Below, one piece after another: positions 1-35,465 of a DNA stretch of 35,465 bases. The stretch covers positions 1 through 35,465 of the IMG/VR virus record IMGVR_UViG_3300005578_000207. The stretch is one strand, 5' to 3'. Position numbers and translations under genes: made by a program. The first letter of the stretch is position 1, and each line of letters begins with the position of its first letter. The DNA is from a virus. Under the pieces are notes generated by a model. It saw only the letters and a program-made list of their open reading frames with translations. It was not told the DNA's origin and ran no database searches.

Positions 1-243
1 TCACTTCGTCTTAGGCTTCCAGCCGCACACCTTCGCGCCTGCCTTGTTGTGCGCCAGGATAGCGGCTGCCGTCTCATCCGAAAGCACGTCCGCCTTGGAA
101 ACGTAGATTGGTTTCGTCCAGTCACACGCCGTATCAACCGTGCGCGTGACGATGCGCGGCTCGGGCTCAGTCCCTTGACCAGTCGTTGCGCAGCTGCTGA
201 GCAGCATCGCCAGGTTTGCCAGCAGCAATGTCGTTTTCCACAT
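1..243 (-). CDS. Outer-membrane spanin (Rz1-like lipoprotein)
   Basis: Eighty-residue protein with an N-terminal hydrophobic segment ending in a lipobox-like LSSC (Cys18), followed by a short mature part containing three Cys in all and a C-terminal CGWKPKTK. Rz1-type o-spanins are small lipoproteins of the outer membrane that join an inner-membrane spanin across the periplasm and disrupt the outer membrane as the last step of lysis. The gene starts inside the preceding spanin gene in another frame (77-nt overlap), a classic Rz/Rz1 arrangement. The DTACDWTKPIY and DETAAAILAHN segments are typical of this family in proteobacterial phages, from memory. The window begins at its stop codon, so what lies downstream is unknown. 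Confidence 0.8.
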   Translation of the reverse strand: MWKTTLLLANLAMLLSSCATTGQGTEPEPRIVTRTVDTACDWTKPIYVSKADVLSDETAAAILAHNKAGAKVCGWKPKTK

Positions 244-463
244 TTTCGCGCTCCTTTACAGCAGCGGCGCCGGCCTGGGCCGCTTGCTCGTTCGCCTTGG
301 CTGTAGCCGATTCCACAGCCGATACCTTCGCCTGAGCCTCTGCGGTCGCCTGGTCCGCCTTGGCCGATGCTGTCTTCGCCTGCTGGTGCCGGAACATGCC
401 GAACACAACGGCCAGCGCGGCCAAGATCCACGGGCCAATCTTCGTCAGCAGATCGATCGTCAT
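167..463 (-). CDS. Inner-membrane spanin (Rz-like)
   Basis: Ninety-eight residues starting at the ATG at 463, which overlaps the TGA of the lysozyme-like gene (ATGA). Residues about 8-23 form one membrane segment with a short cytoplasmic N-terminus. The rest is Ala/Glu/Lys/Gln-rich and predicted as a long coiled coil, as expected of a periplasmic i-spanin. A longer reading frame extends upstream to 550, but it lies inside the lysozyme-like gene and the coupled start fits better. The downstream overlapping lipoprotein supports the spanin call. The sequence is low in complexity, so the call rests on topology and position more than on motifs. Confidence 0.7.
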   Translation of the reverse strand: MTIDLLTKIGPWILAALAVVFGMFRHQQAKTASAKADQATAEAQAKVSAVESATAKANEQAAQAGAAAVKERENVENDIAAGKPGDAAQQLRNDWSRD

Positions 464-948
464 ACAGCCCCCTGTGCTTGCGTGTGGTTGACGCCCCATT
501 CGGCTGGGCGCGGCTTCCCCGGGCGCCATACGCGCTGATACAGCGCCCATGAGCCAATGGGATCATCAATGGACGGCAGCGGCTTGGGATCGGTCCAGAG
601 CAACAGACGCGCAGCACCAGCGGCCAGAACGTCGTCCGTTTCCAGAGCGCTATAGATGGCCACTGGGTCGTGGGCGACGTCGCGCGATGCGCACAGCGCC
701 TGCAGCTGCGTGCGCGTGCCAGGGAACAGAAAAAGGCCCCATACGCCGCCGCGCGTTGCCGGCGTACCTTGCTCGTTCTGCCAAAGTCCGCGAGCTGGGC
801 CCGCAGGCTGTTGGCGTCGATACGTGAGGTGCGATTCCTGCAAGCCGATCGACAGCAGCATCACGCGCGCCTGATCGCTCGTCATGCTCGGAGGCAACAG
901 CGCAAGCGCCGGATTGATGGCGTTGGTGAGCGCGTCGGCCGGCGTCAT
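460..948 (-). CDS. Lysozyme-like endolysin
   Basis: 162 residues. The segment around LLSIGLQESHL (Glu38) followed by GLWQNEQG (54-61) and GGVWGLF resembles the active-site region of lysozyme/transglycosylase-fold proteins, where a Glu in an ES.L motif is the catalytic acid. No signal peptide is seen, so release would depend on a holin. It sits between two small membrane proteins and the spanin pair, the normal place for an endolysin. The start ATG overlaps the upstream stop (ATGA). I recall close relatives in Burkholderiales phages that are mostly left as hypothetical. The enzyme activity is therefore inferred from fold-like motifs and position, not from a firm family match. Confidence 0.6.
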   Translation of the reverse strand: MTPADALTNAINPALALLPPSMTSDQARVMLLSIGLQESHLTYRRQQPAGPARGLWQNEQGTPATRGGVWGLFLFPGTRTQLQALCASRDVAHDPVAIYSALETDDVLAAGAARLLLWTDPKPLPSIDDPIGSWALYQRVWRPGKPRPAEWGVNHTQAQGAV

Positions 949-1238
949 GTCTTCGGCTCCTGCATATCGTCCGGCTTACGGAAGAACCGCTTGATGGCCT
1001 CAAGTACCGCCGCCTGCCGGATGCACTGCGCGGCAATGGCGATCAGCACACCGGCGATCGGAGCAAGCTGCTGGCCGTGCTTAGGGAACAGCGAGACGAC
1101 AACGGGCGCCAGGTCCGGCCAGTGTTCGTCTACCACCGGCACCGCCGCCAGCAGGATCACCGTCACTGCACCGCTGCGGAATGACCATCGGCGCCACACG
1201 TCGCGCACATCGTCGACAAAGAAGCTGCGAATGCTCAT
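945..1238 (-). CDS. Small two-TM membrane protein, holin candidate
   Basis: Ninety-seven residues from the ATG at 1238, which overlaps the preceding stop (ATGA) and has a GAGGTG ribosome-binding site. A GTG three codons upstream is less likely. Two hydrophobic segments are visible (about 23-36 and 58-73), separated by a short polar loop, with a basic N-terminus (RDVWRRW) and a charged tail ending in EPKT. Size, topology and position directly upstream of the lysozyme-like gene make it a reasonable holin, the protein that permeabilises the inner membrane at lysis time. I recall similar small phage proteins grouped under a DUF. The neighbouring 107-residue membrane protein is an alternative holin or a partner or antiholin. 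Confidence 0.55.
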   Translation of the reverse strand: MSIRSFFVDDVRDVWRRWSFRSGAVTVILLAAVPVVDEHWPDLAPVVVSLFPKHGQQLAPIAGVLIAIAAQCIRQAAVLEAIKRFFRKPDDMQEPKT

Positions 1239-1558
1239 CGTGCCCACCTCTTGATCTCGGGCCGCGCCGACGCGGCATTGCTCATAAGCAGGTTGCGAAC
1301 GTCTTTCAGGTCGCTGCTTATGTCTCGCAGCTGCTGCGTCGTTTCGCTTTTCTGCTGAACCTGTGTCTGCTCGATCCGCGTCATGCGATCGTCTTGGTTC
1401 TGTTCGCGCGCCTCAAGTCGATCAACGCGAGAGATCACTGCGAAGTAGGCCGCAGAAACCGCTACGATTCCGCCTATCAACGCCATGACCAGCGACTGCA
1501 CGTTGATGGTCATGTCCAGCAAGCGGCGCCCAGCGCTCGGTGAGGTCTGTGGTTCCAT
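1235..1558 (-). CDS. Single-TM protein with coiled-coil tail (lysis module)
   Basis: 107 residues counted from the ATG at 1558, which has GAGGA five bases upstream. The frame continues to a TTG at 1573 that overlaps the tailspike stop, but its signal is poorer. Residues 22-42 form one membrane segment. Residues 44-92 are charged and heptad-like (VDRLEAREQNQDDRMTRIEQ), giving a cytoplasmic or periplasmic coiled coil. Proteins with this layout occur in lysis cassettes next to holins (XhlA-like or other small DUF families), but no catalytic or diagnostic motif is present. Its stop overlaps the next start. A role as a holin accessory protein is inferred from position. Confidence 0.55.
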   Translation of the reverse strand: MEPQTSPSAGRRLLDMTINVQSLVMALIGGIVAVSAAYFAVISRVDRLEAREQNQDDRMTRIEQTQVQQKSETTQQLRDISSDLKDVRNLLMSNAASARPEIKRWAR

Positions 1559-1569
1559 AGGCTTCCTCG

Positions 1570-3792
1570 TCAAGCATCGATCGGAATGCTGATGTGATCC
1601 AAGTTCACCGAGGCGGCCGAGCCTGACTGGAGCGAAACGACGCCGGCGGTGTTGATCGCGACCACAGCGACAGCACCGTTGGAAACGGTGGGGAAAAGGT
1701 ACGTGCCGGTAATGGGCGCATATCCGGTGGGCAGCGTGAAGATGGTCCCAGTGCCACCCGTCACAGTGCCCTTGAGGCGTACATGCTTACCGAGTTTCCG
1801 ATAGCCGATCGTGTTGAACGGAGCGCCGTAGGTGTTGCTCCAGCCGGCGCCGAAAGATGGCGTCGTCCACCCGGATTCTTCATAGAAGTTGTAGCCGCCC
1901 GACGCATCCGAAATTTCCTGCACAAGCGTGTTGTGCGTGAACTTCAAAACGTCATTGCTGACCGCCCCGGAGCGGAACGCGATACCGCGCACTTGAGGCG
2001 TTGACGAATCCTCGACTACGGCATCGATCTGGTTTCGGTTGCCATAGACATCGATGGCGAACGATGCGCCAGCTGCGCCCGATCGGCCGTCCTGCCAGCT
2101 ATTGACGAACCACTTGCCGTTGTTGCCGCCGATCAGCACCGATTGCGCACCGCAATTCTTGCTATTCACGCGGTACGTGTTCCCCTCTGATGCATTTGCG
2201 CCGAGGGCCTGAACTTCATGCACTGCCGGGCCGGTTGTGCCCTGAGCGGTCACGTCAAGCTCAGACGAATAGCACTTCGCTGTGATCTGCACACCGGCAA
2301 TCGAGCACCCGTTGATAACGGTGATGCGGAAGTTGTTGGCGCTCGAATAGTTGACGTTCTGGTTTCCGTAGACGAAACCGGTCTGTGTGGGGGTGTCGAT
2401 GACAAAAGTGCCGACGTTTCCAACGCAATTGTCGAGAACGCGCGCGCCGTAGTTGCAGCGGCTGGATGTGCAGTGGAACTCGTTGTAGCTGCTGCTGTTG
2501 ATGTCGAAGCCAGCAGGATTCTGGGCAGAGAAACCGCAGTTCTCAACGTAGGCTTGCACATAGCCATAGTTGGAGTTGATGAACGCGCCGAAACCGCCCT
2601 GCCAGCAGTTGACGCCGCGCACATCGCTGATGTGATAGTTCTTGGTGTTCGTGAGCGCGATACCCCAATCCGTCAGATCGTCTGGAGGTGTCGTGCGGTT
2701 GGAGCGGTTACCGTCGAAGGTAATGCCGCGCACCACGATGCCCGCAATCGCCGTAGAAGCGTTGCCGTAGGCTAGTTGGCCAACATCACAGACATTCCCC
2801 TCGCTGACGTTGCCGCCGGTTGCAGTTCCATCGGTGAAGGTGTAATTGAGCGACTTGCACTGGAACTGCGTGCTGCTCAGCACGGCCGTGACGATATAGC
2901 CGACGTTGTATGCGCTCGCGGACGTGCCCTTGATGCTAATGCCTTGGCCGACAAATACGCCGCTCGGTGTTGACGTGGTGACGGTGGCGACCTGGCCTGC
3001 CATGCTGAACGACGAAATGCTGTATGTCGTCGCAGGAAGAACAATCTTGGTGACAGATGCCCCTTCGCCGATAAGGCCAGAATTACTGGTTCGGATTGCC
3101 ACACTGCCGGTGTATGTGCCGGCAGGAAGATAGGGAATTTTCCCGGCAATGGCACATATTGCTTGTGCTGCTGCAATCGCAGCGCTCTGGCTCGCCGATA
3201 CACCAGCCGTCACGCCAAGCAGCGTTATATCGAACAATGCACCCTCGGCGCGCTTCCACCGTGCGCCGTCAGCAGCCACAATCGTGCGCCAACCATCATC
3301 TGCAGTCGTGGTATCGCTGAGATCGCACCAGTAAAAGCCGAACCCAGATTTCGTGGAACCGTCAACGAAGGCGCGCGTATAGAGCGTTTTCGAGATCGTA
3401 CGCAACGTCGCAAAGGAATCGACGACGCGGTTGTTTTTGGAAAGGAGGAAGGAAGCGAGCGTGCCGCCATCGAAGCCGATCATGGCCGCGCCGCCGGCGC
3501 CGCTTTGCGAGCTAAGATCAGCGCCCCCCACGCTCGAATCGACGGTTTGATCCCAAATCAGGCTGCCCGTCGAGTCCTTGAGAACTTGCCGGTATGATCC
3601 AGTACCCCAGATGACCGCCTCGCCACGTGCGTCGAGAACAATGGGATTGGCATTCGGCACCGACAATGCCTGATCGGAAAACGTGTCCTTGCGCGTGGTC
3701 GTGTTGACCACATAGAAATCAACAGTGCCGCCCGACAGGGGGCGCCCATTGGCATCGACGAACTGGACTTTCCCCTTCGGAACCATTGGCAT
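1570..3792 (-). CDS. Tailspike with P22-type head-binding domain
   Basis: 740 residues. The first ~90 residues (VQFVDANGRPLSGGTVDFYV, then LDARGEAVIWGTGSYRQVLK and GSLIWDQTVD) match the P22 tailspike head-binding domain that attaches the spike to the portal-side tail. The middle (about 190-640) is rich in short beta repeats with Asn, Gly and Val, typical of a right-handed beta-helix that binds and often cleaves surface polysaccharide. Catalytic residues cannot be assigned by eye. The C-terminal ~95 residues resemble the end of the candidate needle protein at 9775-10494. The ATG at 3792 has GGAG ten bases upstream; a second ATG two codons later is worse placed. It lies between the ejection proteins and the lysis genes and sets host range. 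Confidence 0.85.
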   Translation of the reverse strand: MPMVPKGKVQFVDANGRPLSGGTVDFYVVNTTTRKDTFSDQALSVPNANPIVLDARGEAVIWGTGSYRQVLKDSTGSLIWDQTVDSSVGGADLSSQSGAGGAAMIGFDGGTLASFLLSKNNRVVDSFATLRTISKTLYTRAFVDGSTKSGFGFYWCDLSDTTTADDGWRTIVAADGARWKRAEGALFDITLLGVTAGVSASQSAAIAAAQAICAIAGKIPYLPAGTYTGSVAIRTSNSGLIGEGASVTKIVLPATTYSISSFSMAGQVATVTTSTPSGVFVGQGISIKGTSASAYNVGYIVTAVLSSTQFQCKSLNYTFTDGTATGGNVSEGNVCDVGQLAYGNASTAIAGIVVRGITFDGNRSNRTTPPDDLTDWGIALTNTKNYHISDVRGVNCWQGGFGAFINSNYGYVQAYVENCGFSAQNPAGFDINSSSYNEFHCTSSRCNYGARVLDNCVGNVGTFVIDTPTQTGFVYGNQNVNYSSANNFRITVINGCSIAGVQITAKCYSSELDVTAQGTTGPAVHEVQALGANASEGNTYRVNSKNCGAQSVLIGGNNGKWFVNSWQDGRSGAAGASFAIDVYGNRNQIDAVVEDSSTPQVRGIAFRSGAVSNDVLKFTHNTLVQEISDASGGYNFYEESGWTTPSFGAGWSNTYGAPFNTIGYRKLGKHVRLKGTVTGGTGTIFTLPTGYAPITGTYLFPTVSNGAVAVVAINTAGVVSLQSGSAASVNLDHISIPIDA

Positions 3793-3876
3793 GATCTATA
3801 TTCTCCGTATCACAAAGCCGATTGCATTGACATGAGCAAATTCGTGGTTTCTCTGGTCGCTTCTGGGCTATTCACG

Positions 3877-6615
3877 CTACTGCTGCGGCTGGGCGCGGCC
3901 TGGTATAGCCGCCCCACCGATCCCCGGAAGGAGCGGCAAAAGCTGATTGACCGAACTGAACGATTGGGCGCTCGGCGCGCTCTGGATCTGGCCGGCAAGC
4001 GCCTGATTCGCCGCACGTTCGTTGAGGAACTGTGTGATCGAATTGCGGGCGATGTTGATGCCAGGAAGGCCGCCGACCTTTCCAGCCATCTGCGAAAGTA
4101 GATTCATGACGGCCGCACCCGTGTTCGAGTTGTTGACCGCCGAACCAGCCGGCTGCGCCTGCACGTTCGCTGCCACGCGCCCGATCTGCTTCAACTGAGC
4201 AACCTGCTCAGGCGCAAACAGGGCATTCAGCTTTGCGTCACCGAGAGAGTTCAGAGCCTTATTGAAGGCCGACTGACTGAACGTTCCGATCTCATCCGAT
4301 GCGCCGTTGAGCGCTTTCTGCTTCAGGTAATCGACCACCTGCGAGCGCAGCGCGTTGCCCTGGTCTGGCACGAGGCTCATCAACGAATTGACATCCCCCA
4401 CGTTGCCGTTGAGCACATAGCGCTTGAAGAAGTTGTCGGGCACTGCATCGCCGTTCACCACCGCTTTGAGCGCAGGGTTGTTGTCGATCGTGCCGAAGCG
4501 TTCGGCGGCTGCTTGGCGAGCCTGATTGAACGCCGACATCGCGGCGTCACCTGAGCCCGACGGGCCGCGTGCGGCAGCTTGCGCGGCCGTCACCATCTGA
4601 TTTCCACCAGCGGCGGCACTATTCAGTGGCTGCGCCTGATCCAGCGCACTGCGCAGCGCGCCCAGCGCAAAGCGCTCGTTCCCGTTGCTCGACGCTCGGA
4701 TGTCATTGCCGAGCAGCGTCTTCAATTGCTCGCCGACGCCCACCGTCAGCGGCATTTCGCCCGTTGAAATCTTGTTCAGGATGCCCCGGTAGTACTCGGG
4801 CAGGAAGGCGTGCGCCATGCCCTGGTCGAGCTGACCTAGCGCTGTGTCGGCAAACTGGCGCCCGTTGAGCGGGATGTCGCCGCCGTTGAGATTGCGCGCT
4901 TGGGTGTAGAGCTGGTCGACGTTGCTGCGCATTGCGGCGTCACGTGCTGCCAGCGAGTCGATCATCCCCTGACCGGCTTGGAACTGGCCCGGCGCACTCT
5001 CTGCGCCGGCCTTATTCAGCGAGTTGACCAGCGCTGTGTTTTGGTTGGCAAAGCGCTCCATGAGCGGTTCGCCCGCGCCCTGCACGCCGCGCAGGTTCTT
5101 CTCTGCCGTGAACTGCGCCGCGTCGCGTGTGGCTTGCCCCAGCGTCAGGCCATTGCCTGCACCCAGCACTGCGTCGCCTTCAGCCTTCCGCAGTGCCGAT
5201 GCCGCATCCAACGTTCGGCCAGATCCCAGCGCGTCGGCTACCTGCGTGCGCACGCCGTTGAGAATCGACTGCGGGATGGCAGCCAGATCAATGCCAGAAT
5301 CACGCGCAGCCGCAGCAAGCACCTGATCCGCGTTTGCCATGGTCGCTGCTTGGCCACCTGGCAGCATCGACTTCACGTTCGCGACGATGCGGTTTGCGGC
5401 AGTGGCCAGTGTGTCTCCCACCTTACCCAGCGCTGAACCAACAGCGCCGCCGGCAACACCGCCGAGTGCGCCCATGGCCGTGCGCGCTCCAATGTCGGAA
5501 AGCGTCGTATTGCTGTCGGTCGGCTGCAGGTTGGTAGTGACCGCACCGGCCAGCGCATTGCGGCCGATGGCGGTTTCGAGCAGAGGAGAGAGCACCTTTC
5601 CGGCGACGCCTCCCACCTTGACCGCGCCGTTGGCAATCGGGCCGGCTACGAGGTTTGCTGGGTTGGCCATCGCGCCCGCAACGTCATTCACGATGGATTC
5701 GGTGCCTTTGTTCGGCGTGGGCGTAACGGCATCAACCCCGCGCCGCAATACTGCACCTGGATCTTGCAGTTGCGCGCCTGTCGCCATGTTGACCAGAGCA
5801 TTGAGGGGATTGCCAACGATGCTCACTGCATCGGCCACGCCATGCCCAGCGGCGCGAGCCGTCAGGCCGATCTGCCGGCCTAGCTGGTCAAGGAACCCGG
5901 GTTGATCCTGCTGGGACACCGCTGGCGATGCCGCTGGGGCTTGCGAGACGGCCGTCGGTTGCGTTGTTTGCGCCGCCTGAGGCGGTTGCTGCGTCGCGGC
6001 TGTCTGAACGCCTTGCAGGCGTGCAGCGAGGGACGCCGGCATCCCTGCAGCAGCGGCATCAACAATGGGAGCAGGTGCAGAAGCGGCAACCGGCGCTTGT
6101 TGTGTCCCATCCGGGATACCGAGGCGCGCGGCCAACGATGGCGGCATCGGCGCCCCCTGAGTGTTTCCAGAGTCAGCACTTGCCACGGCGTCCCCCATGC
6201 GTCGAACGAGCGCCACCGCGCCCGCGAGTTTGTTCCCGTAGGCCGGGTCTTCTGCGTAGCCGCCTTTTTGCCCCGGACGCAGGCCGGCGGTGAATGCCGA
6301 TAGGTCAGAACCCGTCCCCATCACACCAGGGAAGCGCCGACTCAGCAGGTCTGCATATCCGCTAGCGAAATCCTGCGGCGTCGCGTATGCGCGATAGCGA
6401 TCCGTGCTGCCGGTCTGGTTGTCGACGGCGGCCACGCCACCGCCCGACAAGTCCTTGATGTTTCCCAGGTTGTTCGTGCCCGGAATTACTGAGCGGCCCC
6501 AGCCCGTTTCTAGGCCCCATTGCCCGAGCACGTTTGCCGGATCGACGCCCAGCGCCTGCCCAACCTGCTGCGCAAGCGGGGCGTTCTGGGCGATGAAGGC
6601 GCGCGGGTCGGCCAT
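3877..6615 (-). CDS. DNA-ejection protein with N-terminal muramidase-type domain (gp16 position)
   Basis: 912 residues from the ATG at 6615, which shares one base with the upstream stop (TGATG). Residues ~1-140 look like a glucosaminidase/FlgJ-type (GH73-like) domain: VLGQWGLETGWG with the probable catalytic Glu36, then NNLGNIK (48-54) and GGYAEDPAYGNKL. The remaining ~770 residues are Ala/Gly/Gln-rich and helical with no recognised domain. In P22-like podoviruses the last of three ejection proteins (gp16) leaves the virion with the DNA and helps it cross the envelope. Some podoviruses carry a cell-wall hydrolase in such a protein. Position after the gp7- and gp20-position genes fits. The upstream 12-codon extension of the frame is rejected as it overlaps the previous gene. 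Confidence 0.75.
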   Translation of the reverse strand: MADPRAFIAQNAPLAQQVGQALGVDPANVLGQWGLETGWGRSVIPGTNNLGNIKDLSGGGVAAVDNQTGSTDRYRAYATPQDFASGYADLLSRRFPGVMGTGSDLSAFTAGLRPGQKGGYAEDPAYGNKLAGAVALVRRMGDAVASADSGNTQGAPMPPSLAARLGIPDGTQQAPVAASAPAPIVDAAAAGMPASLAARLQGVQTAATQQPPQAAQTTQPTAVSQAPAASPAVSQQDQPGFLDQLGRQIGLTARAAGHGVADAVSIVGNPLNALVNMATGAQLQDPGAVLRRGVDAVTPTPNKGTESIVNDVAGAMANPANLVAGPIANGAVKVGGVAGKVLSPLLETAIGRNALAGAVTTNLQPTDSNTTLSDIGARTAMGALGGVAGGAVGSALGKVGDTLATAANRIVANVKSMLPGGQAATMANADQVLAAAARDSGIDLAAIPQSILNGVRTQVADALGSGRTLDAASALRKAEGDAVLGAGNGLTLGQATRDAAQFTAEKNLRGVQGAGEPLMERFANQNTALVNSLNKAGAESAPGQFQAGQGMIDSLAARDAAMRSNVDQLYTQARNLNGGDIPLNGRQFADTALGQLDQGMAHAFLPEYYRGILNKISTGEMPLTVGVGEQLKTLLGNDIRASSNGNERFALGALRSALDQAQPLNSAAAGGNQMVTAAQAAARGPSGSGDAAMSAFNQARQAAAERFGTIDNNPALKAVVNGDAVPDNFFKRYVLNGNVGDVNSLMSLVPDQGNALRSQVVDYLKQKALNGASDEIGTFSQSAFNKALNSLGDAKLNALFAPEQVAQLKQIGRVAANVQAQPAGSAVNNSNTGAAVMNLLSQMAGKVGGLPGINIARNSITQFLNERAANQALAGQIQSAPSAQSFSSVNQLLPLLPGIGGAAIPGRAQPQQ

Positions 6616-8102
6616 CAGTGCGCTCCTGCCTGCGTCTGCGGCGTAAGCCAACCGTTCTTCTCGGCTAGCGCCCAGGTAGCGTTGAACTTGCTCTGCTCGG
6701 CCGACGACATGCGGCTATACATGCGCTGCAGATCAGCATCGCTCATTTGCGACGCGACGAACGCGCGCGGGTCGACTTGCGCATTCCAGCGCGTTTGAAA
6801 GTCGCGGAAGCTGCCGGGCGCAGCGCCAGACTGTTGAAACGCCTGCGTCATGGCCGCTTTGTAACCCTCCAGACCGATCGTCATGCGCAGGATCTGGTCG
6901 TTGGCAAGGTTCGAGATCTTGTCGTTCGGGTTGCCGCTGACGGCTGCCGCCAGCTTCGAGTCCGATCCGTTGCCCATCGATGCCATCTGATTGGTGGCGT
7001 AGGCGGTCATCACCTTGTGGAACTCGTCGAAGTCGCGGACCTTGTTCATGTCGACCATGCCGCCTATGCCAGGCATATTGCCGACGATGGTCTTGAACTG
7101 GTTCCAGCGATCCTGATTCGGGCCCGTGGTGATGTTTTGCAGGGCTTGCAGACCAGTTTGCAGCTGCAAGATGCGCGTTGGTGCGCCTTGGGCTTCCGTG
7201 TACGCAGCATCGGCCGCTTTGGCGTCGAGCTGGCCGGTCTCAGCGGATGCAGCCTCTTGGCCAAGCTTCGGGCCGGTGGGAAGGAACGCGCCCGGCGCGC
7301 CACCGGCGCCACCGGCAGTTCCCGCGACAGCGCCAGGCATCGCGCCGCCCATGGCACCCCCACCACCGCCATAGCCAGGCGTACCCGGCACCAGCGAGCC
7401 CATCGGCACGCTGCCCGGCTGCCCGTTCTGGAAGGTGGGCACGCGCGCCGCAGCCTCTGCCGGCGTGAGCGTGCTTGGGATGAAGGTGCTGCTGCCGGTC
7501 GGCTGTCCGGTCATCGGGTCAAGCGAGACAATCGAATTGCCGGCGCCGTTGTTGATCACCTGCGTATTCGGCTTGATGTTCGCGATCATCTGCGCGGCCT
7601 TATCGGCTGCACCGGCCTGCGTCACCAGCCAAGAGCGCAAACCTTGCGGATCGGTCGGCATCGTCGCAAGCCGTGCGCGAGCCATGTCCATCGGCACCAC
7701 ACCGCTTTGCACGAGGCCGCCGATGGCGTCATAGACCTTGGCCGGCGTGATGTCCTTGTCGAGTAGCAGGCCGCCGTATGTCTGCCGCACCGAATCCAAC
7801 TTCGCGGCATTGAAGTCGAACTGCTTTTTCTGCTGGTCAAGCGCCTGGCCCATGATCTGCGGCAGGTTGTACGCGCCCGGGCCTTGCGCCAGATTCGCAG
7901 ACAGCTTGCCGTAATCGACTTGGCCAGTTGTCGGATCGGTCGAATCCTTGAAGGCCTGCGACGCGGCCATGTTGGCGTTGATCTGCTGGCCAAGAGCCTG
8001 CTGCTGAAGCAACGACCCGCCAAGCTGCGCGGCTTGCGCAACCTGCATCAGCGGATTCGTCGGCGTTGCGACCTTGAGGGGGATGGAGTAATCGAGCGGC
8101 AT
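6615..8102 (-). CDS. DNA-ejection protein (gp20 position)
   Basis: 495 residues, rich in Ala, Gln and Gly, with a helical N-terminal half (QAAQLGGSLLQQQALGQQ) and a Gly-rich linker near residues 239-272. There is no enzyme motif and no signal peptide. Composition and place between the 277-residue and 912-residue ejection proteins match gp20 of P22-like phages, an internal virion protein released into the host with the genome. It is followed without a gap by the muramidase-bearing protein. Sequence families of these proteins diverge strongly, so the call rests on gene order and composition. Confidence 0.65.
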   Translation of the reverse strand: MPLDYSIPLKVATPTNPLMQVAQAAQLGGSLLQQQALGQQINANMAASQAFKDSTDPTTGQVDYGKLSANLAQGPGAYNLPQIMGQALDQQKKQFDFNAAKLDSVRQTYGGLLLDKDITPAKVYDAIGGLVQSGVVPMDMARARLATMPTDPQGLRSWLVTQAGAADKAAQMIANIKPNTQVINNGAGNSIVSLDPMTGQPTGSSTFIPSTLTPAEAAARVPTFQNGQPGSVPMGSLVPGTPGYGGGGGAMGGAMPGAVAGTAGGAGGAPGAFLPTGPKLGQEAASAETGQLDAKAADAAYTEAQGAPTRILQLQTGLQALQNITTGPNQDRWNQFKTIVGNMPGIGGMVDMNKVRDFDEFHKVMTAYATNQMASMGNGSDSKLAAAVSGNPNDKISNLANDQILRMTIGLEGYKAAMTQAFQQSGAAPGSFRDFQTRWNAQVDPRAFVASQMSDADLQRMYSRMSSAEQSKFNATWALAEKNGWLTPQTQAGAH

Positions 8103-8110
8103 CGCTTACC

Positions 8111-8944
8111 TCAATAGGTGGGGTTCGGCCCGTAGTACGAGCCGCTTGCGCCGAACGGATTGGAACCCGTGAAATTTGAGCCGGAAGAGCCTGTAGAGCC
8201 CGAGCCATACATGCCACCGTTTGGCATATAACCGCCCATCAGCGCGATGCCACCGAGGCTGTTCAGACCGCCGGCGACTGCATTTGAAGACCCGACGCGG
8301 CCGGCTGCCGCAGCATTTGCGCCGCCCATGAGCGTGTCCCCGATGCTGTTCATGGTCGAGGCTCCGAGGCTGCCGGCGGTCGCTGCCGCGTTCTGTCCGC
8401 TGCCCACCAAGCTCCACAGACGATTCACGCGGTTGGCTGCCGAACCATAGTTCGTGTTGAAGGTGTTCAGGGCCCGGCTATAGACATCGTTGTAGGTGTT
8501 GTCGGCCAGCCCAGTTGAGTAGTCAGCGGCGCCGCGCATCGCTGCGCCCGAAGCACCCAGGCCCTTCGCTGATGCGCTGTTTTGGACCGCTTTCAGCCCT
8601 TGCTGGAGGGTGAACTGGTAGCCAGGCGTCTGCTGCGCTTGAGCAAGCGTGGGCGCGGTGAACGTCTGATTCAGGATGTTGCTTGGATCCGTGTTCCAGT
8701 TGGAATCGAAACCCATCGCGCGCAGCAAGGGATTGATGGCGTTGGTGCCGAGGTCAAGAAACGGTTTTAGGTTCTGCTGCGTCTGCGTCCACTGGTTGTT
8801 CTGCAGGTCGGCAACATACCGAGACGCGCCTGCCTGGGTATCTGCGGCGTCTTGCGCGCCGTTTGAGCTGATCATGGCGCCACCGATGGCGCCAACGCCG
8901 GCCGCGATACCGCCAATGGCTGCGCCAGAAAGTCCGAAAGCCAT
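8111..8944 (-). CDS. DNA transfer/ejection protein (gp7 position)
   Basis: 277 residues. The N-terminus is a Gly/Ala-rich hydrophobic stretch (LSGAAIGGIAAGVGAIGGAM, from residue 5), followed by an amphipathic helical middle (LQQGLKAVQNSASAKGLG) and a Gly/Ser-rich tail ending in GPNPTY. Such proteins are commonly annotated as phage DNA transfer protein. In P22 the corresponding gp7 is the first of three ejected proteins and is thought to form part of an envelope-spanning channel. The hydrophobic glycine-rich N-terminus suits membrane insertion after ejection. It is eight bases upstream of the gp20-position gene. Confidence 0.7.
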   Translation of the reverse strand: MAFGLSGAAIGGIAAGVGAIGGAMISSNGAQDAADTQAGASRYVADLQNNQWTQTQQNLKPFLDLGTNAINPLLRAMGFDSNWNTDPSNILNQTFTAPTLAQAQQTPGYQFTLQQGLKAVQNSASAKGLGASGAAMRGAADYSTGLADNTYNDVYSRALNTFNTNYGSAANRVNRLWSLVGSGQNAAATAGSLGASTMNSIGDTLMGGANAAAAGRVGSSNAVAGGLNSLGGIALMGGYMPNGGMYGSGSTGSSGSNFTGSNPFGASGSYYGPNPTY

Positions 8945-8947
8945 GAT

Positions 8948-9421
8948 TTACCCCTTGAGCCGGTTGCGAATCAACTGCTTGTTATCTGGGCCGCCAAGCA
9001 GCTCGCTTGCCTTCGATTCCGTCAGAAGTTCAACGAGCTTGTCGGGGTCCGTTTCGTCAGTCGCAAAGAAGTTCGTCCACACGGCGTCTTCGAGTGCGAG
9101 CGCGGCGTTTTTCTGTCCCGGCGACACGGTGAGCGTGTGCGGCGCCGAGATTTCGACTGTTCCGCTATCCGTCACAAGCTGCAGGCGGCCGGCGGACAGC
9201 ACAGCGAGGTTTTGGCGCTTGTGGATGGCTCCCACGAGCACGGTTCCCTTGGGGATGCGAATCTCGCGCGCGTACAGGCCTGGCGCGAAGTAATGGCGCA
9301 CCGGGCAATCGACCTGCGGCTGTTCGTTGACGGCTTCCTCAAGGCGCAGCACCTTTTCGCGCATCGCCTTTTTGCGACCGCCGAAAGAAACTGCCGGCAC
9401 GACGCTCTGCATGGTCTTCAC
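8948..9421 (-). CDS. Cupin-like virion-associated protein (gp14 position)
   Basis: 157 residues beginning at a GTG (9421) that overlaps the previous stop (GTGA); the first in-frame ATG is at 9412. The core (CPVRHYFAPGLYAREIRIPK, then GTVLVGAIHKRQNLAVLSAG and TLTVSPGQKNAALALEDAV) has the strand-turn pattern of a small cupin-like beta barrel. An acidic C-terminal segment (LVELLTESKASELLGG) follows. I recall homologues beside podoviral tail genes, always without a defined function. It lies where P22 carries gp14, which is needed for making infectious heads, so an assembly or ejection-related role is possible but unproven. Confidence 0.6.
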   Translation of the reverse strand: MKTMQSVVPAVSFGGRKKAMREKVLRLEEAVNEQPQVDCPVRHYFAPGLYAREIRIPKGTVLVGAIHKRQNLAVLSAGRLQLVTDSGTVEISAPHTLTVSPGQKNAALALEDAVWTNFFATDETDPDKLVELLTESKASELLGGPDNKQLIRNRLKG

Positions 9422-9765
9422 GAGAAGAGGCCCCCAGCCATGAAGTGCACCGTGATGACGTTGGCGGTGCCGGCTTTGCCTTGCAGGAAATCGCCCACGC
9501 CCATCACTGGCAGATCGACATCGATCCAGCCATTCGCCGGCACCGTGTAGTTGGTGGGAACCAGTTGATTAGCGACGCCAGCAGTGCCGCCGTTGGGCAC
9601 CGCGTCCAACTCCGCCGAAACTGCGACCGACGACGTGTTTGTCAGGCGCACGCGACCGCCTCGCAGCAGCGTTTGTGGCGCATTCGTCGTGACAATCGTG
9701 AAGAGCGTGGCCAGCGACGTACCGAGCTGCGTAGGCTGAAAGAGTTTCGAATAGGTGATCGACAT
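9418..9765 (-). CDS. Small beta-rich virion protein, unknown
   Basis: 115 residues, no signal peptide, rich in Thr, Val and Gly with alternating hydrophobic residues (RVRLTNTSSVAVSAELDAVP, VTVHF-like end), suggesting an all-beta fold. The start ATG at 9765 has a strong AGGGGG site. It is coupled to the next gene through a GTGA overlap and follows the candidate needle gene. It could be a tail accessory or decoration protein. I do not recognise the family. Confidence 0.5.
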   Translation of the reverse strand: MSITYSKLFQPTQLGTSLATLFTIVTTNAPQTLLRGGRVRLTNTSSVAVSAELDAVPNGGTAGVANQLVPTNYTVPANGWIDVDLPVMGVGDFLQGKAGTANVITVHFMAGGLFS

Positions 9766-9774
9766 GGTTCCCCC

Positions 9775-10494
9775 TTAGGTAGCCGCGCGGAAGGTGATCC
9801 CGTCCAGGCTGGCGAAGCTGTTGCTGCCCGTGACGAGCACGACATCGCCGGCCGCCCGGACATCCAGGCGTCCAAAGGCGTTATTGCTGACGACAGAGAA
9901 AAGTTCTTCGTTGGCCGGCCGGTAGCCAACAGGCAGCAGGAACATCGTCGCGTTGACGGTGCCGGACATAAGAACGCCACGCAGGTGCACGACGTTGTGC
10001 GGGTCTTTCCAATAGCCAGCCGGATTAAGAGAACCGCCGAAGTTCACCCACGAGTTTTGAAGGGTTGGCGCGTTCCATTGCTCTAAGACGGTCTGCGCCG
10101 GGCGAATTTCCGCGAGCATCCCCTCAATCTCTTCTGCGCGCCGAGAGGTTGCCTGGGGCTCTCCTGAGTCACGGGCGCCGCGCTCCATCGCATCAAGGCG
10201 CAGCAAGATTTCGCTCAGGTTCGGCGCCGGGGGAATCTGCGCGATCAACTCCTGCATCGAGCGCTGCAGATCCTGCACAGCGGGATCGCTCATCTGCACA
10301 GATTGGAAATCGGCCTGCGCCTGTAGCGCGACGATCTTGTCAATCAGGTCCGACACGTCGGAAGGCGGCACAGCGCCACCCGTGCGATCAAAAAGTCGCA
10401 GAAGCAGCTCGTACCACATGCGCGTTGGCGTGCCGTCCGGCATCGCCATGGGCATGCTCGGCGGCGGGAAGGGGTAGGAGTTATCGACTGCCAT
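9775..10494 (-). CDS. Candidate tail needle with C-terminal knob (gp26 position)
   Basis: 239 residues from the ATG at 10494, which overlaps the gp10-like stop (TGATG); a 58-codon upstream extension of the frame lies inside that gene and is rejected. After a Pro-rich start (YPFPPPSMP) and MPDGTPTRMWYELLL, residues ~45-160 are polar and helical, suited to a trimeric coiled coil. Residues ~165-239 are beta-rich and resemble the last domain of the tailspike. P22 gp26 is a 233-residue trimeric needle that plugs the tail directly after gp10, and relatives carry a globular tip. Length, position right after the gp10-like gene and layout agree, but no diagnostic gp26 motif is seen. It could instead be a receptor-binding fibre. 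Confidence 0.5.
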   Translation of the reverse strand: MAVDNSYPFPPPSMPMAMPDGTPTRMWYELLLRLFDRTGGAVPPSDVSDLIDKIVALQAQADFQSVQMSDPAVQDLQRSMQELIAQIPPAPNLSEILLRLDAMERGARDSGEPQATSRRAEEIEGMLAEIRPAQTVLEQWNAPTLQNSWVNFGGSLNPAGYWKDPHNVVHLRGVLMSGTVNATMFLLPVGYRPANEELFSVVSNNAFGRLDVRAAGDVVLVTGSNSFASLDGITFRAAT

Positions 10495-11912
10495 CACTCT
10501 CCACCTTCGGCACGGATATAGACGCCATTCAGCGCCGTGCGCACGCTGGGCGACCACGAAAGTTCGAAGATGCGCCCGCGTCCTTGGTCGCTCCCAAGGC
10601 GATTGAACTCGGCGCGGCGCTTGTACTCTCCGCGCTTGCCCAAGCTGCGGATCATCGCGTTGCCCCACGTCTCGCCGCGGGTGTCGGAGTAGCGCAGCGA
10701 CACCATGGGCTCAACGTCATTCGCGCCGGCTTTACCCATCTCCATATCGACGGCCACGCGGTCATATGCCACGCGATTGCCATCGTTCCCAATGCACGCG
10801 CCAGAGCGAATGCAGATCAGCGGAGATCCCGCGTCGTCGAAAGCATCCAGCGAGATTTCGTATAGGTTGCCGTTTTCCCAGTCACCACCGAGAAGCTTGC
10901 CGTTCCACTTCGTGACGCAGGAAACGCGATGACGATGGAATGAGCCCTCTGCATCAGCCCAAAGGCGCTCGTTCCATTGCTGCGTTTTCAGGTCATAGAT
11001 CCAGGTCTTGTCGGCGGTCGGGAAGGTGAGCACGTAGAACACGTGCCCGTCCGACTGGTACGTGTAGCCGATCGCATCGTCGAGGCGCGCATAGGTGCGC
11101 AGTTCTTCGGTAAGCGCTGGCGTGGAGATCATCACGGCGCTCATCTGCTCGGTACGGAACACCAAGCCTTCGCCAATCTCGCCGCCGCCCAGCCAGAAGA
11201 TCGTCGTATCCGCGCGCGCCACCGAATAAGGCGCTTTGCATCCGTGCTCGATGAACGAACTCGGGTAACGCTGGAAGGTGAATGAGCCGGTACCCGCGTT
11301 GTACCAAAGCTCCGTGGTGCGCTCGCCAAACACCCAGATCGTGCGGCCGTTGACTTCCACAGCGACTGTCTTGTCTGGTGCTCCGTTCTTGGCTGCGATG
11401 TCCAGCGGGTCGAATTGGACGGCCAATGCAAGGGTCACGTAGAAGGAGCGCGTGCCTGGCTGGTTGAACAACATGAAGTCGTCTATGACGGCCACGTTGT
11501 TCGATCCGTAGAAGGCGGAATCGTTGATCTGCGCGAAGTTGTGCGAGGTCAGATTGACCGTGTACCCGGCGCTGCTCCCATCGACGATCACGAGGTCGAT
11601 GCTGTTATCGCGCATGCGCACCGGCCCGCTGGCAGAGGCAATCGAACCGATGAGCGTTAGGCTCCAATCGGCCTTGATCAGATACACGTTCTTGCCAACG
11701 ACGGCGAACAGTTCGCCATTGGACGTTGTGTACAGACCCCGGAAGCCGCGCACGGACGCCGTGGCGCGCGTGATCAGGCCAGGCATCGGGTAATACGTGA
11801 CCGGGAATTCTGAGTCTTGCGGGTTCTGCTCGGCGTAGAGGTTCACGCAGCGCTGATTCGCCGCGATCACGCTCCGCGCCTGGTATGCGCCGGTCAGAAA
11901 TGGATTCTTCAT
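10494..11912 (-). CDS. Packaged DNA stabilisation protein, P22 gp10-like
   Basis: 472 residues from the ATG at 11912 (ATGA overlap), the same length I recall for P22 gp10. The sequence (NPFLTGAYQARSVIAANQRC, then VNLYAEQNP and YYPMPGLI) has the typical start of the Phage_stabilise family. Repeated blade-like segments such as TIWVFGERTTELWYN, TIFWLGGGEIGEGLV and HVFYVLTFP follow, suggesting a beta-propeller. gp10 proteins form the hexameric tail hub below gp4 and keep packaged DNA inside the capsid. Context agrees: the gp4-like gene is upstream and the needle candidate downstream. Confidence 0.85.
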   Translation of the reverse strand: MKNPFLTGAYQARSVIAANQRCVNLYAEQNPQDSEFPVTYYPMPGLITRATASVRGFRGLYTTSNGELFAVVGKNVYLIKADWSLTLIGSIASASGPVRMRDNSIDLVIVDGSSAGYTVNLTSHNFAQINDSAFYGSNNVAVIDDFMLFNQPGTRSFYVTLALAVQFDPLDIAAKNGAPDKTVAVEVNGRTIWVFGERTTELWYNAGTGSFTFQRYPSSFIEHGCKAPYSVARADTTIFWLGGGEIGEGLVFRTEQMSAVMISTPALTEELRTYARLDDAIGYTYQSDGHVFYVLTFPTADKTWIYDLKTQQWNERLWADAEGSFHRHRVSCVTKWNGKLLGGDWENGNLYEISLDAFDDAGSPLICIRSGACIGNDGNRVAYDRVAVDMEMGKAGANDVEPMVSLRYSDTRGETWGNAMIRSLGKRGEYKRRAEFNRLGSDQGRGRIFELSWSPSVRTALNGVYIRAEGGE

Positions 11913-12322
11913 GGATACACCGCCGGCCAGTAGCCCCAACCGTAGTCATTGCCGCCGAGCACCGGGACCACGTTCTGGTTGCGCACGATCAACGCGCCTT
12001 GGCAAAGCGTCTGCACCTTGCCGCTCACGTTGTCCTTCATCGAGATCACGTAGGGCATACGGCCGAACGCGTTGGCGGTGTTGGTGGGCACGAACACGAG
12101 TGCCGTCTGCGCGGCACCCGGTGCGGTCACGGTCAGCGATGGATAGACGTAATTGGCGAGCGTGAGCGTCACCGTCTTGCCGGTCAGGTCGACCGGCAGC
12201 GATCCATCGTCCGTGTCTTTCGCATAGACGTTCAGCAGGACTTGGAAGTCGTCGCCGGCCCACACCTCGATGTCGCGGCGTTGCGGCGTCTGATCCAGGG
12301 CGACCGAGAGCGTGACATCCAT
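11909..12322 (-). CDS. Small beta-sandwich-like virion protein, unknown
   Basis: 137 residues. DIEVWAGDDFQVLLNVYAKD followed by LPVDLTGKTVTLTLANY reads as an Ig-like/BppU-N-like beta domain, and VPTNTANAFGRMPYVISMKD continues it. The protein ends in an aromatic WGYWPAVYP. There is no signal peptide. It is wedged between the gp4-like and gp10-like genes with overlaps on both sides (TGATG and ATGA), so it is made together with the neck proteins and probably belongs to the tail or neck. P22 has no gene in this place. The function is not recognised. Confidence 0.5.
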   Translation of the reverse strand: MDVTLSVALDQTPQRRDIEVWAGDDFQVLLNVYAKDTDDGSLPVDLTGKTVTLTLANYVYPSLTVTAPGAAQTALVFVPTNTANAFGRMPYVISMKDNVSGKVQTLCQGALIVRNQNVVPVLGGNDYGWGYWPAVYP

Positions 12323-12654
12323 CAGAAGTACTCCACTTTCACGGGCTCGCCACCCTTCGGCGTGCGCACGATCGCGTTGATTTCACGTTCGGCAAACTGC
12401 ACCCAAGTCGGGTCTGCCTGCTTGCCGAAGTCGTTGGCGGCCAAGAAGGCGGCCATCATCACGTAGGGCTCTTCGGCTTCTTCCGGCAACTGACCGATCT
12501 GCCAGCGCACGCGCTCGTCCTTGCGGAACGACACGTGCGCGGCGCGCAGCTTCTGCTTGGCGACGGCAATGTCTTCCGGCGCTGCAGTCTGGCCGGCGCC
12601 GAGTACGCGCAGCTTCTGGAGCACGCGGTTAGCGAGATCGGTCTGGGTTGCCAT
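12322..12654 (-). CDS. Head-to-tail connector, P22 gp4-like
   Basis: 110 residues, mainly helical: MATQTDLANRVLQKLRVLG at the start, a Tyr/Phe-containing helix (EEPYVMMAAFLAANDFGKQ) and a C-terminal EPVKVEYF. P22 gp4 (166 residues) begins with a similar helix, ends in a comparable aromatic stretch and binds below the portal. This one is shorter. The evidence is order (scaffold, coat, connector, plug) and helical pattern. A gp6-like adaptor is an alternative. The stop is shared with the next start (TGATG). Confidence 0.5.
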   Translation of the reverse strand: MATQTDLANRVLQKLRVLGAGQTAAPEDIAVAKQKLRAAHVSFRKDERVRWQIGQLPEEAEEPYVMMAAFLAANDFGKQADPTWVQFAEREINAIVRTPKGGEPVKVEYF

Positions 12655-12655
12655 A

Positions 12656-13003
12656 TCAGGCTGCCGGCGGCATCAATTGCGCTTCCAGCTCGGCGATACG
12701 CTGCGTTGCGGCCGTCAGCATCTGGCCGCGCTCGTCGAGTTGCGATTGCAGGTCGGCGATGGTGGCCATGGCCTGCGTCAGTTGCGCACTCAAAGCGCCC
12801 ACTTCGTCGGGATCAGCTGCGGCCGTTTCGCTCTGAGCCGGCGCGCGCACGCCCTGCACCTCGAAATGGGGATGGCCGACCAGATTGCGGGCGAGATCGT
12901 CTGACATCTTGACAACCTCATCTTTCGGGCATTCCACGTCGCCAATCGTGATCGACGTGCGCGCTTCGTTCTCGGGATCGCCGAGGTATTTCACTTTCGC
13001 CAT
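12656..13003 (-). CDS. Hypothetical protein with C-terminal coiled coil
   Basis: 115 residues from the ATG at 13003, supported by GGAG eight bases upstream; fifteen further codons upstream are open but poorly supported. The first ~50 residues (VKYLGDPENEARTSITIGDV) look like a small beta domain. Residues ~75-110 are heptad-rich (LTQAMATIADLQSQLDERGQ), ending LEAQLMPPAA. It lies between the decoration-like and gp4-like genes. Similar small proteins in other phages are neck or capsid-associated, but the function is unknown. Confidence 0.5.
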   Translation of the reverse strand: MAKVKYLGDPENEARTSITIGDVECPKDEVVKMSDDLARNLVGHPHFEVQGVRAPAQSETAAADPDEVGALSAQLTQAMATIADLQSQLDERGQMLTAATQRIAELEAQLMPPAA

Positions 13004-13062
13004 GCTCTTGCTCCGGTAGGTCTGGGCGGCCGGGAACGCGCCGCCCATGGATTAGCCGCTGC

Positions 13063-13500
13063 TTAGGCGAACGGCGGCAGGAAGATCACCGTGACGGCGA
13101 CCGTGCCAGTCGTGGCACCAGTGGCGGGCCCAGCGTTGACCTTCGCCACAACCGGCCCCTTCGAAGTGAGCGTGAAGGGGGCAGCAGCAGGCTGGTTCAT
13201 GCGTGCGACGCCGCCGGCTTGGCCAACGTTCGAAGCAGCGATGTACCGGTTGGCAACAGCGGCATCACCCACGTCAAAAGTGATGGTCGGCGTGCCGTTG
13301 GTATCGAGATCCGAGGTCGACAGGATCACGTCCAGCACAGTCGCGCCGTTGGGAAGGTTGGGCGTGCTGATGGTGTCGCCTGCAGCGAGAGCGGCGGTCA
13401 GGGCGAAAACGCCGCAGATCGCCTTGACTGCGTGACCGTCACCAACACCGGGAACCATATCTGCGGCCCCGGTCTGAACTGCGGTGTATGCGGTGGGCAT
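13063..13500 (-). CDS. Capsid decoration-like protein
   Basis: 145 residues, rich in Ala, Gly, Thr and Val and low in charge, with beta-strand patterning (LDVILSTSDLDTNGTPTITF, TGTVAVTVIFLPPFA). It is directly downstream of the major coat gene, separated from it by a hairpin at 13532-13549, the usual place and composition of a head decoration or stabilising protein. The ATG at 13500 was taken as start. No specific family was recognised. Confidence 0.5.
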   Translation of the reverse strand: MPTAYTAVQTGAADMVPGVGDGHAVKAICGVFALTAALAAGDTISTPNLPNGATVLDVILSTSDLDTNGTPTITFDVGDAAVANRYIAASNVGQAGGVARMNQPAAAPFTLTSKGPVVAKVNAGPATGATTGTVAVTVIFLPPFA

Positions 13501-13527
13501 GGTGTTGCTCCAAAGAATGAGGTTGCG

Positions 13528-13549
13528 GAAAGGCTCCCCGAAGGGAGCC
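13528..13549 (-). terminator. Hairpin after coat gene, partial terminator
   Basis: On the minus strand, 17 bases after the coat protein stop, GGCTCCC-TTCG-GGGAGCC forms a 7-bp stem with a stable UUCG loop, followed by TTTCC. The T run is short, so it may lower read-through or protect the coat mRNA 3' end rather than stop transcription fully. Confidence 0.5.
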
Positions 13550-13565
13550 GATCAGGCGCTAGGCG

Positions 13566-14657
13566 TTATGCGTCGCCGACAGCCGGTGCGTAGACCGTCA
13601 GAACGCCGTGTTGGATCAGGTTGTCCGTGTCGTTCGTGCCCTTGCCGAACAGCAGCTTTTGCACGCCGCGAATTTCCTGAACGCCGACGCCATTGCGGTA
13701 GCCGTAGTCGCGCACGTTCGTGGTCGACTTCGTGCGCTGGGCCCACGCAATGCCGAGTGCTTGCGCGCCGCATAGGAAGTTCGCGCCGACCTGAATGCCG
13801 CCGGAACCGGCGCCCGGGATGTAAGGCAGTTCCGGGATTTCGCGGATGATCACGCCGTCCCAGACCAGCGAGCCGCCAGTCCACATCGGGTTTTCGTCCA
13901 TGCCCTTGCCTTCACGCGGACGAGCGTCACGGTTCGCGTTCTGCATCACCGGGTCGTTCTGGATGTCGCGGAACGCCATCGAGTTCAGGAACATCACGTA
14001 CCACTCTTCGTCGTCGTTCAGGCGAATCGGGCGAATAGCCGGGGACGCGAGCTGTGCACGACGCTTGGCCAAGCTGACAATGCTGGTGGTCATCTTGTCG
14101 GTAGCGTTCGTCAGTGTCGCCAGTGATGCGCTATGCGAGTTGCCGACGTTGTTCGACACTTTCGAGCCGAACAGCACACGATCGCTGTTATCGGTCAGCC
14201 ATGCGTCTTTCTGAGTGCCGGTTGCACTCGCATAGGCCACGCCATTGATCGAGCCCAGCGCCGTGATCACGTCGTTGCGCATGCGTTCCATCGCCCACAG
14301 CTTGAGAGCCATGCGGCCAGCGTTGCGCAGGTCGATCGCCGACTTCTGCTCGTCCCAGTCGGTGACGACGACGGCGTTACGCAGCGGCGCGACGGTCACG
14401 GCCATGGAGCGGCTGTCGAGTTCTTCCTCGTTGCCTTCCAGAACCGTGTTGCCGGTCACGCCATTCGACTTGAGCTTGCGCACGTCGGCAAACGTCACAC
14501 GGTCGCCAGGCTTGCGCGACAGATCGTCCTTGAGTTGGATGATCGAGTTTTCGTCCGTGCCCATGTACCGCTTGAAGCGGTTTTCGCGCACGTATTCCAT
14601 GAAGAACTGATCGTCCCACTGCTGGGGAGTCAAACCAGTACGGGCTTGGGTTTCCAT
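13566..14657 (-). CDS. Major capsid protein, N4-gp56 family
   Basis: 363 residues. The family pattern is clear: an N-terminal FFMEYVRENRFKRYMG, then DDLSRKPGDRVTFADVRKL, an NTVLEGNEEELDSRSMAV stretch, VVVTDWDEQKSAIDLRN, and near the end QALGIAWAQR. This HK97-fold coat family is named after phage N4 gp56 and occurs in many podoviruses. It differs from the P22 coat gp5, so the head uses a coat from one lineage with a P22-type portal and tail. The scaffold lies just upstream and the hairpin at 13532-13549 just downstream, where strong expression is expected. The ATG at 14657 begins three bases after the scaffold stop. Confidence 0.9.
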   Translation of the reverse strand: METQARTGLTPQQWDDQFFMEYVRENRFKRYMGTDENSIIQLKDDLSRKPGDRVTFADVRKLKSNGVTGNTVLEGNEEELDSRSMAVTVAPLRNAVVVTDWDEQKSAIDLRNAGRMALKLWAMERMRNDVITALGSINGVAYASATGTQKDAWLTDNSDRVLFGSKVSNNVGNSHSASLATLTNATDKMTTSIVSLAKRRAQLASPAIRPIRLNDDEEWYVMFLNSMAFRDIQNDPVMQNANRDARPREGKGMDENPMWTGGSLVWDGVIIREIPELPYIPGAGSGGIQVGANFLCGAQALGIAWAQRTKSTTNVRDYGYRNGVGVQEIRGVQKLLFGKGTNDTDNLIQHGVLTVYAPAVGDA

Positions 14658-14660
14658 TTC

Positions 14661-15464
14661 TTACCTCTTGACGAAGAGATTTTCGAGAGGCGACGGCCCA
14701 GACCATGCAGGCGCAGTGCGCGGCGCGGCTGAGCGGCTTGTCGCCAGCGATTTCGGGAGTGCGGGGGCAGCAGCGGGAGCAGCGGCAGGTACCGCGGCCG
14801 GCGCTTGAGTCTGGGAAGAAGCGGCTTGCTCAGCCTGCAACTGCGCCATGAGTTCGTCGCGGAGCCGTTGCTTGTAGGCTTCGGGGTCCGATCCGATCTC
14901 TTCCATGGCCTTCATGCGCTTCGCTTGGTCGTACATCCATTGCCACGGATGTCGTTCCTGCAGCAGTTGCGCACGCAGCGCCGGGTTTTGCTCTGCCGCT
15001 TTGCTGAACACGGCGAGCATGTCGTCGACATCCTGGTGCTGACTACGCACCATGATTTCGGACATGTTCATGCGTTCATTGACAAGCGCCAGCTCCGGCG
15101 TCAGTTGCGTCGGCTCCGATTGCTGCGTGTTGGCTTGCGGTTGCGACTGCTGCTTCTGCAAAGCCTCCAGCGCGGCTTCGGCGCGGATCGCCTTTTCCTT
15201 CCAGTCTTGCCGTCCCTTGCGTTCTTCTTCGAGCGCTTTCAGCGGCACCATCTTGTTGGGTTCTTGTGCCGGCGTCGCACCGTCCGGGTCGGCGCTCGGT
15301 TCTGCTGCGGCCGGTTCGGCTGCGGCAGGCGCTTGCGTCGTCTCGGGCTCGCCCGTGGGCGGTTCATTGGCCGGTGGCGTCGGATCGCTTTGCTGTTGCG
15401 GCGCTGCGCTCTCGTCCGTCTCCGGTGCCGCTGCACCGCTCAAAACCTCGTCCAAAGTTGCCAT
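14661..15464 (-). CDS. Capsid scaffolding protein
   Basis: 267 residues, strongly biased to Ala, Gln, Glu and Pro. It has a disordered acidic N-terminal third (PPANEPPTGEPETTQAPAAA), a charged helical middle (LKALEEERKGRQDWKEKAIR) and a short basic C-terminus ending LENLFVKR. Scaffolds direct procapsid assembly and leave before DNA fills the head. A basic C-terminal end commonly binds coat. Its place between portal and coat genes is standard. The ATG at 15464 has GGAG eight bases upstream. Confidence 0.8.
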   Translation of the reverse strand: MATLDEVLSGAAAPETDESAAPQQQSDPTPPANEPPTGEPETTQAPAAAEPAAAEPSADPDGATPAQEPNKMVPLKALEEERKGRQDWKEKAIRAEAALEALQKQQSQPQANTQQSEPTQLTPELALVNERMNMSEIMVRSQHQDVDDMLAVFSKAAEQNPALRAQLLQERHPWQWMYDQAKRMKAMEEIGSDPEAYKQRLRDELMAQLQAEQAASSQTQAPAAVPAAAPAAAPALPKSLATSRSAAPRTAPAWSGPSPLENLFVKR

Positions 15465-15540
15465 TTGCTGCGCTCCATCACGCCCGATTTACCCCGGCGG
15501 CAGGTAAGTCACGCCCGACAGCCCGGCGGCGGCTACTGCA

Positions 15541-17583
15541 TCAACTTGCTATGTCGATCACAGCGGTGGGCCGCTGCGCTTCGGTGATGTTCTTCATCGT
15601 TTTCGACTGCAGCTCACCAACCTGGGCGCGCGTCTTCGCGATGTCCGCCATCTGCTTGAGCTGGTCGAGGAAAGAGGGTTGTTCAGGTGCCGGGGCCGGC
15701 GTGGTCTGCTGCGCTGGCATGTCGTTGGCGGCCAAGTTGATCTCGCGCACGGCCTGCGCTTTCGCATGCGCGGCGCGCGCGCTCGATTCCTCTGCCTGCG
15801 CATTCGTCTTGGCGACGTTCGCCTGCGCTTGGGCCTGCTGCATCTGCTGCGCGCCTTGCTGTGCCTGTGCCTGCGATTGCTTGGCCTGCTCCATGAGCGA
15901 CAGGAGCCGGTCCTTGTTGCGCAGGCTTGATGCCTCGATAAGCACCTCGGGCGGGAACGGAATGCCCGAGCTGGCGAGCTGCGTCAGCATCTGGAACTGC
16001 TCGGCCTGGATGTTTGCCACGTCCGGGCCTTCCTCGATCGTGATGTCCACATCGAGCCCGGTGATGTCGTTGTCGCGGCGCACCACCGTATCTAGGCGCG
16101 GGTCATTCGGCTGCAGTTGCAGGCTTTGAGCGATCTGTTGGGCCTGCGCGGGGTCCATCATCGAAAGCTCGTCGGCGAGGGTGATCGGCTGATTGAGTCC
16201 GACCCAGCGCAGGTTCTTTTCGTCGTCAGTGACGCGAATCCATGTCGGCCCCGTCCAGAACTGACGAATGCGGCACCACGCGGCCTCCATGATTTGCTGC
16301 GTCCACTGGCGCAGGTCATCAACGATCGGCTCGACCTCGATCGCGCCGCCGGCCTGCTGCGCTTGAATGGCGCGGCCAGATTGAATGCGCGGATCTTTGC
16401 CAGCCATTGCGGCGTTCGGGCCACTGGCCTGCATCTCGCCCGTGGCGTGTTGCAGCAGTTCGAATTGCGCCTGTGCCATGTCGCCCGTAGGCAGCACGCC
16501 GAAATCCTGGTTCAGCACACCGCCGGCCTCAACCTCAAGGTGGCCGTCAGGCTTGGCCAGCTCGCGCTTGGCCTTGTCAACATCGGGCACGGCCTGGCGA
16601 TTGCCGAACGTCTGGCGCGTGCTGAGTAGATGCAGCGCCTTGCTGCGGCGCTTGTTGATCTCGTCCTGCAGGCTGATTTGATCGCGCACGTGCCCATAGC
16701 GCTGGTTCTCACGGTCGACGTAGGCCGAACGCATGATCAGCGAGCAGGAAGGCGTCCCGTAGGCGTCGGTGTACGGCGACGGCATCGGATCATCCAGATA
16801 GCCGCCCTTGGTGAACGTTGCCATCCACCATTGACCGTCCTGCAGCCAGTGCATTTGCACGATGCGCACGCGCGTACGGCGGTTATCTGCCCAGCGCGTG
16901 AACTTCGGCCGATCGTCGTAGGTGTCCGACATCGAAACGCTGTTGAGCGTGTATTCGATCGCGTCACGACGGTCCGGATATGCCTCCAGCGCTTGATCGC
17001 GGTCTTCCCAGATCACGATGCCCTTGTATCGGGCGTCGCTGAAATCCTTGGCGCGGCTGTAGGCGTCGTAGAAAAGGCGATCCCATGGAACGCGTGTGAT
17101 CTTGACGCGGTATTCGCCGTGCGCATCAGGCTCGACCGTGACATCGGCGCCGCCGGTGCCCTCGATCATCATTTCCTCGAAGACGTCCGAGCGCGTCACG
17201 TCGAAGCGGTTCTGGTCAGCCACGAAGCGCAGCGCATCGGTGGCGGCCTCGCTCATCTGCTCATGCTGTGGCGTGCGCGGGAACGCCTTCGGATCGCTGC
17301 GCAGGCGACGTTCGAAGCCGCGCAGGTACTCGACCTTGCGCTTGATGTAGTTGATCGTGAGCGCCGGCTGTCCGCGCTTGGCCAGAATCGCCAGCTCGGC
17401 CGGCGTCCATTGCTTAGCGTCGTAGTAATCGCGGTCGCGTTCGGCCAGGTGGCGCGCGTCCCACGTCATCTGTTCCGATTCCTCGAACCAGCGCACGAGC
17501 TGCGTCACGTTCGGCGCCTGATAGCCGATGTCGTCGCCCAGCGGTGCGTCCGGCTGGTTGTCGGCGCGCGGAGGGGTATTCAT
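15541..17583 (-). CDS. Portal protein, P22 type
   Basis: 680 residues from the ATG at 17583, overlapping the terminase stop (ATGA). The start (FEESEQMTWDARHLAERDRD, then YYDAKQWTP and GQPALTINYIKRKVEYLRG) is typical of P22-type portals. The middle (DQISLQDEINKRRSKALHLL) and the GPNAAMAGKDPRIQSGRAIQ stretch carry the clip and wing region motifs. The C-terminal ~150 residues are a Gln/Ala-rich helix like the barrel of P22 gp1. The dodecameric portal is the DNA entry ring and attaches the tail. It follows terminase and precedes scaffold. Confidence 0.9.
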   Translation of the reverse strand: MNTPPRADNQPDAPLGDDIGYQAPNVTQLVRWFEESEQMTWDARHLAERDRDYYDAKQWTPAELAILAKRGQPALTINYIKRKVEYLRGFERRLRSDPKAFPRTPQHEQMSEAATDALRFVADQNRFDVTRSDVFEEMMIEGTGGADVTVEPDAHGEYRVKITRVPWDRLFYDAYSRAKDFSDARYKGIVIWEDRDQALEAYPDRRDAIEYTLNSVSMSDTYDDRPKFTRWADNRRTRVRIVQMHWLQDGQWWMATFTKGGYLDDPMPSPYTDAYGTPSCSLIMRSAYVDRENQRYGHVRDQISLQDEINKRRSKALHLLSTRQTFGNRQAVPDVDKAKRELAKPDGHLEVEAGGVLNQDFGVLPTGDMAQAQFELLQHATGEMQASGPNAAMAGKDPRIQSGRAIQAQQAGGAIEVEPIVDDLRQWTQQIMEAAWCRIRQFWTGPTWIRVTDDEKNLRWVGLNQPITLADELSMMDPAQAQQIAQSLQLQPNDPRLDTVVRRDNDITGLDVDITIEEGPDVANIQAEQFQMLTQLASSGIPFPPEVLIEASSLRNKDRLLSLMEQAKQSQAQAQQGAQQMQQAQAQANVAKTNAQAEESSARAAHAKAQAVREINLAANDMPAQQTTPAPAPEQPSFLDQLKQMADIAKTRAQVGELQSKTMKNITEAQRPTAVIDIAS

Positions 17584-19169
17584 GCCACTTTCCACGATCC
17601 CTCCGCTTCACGATCGGTATTGCCAAATGCGCGATCCCACGAATCGACCTCGCGCGGGGGTGCTTCAACGACGGGAACGATGGCGGGATGAGCATCGGCC
17701 AGCGCGCGCCCGATCAGGCTGCCGGCGTCGACTTCATCGTCATGACGGCCAGTCGGGAACTGCACGTATTGCTCGATCACGTCGTCGCCTTCCGGGCCTT
17801 CCGGAATCCAGACGCAGCCGGACGCGGCCATGCCCTGGAACGCTTGGGCCTTGACCTGCTTGTTGCTGCCGTGGGGGGTAATAGGTTCGACGCGGACGAA
17901 CTGCTTCTCGGCACGCATCTGCTGCGTAATGAAGCCGGCGGATGCCTTCCAGTTGTTGTCGTCTTCTGGGAACCACGCGAGCGGGCGGTGCCGTGCAATC
18001 AAGCCCACCTGACCCCGCTCGCGCTTCCCAATCACGCGCTCGGCCAGCTTGTCCATCGTCATGTGCTCACGGAAGCCGTCGAGCAGATAGACGTCGTTGT
18101 TGGCCGCCACGCCCCAGACGCGCACGCATGCGAAGTCGTTGCCATCGCCGCCGGCTGGCGCGTGGTCGCTGGTCATGTACTTGTTGAGGTGACGCGGCTC
18201 ATCGCCCTTGCGATAGCGGCGGAACCACACGCGCTGAAAGTAGGTGCCCTCATCGGGCGTCGGCTTTTGCTGGTACAGCGAGAACCACGTGCGGCGGTTC
18301 TTTTGGAAGGGCTTCCAGTGGTCGAGGCTGAACCACTCGGGCCACAGCGATTCGCCGATCTTGCGGCCCAGCGGATCGTCCAGGCGGTCAGCGATGGCCG
18401 GCAGGCAGATCACGTGCCACACGCGGCCATCGCGCCCGTTAAACACGCCGGATTCGCCGTCCCAGTCTTCTGGCAGGATGCGGCCGGCCAAGTCGTCCTG
18501 GTGCCACCGCGTCTGAATCAGTATCTGCGGCGCGCCCGGGATGAGACGCGAGCAGAAGTCATCGATGTACGCGTCCCAGGTCTTTTTGCGGATGGTCTCG
18601 GATTCGGCCTGTTCGCGGCCCTTGATCGGGTCATCGATGATGCCCAGCGATGAACGGTTACCTGTCAGGCCAGACAGCAGGCCGCCGGCCATGTACTCGC
18701 TGCCGTTGGAAAGCGTCCAGTTGTGCGCGGCGGCGCTGTCGCCGGTCAGCGTCAGGCCGGTCAGGCGGTGAAATGACGGTGACTTGATGAGCTGGCGCGC
18801 GCGGCGCCCTTGCTTCTCAGCGATCTCGCTGGCGTAGCTGGCGAGGATGACGTTGCGCCGCGGTGCGCGCGCCATGAACCACGGCACGAACACAACATCG
18901 CTGTAGGTCGATTTGGCGCTGCCCGGCGGCATCAGCACCATGAGATTGGGCACCGTGCCGGCCTCGACGCCCTGAAGCTGGCGAAGCAGCAGCGCATGAT
19001 GCGCGGCCATCTTGCCGATGCGCATCATCGTGAACTGGTCTTCGTCGATCGCGTCCGTGAGCGGCACGGTCGGGATGTCCACCATGCAAGCGAAGTCGAT
19101 CAGGCTGCGGCGCGCGAGTTCTCGGCGGGCGGCCAGCACGTCTTGGATGGTGAAGTCGGGCGCGCCCAT
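17580..19169 (-). CDS. terL: Terminase large subunit
   Basis: 529 residues. The ATPase half has a Walker A PPGSAKST at 81-88, a Walker B LGIIDD (Asp179-Asp180) and a coupling-type QTRWHQDD segment (219-226). The nuclease half has the RNase H-like acidic cluster: SDHA (Asp335), Asp345 and HDDEVDA (476-482). It cuts concatemeric DNA and drives it into the head through the portal. The start ATG shares one base with the small-subunit stop (TAATG), and its own stop overlaps the portal start. Headful packaging is plausible given the P22-like portal but is not shown by sequence. Confidence 0.95.
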   Translation of the reverse strand: MGAPDFTIQDVLAARRELARRSLIDFACMVDIPTVPLTDAIDEDQFTMMRIGKMAAHHALLLRQLQGVEAGTVPNLMVLMPPGSAKSTYSDVVFVPWFMARAPRRNVILASYASEIAEKQGRRARQLIKSPSFHRLTGLTLTGDSAAAHNWTLSNGSEYMAGGLLSGLTGNRSSLGIIDDPIKGREQAESETIRKKTWDAYIDDFCSRLIPGAPQILIQTRWHQDDLAGRILPEDWDGESGVFNGRDGRVWHVICLPAIADRLDDPLGRKIGESLWPEWFSLDHWKPFQKNRRTWFSLYQQKPTPDEGTYFQRVWFRRYRKGDEPRHLNKYMTSDHAPAGGDGNDFACVRVWGVAANNDVYLLDGFREHMTMDKLAERVIGKRERGQVGLIARHRPLAWFPEDDNNWKASAGFITQQMRAEKQFVRVEPITPHGSNKQVKAQAFQGMAASGCVWIPEGPEGDDVIEQYVQFPTGRHDDEVDAGSLIGRALADAHPAIVPVVEAPPREVDSWDRAFGNTDREAEGSWKVA

Positions 19170-19585
19170 TACTTGCTCTCGACGACGCGCACAGATGCCA
19201 GCGCGCGCAGCTGCTCTTCGGTGAGCGCGGTGACATCCAGCTTCTGTTCGTGCTGAATCGGGCCGCCCTTGGCGCCTGTGTGCTCAAGCGCAACGCGGTC
19301 GCGCCACTGCTCCGGCTGCCGGTTCTTGAGCCAGTAGATGCAGGCGGTAACGTCGCCGCCCTTGGCCTTCTCGTAGAGCGCGCTGACGACTTCGGAATCG
19401 GCCTTGAGCTTGCCGGCCTTGCACGACTCGGCGAACGCCTCGTGCTTGTGCTTCCAATTGCGTAGCGTGCGGTCGGTGACGCCGAAGAAGGCCGCAATCA
19501 CGTCGTCGGTCGCGCCCAGCAGGCACAGCTTCTTGGCCTGCTCGGCGTACTCGGCTCGATACGACGTTTCGCTGCCTCGCGGCAT
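19169..19585 (-). CDS. terS: Terminase small subunit
   Basis: 138 residues from the ATG at 19585, with GGGG five bases upstream; a GTG two codons earlier is possible. Residues ~20-50 contain a helix-turn-helix (DDVIAAFFGVTDRTLRNWKH) used for recognising the packaging site, followed by helices (LKADSEVVSALYEKAKGGDV) for oligomer formation and a C-terminal ALTEEQLRALASVRVVESK likely to contact the large subunit. It is the first gene of the late operon and lies downstream of a terminator and a ribozyme, so its expression probably requires read-through. Confidence 0.85.
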   Translation of the reverse strand: MPRGSETSYRAEYAEQAKKLCLLGATDDVIAAFFGVTDRTLRNWKHKHEAFAESCKAGKLKADSEVVSALYEKAKGGDVTACIYWLKNRQPEQWRDRVALEHTGAKGGPIQHEQKLDVTALTEEQLRALASVRVVESK

Positions 19586-19681
19586 GATCACCCCAGTGCT
19601 TTATAACTGGAAGTGATTATTCGTCCTTGGCTTAGACGAGATTTTGTCTAATTCGGCGGGGAATGGTGCGCGATGGGCAAC

Positions 19682-19705
19682 AAAAAACCCGCCGAAGCGG
19701 GTTTT
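19682..19705 (-). terminator. Intrinsic terminator before terminase genes
   Basis: On the minus strand AAAACCCGC-TTCG-GCGGGTTTT forms a 9-bp stem with a UUCG loop, and the T run is six T in total. It lies 97 bases upstream of the terminase small-subunit ATG and about 74 nt downstream of the ribozyme cleavage point. On the plus strand the T run is only four, so it works mainly leftward. By lambda analogy it is in the tR' position, where a Q-type antiterminator would be needed for late expression. Confidence 0.85.
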
Positions 19706-19758
19706 GAGGGACCGGCGCTGATCTCCGGCATCGATGCTCGGCTCACTCTCCCACCACA

Positions 19759-19831
19759 CTGATCCTTGGGAGACTACGCAACCCTTGCGGGTTTCGGCCT
19801 TATGGCCTCATCAGGCGTAGAAATGGATCAG
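19759..19831 (-). ncRNA. Hammerhead self-cleaving ribozyme, type I
   Basis: Reading the minus strand from 19831: outer stem I CTGATCC, internal loop ATTT, inner stem I CTACGC, core CTGATGA (19814-19808), stem II GGCC with loop ATAA and GGCC, core GAAA (19795-19792), stem III CCC with a GCAA tetraloop and GGG, then TT, inner stem I GCGTAG, internal loop TCTCCCAA and outer stem I GGATCAG (ends 19759). Both stem I parts pair perfectly (6 and 7 bp). A15.1 pairs with U16.1, stem II begins with the conserved G-C pair, and the cleavage triplet is GUU, an allowed NUH, so cleavage is predicted between 19780 and 19779. The stem I internal loop can contact loop II. Stem I is the open helix, hence type I. 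It lies in the leader between the early genes and the late terminator. Confidence 0.9.
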
Positions 19832-19897
19832 CTTGGACGCCTACTTGCCGAGCGTTGGCGTCGTATGCTCTTGCGCATCAGCCTGCGCATTCCCTCA

Positions 19898-19927
19898 AGT
19901 AAAGTGCCAATTCTTTTTATTGTTCAA
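19898..19927 (-). promoter_or_regulatory. Weak candidate late promoter
   Basis: On the minus strand TTGAAC (19927-19922), an 18-bp spacer and TTTACT (19903-19898) give a 4/6 and 4/6 sigma-70 match, with a start point near 19891, about 60 nt upstream of the ribozyme. It is proposed mainly because lambda-like phages have a late promoter here. Transcription could instead come from the replication operon. Confidence 0.3.
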
Positions 19928-19932
19928 TGGAT

Positions 19933-20244
19933 CTACATTCGTTTGCCGATCTCAGCGGCTGCCAAAACGATAGCACGCCTGGTGGCTCCATCAATTTCAC
20001 CTTCATCGCACTTGACCATGCCAAGGCGCGTTTCTGCGATGGCAGAAAGCAGCCCGACTGTCACGCTCATCTGCAGCTTCACCGCCAGCCGCAGCGCGTC
20101 GCCATCGTCAGTGAGCGGGTTCCACGTCATACGATTGCCGCCACCATAGAACTCCAGCCCAAAATCTCCCTGACGTACAGCACCATATCCAGGATCGATT
20201 GCCGCCGCCTTGGCCGCCAGTTCCAACAGTTCTCGGTTGTCCAC
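19933..20244 (-). CDS. Small phage protein of the nin-like region
   Basis: 103 residues from a GTG at 20244 preceded by AGGAG; the frame continues 33 codons upstream into the previous gene without a better start. The visible pattern is NRELLELAAKAA at the start, MTWNPLTDDGDALRLAVKLQ in the middle and GATRRAIVLAAAEIGKRM at the end. I recall many phage proteins with this WNPLTDDGDALRLA core and the ATRRAIV.AAA.IG ending, all of unknown function. It is the last gene before the ribozyme and terminator. Confidence 0.65.
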   Translation of the reverse strand: MDNRELLELAAKAAAIDPGYGAVRQGDFGLEFYGGGNRMTWNPLTDDGDALRLAVKLQMSVTVGLLSAIAETRLGMVKCDEGEIDGATRRAIVLAAAEIGKRM

Positions 20245-20252
20245 GTTCTCTC

Positions 20253-20507
20253 CTATCGCACAGTGATCGGATGATACCGCGCAGTAATCGGCGCCTCTGC
20301 GCCTGACAGCCCGGTCTTGGCCGACCAATGCGCCAACAGGCACATGCCCACGGCATGCGTCGGCTCGACGCCGTTCTTATAGGACTGCAGGGATGTGCGC
20401 GGGATGGATGTCACTGCGGCCAATTTATACAGGGAGCCACCATCGCTACATAAATCGGTCAGCACGCGGAACCAGTCGATGCGCACAGTGAGCGATGGCG
20501 CTTGCAT
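20253..20507 (-). CDS. Small HTH-like protein, possible late regulator
   Basis: 84 residues from the ATG at 20507 with GAGG six bases upstream; a longer frame to 20549 overlaps the previous gene and is rejected. The segment GSLYKLAAVTSIPRTSLQSY followed by KNGVEPTHAVGMCLLAHWSA reads as a helix-turn-helix of the Cro/CI type. Its place near the end of the delayed-early genes, just before the late terminator, is where lambda carries the antiterminator Q. A regulatory role is inferred only from that and the HTH. Confidence 0.55.
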   Translation of the reverse strand: MQAPSLTVRIDWFRVLTDLCSDGGSLYKLAAVTSIPRTSLQSYKNGVEPTHAVGMCLLAHWSAKTGLSGAEAPITARYHPITVR

Positions 20508-20515
20508 CGCTGCCC

Positions 20516-20761
20516 TCAATTCGTCGTGCGCTTCTGGTTGTCGCGCCACTCGATGAACGGGCGGCGGACGATGGAGTGAAAAAGCCGTGCAGCATCTGGA
20601 TTGCTGTCGATCTGCCGGCGGCTTTCAACCTGACACGCCAGGCGGATGAACTCGGCCGCATCGTCGACCGTGATCGGCTGATGCGCGAGATCCTCCAGCC
20701 ACGCTCGGAACAGCGGCTGCGTGGGGAGGATTCCGGCGAGGCGTGTCAGGCTGGCGGCCAT
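20516..20761 (-). CDS. Small phage protein, unknown
   Basis: 81 residues, helical and charged, with the pattern DDAAEFIRLACQVESRRQID followed by DAARLFHSIVRRPFIEWRDN. I recall similar small proteins near the end of phage replication operons, with no assigned function. Its ATG at 20761 begins one base before the upstream gene's stop. It belongs to the nin-like set. Confidence 0.55.
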   Translation of the reverse strand: MAASLTRLAGILPTQPLFRAWLEDLAHQPITVDDAAEFIRLACQVESRRQIDSNPDAARLFHSIVRRPFIEWRDNQKRTTN

Positions 20762-20762
20762 A

Positions 20763-21122
20763 TCAAACGCGCACGCGCTCAGTCATGCTGGTGATGAGTT
20801 GGCGAGCTACGTGCAAGCGCTCGATGATGCTATCCAGCGCTTCGACGTGCGGCGGCTCGGAAGTCTGCGGCTGTTGGGCCGCGCAACCGATCGCCGTGCC
20901 CGGCACTTCGATGACGCAGCTCAAGCGTTGCTCGAGAAGAGCGCAGGCCTCGAACAGATCGGATAGCGCGGAGCTGGCTTGGCTGATCTGATCGCCAAGG
21001 AATTTGCGCGGCTGGGCGATTTGGTTGCCGACGGGTGGCAAGCCTTGCGATTGCTGACAGCCCAGAACGCTGCCGGCTTGTTGCTCTTGTAGGCGTGCCT
21101 TTAGGTATGTTTTCGATTCCAT
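20763..21122 (-). CDS. Hypothetical protein
   Basis: 119 residues, helical, Gln- and Ser-rich (QISQASSALSDLFEACALLE, then a second helical part ERLHVARQLITSMTERVRV). The ATG at 21122 is preceded by GGAG six bases upstream, and it abuts the next gene. No domain recognised. Codon use and position in the run of minus-strand genes support it as real. Confidence 0.5.
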   Translation of the reverse strand: MESKTYLKARLQEQQAGSVLGCQQSQGLPPVGNQIAQPRKFLGDQISQASSALSDLFEACALLEQRLSCVIEVPGTAIGCAAQQPQTSEPPHVEALDSIIERLHVARQLITSMTERVRV

Positions 21123-21159
21123 GTGCTTCTCCGCTGGTGGTTAACGCCTGCTGGCGTGG

Positions 21160-21387
21160 TCAAACCTTGACGACGATCGGCCCCGAGCGCGGCAGACCGT
21201 TCGGAAAATTCGGCTCCATGCGCAGGCGCTTGGCCTTCTCGCGCTGCTTGGCGCCCGTGTGCGGCAGATACCCGCCACGCATCGACCGCTTAACCGACGA
21301 ATGGCTGTGCGATGCGGCCCGGAAAGGTTTGACCTCGTAGGGATGCCGCTTTGTGGGCGACAGTGCTTCGAGAACGCGTTTCAGCAT
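21160..21387 (-). CDS. Small basic phage protein
   Basis: 75 residues from the ATG at 21387, with AGGAG eight bases upstream. Strongly basic, with SHSHSSVKRSMRGGYLPHTG followed by AKQREKAKRLRMEPNFPNG. The charge suggests nucleic acid binding. I recall similar phage proteins without a function. Its start overlaps the end of the zinc-knuckle gene by seven bases, so the two are probably translated together. A longer frame to 21501 is rejected because of that overlap. Confidence 0.55.
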   Translation of the reverse strand: MLKRVLEALSPTKRHPYEVKPFRAASHSHSSVKRSMRGGYLPHTGAKQREKAKRLRMEPNFPNGLPRSGPIVVKV

Positions 21388-21506
21388 GCGTTTTTCTCCT
21401 GTTTTTGACCCTTTAGGGCCGGAAAGTGGTGCAAAAGTACGAATCGGCGTGCCCAAGGGCAATGCGCCGACGTGTGCTCGGATGAGCCGCAGAGGCAGCA
21501 CCGCAT
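21381..21506 (-). CDS. 41-residue CCHC zinc-knuckle protein
   Basis: The ATG at 21506 lies one base after the resolvase stop and has GGAG seven bases upstream. Residues 3-16 (CCLCGSSEHTSAHC) fit C-X2-C-X4-H-X4-C exactly, the retroviral-type zinc knuckle that binds single-stranded nucleic acid. The remainder is hydrophobic then basic (ALKGQKQEKNAC). The gene is short enough to be missed by length cut-offs. Overlaps on the downstream side and the coupled start make it part of the operon. A role in recombination or RNA binding near the resolvase is inferred. Confidence 0.65.
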   Translation of the reverse strand: MRCCLCGSSEHTSAHCPWARRFVLLHHFPALKGQKQEKNAC

Positions 21507-21507
21507 G

Positions 21508-22125
21508 TCACTGCTCCTGCTCCAGCGCATAGGCCAGCAGCGACACCGCATCAGCCTGGTTGTCATCGACCACGCGCACGCCCAGCGCTTGAGCGGCGGC
21601 GATCATGTCGGGCTTCTTGGCGTTGCCGCGGCCGGTGGCGTGCTTCTTGATCGTGCCGACGCCGACGCCATAGAGCGGGATGTTGTTCGCTGCGCACCAG
21701 AGTTCGAGCACAGCCAGGAAGCCGCCATAGACGTGCGCAGCCTGCACACCTGGGCCATGGGCTTTCACGTCCTCGTAGTACACGGCCTGGATGCCGCCAG
21801 TCTCGCGAGCGCGGGCCGTCAAGAACTCACGGAACGCCAACCAGCGCTTGCCGGGGCCGCCGCAGCGCTTTGGATCAAACCGATCGCTGCCGCTCGAAAA
21901 CTTGCCATCTCGCGTGGCCACCGCCCAGCCGCATTGCGTGCCTAGGTCGAGCGCGAGGATGTTGCAGTTGGCGACCGGGATCGCGCGCGGGCGCGTGGTG
22001 GATGGGTGCGTACCTACTTCTGCGGACCCAAACAGGCAATCCATCACGGAATCCGGTATCGCTGGCTTGACGCGCCGACGCTCGGTCGTTTCGTAGAAAT
22101 CGCTGGAGCGCTGCATGTCAAGCAT
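21508..22125 (-). CDS. RuvC-like Holliday junction resolvase
   Basis: 205 residues. The core begins about residue 53 with NILALDLGTQCGWA (Asp60), the first acidic site of the RNase H-like fold. Glu119 follows in VYYEDVKAHGPG, then the HVYGGFLAVLELW helix, and the last acidic cluster VVDDNQADAVSLLAYAL (Asp187, Asp188, Asp192). This is the phage RuvC-type family that resolves or debranches recombination and replication intermediates. The N-terminal ~50 residues are an extension of unknown role. The ATG at 22125 has a GGGGG site and overlaps the helicase stop. It takes the place of lambda rap/ninG or rus resolvases. Confidence 0.8.
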   Translation of the reverse strand: MLDMQRSSDFYETTERRRVKPAIPDSVMDCLFGSAEVGTHPSTTRPRAIPVANCNILALDLGTQCGWAVATRDGKFSSGSDRFDPKRCGGPGKRWLAFREFLTARARETGGIQAVYYEDVKAHGPGVQAAHVYGGFLAVLELWCAANNIPLYGVGVGTIKKHATGRGNAKKPDMIAAAQALGVRVVDDNQADAVSLLAYALEQEQ

Positions 22126-23059
22126 GGTCGACCCCCATCGATTCGGCCATGTTCATCTCCAGCTTCGTCGCGCCCTCGGACGTGGTTTCGAGGTACTGCA
22201 GCGCTGCAAGGTGAAACCAAAACCGGTAATCGCCCTCGGTCTCGCCATTGCGCTGCTTTTCGAGCTGCAGGATCGTGTCGGGCTCGTTCGAGTCGTAGCG
22301 CGAGTCGCCGGCGCGGAATGCCTCTTCCTTGGCCTTGTTGCGCCAGACGATGAACACGTTGTCGACGAGATCGGTGATCGAGCCAGCGCCCTTGACGTCA
22401 AACTTGCCGGGCTGGTCGTTCTCGCTCTTGCCCTTGCGCACGTGGGCGACGAGATGCACGTGCACGCCGGTATCGTGGGCAACCATGCACAGACGGTTCA
22501 CAAAGTCCTTCTGCGCGTTGTAGTTGTCCTCGCCGTCCACCACCTTGGTGAGGTTGTCGACGACGAATTGATCGATCCCGAAAGTGTCCGCCGCGTAGCG
22601 GATGATGGCGATCATCGTGTCCGGCTTACAGGCTCCAACATGGTCGTAGAGCCACAGCTTGCCGTCCGTCCAGCGGTGGAACTTGCGAACGAATTCCGGT
22701 GTAGGGCGCTCGTTGCCAAAGGCTTGGCGCGACATGCGCGACATGGTGCGCAGTGGCGGCATTTCCAGCGATGCCATGCACACCTTCTGCCCGTCGCGGA
22801 GCTGGTTGAGCATCACCTGCCCAACGAACTGCGACTTGCCGTGCCCGTTGATGCCAGCCCACAGCGTCACTTCACCGCGGCGAATCTCGAAATCGTGCTT
22901 GGTCTTGGCAAAGCCCAAGCCAGCCTTTGGCGCCTCGCGCGGTCGCCAAAAATCGTTGATGACGTCCTCTGCCCAGTCCGACGCCTTGCGCAGCTTGTGC
23001 GCATCCTCTGGCTCCTGCAGATACGCCGACAGGTCGACGGATTCTTCGATCAGCTTCAT
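22118..23059 (-). CDS. DnaB/Twinkle-like replicative helicase
   Basis: 313 residues, a RecA-fold helicase core with little N-terminal domain. Walker A is AGINGHGKSQ (68-77), followed by the switch helix VCMASLEMPPLRTMSRM, a Walker B QFVVDNLTKVV, and the VHLVAHVRKGK motif (H3-like), then a C-terminal KQRNGETEGDYRFWFH. Comparable short DnaB-like proteins unwind phage replication forks. The start overlaps the previous stop (ATGA). It lies downstream of the initiator gene where lambda has the helicase loader, so this phage brings its own helicase. Confidence 0.85.
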   Translation of the reverse strand: MKLIEESVDLSAYLQEPEDAHKLRKASDWAEDVINDFWRPREAPKAGLGFAKTKHDFEIRRGEVTLWAGINGHGKSQFVGQVMLNQLRDGQKVCMASLEMPPLRTMSRMSRQAFGNERPTPEFVRKFHRWTDGKLWLYDHVGACKPDTMIAIIRYAADTFGIDQFVVDNLTKVVDGEDNYNAQKDFVNRLCMVAHDTGVHVHLVAHVRKGKSENDQPGKFDVKGAGSITDLVDNVFIVWRNKAKEEAFRAGDSRYDSNEPDTILQLEKQRNGETEGDYRFWFHLAALQYLETTSEGATKLEMNMAESMGVDHA

Positions 23060-23454
23060 GCAGCCCTCCGAAATTCCTTGTTTTCCATCTCGAGCCAGGG
23101 CCAGTAGATCGCGTCGAAATCGGCCCCGACGAATCGGGTCTTGTTCATCGCCTCAGGGCGTAGATGCACGATGCAGTCGGTGCCCTGCTGGGCGTCGACA
23201 TCCCACAGGCCGATCCAGCTCGCGGCATGGCGATACAGCTCGCAAATGACGGGGTGGAAGCGCACTCCAGGCCGGGCGAAGACGCAGACCTCAAGGCCGA
23301 TGACGAAACGCCAGTCGTAGGTCTTCGCCGGATCGGCAACAACAACCGGGTTCACCTCGTCGAGCTGGCCGACCAGCGACACGATCAGCATGTCGGCTGG
23401 GCGCTTGCCCTGCAGCCGGGCTTCAACGATGGGACGGGCTCCGTAGGGCAGCAT
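23056..23454 (-). CDS. Hypothetical replication-operon protein
   Basis: 132 residues from the ATG at 23454, sharing a base with the initiator gene's stop (TGATG). The sequence (MLPYGARPIVEARLQGKRPA, then DMLIVSLVGQLDEVNPVVVA and DPAKTYDWRFVIGLEVCVFA) is a compact alpha/beta protein without catalytic motifs I can name. It ends in a Trp-rich AIYWPWLEMENKEF. I recall similar unknowns beside phage helicase genes. The gene is fixed between initiator and helicase, so a replication accessory role is likely but unproven. Confidence 0.55.
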   Translation of the reverse strand: MLPYGARPIVEARLQGKRPADMLIVSLVGQLDEVNPVVVADPAKTYDWRFVIGLEVCVFARPGVRFHPVICELYRHAASWIGLWDVDAQQGTDCIVHLRPEAMNKTRFVGADFDAIYWPWLEMENKEFRRAA

Positions 23455-24287
23455 CACTTGGCCCCCGCAAAGCGGTTGGATTGAGGCGCGCCGTTGATGT
23501 GGCTGCCTTGGCCCGGCTTCGGCTCGAAAACGTCCTGCCAGTTGTTCAGGGTCGAGCGTTCCAGGCAATCACGGATGTCGTGACCGGCATCGGCGAATCG
23601 GCCGAGCTTGGCGAACATGAGCTGCACCGCTCGCTCGGTCATTGGCTTCTTGATTTTCTTCCGCATCTCGACGAAGCCATCCCATGCGTCAGCAGGGACA
23701 AAAGCAGGAAGCGTGACGCTTGGCGTTACGCTTTTCCTCTCTTTCTTTTCTTCTCTATTCTTCTCTTCTCTGTCGTTACCGTTACGCGTAACAGTTACGT
23801 CACCCGTTGCGTTACTCGTTACGTTACGGTTTTCGCGCTGACGTTCGCGATATTCGCGCTGGCGTTCAGCGTTGGTCTTTGCCGTCTTGCCTTCTCCAAC
23901 TCGTTGTTTTGCAACGGAATTGTGCTCATCGAAGTTTGGGAAAAACGTCCCGTCGTCGTCTTCCTCGGCCCATCCAACAGATCCCATTGCGATACCAAAA
24001 CCTGGCACACCGGCAATGTCATCGATGTCGGAAAGGGTGATTCCCTTCAAGAATCCGTCTTGATTTGCAGCGTCATTCACGCTTGCCCAAACGGACAGTA
24101 ACGAACCTACCGTTACGCGCGTTACGACAGTAACGTCACGCATTTCGTTACGCATAACGTCACGCGAAACACCAACACCGCGCGTGAGCCAGTCGAGAAA
24201 ATTAGGGTCGGAAGAAAGCAGCTTGGCCATCCGAATGACCTTCGGATTGGTCAGCAGTCCACTGCGCATCTTGATCCAATCGGCCAT
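23454..24287 (-). CDS. Replication initiator / replisome organiser (lambda O position)
   Basis: 277 residues. The first ~125 residues begin DWIKMRSGLLTNPKVIRMAK, typical of the winged-helix N-domain of phage replisome organisers. A charged linker follows (AERQREYRERQRENRN, later NDREEKNREEKKERK). The C-terminal domain (WDGFVEMRKKIKKPMTERAV, then LERSTLNNWQDVF) is common in phage initiators and DnaT-like proteins. It would bind the origin and recruit the helicase encoded downstream. Two blocks of VT-rich sequence (50-60 and 156-167) and the Glu/Lys/Arg linker are encoded by the repeats and purine-rich tract that I read as the origin. Confidence 0.75.
   Translation of the reverse strand: MADWIKMRSGLLTNPKVIRMAKLLSSDPNFLDWLTRGVGVSRDVMRNEMRDVTVVTRVTVGSLLSVWASVNDAANQDGFLKGITLSDIDDIAGVPGFGIAMGSVGWAEEDDDGTFFPNFDEHNSVAKQRVGEGKTAKTNAERQREYRERQRENRNVTSNATGDVTVTRNGNDREEKNREEKKERKSVTPSVTLPAFVPADAWDGFVEMRKKIKKPMTERAVQLMFAKLGRFADAGHDIRDCLERSTLNNWQDVFEPKPGQGSHINGAPQSNRFAGAK
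23724..24151 (-). other. Candidate replication origin inside the initiator gene
   Basis: GTTAC (either strand) occurs at 23725, 23775, 23781, 23788 (inverted), 23794, 23811, 23818 and 23823, and again at 24098 (inverted), 24112, 24121, 24130 (inverted) and 24147. A 12-bp perfect palindrome GTTACGCGTAAC lies at 23781-23792. Between the outer repeats is a tract at 23731-23771 that is pyrimidine on the plus strand except for one A. Lambda's origin also lies within its O gene and joins iterons to a purine/pyrimidine-biased stretch. Function as an origin is inferred. Confidence 0.55.
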
Positions 24288-24715
24288 TACAGCGCCTTTC
24301 CTTTGAGCAGCTCCATCAGCAGCTCAACCTTCTTCTCGGCTGCCTCACGACGCTCACGTTCGGCGTCGCGCTCGCGCTCGGCGTCCGATTTGATCTGAAC
24401 GAGCGTGCACCCGAGCTGATACGCCATCCACTCGGCGTACACGCGATTCCCGACGATCTGGCAGAACGCGGCAAGCTGATCGGCCTGCAGCGTTGCGTCG
24501 CCTTTCTTCATGCGCGAGAAGTAGCCGGCGTCGAGTCCCAACGCCAGGTAGATCTCTTTGTCCTCAAGGCCGGATGACGTGCAGGCGAGCGTGAATGCCG
24601 CGCCGGCGGTCTTCTGCCGATGCACCATCTCCACCGGCACGCTGTTCGGTTCTGCGCATCGCGTCAGGGACAACTCGCCCTGTTCGACAACCCGGCTCAA
24701 TGCTTTTGACGCCAC
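24287..24715 (-). CDS. HTH transcription regulator in the cII position
   Basis: 142 residues from a GTG at 24715 with GGGGG eight bases upstream; an ATG at 24628 is the alternative. Residues ~48-80 (DKEIYLALGLDAGYFSRMKK, then GDATLQADQLAAFCQIVGN) form a Cro/CII-like helix-turn-helix. The C-terminal ~35 residues are a charged coiled coil (KSDAERERDAERERREAAEK) ending in a Leu-rich helix suited to oligomerisation. Position after cro and a terminator, and before the initiator gene, equals lambda cII. Whether it activates a lysogeny promoter is not shown by sequence. Confidence 0.6.
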   Translation of the reverse strand: MASKALSRVVEQGELSLTRCAEPNSVPVEMVHRQKTAGAAFTLACTSSGLEDKEIYLALGLDAGYFSRMKKGDATLQADQLAAFCQIVGNRVYAEWMAYQLGCTLVQIKSDAERERDAERERREAAEKKVELLMELLKGKAL

Positions 24716-24736
24716 TTGACTAACCCCCAGAGCTAC

Positions 24737-24761
24737 AAAAAAGCGATGCTCAAGGCATCGC
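24737..24761 (-). terminator. Intrinsic terminator between cro-like and cII-position genes
   Basis: On the minus strand GCGATGC-CTTGA-GCATCGC is a perfect 7-bp stem followed by six T. It lies 15 bases after the cro-like stop and 21 bases before the next start, matching lambda tR1. Replication genes would need antitermination or read-through. Confidence 0.85.
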
Positions 24762-24776
24762 GAGAGTGGCTACCGA

Positions 24777-24989
24777 TTAAGCGGCGGCCTGCTCGGTATG
24801 AGGCTCAGGAACGAAGCCGGCGGGCAGCGCTTTACCGAGGCGGATTGCAGCGCCAACGACGGTATCGGTCTGCTTTTGGTCGAGTTCATCCGGCCATTGA
24901 GAGATGCGCCCGCGGCTCAGGCCGACTGCGCGACCGAGTTCCGCACCGCTGCCGAAAAGATCGATGGCCTGCTTTTTGGTCATGAACAT
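24777..24989 (-). CDS. Cro-like repressor
   Basis: 70 residues with a complete helix-turn-helix: KKQAIDLFGSGAELGRAVGL then SRGRISQWPDELDQ, typical of small Cro/YdaS-type DNA-binding proteins. It starts at the ATG at 24989 or at the second ATG at 24983. It is divergently placed to the CI-like gene across the operator region and is the first gene of the leftward early transcript. It would bind the same operators and favour lytic growth. A terminator follows directly. Confidence 0.85.
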   Translation of the reverse strand: MFMTKKQAIDLFGSGAELGRAVGLSRGRISQWPDELDQKQTDTVVGAAIRLGKALPAGFVPEPHTEQAAA

Positions 24990-25001
24990 GTCTGATCCAC
25001 G

Positions 25002-25032
25002 TGTATAGCGAACTAGACAAATGGTATGTCAA
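25002..25032 (-). promoter_or_regulatory. Candidate early promoter for cro-like operon (PR equivalent)
   Basis: On the minus strand a perfect TTGACA (25032-25027) lies in operator 2, and TATACA (25007-25002) lies in operator 1, with a 19-bp spacer. The long spacer makes the -10 assignment uncertain, but both elements would be covered by bound repressor. Confidence 0.5.
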
Positions 25033-25068
25033 GCAACCTAAACAATCAAGCGGTTAGTCTGCTATACA
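25002..25068. promoter_or_regulatory. Three tandem 18-bp operators (oR equivalent)
   Basis: Three sites share arms of 7 bp around a 4-bp centre: TGTATAG-CGAA-CTAGACA (25002-25019), TGTCAAG-CAAC-CTAAACA (25027-25044) and CGGTTAG-TCTG-CTATACA (25051-25068). The consensus is TGTNNAG-N4-CTNNACA, and the left arm of the third is the most degenerate. Centres are 25 and 24 bp apart, close to the lambda oR spacing of 23-24 bp. The last site ends at the A of the CI-like start codon. Binding by CI and Cro is inferred. Confidence 0.8.
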
Positions 25069-25736
25069 TGAAATCGCTAGCAGATCGCCTTCGGGCAGCC
25101 CTGGAAGACGCAGGGATAAATCAGTCGGAATTGGCCCGGCGCGTGGGTATTACGCGCGGCGCGGTGTCGCTCTGGATGAAAGGTGGCACCACAGACTTGG
25201 CCGGCGAAAACCTCGTCAAAGCGGCGCAGGTGCTTGATGTGTCGGCAAACTGGTTGTCGACCGGTCGCGGCAAGATGAAGGCTTCGCCGGTAACCGAGGT
25301 TTCGCTTGACGAGAATCCAGACTACCCGGCCATCAAGCGAGTGCGGATCAAGATTTCGGGCGGCATCACGGGTTTTGGTGTGGAACCGCTTGAGGACGAG
25401 CACGCGCCCATCGTGTTTCACCGCTCGTGGTACGAACGGCGCGGATTCAAGCCGGAAAAGCTGCTCGCCATCAAGGTGAAGGGCGCAAGCATGGAAACCG
25501 GCCTATATGACGGCGATTGGGTTGTCGTCAACACTGCGGATACAGATCCGAAGGAAGGCGAAACCTTCGCGGTGAACTATGAGGGAGAGGCGGTCATAAA
25601 GCGCCTGTTCAAAGTCGACGGCGCATGGGTGGCGGCATCAGACAACCCGGACAAACGGATCTATCGCGACCGGCCGTTGAACGGGGATTCCTTCATCATC
25701 GGAAGGGTCGTGCACAAGCAGAGCGAGAGGATCTAA
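25068..25736 (+). CDS. CI-like repressor with S24 peptidase domain
   Basis: 222 residues from the ATG at 25068. A longer start at 25026 would place operators 2 and 3 inside the gene and is rejected. Residues ~5-40 are a helix-turn-helix (INQSELARRVGITRGAVSLW). The C-terminal half is an S24/LexA-type autopeptidase with Ser141 in VKGASMETGLYDGDWVVV and Lys178 in GEAVIKRL. It keeps the prophage silent and is normally cleaved on RecA activation. The usual Ala-Gly cleavage pair seems to be Gly98-Gly99 (KISGGITGFG). No clear ribosome-binding site is seen before the ATG, so translation may be weak or from a short leader. A terminator follows. Confidence 0.9.
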   Translation: MKSLADRLRAALEDAGINQSELARRVGITRGAVSLWMKGGTTDLAGENLVKAAQVLDVSANWLSTGRGKMKASPVTEVSLDENPDYPAIKRVRIKISGGITGFGVEPLEDEHAPIVFHRSWYERRGFKPEKLLAIKVKGASMETGLYDGDWVVVNTADTDPKEGETFAVNYEGEAVIKRLFKVDGAWVAASDNPDKRIYRDRPLNGDSFIIGRVVHKQSERI

Positions 25737-25746
25737 GAACCAAGCG

Positions 25747-25769
25747 GCCCGCTCCATGCGGGCTTTTTT
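25747..25769 (+). terminator. Intrinsic terminator of the CI-like gene
   Basis: GCCCGC-TCCAT-GCGGGC forms a perfect 6-bp stem followed by six T. It lies 11 bases after the CI-like stop and insulates the downstream early promoter. Confidence 0.9.
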
Positions 25770-25779
25770 GTGCCCATGA

Positions 25780-25830
25780 TGTATAGCGTGCTTGACATCT
25801 GTTTCAGCAGAGTGTTTAATGCACTCAACA
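25780..25830. promoter_or_regulatory. Two operators of the same design (oL equivalent)
   Basis: TGTATAG-CGTG-CTTGACA (25780-25797) and TGTTTAA-TGCA-CTCAACA (25813-25830) follow the same 7-4-7 plan as the three sites upstream of the repressor gene. The first shares nine bases (TGTATAGCG) with operator 1. One covers the -35 and the other the -10 and start point of the plus-strand early promoter, so repressor binding would block it. Confidence 0.75.
25792..25820 (+). promoter_or_regulatory. Early left-operon promoter (PL equivalent)
   Basis: TTGACA (25792-25797), a 17-bp spacer and TTTAAT (25815-25820) form a near-consensus sigma-70 promoter, with a start near 25827. It follows the repressor terminator and precedes the first plus-strand early gene at 25854. 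Both elements are inside operators. Confidence 0.8.
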
Positions 25831-25853
25831 CAACGCACTCGGCGGAGTCAGAA

Positions 25854-26180
25854 ATGCCCACCACCCAAACCGCAGATCAAGCCCTGGCCCAACAGCCGCA
25901 ACTCGTCGCTGACAAGCGCATGGAAAAGCTGGGGACCGTGCATTACGGCGACCTGCTGGTCGACCTGCACGGCGTAAATGACCGCGGTGAAGTGGATCTG
26001 TGGGCCGTGACGCTGGCGGATACGTCCGTGACGCTGGAAAGCCTGATCGACGGCGATTCGTGGGACGAGCTGCAGCAGGAAGCACAAGACATCGCTGACG
26101 GCATGCGCTCGCCGTATCCGGCAGCAGATGACTACCGCGCCGAAGTGCAGCGCGAACGTGCCATGGGGCTCGCAGCATGA
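25854..26180 (+). CDS. First early-operon protein, unknown
   Basis: 108 residues from the ATG at 25854, with GGAG six bases upstream; a longer frame from 25770 would include the promoter and is rejected. Acidic, with GTVHYGDLLVDLHGVNDRGE, VDLWAVTLADTSVTLESLID and a C-terminal DDYRAEVQRERAMGLAA. In lambda this place holds the antiterminator N, which is Arg-rich; this protein is acidic and does not look like N. No domain recognised. Confidence 0.6.
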   Translation: MPTTQTADQALAQQPQLVADKRMEKLGTVHYGDLLVDLHGVNDRGEVDLWAVTLADTSVTLESLIDGDSWDELQQEAQDIADGMRSPYPAADDYRAEVQRERAMGLAA

Positions 26181-26281
26181 GTGCCGCCATCGCATGCCTG
26201 CTGCTGTGGGGCGTCGCGTCACTCGCGGCGCTGGGCTGGTGGGGCTACAGCATCTACCGCACTGATCGGGGTGAGCAATGA
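26177..26281 (+). CDS. 34-residue single-TM protein
   Basis: Begins at an ATGA overlap with the previous gene and ends at another ATGA. The sequence MSAAIACLLLWGVASLAALG then WWGYSIYRTDRGEQ has one membrane segment (about residues 4-26) and a short charged tail. Too short for common length cut-offs, but coupled on both sides. The function is unknown; tiny early membrane proteins of phages can act in exclusion of other phages. Confidence 0.6.
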   Translation: MSAAIACLLLWGVASLAALGWWGYSIYRTDRGEQ

Positions 26282-26430
26282 GCGCGCTACTGATCAAGAT
26301 CGGCGCAGCGCTGTTTGTGCTGTCGCTGATTGGTGCAGCACTGGGCGTGGTGATGGCGCTGCTGATCGCGCCTACGGAAGTGGAAACGCAAGACGACGAA
26401 GACGAGCGCGCGCAGAAGCGGCGCTACTGA
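26278..26430 (+). CDS. 50-residue single-TM protein with charged tail
   Basis: Starts at the ATGA overlap with the 34-residue gene. MSALLIKIGAALFVLSLIGA and ALGVVMALLIAP form one long or two short membrane segments, followed by an acidic then basic tail (ETQDDEDERAQKRRY). The function is unknown. It is the second of four small membrane proteins in this operon. Confidence 0.6.
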   Translation: MSALLIKIGAALFVLSLIGAALGVVMALLIAPTEVETQDDEDERAQKRRY

Positions 26431-26443
26431 TGAGGGGATGGTG

Positions 26444-26602
26444 ATGACGCTGCAAGAGCAGGGATTCAGGTTCTACGCAAGTCCAGATCGAAACAAGTAC
26501 CGCTGGATTCATCCAGACGAAAAGGCGGCTCACTACGAAGACTGGATCGACTGCACGGACATGAGCGACGACGAACTCGCGGCTTTTACCAAAACTGCCT
26601 AA
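26444..26602 (+). CDS. 52-residue acidic protein, unknown
   Basis: ATG at 26444 with GAGGGG six bases upstream; an ATG two codons earlier is too close to that site. The protein (MTLQEQGFRFYASPDRNKYR, WIHPDEKAAHYEDWID, then CTDMSDDELAAFTKTA) is soluble, acidic and aromatic-rich. It is not recognised, but the clean start and operon position support it. Confidence 0.5.
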   Translation: MTLQEQGFRFYASPDRNKYRWIHPDEKAAHYEDWIDCTDMSDDELAAFTKTA

Positions 26603-26634
26603 CCGCCGCCACTGAACAACCAGCAGGGGATGAG

Positions 26635-26916
26635 ATGAGCGACACGAGCACGAAAGAGCGCGGCCCACGGGACGATTGGCATAGGCCAAACCATCCCGGG
26701 AAAGATGGGGCTGGCGAAGCAGCCAAAGCAGGGCAAGCTCCGAACCGATTTTCCATCGACGACGTAATCACTGCGATGAAGAAGCACGAAGACTTCTTCG
26801 GTGACAAGGAGACGGCGATTGATTTCCGCGCCAGCGTTGTGCGCGATCTGATCAGCCTGCAAATCGAACGCGAAGGCGAACAGTCGTCAGTTGACGACGA
26901 CCTTTTCCCCATCTGA
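26635..26916 (+). CDS. Hypothetical protein
   Basis: 93 residues. The first ~35 residues are polar and probably disordered (TKERGPRDDWHRPNHPGKDG). The rest is a helical domain (SIDDVITAMKKHEDFFGDKE, then IDFRASVVRDLISLQIEREG). The ATG at 26635 follows AGGGG. No family recognised. Soluble, cytoplasmic. Confidence 0.55.
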   Translation: MSDTSTKERGPRDDWHRPNHPGKDGAGEAAKAGQAPNRFSIDDVITAMKKHEDFFGDKETAIDFRASVVRDLISLQIEREGEQSSVDDDLFPI

Positions 26917-26933
26917 CCTCCAAGGAGCCAGCA

Positions 26934-27119
26934 ATGCGTGTATCCGACACCGAAGCCGCGCAGCGCGTGGCAGACAACGACAACTTGGTGGGGGAGTTGG
27001 TGGAGGCGTTGCGCGACGCCGTTTCTGCCGCTGAGAAAGCAACGTCTGGCGTTGTGCGAATCGACTGGCTTAAAAACGCCCGCGCCGTCCTCGCCAAAGC
27101 CCAAGGAGCGCAGCAATGA
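26934..27119 (+). CDS. 61-residue helical protein, unknown
   Basis: Preceded by GGAG six bases before the ATG. The sequence (NDNLVGELVEALRDAVSAAE, then IDWLKNARAVLAKAQGAQQ) is two amphipathic helices. I recall similar small phage proteins with this LVEALRDAV..AE.....ID......AR..LAKA pattern, without a function. It ends in an ATGA overlap with the next short membrane protein. Confidence 0.55.
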   Translation: MRVSDTEAAQRVADNDNLVGELVEALRDAVSAAEKATSGVVRIDWLKNARAVLAKAQGAQQ

Positions 27120-27235
27120 CCCCGTTCGAACGCTACGAATACCAGCGTCGCAACCGGCGCGTGCTGTACGCGATCTTCGCTGGCGTGGTGGTGGCCGCCG
27201 CTGCACTGAGCATGCTGCAAGGGGCGCTGTCATGA
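27116..27235 (+). CDS. 39-residue single-TM protein
   Basis: Starts at an ATGA overlap and ends in one. A basic N-terminus (MTPFERYEYQRRNRRV) is followed by one membrane segment (LYAIFAGVVVAAAALSMLQG). The basic residues before the segment predict a cytoplasmic N-terminus. The function is unknown. Confidence 0.6.
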   Translation: MTPFERYEYQRRNRRVLYAIFAGVVVAAAALSMLQGALS

Positions 27236-27336
27236 AAGAGCGTGCGCTGGATGTGTTCTGCATGTTCCTCGTTGGCGTCGGAGTCGGCACCACGTGGTTT
27301 CTCGTCTACGAATTTCGTTCGGTGATCCTGCCATGA
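27232..27336 (+). CDS. 34-residue single-TM protein
   Basis: Starts at an ATGA overlap and ends one base pair pattern later in another (ATGA with the nuclease gene). MKERALDVFCMFLVGVGVGT then TWFLVYEFRSVILP contains one membrane segment (about 7-26). The function is unknown. Fourth small membrane protein of the operon. Confidence 0.6.
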   Translation: MKERALDVFCMFLVGVGVGTTWFLVYEFRSVILP

Positions 27337-28196
27337 CTCAATTTCGTGTCCAAGACTGGATCGGTCTGCGCTACGGCGAGTCGATCGAGAACTACCACGC
27401 TGACAAGACGGCGATCAGCAAGAGCGGTCTGGATCAGATCGCGCAGGCGCCGTTCATCTACTACGCGCGCTCTCTTGATCCGCTGCGGCCACCAGAGCCG
27501 GAAAGGGCCGGCCAGCTTGAGGGCAACCTTGCACACTGCGCAACGCTTGAACCGGATGAGTTCGACAAACGCTATGTCGTGGGCCCGGATGTCCTGCGTA
27601 GCACGAAAGTGTGGAAAGAGTTTGCCGAAGAGCATGCAGACCGCATTGCCATCAAGCCGCATCAGTACGAAACCGCATGGCGCCAAGGCGATTCGATTCG
27701 CCTGCTTCCAGAGATTCGCGAGGCGTTGAAGACTGGCTATGCCGAAGTCTCGGCGCGCTGGGTTGATCCTGAAACTGGCGTGCGCTGCCGTTGCCGTCCT
27801 GACTTTGTGCATCCGACCGGCAGTAGAACCGTGAAGCTAATCGACGTGAAGACCTACAGCAATGCGTCGGCCGAAGAGTTCAAGCACCAAGTAGCGCGCA
27901 AGGCGTACCACGTGCAGGACTCGTTCTACAGCGACGGTTACGCGATCGCCTCGGGTAAGAAGGTCGAAGAGTTCGTCTTCGTCGTCGTGGAAACCGAGTG
28001 GCCATTTGCCGCGGCGGCTTACACGCTCGGCAAGGATAGCCGCGAGGAAGGTTATTTCGAATACCGCCGGCTGCTGGACATCTACGAGCGCTGCATGCGC
28101 AACAACGTATGGCCAGGCTATGCGGATAAGACCACCGAAATCGACATGCCGCAGTATGCCTTTACACCTCAAGAAGTGGAGTTCAACTATGTCTGA
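27333..28196 (+). CDS. PD-(D/E)XK exonuclease-like protein (RecE/RecB-type)
   Basis: 287 residues from the ATG at 27333 (ATGA overlap). The start of the domain (DKTAISKSGLDQIAQAPFIY) is typical of phage PD-(D/E)XK proteins of the DUF3799/RecE C-terminal type. Catalytic residues are visible: Asp157 (CRPDF), then LIDVKT with Asp171 and Lys173, and Gln195/Tyr199 in YHVQDSFYSDGY, the RecB-type motif III. Such enzymes resect double-stranded DNA ends for annealing-type recombination. The next two genes are probable partners. Lambda has exo and bet in the same early-left place. Confidence 0.8.
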   Translation: MTQFRVQDWIGLRYGESIENYHADKTAISKSGLDQIAQAPFIYYARSLDPLRPPEPERAGQLEGNLAHCATLEPDEFDKRYVVGPDVLRSTKVWKEFAEEHADRIAIKPHQYETAWRQGDSIRLLPEIREALKTGYAEVSARWVDPETGVRCRCRPDFVHPTGSRTVKLIDVKTYSNASAEEFKHQVARKAYHVQDSFYSDGYAIASGKKVEEFVFVVVETEWPFAAAAYTLGKDSREEGYFEYRRLLDIYERCMRNNVWPGYADKTTEIDMPQYAFTPQEVEFNYV

Positions 28197-28785
28197 CGTG
28201 ACCGACCTGCGCGGCACCATCGTGCCGAAGTCGGACCAGCTCAACGCAGAGCAATTGCTGGCCGGCGACATGACCATCACCGTGACCGACGTGCGCATGG
28301 GCAGCGAAGACCAGCCCGTGATCCTGCACTACGAGAACGATCAGGGGCGCCCATACAAGCCGTGCAAGACGATGCGCAAGCTGCTGATCTTCGCGTGGGG
28401 AGAGGATGGGCGCCGCTGGGTCGGCAAGTCGATGACGCTCTACAACGACCAGCAAGTGCGCTTCGGTGGAATGACCGTAGGTGGCATCCGCATCAGCCAC
28501 CTAAGCCACATCGACCGCGAGATCAGCGTGTCGCTGACGGCCACCAAAGGCAAGAAGGCGCAGCACAACATCCTGCCGCTGGAGATGGTGACGCTTGCTG
28601 ACGTGCTCGCCACCATCGCTGCAGCCACTGACCGCAACGGCATGAACGCAGCCAAAGTCAAGGCAATGCAGCTCATCGAAGAGAACGACATCAAGGAAGC
28701 GCAGGCCGCATACAACGCGCGCATGAAGGAATTGCGCGGCGCGGCAACGCAAAGCGCTACTACCGAATCCGACGAGCAATCCTAA
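28189..28785 (+). CDS. Recombination-associated protein, unknown fold
   Basis: 198 residues from the ATG at 28189, overlapping the nuclease stop by eight bases. The visible core is VILHYENDQGRPYKPCKTMR, then KLLIFAWGEDGRRWVGKSMT, LYNDQQVRFGGMTVGGIRIS and HLSHIDREISVSLTATKGKK. I recall this core in many phages beside PD-(D/E)XK nucleases and sometimes annealing proteins. The beta-rich pattern fits an OB-like domain, so single-strand binding or nuclease partnering is possible. The C-terminal ~50 residues are helical. No firm function. A terminator follows. Confidence 0.6.
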   Translation: MSDVTDLRGTIVPKSDQLNAEQLLAGDMTITVTDVRMGSEDQPVILHYENDQGRPYKPCKTMRKLLIFAWGEDGRRWVGKSMTLYNDQQVRFGGMTVGGIRISHLSHIDREISVSLTATKGKKAQHNILPLEMVTLADVLATIAAATDRNGMNAAKVKAMQLIEENDIKEAQAAYNARMKELRGAATQSATTESDEQS

Positions 28786-28794
28786 TCCCCCCTT

Positions 28795-28829
28795 GGGCGG
28801 CGAATTCCCTGTCGGCGCCGCCCCTTTTT
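28795..28829 (+). terminator. Intrinsic terminator within the early-left operon
   Basis: GGGCGGCG (28795-28802) pairs with CGCCGCCC (28816-28823) across a 13-nt loop, followed by C and five T. It lies between two genes of the same direction with no obvious new promoter, so downstream genes would depend on read-through or antitermination. Confidence 0.7.
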
Positions 28830-28853
28830 ATTCCCCAGCCAGAGAGGCCATCC

Positions 28854-29366
28854 ATGTTTGAGTTGTCCAATCAGAAAGCCAAGCTCGACAGCGTGAACGC
28901 GCGCGCTGAGATCCACGGCGAAGAGCGCAAGCCCGCGTTCGACCTGAAATTCACCGTGCCGATGGGCAATGAGTGCCTGGCGTTCTTCGCACCCGAGCTG
29001 CGCAGTTGTCTCTACAAGAAGTCGGATGCCCAAGGCGAGCTCATCGACGAAGACCGCGAGAGCGCATTGCGCTTCCCGAAGATGGGCAGCTTCAAATGGG
29101 ATTGGGAGGGCGTGGGCTACACGCTGACGATTCCCTACGGCATTGGAGGTAGCAGCGACATCGTGGTCGACGGCATCAACATCAACGGCTTCCGCATAAC
29201 GCCTCAAGAAGGCGGCACGGTGTTGGTCACGTTCCGCGCTATCGCGCACCTCGACGAGAAGGTGGTGGGCCCGTTGTGCTCGCTGATTCAGCGCGAAACC
29301 GAGATCAGCATCGAACCGCCGCCGCCTCAAAACGTGCAGGAACTGTTCGGAGAGCAAGCGGCATGA
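28854..29366 (+). CDS. Recombination-region protein, unknown
   Basis: 170 residues, mostly beta: LSNQKAKLDSVNARAEIHGE, KPAFDLKFTVPMGNECLAFF, then SSDIVVDGININGFRITPQE and GTVLVTFRAIAHLDEKVVGP. It ends in a Pro-rich acidic tail (EISIEPPPPQNVQELFG) with an EEF-like hydrophobic/acidic end, as in single-strand-binding proteins. I recall homologues in phages near exonuclease genes. It may be an SSB-like partner, but this is inference. Good start, 25 bases after the terminator. Confidence 0.55.
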   Translation: MFELSNQKAKLDSVNARAEIHGEERKPAFDLKFTVPMGNECLAFFAPELRSCLYKKSDAQGELIDEDRESALRFPKMGSFKWDWEGVGYTLTIPYGIGGSSDIVVDGININGFRITPQEGGTVLVTFRAIAHLDEKVVGPLCSLIQRETEISIEPPPPQNVQELFGEQAA

Positions 29367-29761
29367 GCACGCGCGGCCACAACCTTATCGAGCGCAACCG
29401 ACGCTTGCGCGAGGATTCCGAACAGAAGGTCATGGCCGCGCTGCTGGCGGCATCGCCCGGCGGCCTGACGATCTCCGAACTCATGGCCATCACTGGGCTG
29501 TCAGAAGGCGGCATGCGCAAACGCATTCAGGCGCTACGTGGTGAGCGCAGGGCACGCGTGTGCGACTTCCGCGAGCTGCCGAACGTGACGGTGGAAGCGT
29601 GGGGCTTGGGCAGTGCTCCAAGCATGACGCTCAAGGAATGGATGGCCAAGCGAGCGGAGACGGACGCGGAACAGGCGATGTGCGAAGACATTCTTCGCAA
29701 TCACGCTTGTTGGATGAAGAAGTGGACGGCGCGCAGGGATGCCGCCGCTGCTTGGCTTTGA
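29363..29761 (+). CDS. Winged-helix DNA-binding protein
   Basis: 132 residues from the ATG at 29363 (ATGA). Residues ~20-70 (SEQKVMAALLAASPGGLTIS, then ELMAITGLSEGGMRKRIQAL) form a MarR-like winged helix. The C-terminal part (SMTLKEWMAKRAETDAEQAM) is helical. A longer frame from 29276 overlaps the previous gene and is rejected. It could regulate the early operon or a recombination step. Confidence 0.6.
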   Translation: MSTRGHNLIERNRRLREDSEQKVMAALLAASPGGLTISELMAITGLSEGGMRKRIQALRGERRARVCDFRELPNVTVEAWGLGSAPSMTLKEWMAKRAETDAEQAMCEDILRNHACWMKKWTARRDAAAAWL

Positions 29762-29770
29762 GGGGAAGAT

Positions 29771-30196
29771 ATGGACAAGAACAACGGTTTGTTGCTGGTG
29801 CATAGCGGGGACTGCTGCCTGTGTGAACTCGGCATCCCCGCAAAAGCGAAAAGCGTTGACGGAAAAGACCTGCACACGGGAGACATCGTGATGCTTTCGC
29901 ACGGAATGTACGTGGGAACTGACGATGAAATGTGGACGCTTGATCCATGCCTGACCGCAGTTGTGAGCAATCAAATGCAATCCTTTGCTGATGGCAGCGT
30001 CAAGGTTGAAGCGCTGGACGCTGAACCGTATGTAATGGGCATCAAGAATTGCCGATTCAATCATCCCGAATGGCAAATCCACATGGTCAAGCCATACACC
30101 CATGTGGTTGAGGGCGAGCACTGGACTGCGTACGGGTTCAGCTACCGTAGGAACGAAGCGGCAGAAGCAGCTCTGCTGCGCGCACGGGAGCAATGA
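29771..30196 (+). CDS. Hypothetical protein with several Cys
   Basis: 141 residues with SGDCCLCELGIP near the N-terminus, then DLHTGDIVMLSHGMYVGTDD and a C-terminal Ala/Glu-rich helix. Cysteines at CCLC might bind a metal, but no matching second pair is evident. It starts after GAGGGG. The N-terminal beta pattern may be a small barrel. Function not recognised. Possibly a moron-type gene. Confidence 0.5.
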   Translation: MDKNNGLLLVHSGDCCLCELGIPAKAKSVDGKDLHTGDIVMLSHGMYVGTDDEMWTLDPCLTAVVSNQMQSFADGSVKVEALDAEPYVMGIKNCRFNHPEWQIHMVKPYTHVVEGEHWTAYGFSYRRNEAAEAALLRAREQ

Positions 30197-30197
30197 C

Positions 30198-30617
30198 ATG
30201 GACGAGAAGCAGACAGCAGCGCTGCGTGAGGTGTTTGAGCGGTGGGAAGTGAGCGAGAACGGATGGGATAAAGACGATCTTCGTCGCCATCCAGACGGCA
30301 TCTATCACAGCGCTCGTATTCATGAGGACTGGTCTTCATGGCTCGCCTGCTACCAGCACTTGGCCCCCCAATGGCAGCCGATTGAGACGGCGCCGAAGGA
30401 TCGACAAGTACTGTTTCTAGTTCCGGAATTCGGCGTCTATGCAGAAAGCCCATGGATCGGTGGATGGAGTCATTTGCATGAAGTGTGGACCTTGAAAACT
30501 CCATACGTCATAGAAGGAAAGGCTGTAATAGTCAACGACGTGCCAACCCCGACCCACTGGATGCCCCTACCCGCAGCACCGGACGCCGCCCGCGAACAGG
30601 AGAAGAAGACATGCTGA
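30198..30617 (+). CDS. DUF551-containing phage protein
   Basis: 139 residues from the ATG at 30198 with GGGAG upstream. A helical N-terminus (ALREVFERWEVSENGWDKDD) leads to the DUF551-type core: QWQPIETAPKDRQVLFLVPE then PTHWMPLPAAPDAA at the end. DUF551 proteins are common as small modules in phage early regions and have no known role. The stop overlaps the next start by seven bases. Confidence 0.65.
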   Translation: MDEKQTAALREVFERWEVSENGWDKDDLRRHPDGIYHSARIHEDWSSWLACYQHLAPQWQPIETAPKDRQVLFLVPEFGVYAESPWIGGWSHLHEVWTLKTPYVIEGKAVIVNDVPTPTHWMPLPAAPDAAREQEKKTC

Positions 30618-31759
30618 GTGAACAAGAAATGGACGCGGCCATCGCCGCCTACGACCGCACGAACTGCAAGACAGATCGTGGATTGGCGAACCAAGAGGCG
30701 TGCATGCAGGCAGCATTTGATGCTGTGGCCGCCCTGCGCACGCAGGCTGATGCGAGGCCGGTGGCGTGGATGCACCGAGATGGTGGCGCATGGGAACTTT
30801 CGTTCGTGCCGGACGACGGCAGCAAGCCAGAAGGGGCAACGCAATGCCTTCCACTTGTCCACCCCGCACCAGAAGCGGCGCAGGCGTTGAGCGATGCCAA
30901 AACGCGGATCGCAGAACTTGAGGCGGCCGTTAAAGACTGGAAGTCAAAGGCTGAATACCGCGTTTTGAATGCCGCTCTCACCCACAGCGCCGCGACTGTG
31001 GCCGAGCCGAGCAAAGAGGTTTACGACTGCTCTACGCGAGATTGCCAGTGCGATGCCTGCTGTATTGAGCGTGGCGAGGCAGGTCCATTCAACGACGATG
31101 AACAAAGAACTGAGCAAGAAGCCGCCCAGCAGCAGGCCGAGCCGACCAATGCCGAGTTGGCACAGGCGTTCACCTATCTCGACGAGCGCGTCATCGCTCT
31201 GGAGCAAGCCGAGCCGGTGGGGGATGCGTGGGAACCGACAATCGTTCAAGGACCATCAACGAGCGTTTTCTATGGCGGGAATACGGCTGAACACAAAAAC
31301 ATTCCCGTGGTTCTGCTGTACGCCGATGAGTATGAGCGGTTCCGCGCCGCCCAGTCCGGCCAGCGGGCGGTCTCTGAACCCATGGTGCGCTTCTGCCCAC
31401 AATGCGGGTTGATTGGAGAACCCGGAGAGCAGTATCGCGACTGCTGCCCAGATGGATCGCATGCACGAGTGGTGCCGAAAAAGTTTGCAGAGGATTGCCA
31501 GCAACTTTTCCGCTTTGTTGTCGATGGCGTGAAAGTACAGTCCGGCCAGCGGGCGGGCGTGGTGGAGGGTGCAGTCGCAATGCTGAAGCGCGTGAAACGC
31601 GACCTAATGCACGCCCGTCTATTCGGCCACGACACGTTGCGCGCCTACAAGAGTGCATGCATTCGAGCCGAAGGCGATGTGGAGGAATGGCTCAACGAGA
31701 ATCGTGTCGCCATCGCCGCCGCGCCCACACCGGCAGCGCAGGGAGGGAATGGTGAATGA
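30611..31759 (+). CDS. Modular early phage protein with zinc-ribbon-like motif
   Basis: 382 residues from the ATG at 30611. It is a mosaic of short modules known from phage Ea22-like and other early proteins: ARPVAWMHRDGG, a Gln/Glu/Ala-rich linker (EQRTEQEAAQQQAEP), VVLLYADEYERFRAAQSGQR, and VSEPMVRFCPQCGLIGEPGE followed by QYRDCC, which looks like a Cys4 metal site. The C-terminal ~100 residues form a helical domain (VEGAVAMLKRVKRDLMHARL). A 19-bp repeat at 31352 and 31538 sits at module borders. Probably built by module shuffling. The function is unknown. The stop overlaps the starts of two frames of the methyltransferase locus. Confidence 0.55.
   Translation: MLSEQEMDAAIAAYDRTNCKTDRGLANQEACMQAAFDAVAALRTQADARPVAWMHRDGGAWELSFVPDDGSKPEGATQCLPLVHPAPEAAQALSDAKTRIAELEAAVKDWKSKAEYRVLNAALTHSAATVAEPSKEVYDCSTRDCQCDACCIERGEAGPFNDDEQRTEQEAAQQQAEPTNAELAQAFTYLDERVIALEQAEPVGDAWEPTIVQGPSTSVFYGGNTAEHKNIPVVLLYADEYERFRAAQSGQRAVSEPMVRFCPQCGLIGEPGEQYRDCCPDGSHARVVPKKFAEDCQQLFRFVVDGVKVQSGQRAGVVEGAVAMLKRVKRDLMHARLFGHDTLRAYKSACIRAEGDVEEWLNENRVAIAAAPTPAAQGGNGE
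31352..31556 (+). repeat. Direct repeat pair inside modular gene
   Basis: CAGTCCGGCCAGCGGGCGG occurs at 31352-31370 and again at 31538-31556, in the same frame (QSGQRA both times), flanking the Cys4-type module. This is consistent with recombinational insertion or duplication of that module. Confidence 0.7.
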
Positions 31760-32591
31760 GCTTCATCTCTTCGCTGGAGCCGGAGGTGGAATCCTCGCAG
31801 GGCAATTGCTCGGAGACCGTTGCATCGGCGCAGTCGAAATTGACGGGTATGCGCAAGCAGTCCTCATCGCGCGCCAAATTGACGGAACGCTCCCGCGTTT
31901 CCCTATCTTCAGTGACATCCGGGCATTCGATGCTCGACCCTACTGGGGACGTGCTGACATTGTTTCTGGAGGCTTTCCCTGTCAGGACATCAGCAGCGCA
32001 GGCGATCGAGCGGGAATCACAGGAGCCAAGTCCGGACTATGGAGCGAGTTCGCGCGGGTGGTTCGCGAAGTGGAACCCGTCTACGTCCGAGTGGAGAACT
32101 CCGCAGATCTCACTTCTAGAGGACTCGGAGTTGTTCTCGGAGACCTGGCCGCGATGGGGTTCGATGCGGAATGGGGTGTCATATCTGCGGCCGACACTGG
32201 CGCACACCATTTGCGTGAGCGTATCTGGATCGTTGCTACCCACCCTGACCGTGAATGGCAACTACAACAGACCCTATCCGGGCAAGAAATCCGGCTACGG
32301 CCTAGCCACGGCAATCTCGCTTCTTCCGACGCTAACCACGGGCGGCTTGAACGGAGGGAGCAACAGTCGGCGCGCAACGGCAAAACGAGGCGAGCCACCT
32401 ACCCACATTGGCCCATTGAACCCAGTGTGGGCAGAGTGGTTTATGGGGTTCCCAATGGGGTGGACCGCATTAGATGCCTTGGAAATGCGCAAGTACCTCG
32501 AGTGGCAGCAGCAGCATGGCGGATTCTCAGCGGAGAAAGCAGCATGAACAGCGCAGCGTCAGCACTGGCAGATGCGGGAGATAACAAATGA
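31749..32591 (+). CDS. C5-cytosine DNA methyltransferase
   Basis: 280 residues from the ATG at 31749; a GTG one codon later has the better-spaced GGAGG. Motif I is LFAGAGGGILAGQLL, motif IV is GGFPCQDIS with catalytic Cys78, and motif VI is VRVENS (Glu116, Asn117). Motif VIII is HLRERIW, and motifs IX-X are GVDRIRCLGNAQVPRVAAAA. The target-recognition region between VIII and IX is short (about 60 residues). It modifies phage DNA, probably against host restriction, as no partner endonuclease is present. An open second frame (31756-32547) lies within it. It ends in an ATGA overlap. Confidence 0.9.
   Translation: MVNELHLFAGAGGGILAGQLLGDRCIGAVEIDGYAQAVLIARQIDGTLPRFPIFSDIRAFDARPYWGRADIVSGGFPCQDISSAGDRAGITGAKSGLWSEFARVVREVEPVYVRVENSADLTSRGLGVVLGDLAAMGFDAEWGVISAADTGAHHLRERIWIVATHPDREWQLQQTLSGQEIRLRPSHGNLASSDANHGRLERREQQSARNGKTRRATYPHWPIEPSVGRVVYGVPNGVDRIRCLGNAQVPRVAAAAWRILSGESSMNSAASALADAGDNK
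31756..32547 (+). CDS. Overlapping reading frame within the C5-methyltransferase gene
   Basis: 263 codons in the +1 frame relative to the methyltransferase, starting at an ATGA overlap with the upstream gene's stop. The product has FPVRTSAAQAIERE, then WRTPQISLLEDSELFSETWP and RWGSMRNG, two LPTLT segments (161-165, 190-194) and LNPVWAEWFMGFPMGWTAL (221-239). I recall proteins with exactly this set of motifs annotated as separate phage or plasmid proteins beside cytosine methyltransferases. Base by base the motifs lie on methyltransferase motifs VI to IX in the other frame. Either this is a real overprinted gene or a frame kept open by conservation of the enzyme. Confidence 0.4.
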   Translation: MSFISSLEPEVESSQGNCSETVASAQSKLTGMRKQSSSRAKLTERSRVSLSSVTSGHSMLDPTGDVLTLFLEAFPVRTSAAQAIERESQEPSPDYGASSRGWFAKWNPSTSEWRTPQISLLEDSELFSETWPRWGSMRNGVSYLRPTLAHTICVSVSGSLLPTLTVNGNYNRPYPGKKSGYGLATAISLLPTLTTGGLNGGSNSRRATAKRGEPPTHIGPLNPVWAEWFMGFPMGWTALDALEMRKYLEWQQQHGGFSAEKAA

Positions 32592-32806
32592 ACGCGATTG
32601 CAAACCGACGCAAATTCCTTGAGGCAGCACAGGCATTGGCAAAGACGAACGCGCCACGAGAAACGCACTACTCGCAATTGCTTGACGCGCTTTCTGCCGT
32701 GGCTACCGATGATATGGGCTATCCGGTGGTGGCATATATCGGTCGAGACAATGTAGCCGAAGCACGTAGGCGCTTTGGGACAGATGCGGGAGGGCGGGAT
32801 GAGTGA
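32588..32806 (+). CDS. 72-residue hypothetical protein
   Basis: ATG overlaps the methyltransferase stop (ATGA) and has GGGAG eight bases upstream. It is helical with NRRKFLEAAQALAKTNAPRE, LLDALSAVATDDMGYPVVAY and RDNVAEARRRFG. The function is not recognised. It overlaps the next gene by eight bases. Confidence 0.55.
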   Translation: MNAIANRRKFLEAAQALAKTNAPRETHYSQLLDALSAVATDDMGYPVVAYIGRDNVAEARRRFGTDAGGRDE

Positions 32807-33341
32807 GATGAAGAGGAAGGGACCTATCTCTCATGGGCACACCTGTCGCCAGGAAGATGGGCGAAAAGAATCCCCAACTTATCGGTCTTGGATGGCCATG
32901 AAGTCTAGATGCAATCTGGAAGGGCGCCCGAATGCGGACCGGTACAAAGATCGTGGCGTGAAGGTATGTGACCGATGGATGGACTTCGCGAACTTCCTAG
33001 CCGACATGGGTGAACGACCAGCGGGGACGACTTTGGATCGCTGGCCAGATATGGCTGGAGATTACGCCCCTGGGAATTGCCGATGGGCCACCCCATGCGA
33101 GCAAGCGAGAAACACACGGCACACAAAACTAACGCTGGAAACGGCCATCGAGGTCGCAGCGTTACGTTTGCGGGGAGTAGCCTGCAAAAAGATCGCCAAG
33201 CGGTACGGTATTAGCGAAAGCTTGCCACGAGAGATCGCGAAGGGACGTGCATGGAAAGACGCGCTTGCGATTGCACAGATCCACGCTCAACCGCCCGCAA
33301 CTAGCGCGCCAACAACCAAGGACACTGGTGGGGAGGGGTGA
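32799..33341 (+). CDS. HNH-like endonuclease-family protein with C-terminal HTH
   Basis: 180 residues from the ATG at 32799, with GGAGG five bases upstream. The pattern SPTYRSWMAMKSRCN, VKVCDRWMDFANFLADMG, TTLDRWPDMAGDYAPGNCRW and ATPCEQARN matches the phage HNH/AP2-like family in which the middle is usually SLDRINNDGNY. Here LDRWPDMAGDY replaces it, so catalytic competence is uncertain. The C-terminal ~45 residues contain a helix-turn-helix (VACKKIAKRYGISESLPREI). It may be a homing-type element or a DNA-binding remnant between two methyltransferases. Confidence 0.65.
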   Translation: MSEMKRKGPISHGHTCRQEDGRKESPTYRSWMAMKSRCNLEGRPNADRYKDRGVKVCDRWMDFANFLADMGERPAGTTLDRWPDMAGDYAPGNCRWATPCEQARNTRHTKLTLETAIEVAALRLRGVACKKIAKRYGISESLPREIAKGRAWKDALAIAQIHAQPPATSAPTTKDTGGEG

Positions 33342-34090
33342 TGAAGATAGACCACTGCTATCAGGGCGACTGCCGCGTTGTGATGCGCAGAGAATGGGAA
33401 TCAGGCATTGCAGACGGCTGCATTACCGACCCGCCGTATGGCGACACAAGCCTCGAGTGGGATAAGCGTTGCGATGGCTGGATCGCTGAAGTCGCTCGTG
33501 TTTTGAAGCCGACTGCAAGCGTGTGGGTGTTCGGCAGCATGCGGTTCCTATCTGCCGTCTTCATCGAGATGGAGTCCGCTGGCTTCCGCTACGCGCAAGA
33601 CATCGTATGGGAGAAGCAGAACGGCACGGGCTTTCACAATGACCGATTCCGCCGCGTCCACGAGCACGCTGTCCAGTTTTACCGTGGTGCCTGGGGAGAC
33701 CTTTTCAAAGACCCGCAATACACGATGGATGCGCGGCCCAAGGTGGTAAGGCGAAAAACGCGCCCAACACACACTGGCCACATTGATGCCGGCCACTACG
33801 TTTCAGAGGATGGCGGCCCGCGCTTGGTGCGAAGTGTGATCGATGTTGCGAACGAGCATGGCCGCGCTGTCCATCCGACTCAAAAGCCGCTTGGCATTCT
33901 CGCGCCCTTGATCTCGTATTCGGTTCCTCCTGGTGGCTTGGTAATCGATCCCTTCATGGGAAGCGGATCTACAGGCATTGCCGCTGAAATGCTAGGACGC
34001 CGATGGCTTGGGTGCGAACTGAATCCCGAATACATCGCCCTACAGGCAGAGCGCACGCGCCAGACAGGGCTCGTACTGGAAATGGCATGA
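33341..34090 (+). CDS. DPPY-class (N6-adenine/N4-cytosine) DNA methyltransferase
   Basis: 249 residues from the ATG at 33341, sharing a base with the previous stop. Catalytic motif DPPY is at 30-33 (ITDPPYGDTSLEW) and the S-adenosylmethionine motif DPFMGSGST at 203-211 (VIDPFMGSGSTGIAA), so the order is that of beta-class enzymes. HPTQKPLGILAPL precedes the second motif as usual. Target base (adenine or cytosine) cannot be told from this; DPPY is found in both. Likely protects phage DNA from restriction. A partner nuclease is absent. Confidence 0.9.
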   Translation: MKIDHCYQGDCRVVMRREWESGIADGCITDPPYGDTSLEWDKRCDGWIAEVARVLKPTASVWVFGSMRFLSAVFIEMESAGFRYAQDIVWEKQNGTGFHNDRFRRVHEHAVQFYRGAWGDLFKDPQYTMDARPKVVRRKTRPTHTGHIDAGHYVSEDGGPRLVRSVIDVANEHGRAVHPTQKPLGILAPLISYSVPPGGLVIDPFMGSGSTGIAAEMLGRRWLGCELNPEYIALQAERTRQTGLVLEMA

Positions 34091-34422
34091 CCCAACAATC
34101 AGCCCTGAGCAGGATATTGGAGACGAGCGCGTTTATACCCGGCGCGCTCGATGGGAATAATTGGGGTGAGGAAGCGCGGCGCGTCATTGAGACGACGCGC
34201 AGGGAGTGGAATATGTCGATCCTGACAAACGAAGACCTGAAACAACTGACCGGTGGCCTGGTGCAGGGTGCAGCGCAATGCCGATGGATCGCGCGCGAGT
34301 TGGGGTTCAAGCCGCCAGTGAAGGTGGACGGCCACCCGTCGATTACTTGGGACCAGGTGAACCGCGGGCGCTCGACCGGTGACAAGCCGCGCACCGAGCC
34401 GCGCTGGAGCGTTGCAGCGTGA
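34087..34422 (+). CDS. DUF4224-like small protein upstream of integrase
   Basis: 111 residues from the ATG at 34087 (ATGA overlap). An internal ATG at 34213, with GGAG six bases upstream, would give a 69-residue protein. The second part (MSILTNEDLKQLTGGLVQGA, then AQCRWIARELGFKPPVKVDG and HPSITWDQVNRG) resembles DUF4224 proteins that lie directly before phage integrases. The N-terminal ~42 residues are not recognised. Such proteins may act as excisionases or regulators of integration, a role not shown here. It ends in GTGA with the integrase start. Confidence 0.6.
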   Translation: MTQQSALSRILETSAFIPGALDGNNWGEEARRVIETTRREWNMSILTNEDLKQLTGGLVQGAAQCRWIARELGFKPPVKVDGHPSITWDQVNRGRSTGDKPRTEPRWSVAA

Positions 34423-35465
34423 ACCGGCCCCGCACCGTCAAGCAGGCAAAGGGGCTGCTCGACCGCATGGAAGCGCGCCCGCGTAAAGACGGGCTCGTGA
34501 CCTATCGCTACCGGCCCGTGGGCAGTAAGCCGATCAACCTGGGAACTGACCGGCTCAAGGCGATCCAGCAAGTGTTGGACATGCTGGGGCAGGGCGACGA
34601 CATCGGCACCATTCAGCGGCTATGGGAGCAGTACCAAGATACGCCCGAGTGGAAGGCGCTGGCGCAGGGCACGCGCGACGACTACAAGACCTGCAGCAAG
34701 CCGCTTCTGAATATCTTCGGCGACGTGCGCGCAATGGACATCAAGGCGCCACACATCGCACGCTATCTCCGCGTCGAGCGCAAGGATGCGCCGGTGCGCG
34801 CCAACCGCGAAGCCGCGCTGCTGTCAAACCTGATCAATCTGGCGATCGAGCGCGGCGAGGCCGAGGCCAATCCGTGCCGCCAAGTGCGCCGCAATCCTGA
34901 ACAGCCGCGCACGCATGCCGTCGCCACGGAGACGATAGCGGCGTTTGTCGGCTGGCTGATGGGGCAGACGCCACAGCGCAAGATCATCGCGCTGGCAGCC
35001 GAATACGCCGCGCTGGCGGGCAGCCGTAAGGCTGAGTTCTTGGACATCGTTCGCCCCCAAGTCGACACAGCGGCAGGCGTAATTCGCACCAAGCGCGCCA
35101 AACAACGCGGCGGCAAGCGCGACCAGATCATCGAGGAGGTGACCATCACCCCACGATTGGCCGACCTGCTGGCCCGTATCGATGCCGTGCACCAGCAGCA
35201 GGAGCGCGACTGCCTGTATCTGTTCCCGAATCGGCACGGCAACCACTACACGGCGTCAGGCTTCAAAGCGATGTGGGGCAAGCTGATGAATCAGGCGCTG
35301 GCGGAGAAGGTCATTGCGGAGCGGTTCACCTTCCATGACCTGCGCGCCTACTACGCAACTACGCACAAGGCGGAGCGCGGCAATCTGCCGGATCTGCACG
35401 CCAATCCGGCCATCACGGCCCGCGTCTACGACCGCAACAAGGTGGTCAAACGGAAGGCTCTGTGA
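34419..35465 (+). CDS. int: Tyrosine-family phage integrase
   Basis: 348 residues from a GTG at 34419 that overlaps the previous stop (GTGA). An N-terminal arm-binding region (~1-60) is followed by a core-binding domain (~63-150, RLWEQYQDTPEWKALAQGTR) and the catalytic domain. Catalytic residues: Arg203 (AALAGSRKAEFLDI), His306 and Arg309 (FHDLRAYYAT), His327 (DLHANPAITARVYDR) and nucleophile Tyr337. The usual LGH is DLH here. It inserts and excises the prophage. It is the last gene of the plus-strand block. The window stops at its stop codon, so attP/attL is not visible. Confidence 0.9.
   Translation: MNRPRTVKQAKGLLDRMEARPRKDGLVTYRYRPVGSKPINLGTDRLKAIQQVLDMLGQGDDIGTIQRLWEQYQDTPEWKALAQGTRDDYKTCSKPLLNIFGDVRAMDIKAPHIARYLRVERKDAPVRANREAALLSNLINLAIERGEAEANPCRQVRRNPEQPRTHAVATETIAAFVGWLMGQTPQRKIIALAAEYAALAGSRKAEFLDIVRPQVDTAAGVIRTKRAKQRGGKRDQIIEEVTITPRLADLLARIDAVHQQQERDCLYLFPNRHGNHYTASGFKAMWGKLMNQALAEKVIAERFTFHDLRAYYATTHKAERGNLPDLHANPAITARVYDRNKVVKRKAL

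Follow-up and report, generated by a model that had tools for sequence, protein, structure and literature searches.

A putative type I hammerhead ribozyme built into a conserved double-pseudoknot RNA of phage leader regions

Hammerhead ribozymes are documented in phages and prophages, and 14 of 18 tested consensus hammerheads were active (PMC3088659). A candidate lies on the minus strand of IMG/VR virus record IMGVR_UViG_3300005578_000207 (35,465 nucleotides, the whole of which is called the window here), where an initial annotation had described a hammerhead at positions 19759-19831 in the late-leader region. This locus raises the questions of whether the element is a ribozyme, what surrounds it, and what role it could have between the early and the late genes (table 1).

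The catalytic core was found to be complete: C3, U4, G5, A6, N7, G8, A9, G12, A13, A14, the A15.1-U16.1 pair, and H17 are all present, and the minimum-energy fold includes the hammerhead stems (z score -4.4; 0 of 200 shuffled sequences were equally stable). A hammerhead descriptor identified a single site in the whole window, with 0.0035 sites per window expected by chance at loose thresholds, and no site equalling the window hammerhead was obtained in 20 Mb of random sequence. Moreover, stems I, II, and III each showed changes on both sides across 21 hammerhead-bearing members of the RNA family described below. We concluded that the window element is, as judged from its sequence, a genuine type I hammerhead for which self-cleavage is predicted. 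The core check, the descriptor, and the fold stability confirmed the full minus-strand core of the initial annotation, and the core together with U19780 as H17 predicts the cleavage position that it had named, between 19780 and 19779. The two-part stem I with a bulge that it had also proposed held in part: the inner pairing is stem I of the ribozyme, but the outer pairing is helix P2 of a surrounding framework and is not ribozyme-specific, because three hammerhead-less relatives have it too. Non-circularly permuted hammerheads (PMC10085705) were considered as well; the window ribozyme has the ordinary type I order.

An Rfam search of the window returned no family at the gathering score. A strong minus-strand match had been expected; the best one, Hammerhead_HH9 (RF02275), gave a full-length alignment of 28.2 bits (E = 3.7e-5), below its gathering threshold of 52, which is a curation threshold and not a biochemical feature. 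The hammerhead pair 10.1-11.1, the first of stem II, was neither Watson-Crick nor wobble (C-A, U-U, or A-A) in 10 of the 21 members, and strict hammerhead filters would therefore drop these members. The catalytic core is of a known kind, and phage hammerheads, including one at the head of a transcript, were already known (PMC3088659). Neither the framework nor the A-B cassette around it reached the gathering score of any Rfam 15 family. The literature searched, which did not extend to the 2017 survey of 224 RNAs (presumably the source of Proteo-phage-1), likewise contained neither the ribozyme-bearing framework nor the cassette that encloses it, and it gave no link of a hammerhead to antitermination or to terminase.

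Table 1. Features of the hammerhead RNA, its surrounding RNAs, and the adjacent genes in the window
Feature	Position	Strand	Details
Type I hammerhead with framework helix P2 around it	19759..19831	-	Predicted cleavage between 19780 and 19779
Hammerhead proper	19774..19820	-	Stems I-III covary in 21 members
Hammerhead stem I	19820-19815 / 19779-19774	-	CUACGC/GCGUAG
Hammerhead core CUGAUGA	19814-19808	-	
Hammerhead stem II	19807-19796	-	GGCC-AUAA-GGCC
Hammerhead core GAAA	19795-19792	-	
Hammerhead stem III	19792-19781	-	ACCC-GCAA-GGGU; its first A is the last A of GAAA
Hammerhead H17 (U)	19780	-	
Double-pseudoknot framework RNA	19735..19871	-	Leave-one-out model and covariation
Framework P1	19862-19857 / 19841-19836	-	GANNCC/GGNNUC
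Framework PK1	19853-19847 / 19742-19736	-	P1 loop pairs with RNA 3' end, 7 bp
Framework P2	19831-19825 / 19765-19759	-	CUGAUCC/GGAUCAG
Framework P4	19773-19768 / 19752-19747	-	
A-B cassette	19704..19898	-	Insert is framework plus hammerhead
Cassette outer stem	19898-19891 / 19711-19704	-	UUGAGGGA/UCCCUCAA
Cassette hairpin A	19889-19872	-	GAAUGCGCAGGCUGAUGCGC
Cassette hairpin B	19728-19712	-	AUGCCGGAGAUCAGCGCCGG
Cassette loops able to kiss	19882-19877 / 19722-19717	-	GCUGAU/AUCAGC
Intrinsic terminator directly after cassette	19679..19705	-	AAAACCCGC-UUCG-GCGGGUUUU-UU
Terminase small subunit (phrog_309)	19169..19591	-	First late gene past terminator
Terminase large subunit (phrog_38)	17580..19169	-	
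Last gene before RNA (phrog_5086)	19933..20343	-	No Pfam match

When phages were searched by blastn with the 346 surrounding bases, those of Klebsiella and Escherichia showed matches that were intergenic and fell well outside the hammerhead. Two scans of viral contigs and several phage searches recovered a double-pseudoknot framework shared by many unrelated phages; its members number at least 27 distinct sequences and come from phages of Klebsiella, Escherichia, Pseudomonas, and Acinetobacter and from metagenomic phages. P2 and P4 form the second H-type pseudoknot of this framework, and the hammerhead occupies the loop between them; the conserved CGUAG of the framework serves as the 3' side of hammerhead stem I. 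In the window, P1, PK1, P2, and P4 all form, and GUAG and GUGAG flank P4. The ribozyme of the initial annotation stands, but the element that it had delimited as 19759-19831 is larger: the true element runs from 19871 to 19735, and with the enclosing RNA from 19898 to 19704. The framework occurred in a single copy per phage, and three members (L012, L060, and L067) carried it entire, including CGUAG, without a hammerhead. As the ribozyme is absent from these members, the function of the framework does not need it, and we concluded that the hammerhead is an integral yet dispensable component of a conserved framework. Among about 30 related genomes of N4-like phages, the framework was present in just a few, which indicates that it was gained and lost.

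Matches that lacked the framework helices were judged to be chance; these comprised the pattern matches L016-L033 in genome contigs and 10 matches of the second viral scan. The framework model gave no match in 369 and 391 bacterial genomes, which is weak evidence because few candidates were scored per genome; likewise, no match was obtained in the E. coli genomes searched or in scanned A-B loci without the framework.

The conservation of the framework was addressed by counting covariation in 24 members, with PK1 included and P2 left out. Standard pairs occupied 95.5% of the pair cells (78.5% after shuffling), compensatory cells with both sides changed numbered 115 (30 after shuffling), and both-side changes were observed at 21 pairs; the covariation score was 0.443, compared with 0.152 for the shuffled control and less than 0.08 for every slid version. 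In PK1, all seven pairs showed both-side changes, with 99.4% pairing. P2 measured 6-11 bp in own pairs; a length of 7 bp or more was reached by 91% of these but by 21% of swapped pairs. In addition, a covariance model (R2) built without the window recovered it at 133.3 bits (E = 1.8e-41). The invariance of ACGA, CC, AAGUAGG, and UCC is partly imposed, since the scan patterns demanded these motifs; the patterns placed no constraint on GUAG, GUGAG, or the variable pairs.

In the window, the framework is itself enclosed by an A-B cassette with a covarying outer stem, hairpins A and B, and complementary loops. Scanning viral contigs for hairpin A gave at least 119 stretches, from which at least 108 distinct cassettes were parsed; among these, outer-stem pairs 1-7 formed in 93-98% of cases and included many types of pair, and hairpin B showed paired changes. 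The same cassette frame was found in phages D3, PAJU2, CSP3, PS-1, Aurca01, AP1, and Erwinia phage 59. Among the matches listed, the inserts were hypervariable (27-163 nt) and mostly unrelated to each other, and only the window, among the cassettes parsed from these matches, had the framework as its insert. Three other inserts (L160, L177, and L151) held whole or partial tRNA-like sequence in the variable slot. In L002, L003, and L059, the framework comes after the cassette, and in Pseudomonas phages PAJU2 and phita81A, the cassette and the framework share a site, with the same upstream hairpin and terminator around it.

The window RNA lies on the same strand as the terminase genes, just before a terminator, and replication-type genes precede it; the initial annotation's gene-free stretch and its terminator ahead of terminase were both present. 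A Pfam search of the neighbouring early genes gave no match, and a search around the RNA revealed no sigma-70 promoter. Directly before hairpin A (19909-19892, minus strand), UUGGCAC-UUUAC-UUGAG resembles by eye a sigma-54 -24/-12 promoter with an imperfect -12 part. In relatives, the framework was located between the antiterminator gene Q and holin/endolysin genes in L043, L060, L067, and L068, downstream of Q in L052, before holin in L034, before endolysin in L014/L015, directly before the terminase small subunit in L046, L063, and L071, as in the window, and ahead of tRNAs in L002, L054, and L059. Six of ten sampled cassettes follow Q-like proteins and three a CI-like repressor; one cassette is close to an N gene, and the early leader too, next to CI or N, holds cassettes. 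Both RNA families recur downstream of Q, ahead of terminators and of genes for lysis, terminase, or tRNA; the term late leader is therefore correct, and the position first assigned to the window element agrees with relatives that sit between Q and the lysis genes or before the terminase small subunit.

Other structured RNAs were observed in the same regions. L043, L060, and L068 share a third stretch that is conserved and structured (AGUUGG..CUUCGAC..GUCUGG.ACUCCAACC..GCUGAGAGG); it lies between Q and the framework, just upstream of the latter, and has a match in Erwinia phage phiEt88. In L006 and L007, another structured RNA (GGGGGUAAGUCGUAAC...CGCCCC) lies about 10 nt past the framework; it occurs in most of the related N4-like phages, even framework-less ones. 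The Rfam phage RNAs DUF2815 RNA (RF03084) and Proteo-phage-1 (RF03044) were found near L046, L063, L071, and L075. The hypothetical proteins XKC24230.1, BBK09302.1, and XCH45336.1, annotated over or beside the RNA (at L004:2678-2797, L036:3040-3135, and L035:3031-3327), are probably spurious gene calls.

Taken together, we proposed, with moderate confidence, that three nested modules form the leader, followed by the terminator and the late genes, that the hammerhead nicks the folded RNA, and that the whole has a cis role at the early/late boundary. The outermost module is a clamp made of the outer stem and hairpins A and B, whose loops are able to pair; the middle one is a compact double pseudoknot, with the P1 loop paired to the 3' end and with P2/P4; and the innermost is the type I hammerhead in a loop of the second pseudoknot, borrowing CGUAG for its stem I. 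During transcription, every strand of the hammerhead emerges before the helices P4, P2, and PK1 can be completed, so the ribozyme would fold first and cut between 19780 and 19779. After the cut, the upstream part would end in a 2',3'-cyclic phosphate and the downstream part would start at GCGUAG with a 5'-OH; P2 and PK1 (about 14 pairs) would hold both parts, so that a nicked, folded particle may persist on the nascent late transcript. Cutting may thereby free CGUAG at the 5'-OH end, a state that the hammerhead-less members would reach uncut.

Early and late leader positions, before terminators and untranslated tRNA arrays, are places of antitermination; thus, a cis-acting transcription module was ranked first, ahead of message separation and a trans-acting RNA, although this ranking is tentative. 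The HK022 put RNA and the Bacillus subtilis EAR RNA are structured leader RNAs that act in cis, in a phage or in long operons, and with them polymerase ignores terminators. Antitermination of this kind, by which polymerase and the late transcript would pass the terminator and the untranslated leader, is the role that we favour, though with reserve. We suggest just as cautiously that phage early and late leaders may hold a slot for interchangeable knotted RNA modules, absent from Rfam, that act on their own transcript, likely by read-through, and that one of these may be a two-piece RNA matured by a built-in hammerhead, a new class of cis-control RNA. Counting against a cis role, relatives that encode Q should need no RNA antiterminator, terminators lie directly upstream of the framework in four members (L012, L052, L060, and L067), no downstream terminator was detected in many members, the RNA of 05F01 (L036) comes after a tRNA cluster, and the next gene in L052 and L012 is on the opposite strand.

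Somewhat unlikely, in our estimate, is an insulator or processing module that marks the boundary between early and late transcripts, or between tRNA precursor and mRNA, where the hammerhead would separate the two and the knotted framework and the 5'-OH end would shield the downstream transcript from end-dependent decay. The RNA does occur at transcript boundaries (Q and lysis, early genes and terminase, tRNA and mRNA), with terminators flanking it on both sides in L060 and L067, and the splitting of long phage transcripts has been proposed as a task of hammerheads found on either side of prophage genes (PMC3088659). However, the three members without a hammerhead keep the framework, and in several members a terminator already separates the messages. 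It is unlikely that the leader up to its terminator is, like lambda 6S RNA, a small RNA, acting in trans (as a decoy, regulator, or anti-defence RNA) with the variable cassette inserts as its changing payloads. A compact RNA in single copy, often ending in an intrinsic terminator, would fit this, as would the hypervariable cassette inserts (27-163 nt, some of them tRNA-like, among the matches listed), and anti-sRNAs encoded by phages are known (PMC4104026); on the other hand, several members have no terminator close by and are located within tRNA arrays or immediately ahead of the start of an mRNA (L046, L063, and L071), and the conservation of the framework is structural, not seed-like.

More doubtful still is that a functional framework merely hosts the hammerhead as a small insert, selfish or neutral, whose cleavage has no role of its own: two of the three members without it share the same Q-lysis context, but the 21 aligned hammerhead members have an intact core and covarying stems I-III, and the insert, where found, is always a hammerhead and never another sequence. 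A chance resemblance without any ribozyme, to which the missed Rfam gathering score could point, is highly improbable, being contradicted by the random-sequence result and by stems I-III, in which diverged phages show compensatory changes.

Whichever form the preferred cis-acting leader module takes, a hammerhead is here tied to a defined conserved fold and to a fixed genomic position, at the early/late switch, in lysis and terminase leaders, and at tRNA arrays. Two RNA families that are widespread in phages but missing from Rfam are brought to light, together with a structured RNA slot in phage leaders that swaps modules. As natural relatives exist that lack only the ribozyme, its function is testable in phages whose hosts are in culture (Pseudomonas, Klebsiella, and Escherichia), by comparing the framework with and without the ribozyme.

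Among known systems, the lambda pR' leader (6S RNA) with tR' lies directly after Q and before the lysis genes, with an intrinsic terminator at its end, and this is the same place as that of the window RNA family; 6S RNA is not known to contain a ribozyme or such pseudoknots. The HK022 put and B. subtilis EAR RNAs are likened to the window RNA by position only. Proteo-phage-1 RNA (RF03044) is also a structured phage leader RNA, lying about 160 nt upstream of the A-B cassette in phage PS-1, but it is a distinct RNA that matches neither the cassette nor the framework. With the type I hammerheads of Rfam (clan CL00010; best match RF02275), the window ribozyme shares the core, the three stems, the stem I opening, and the UH site, whereas it differs in its sub-threshold score and in having its stem I embedded in a double pseudoknot that also occurs ribozyme-free. 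The HHphage hammerhead of haloviruses HF1 and HF2 likewise stands at the head of a phage transcript, whose 5' end maps within 3 nt of the hammerhead site; however, it is a core variant of archaeal viruses, and the parts of the corresponding report covered here describe no comparable framework (PMC3088659). The genomes of PaP3 and Bcep176 gave no match to the framework-family model. Their hammerheads lie in phage intergenic regions, as here, and PaP3, with a tRNA cluster before terminase, offers a similar setting (PMC3088659).
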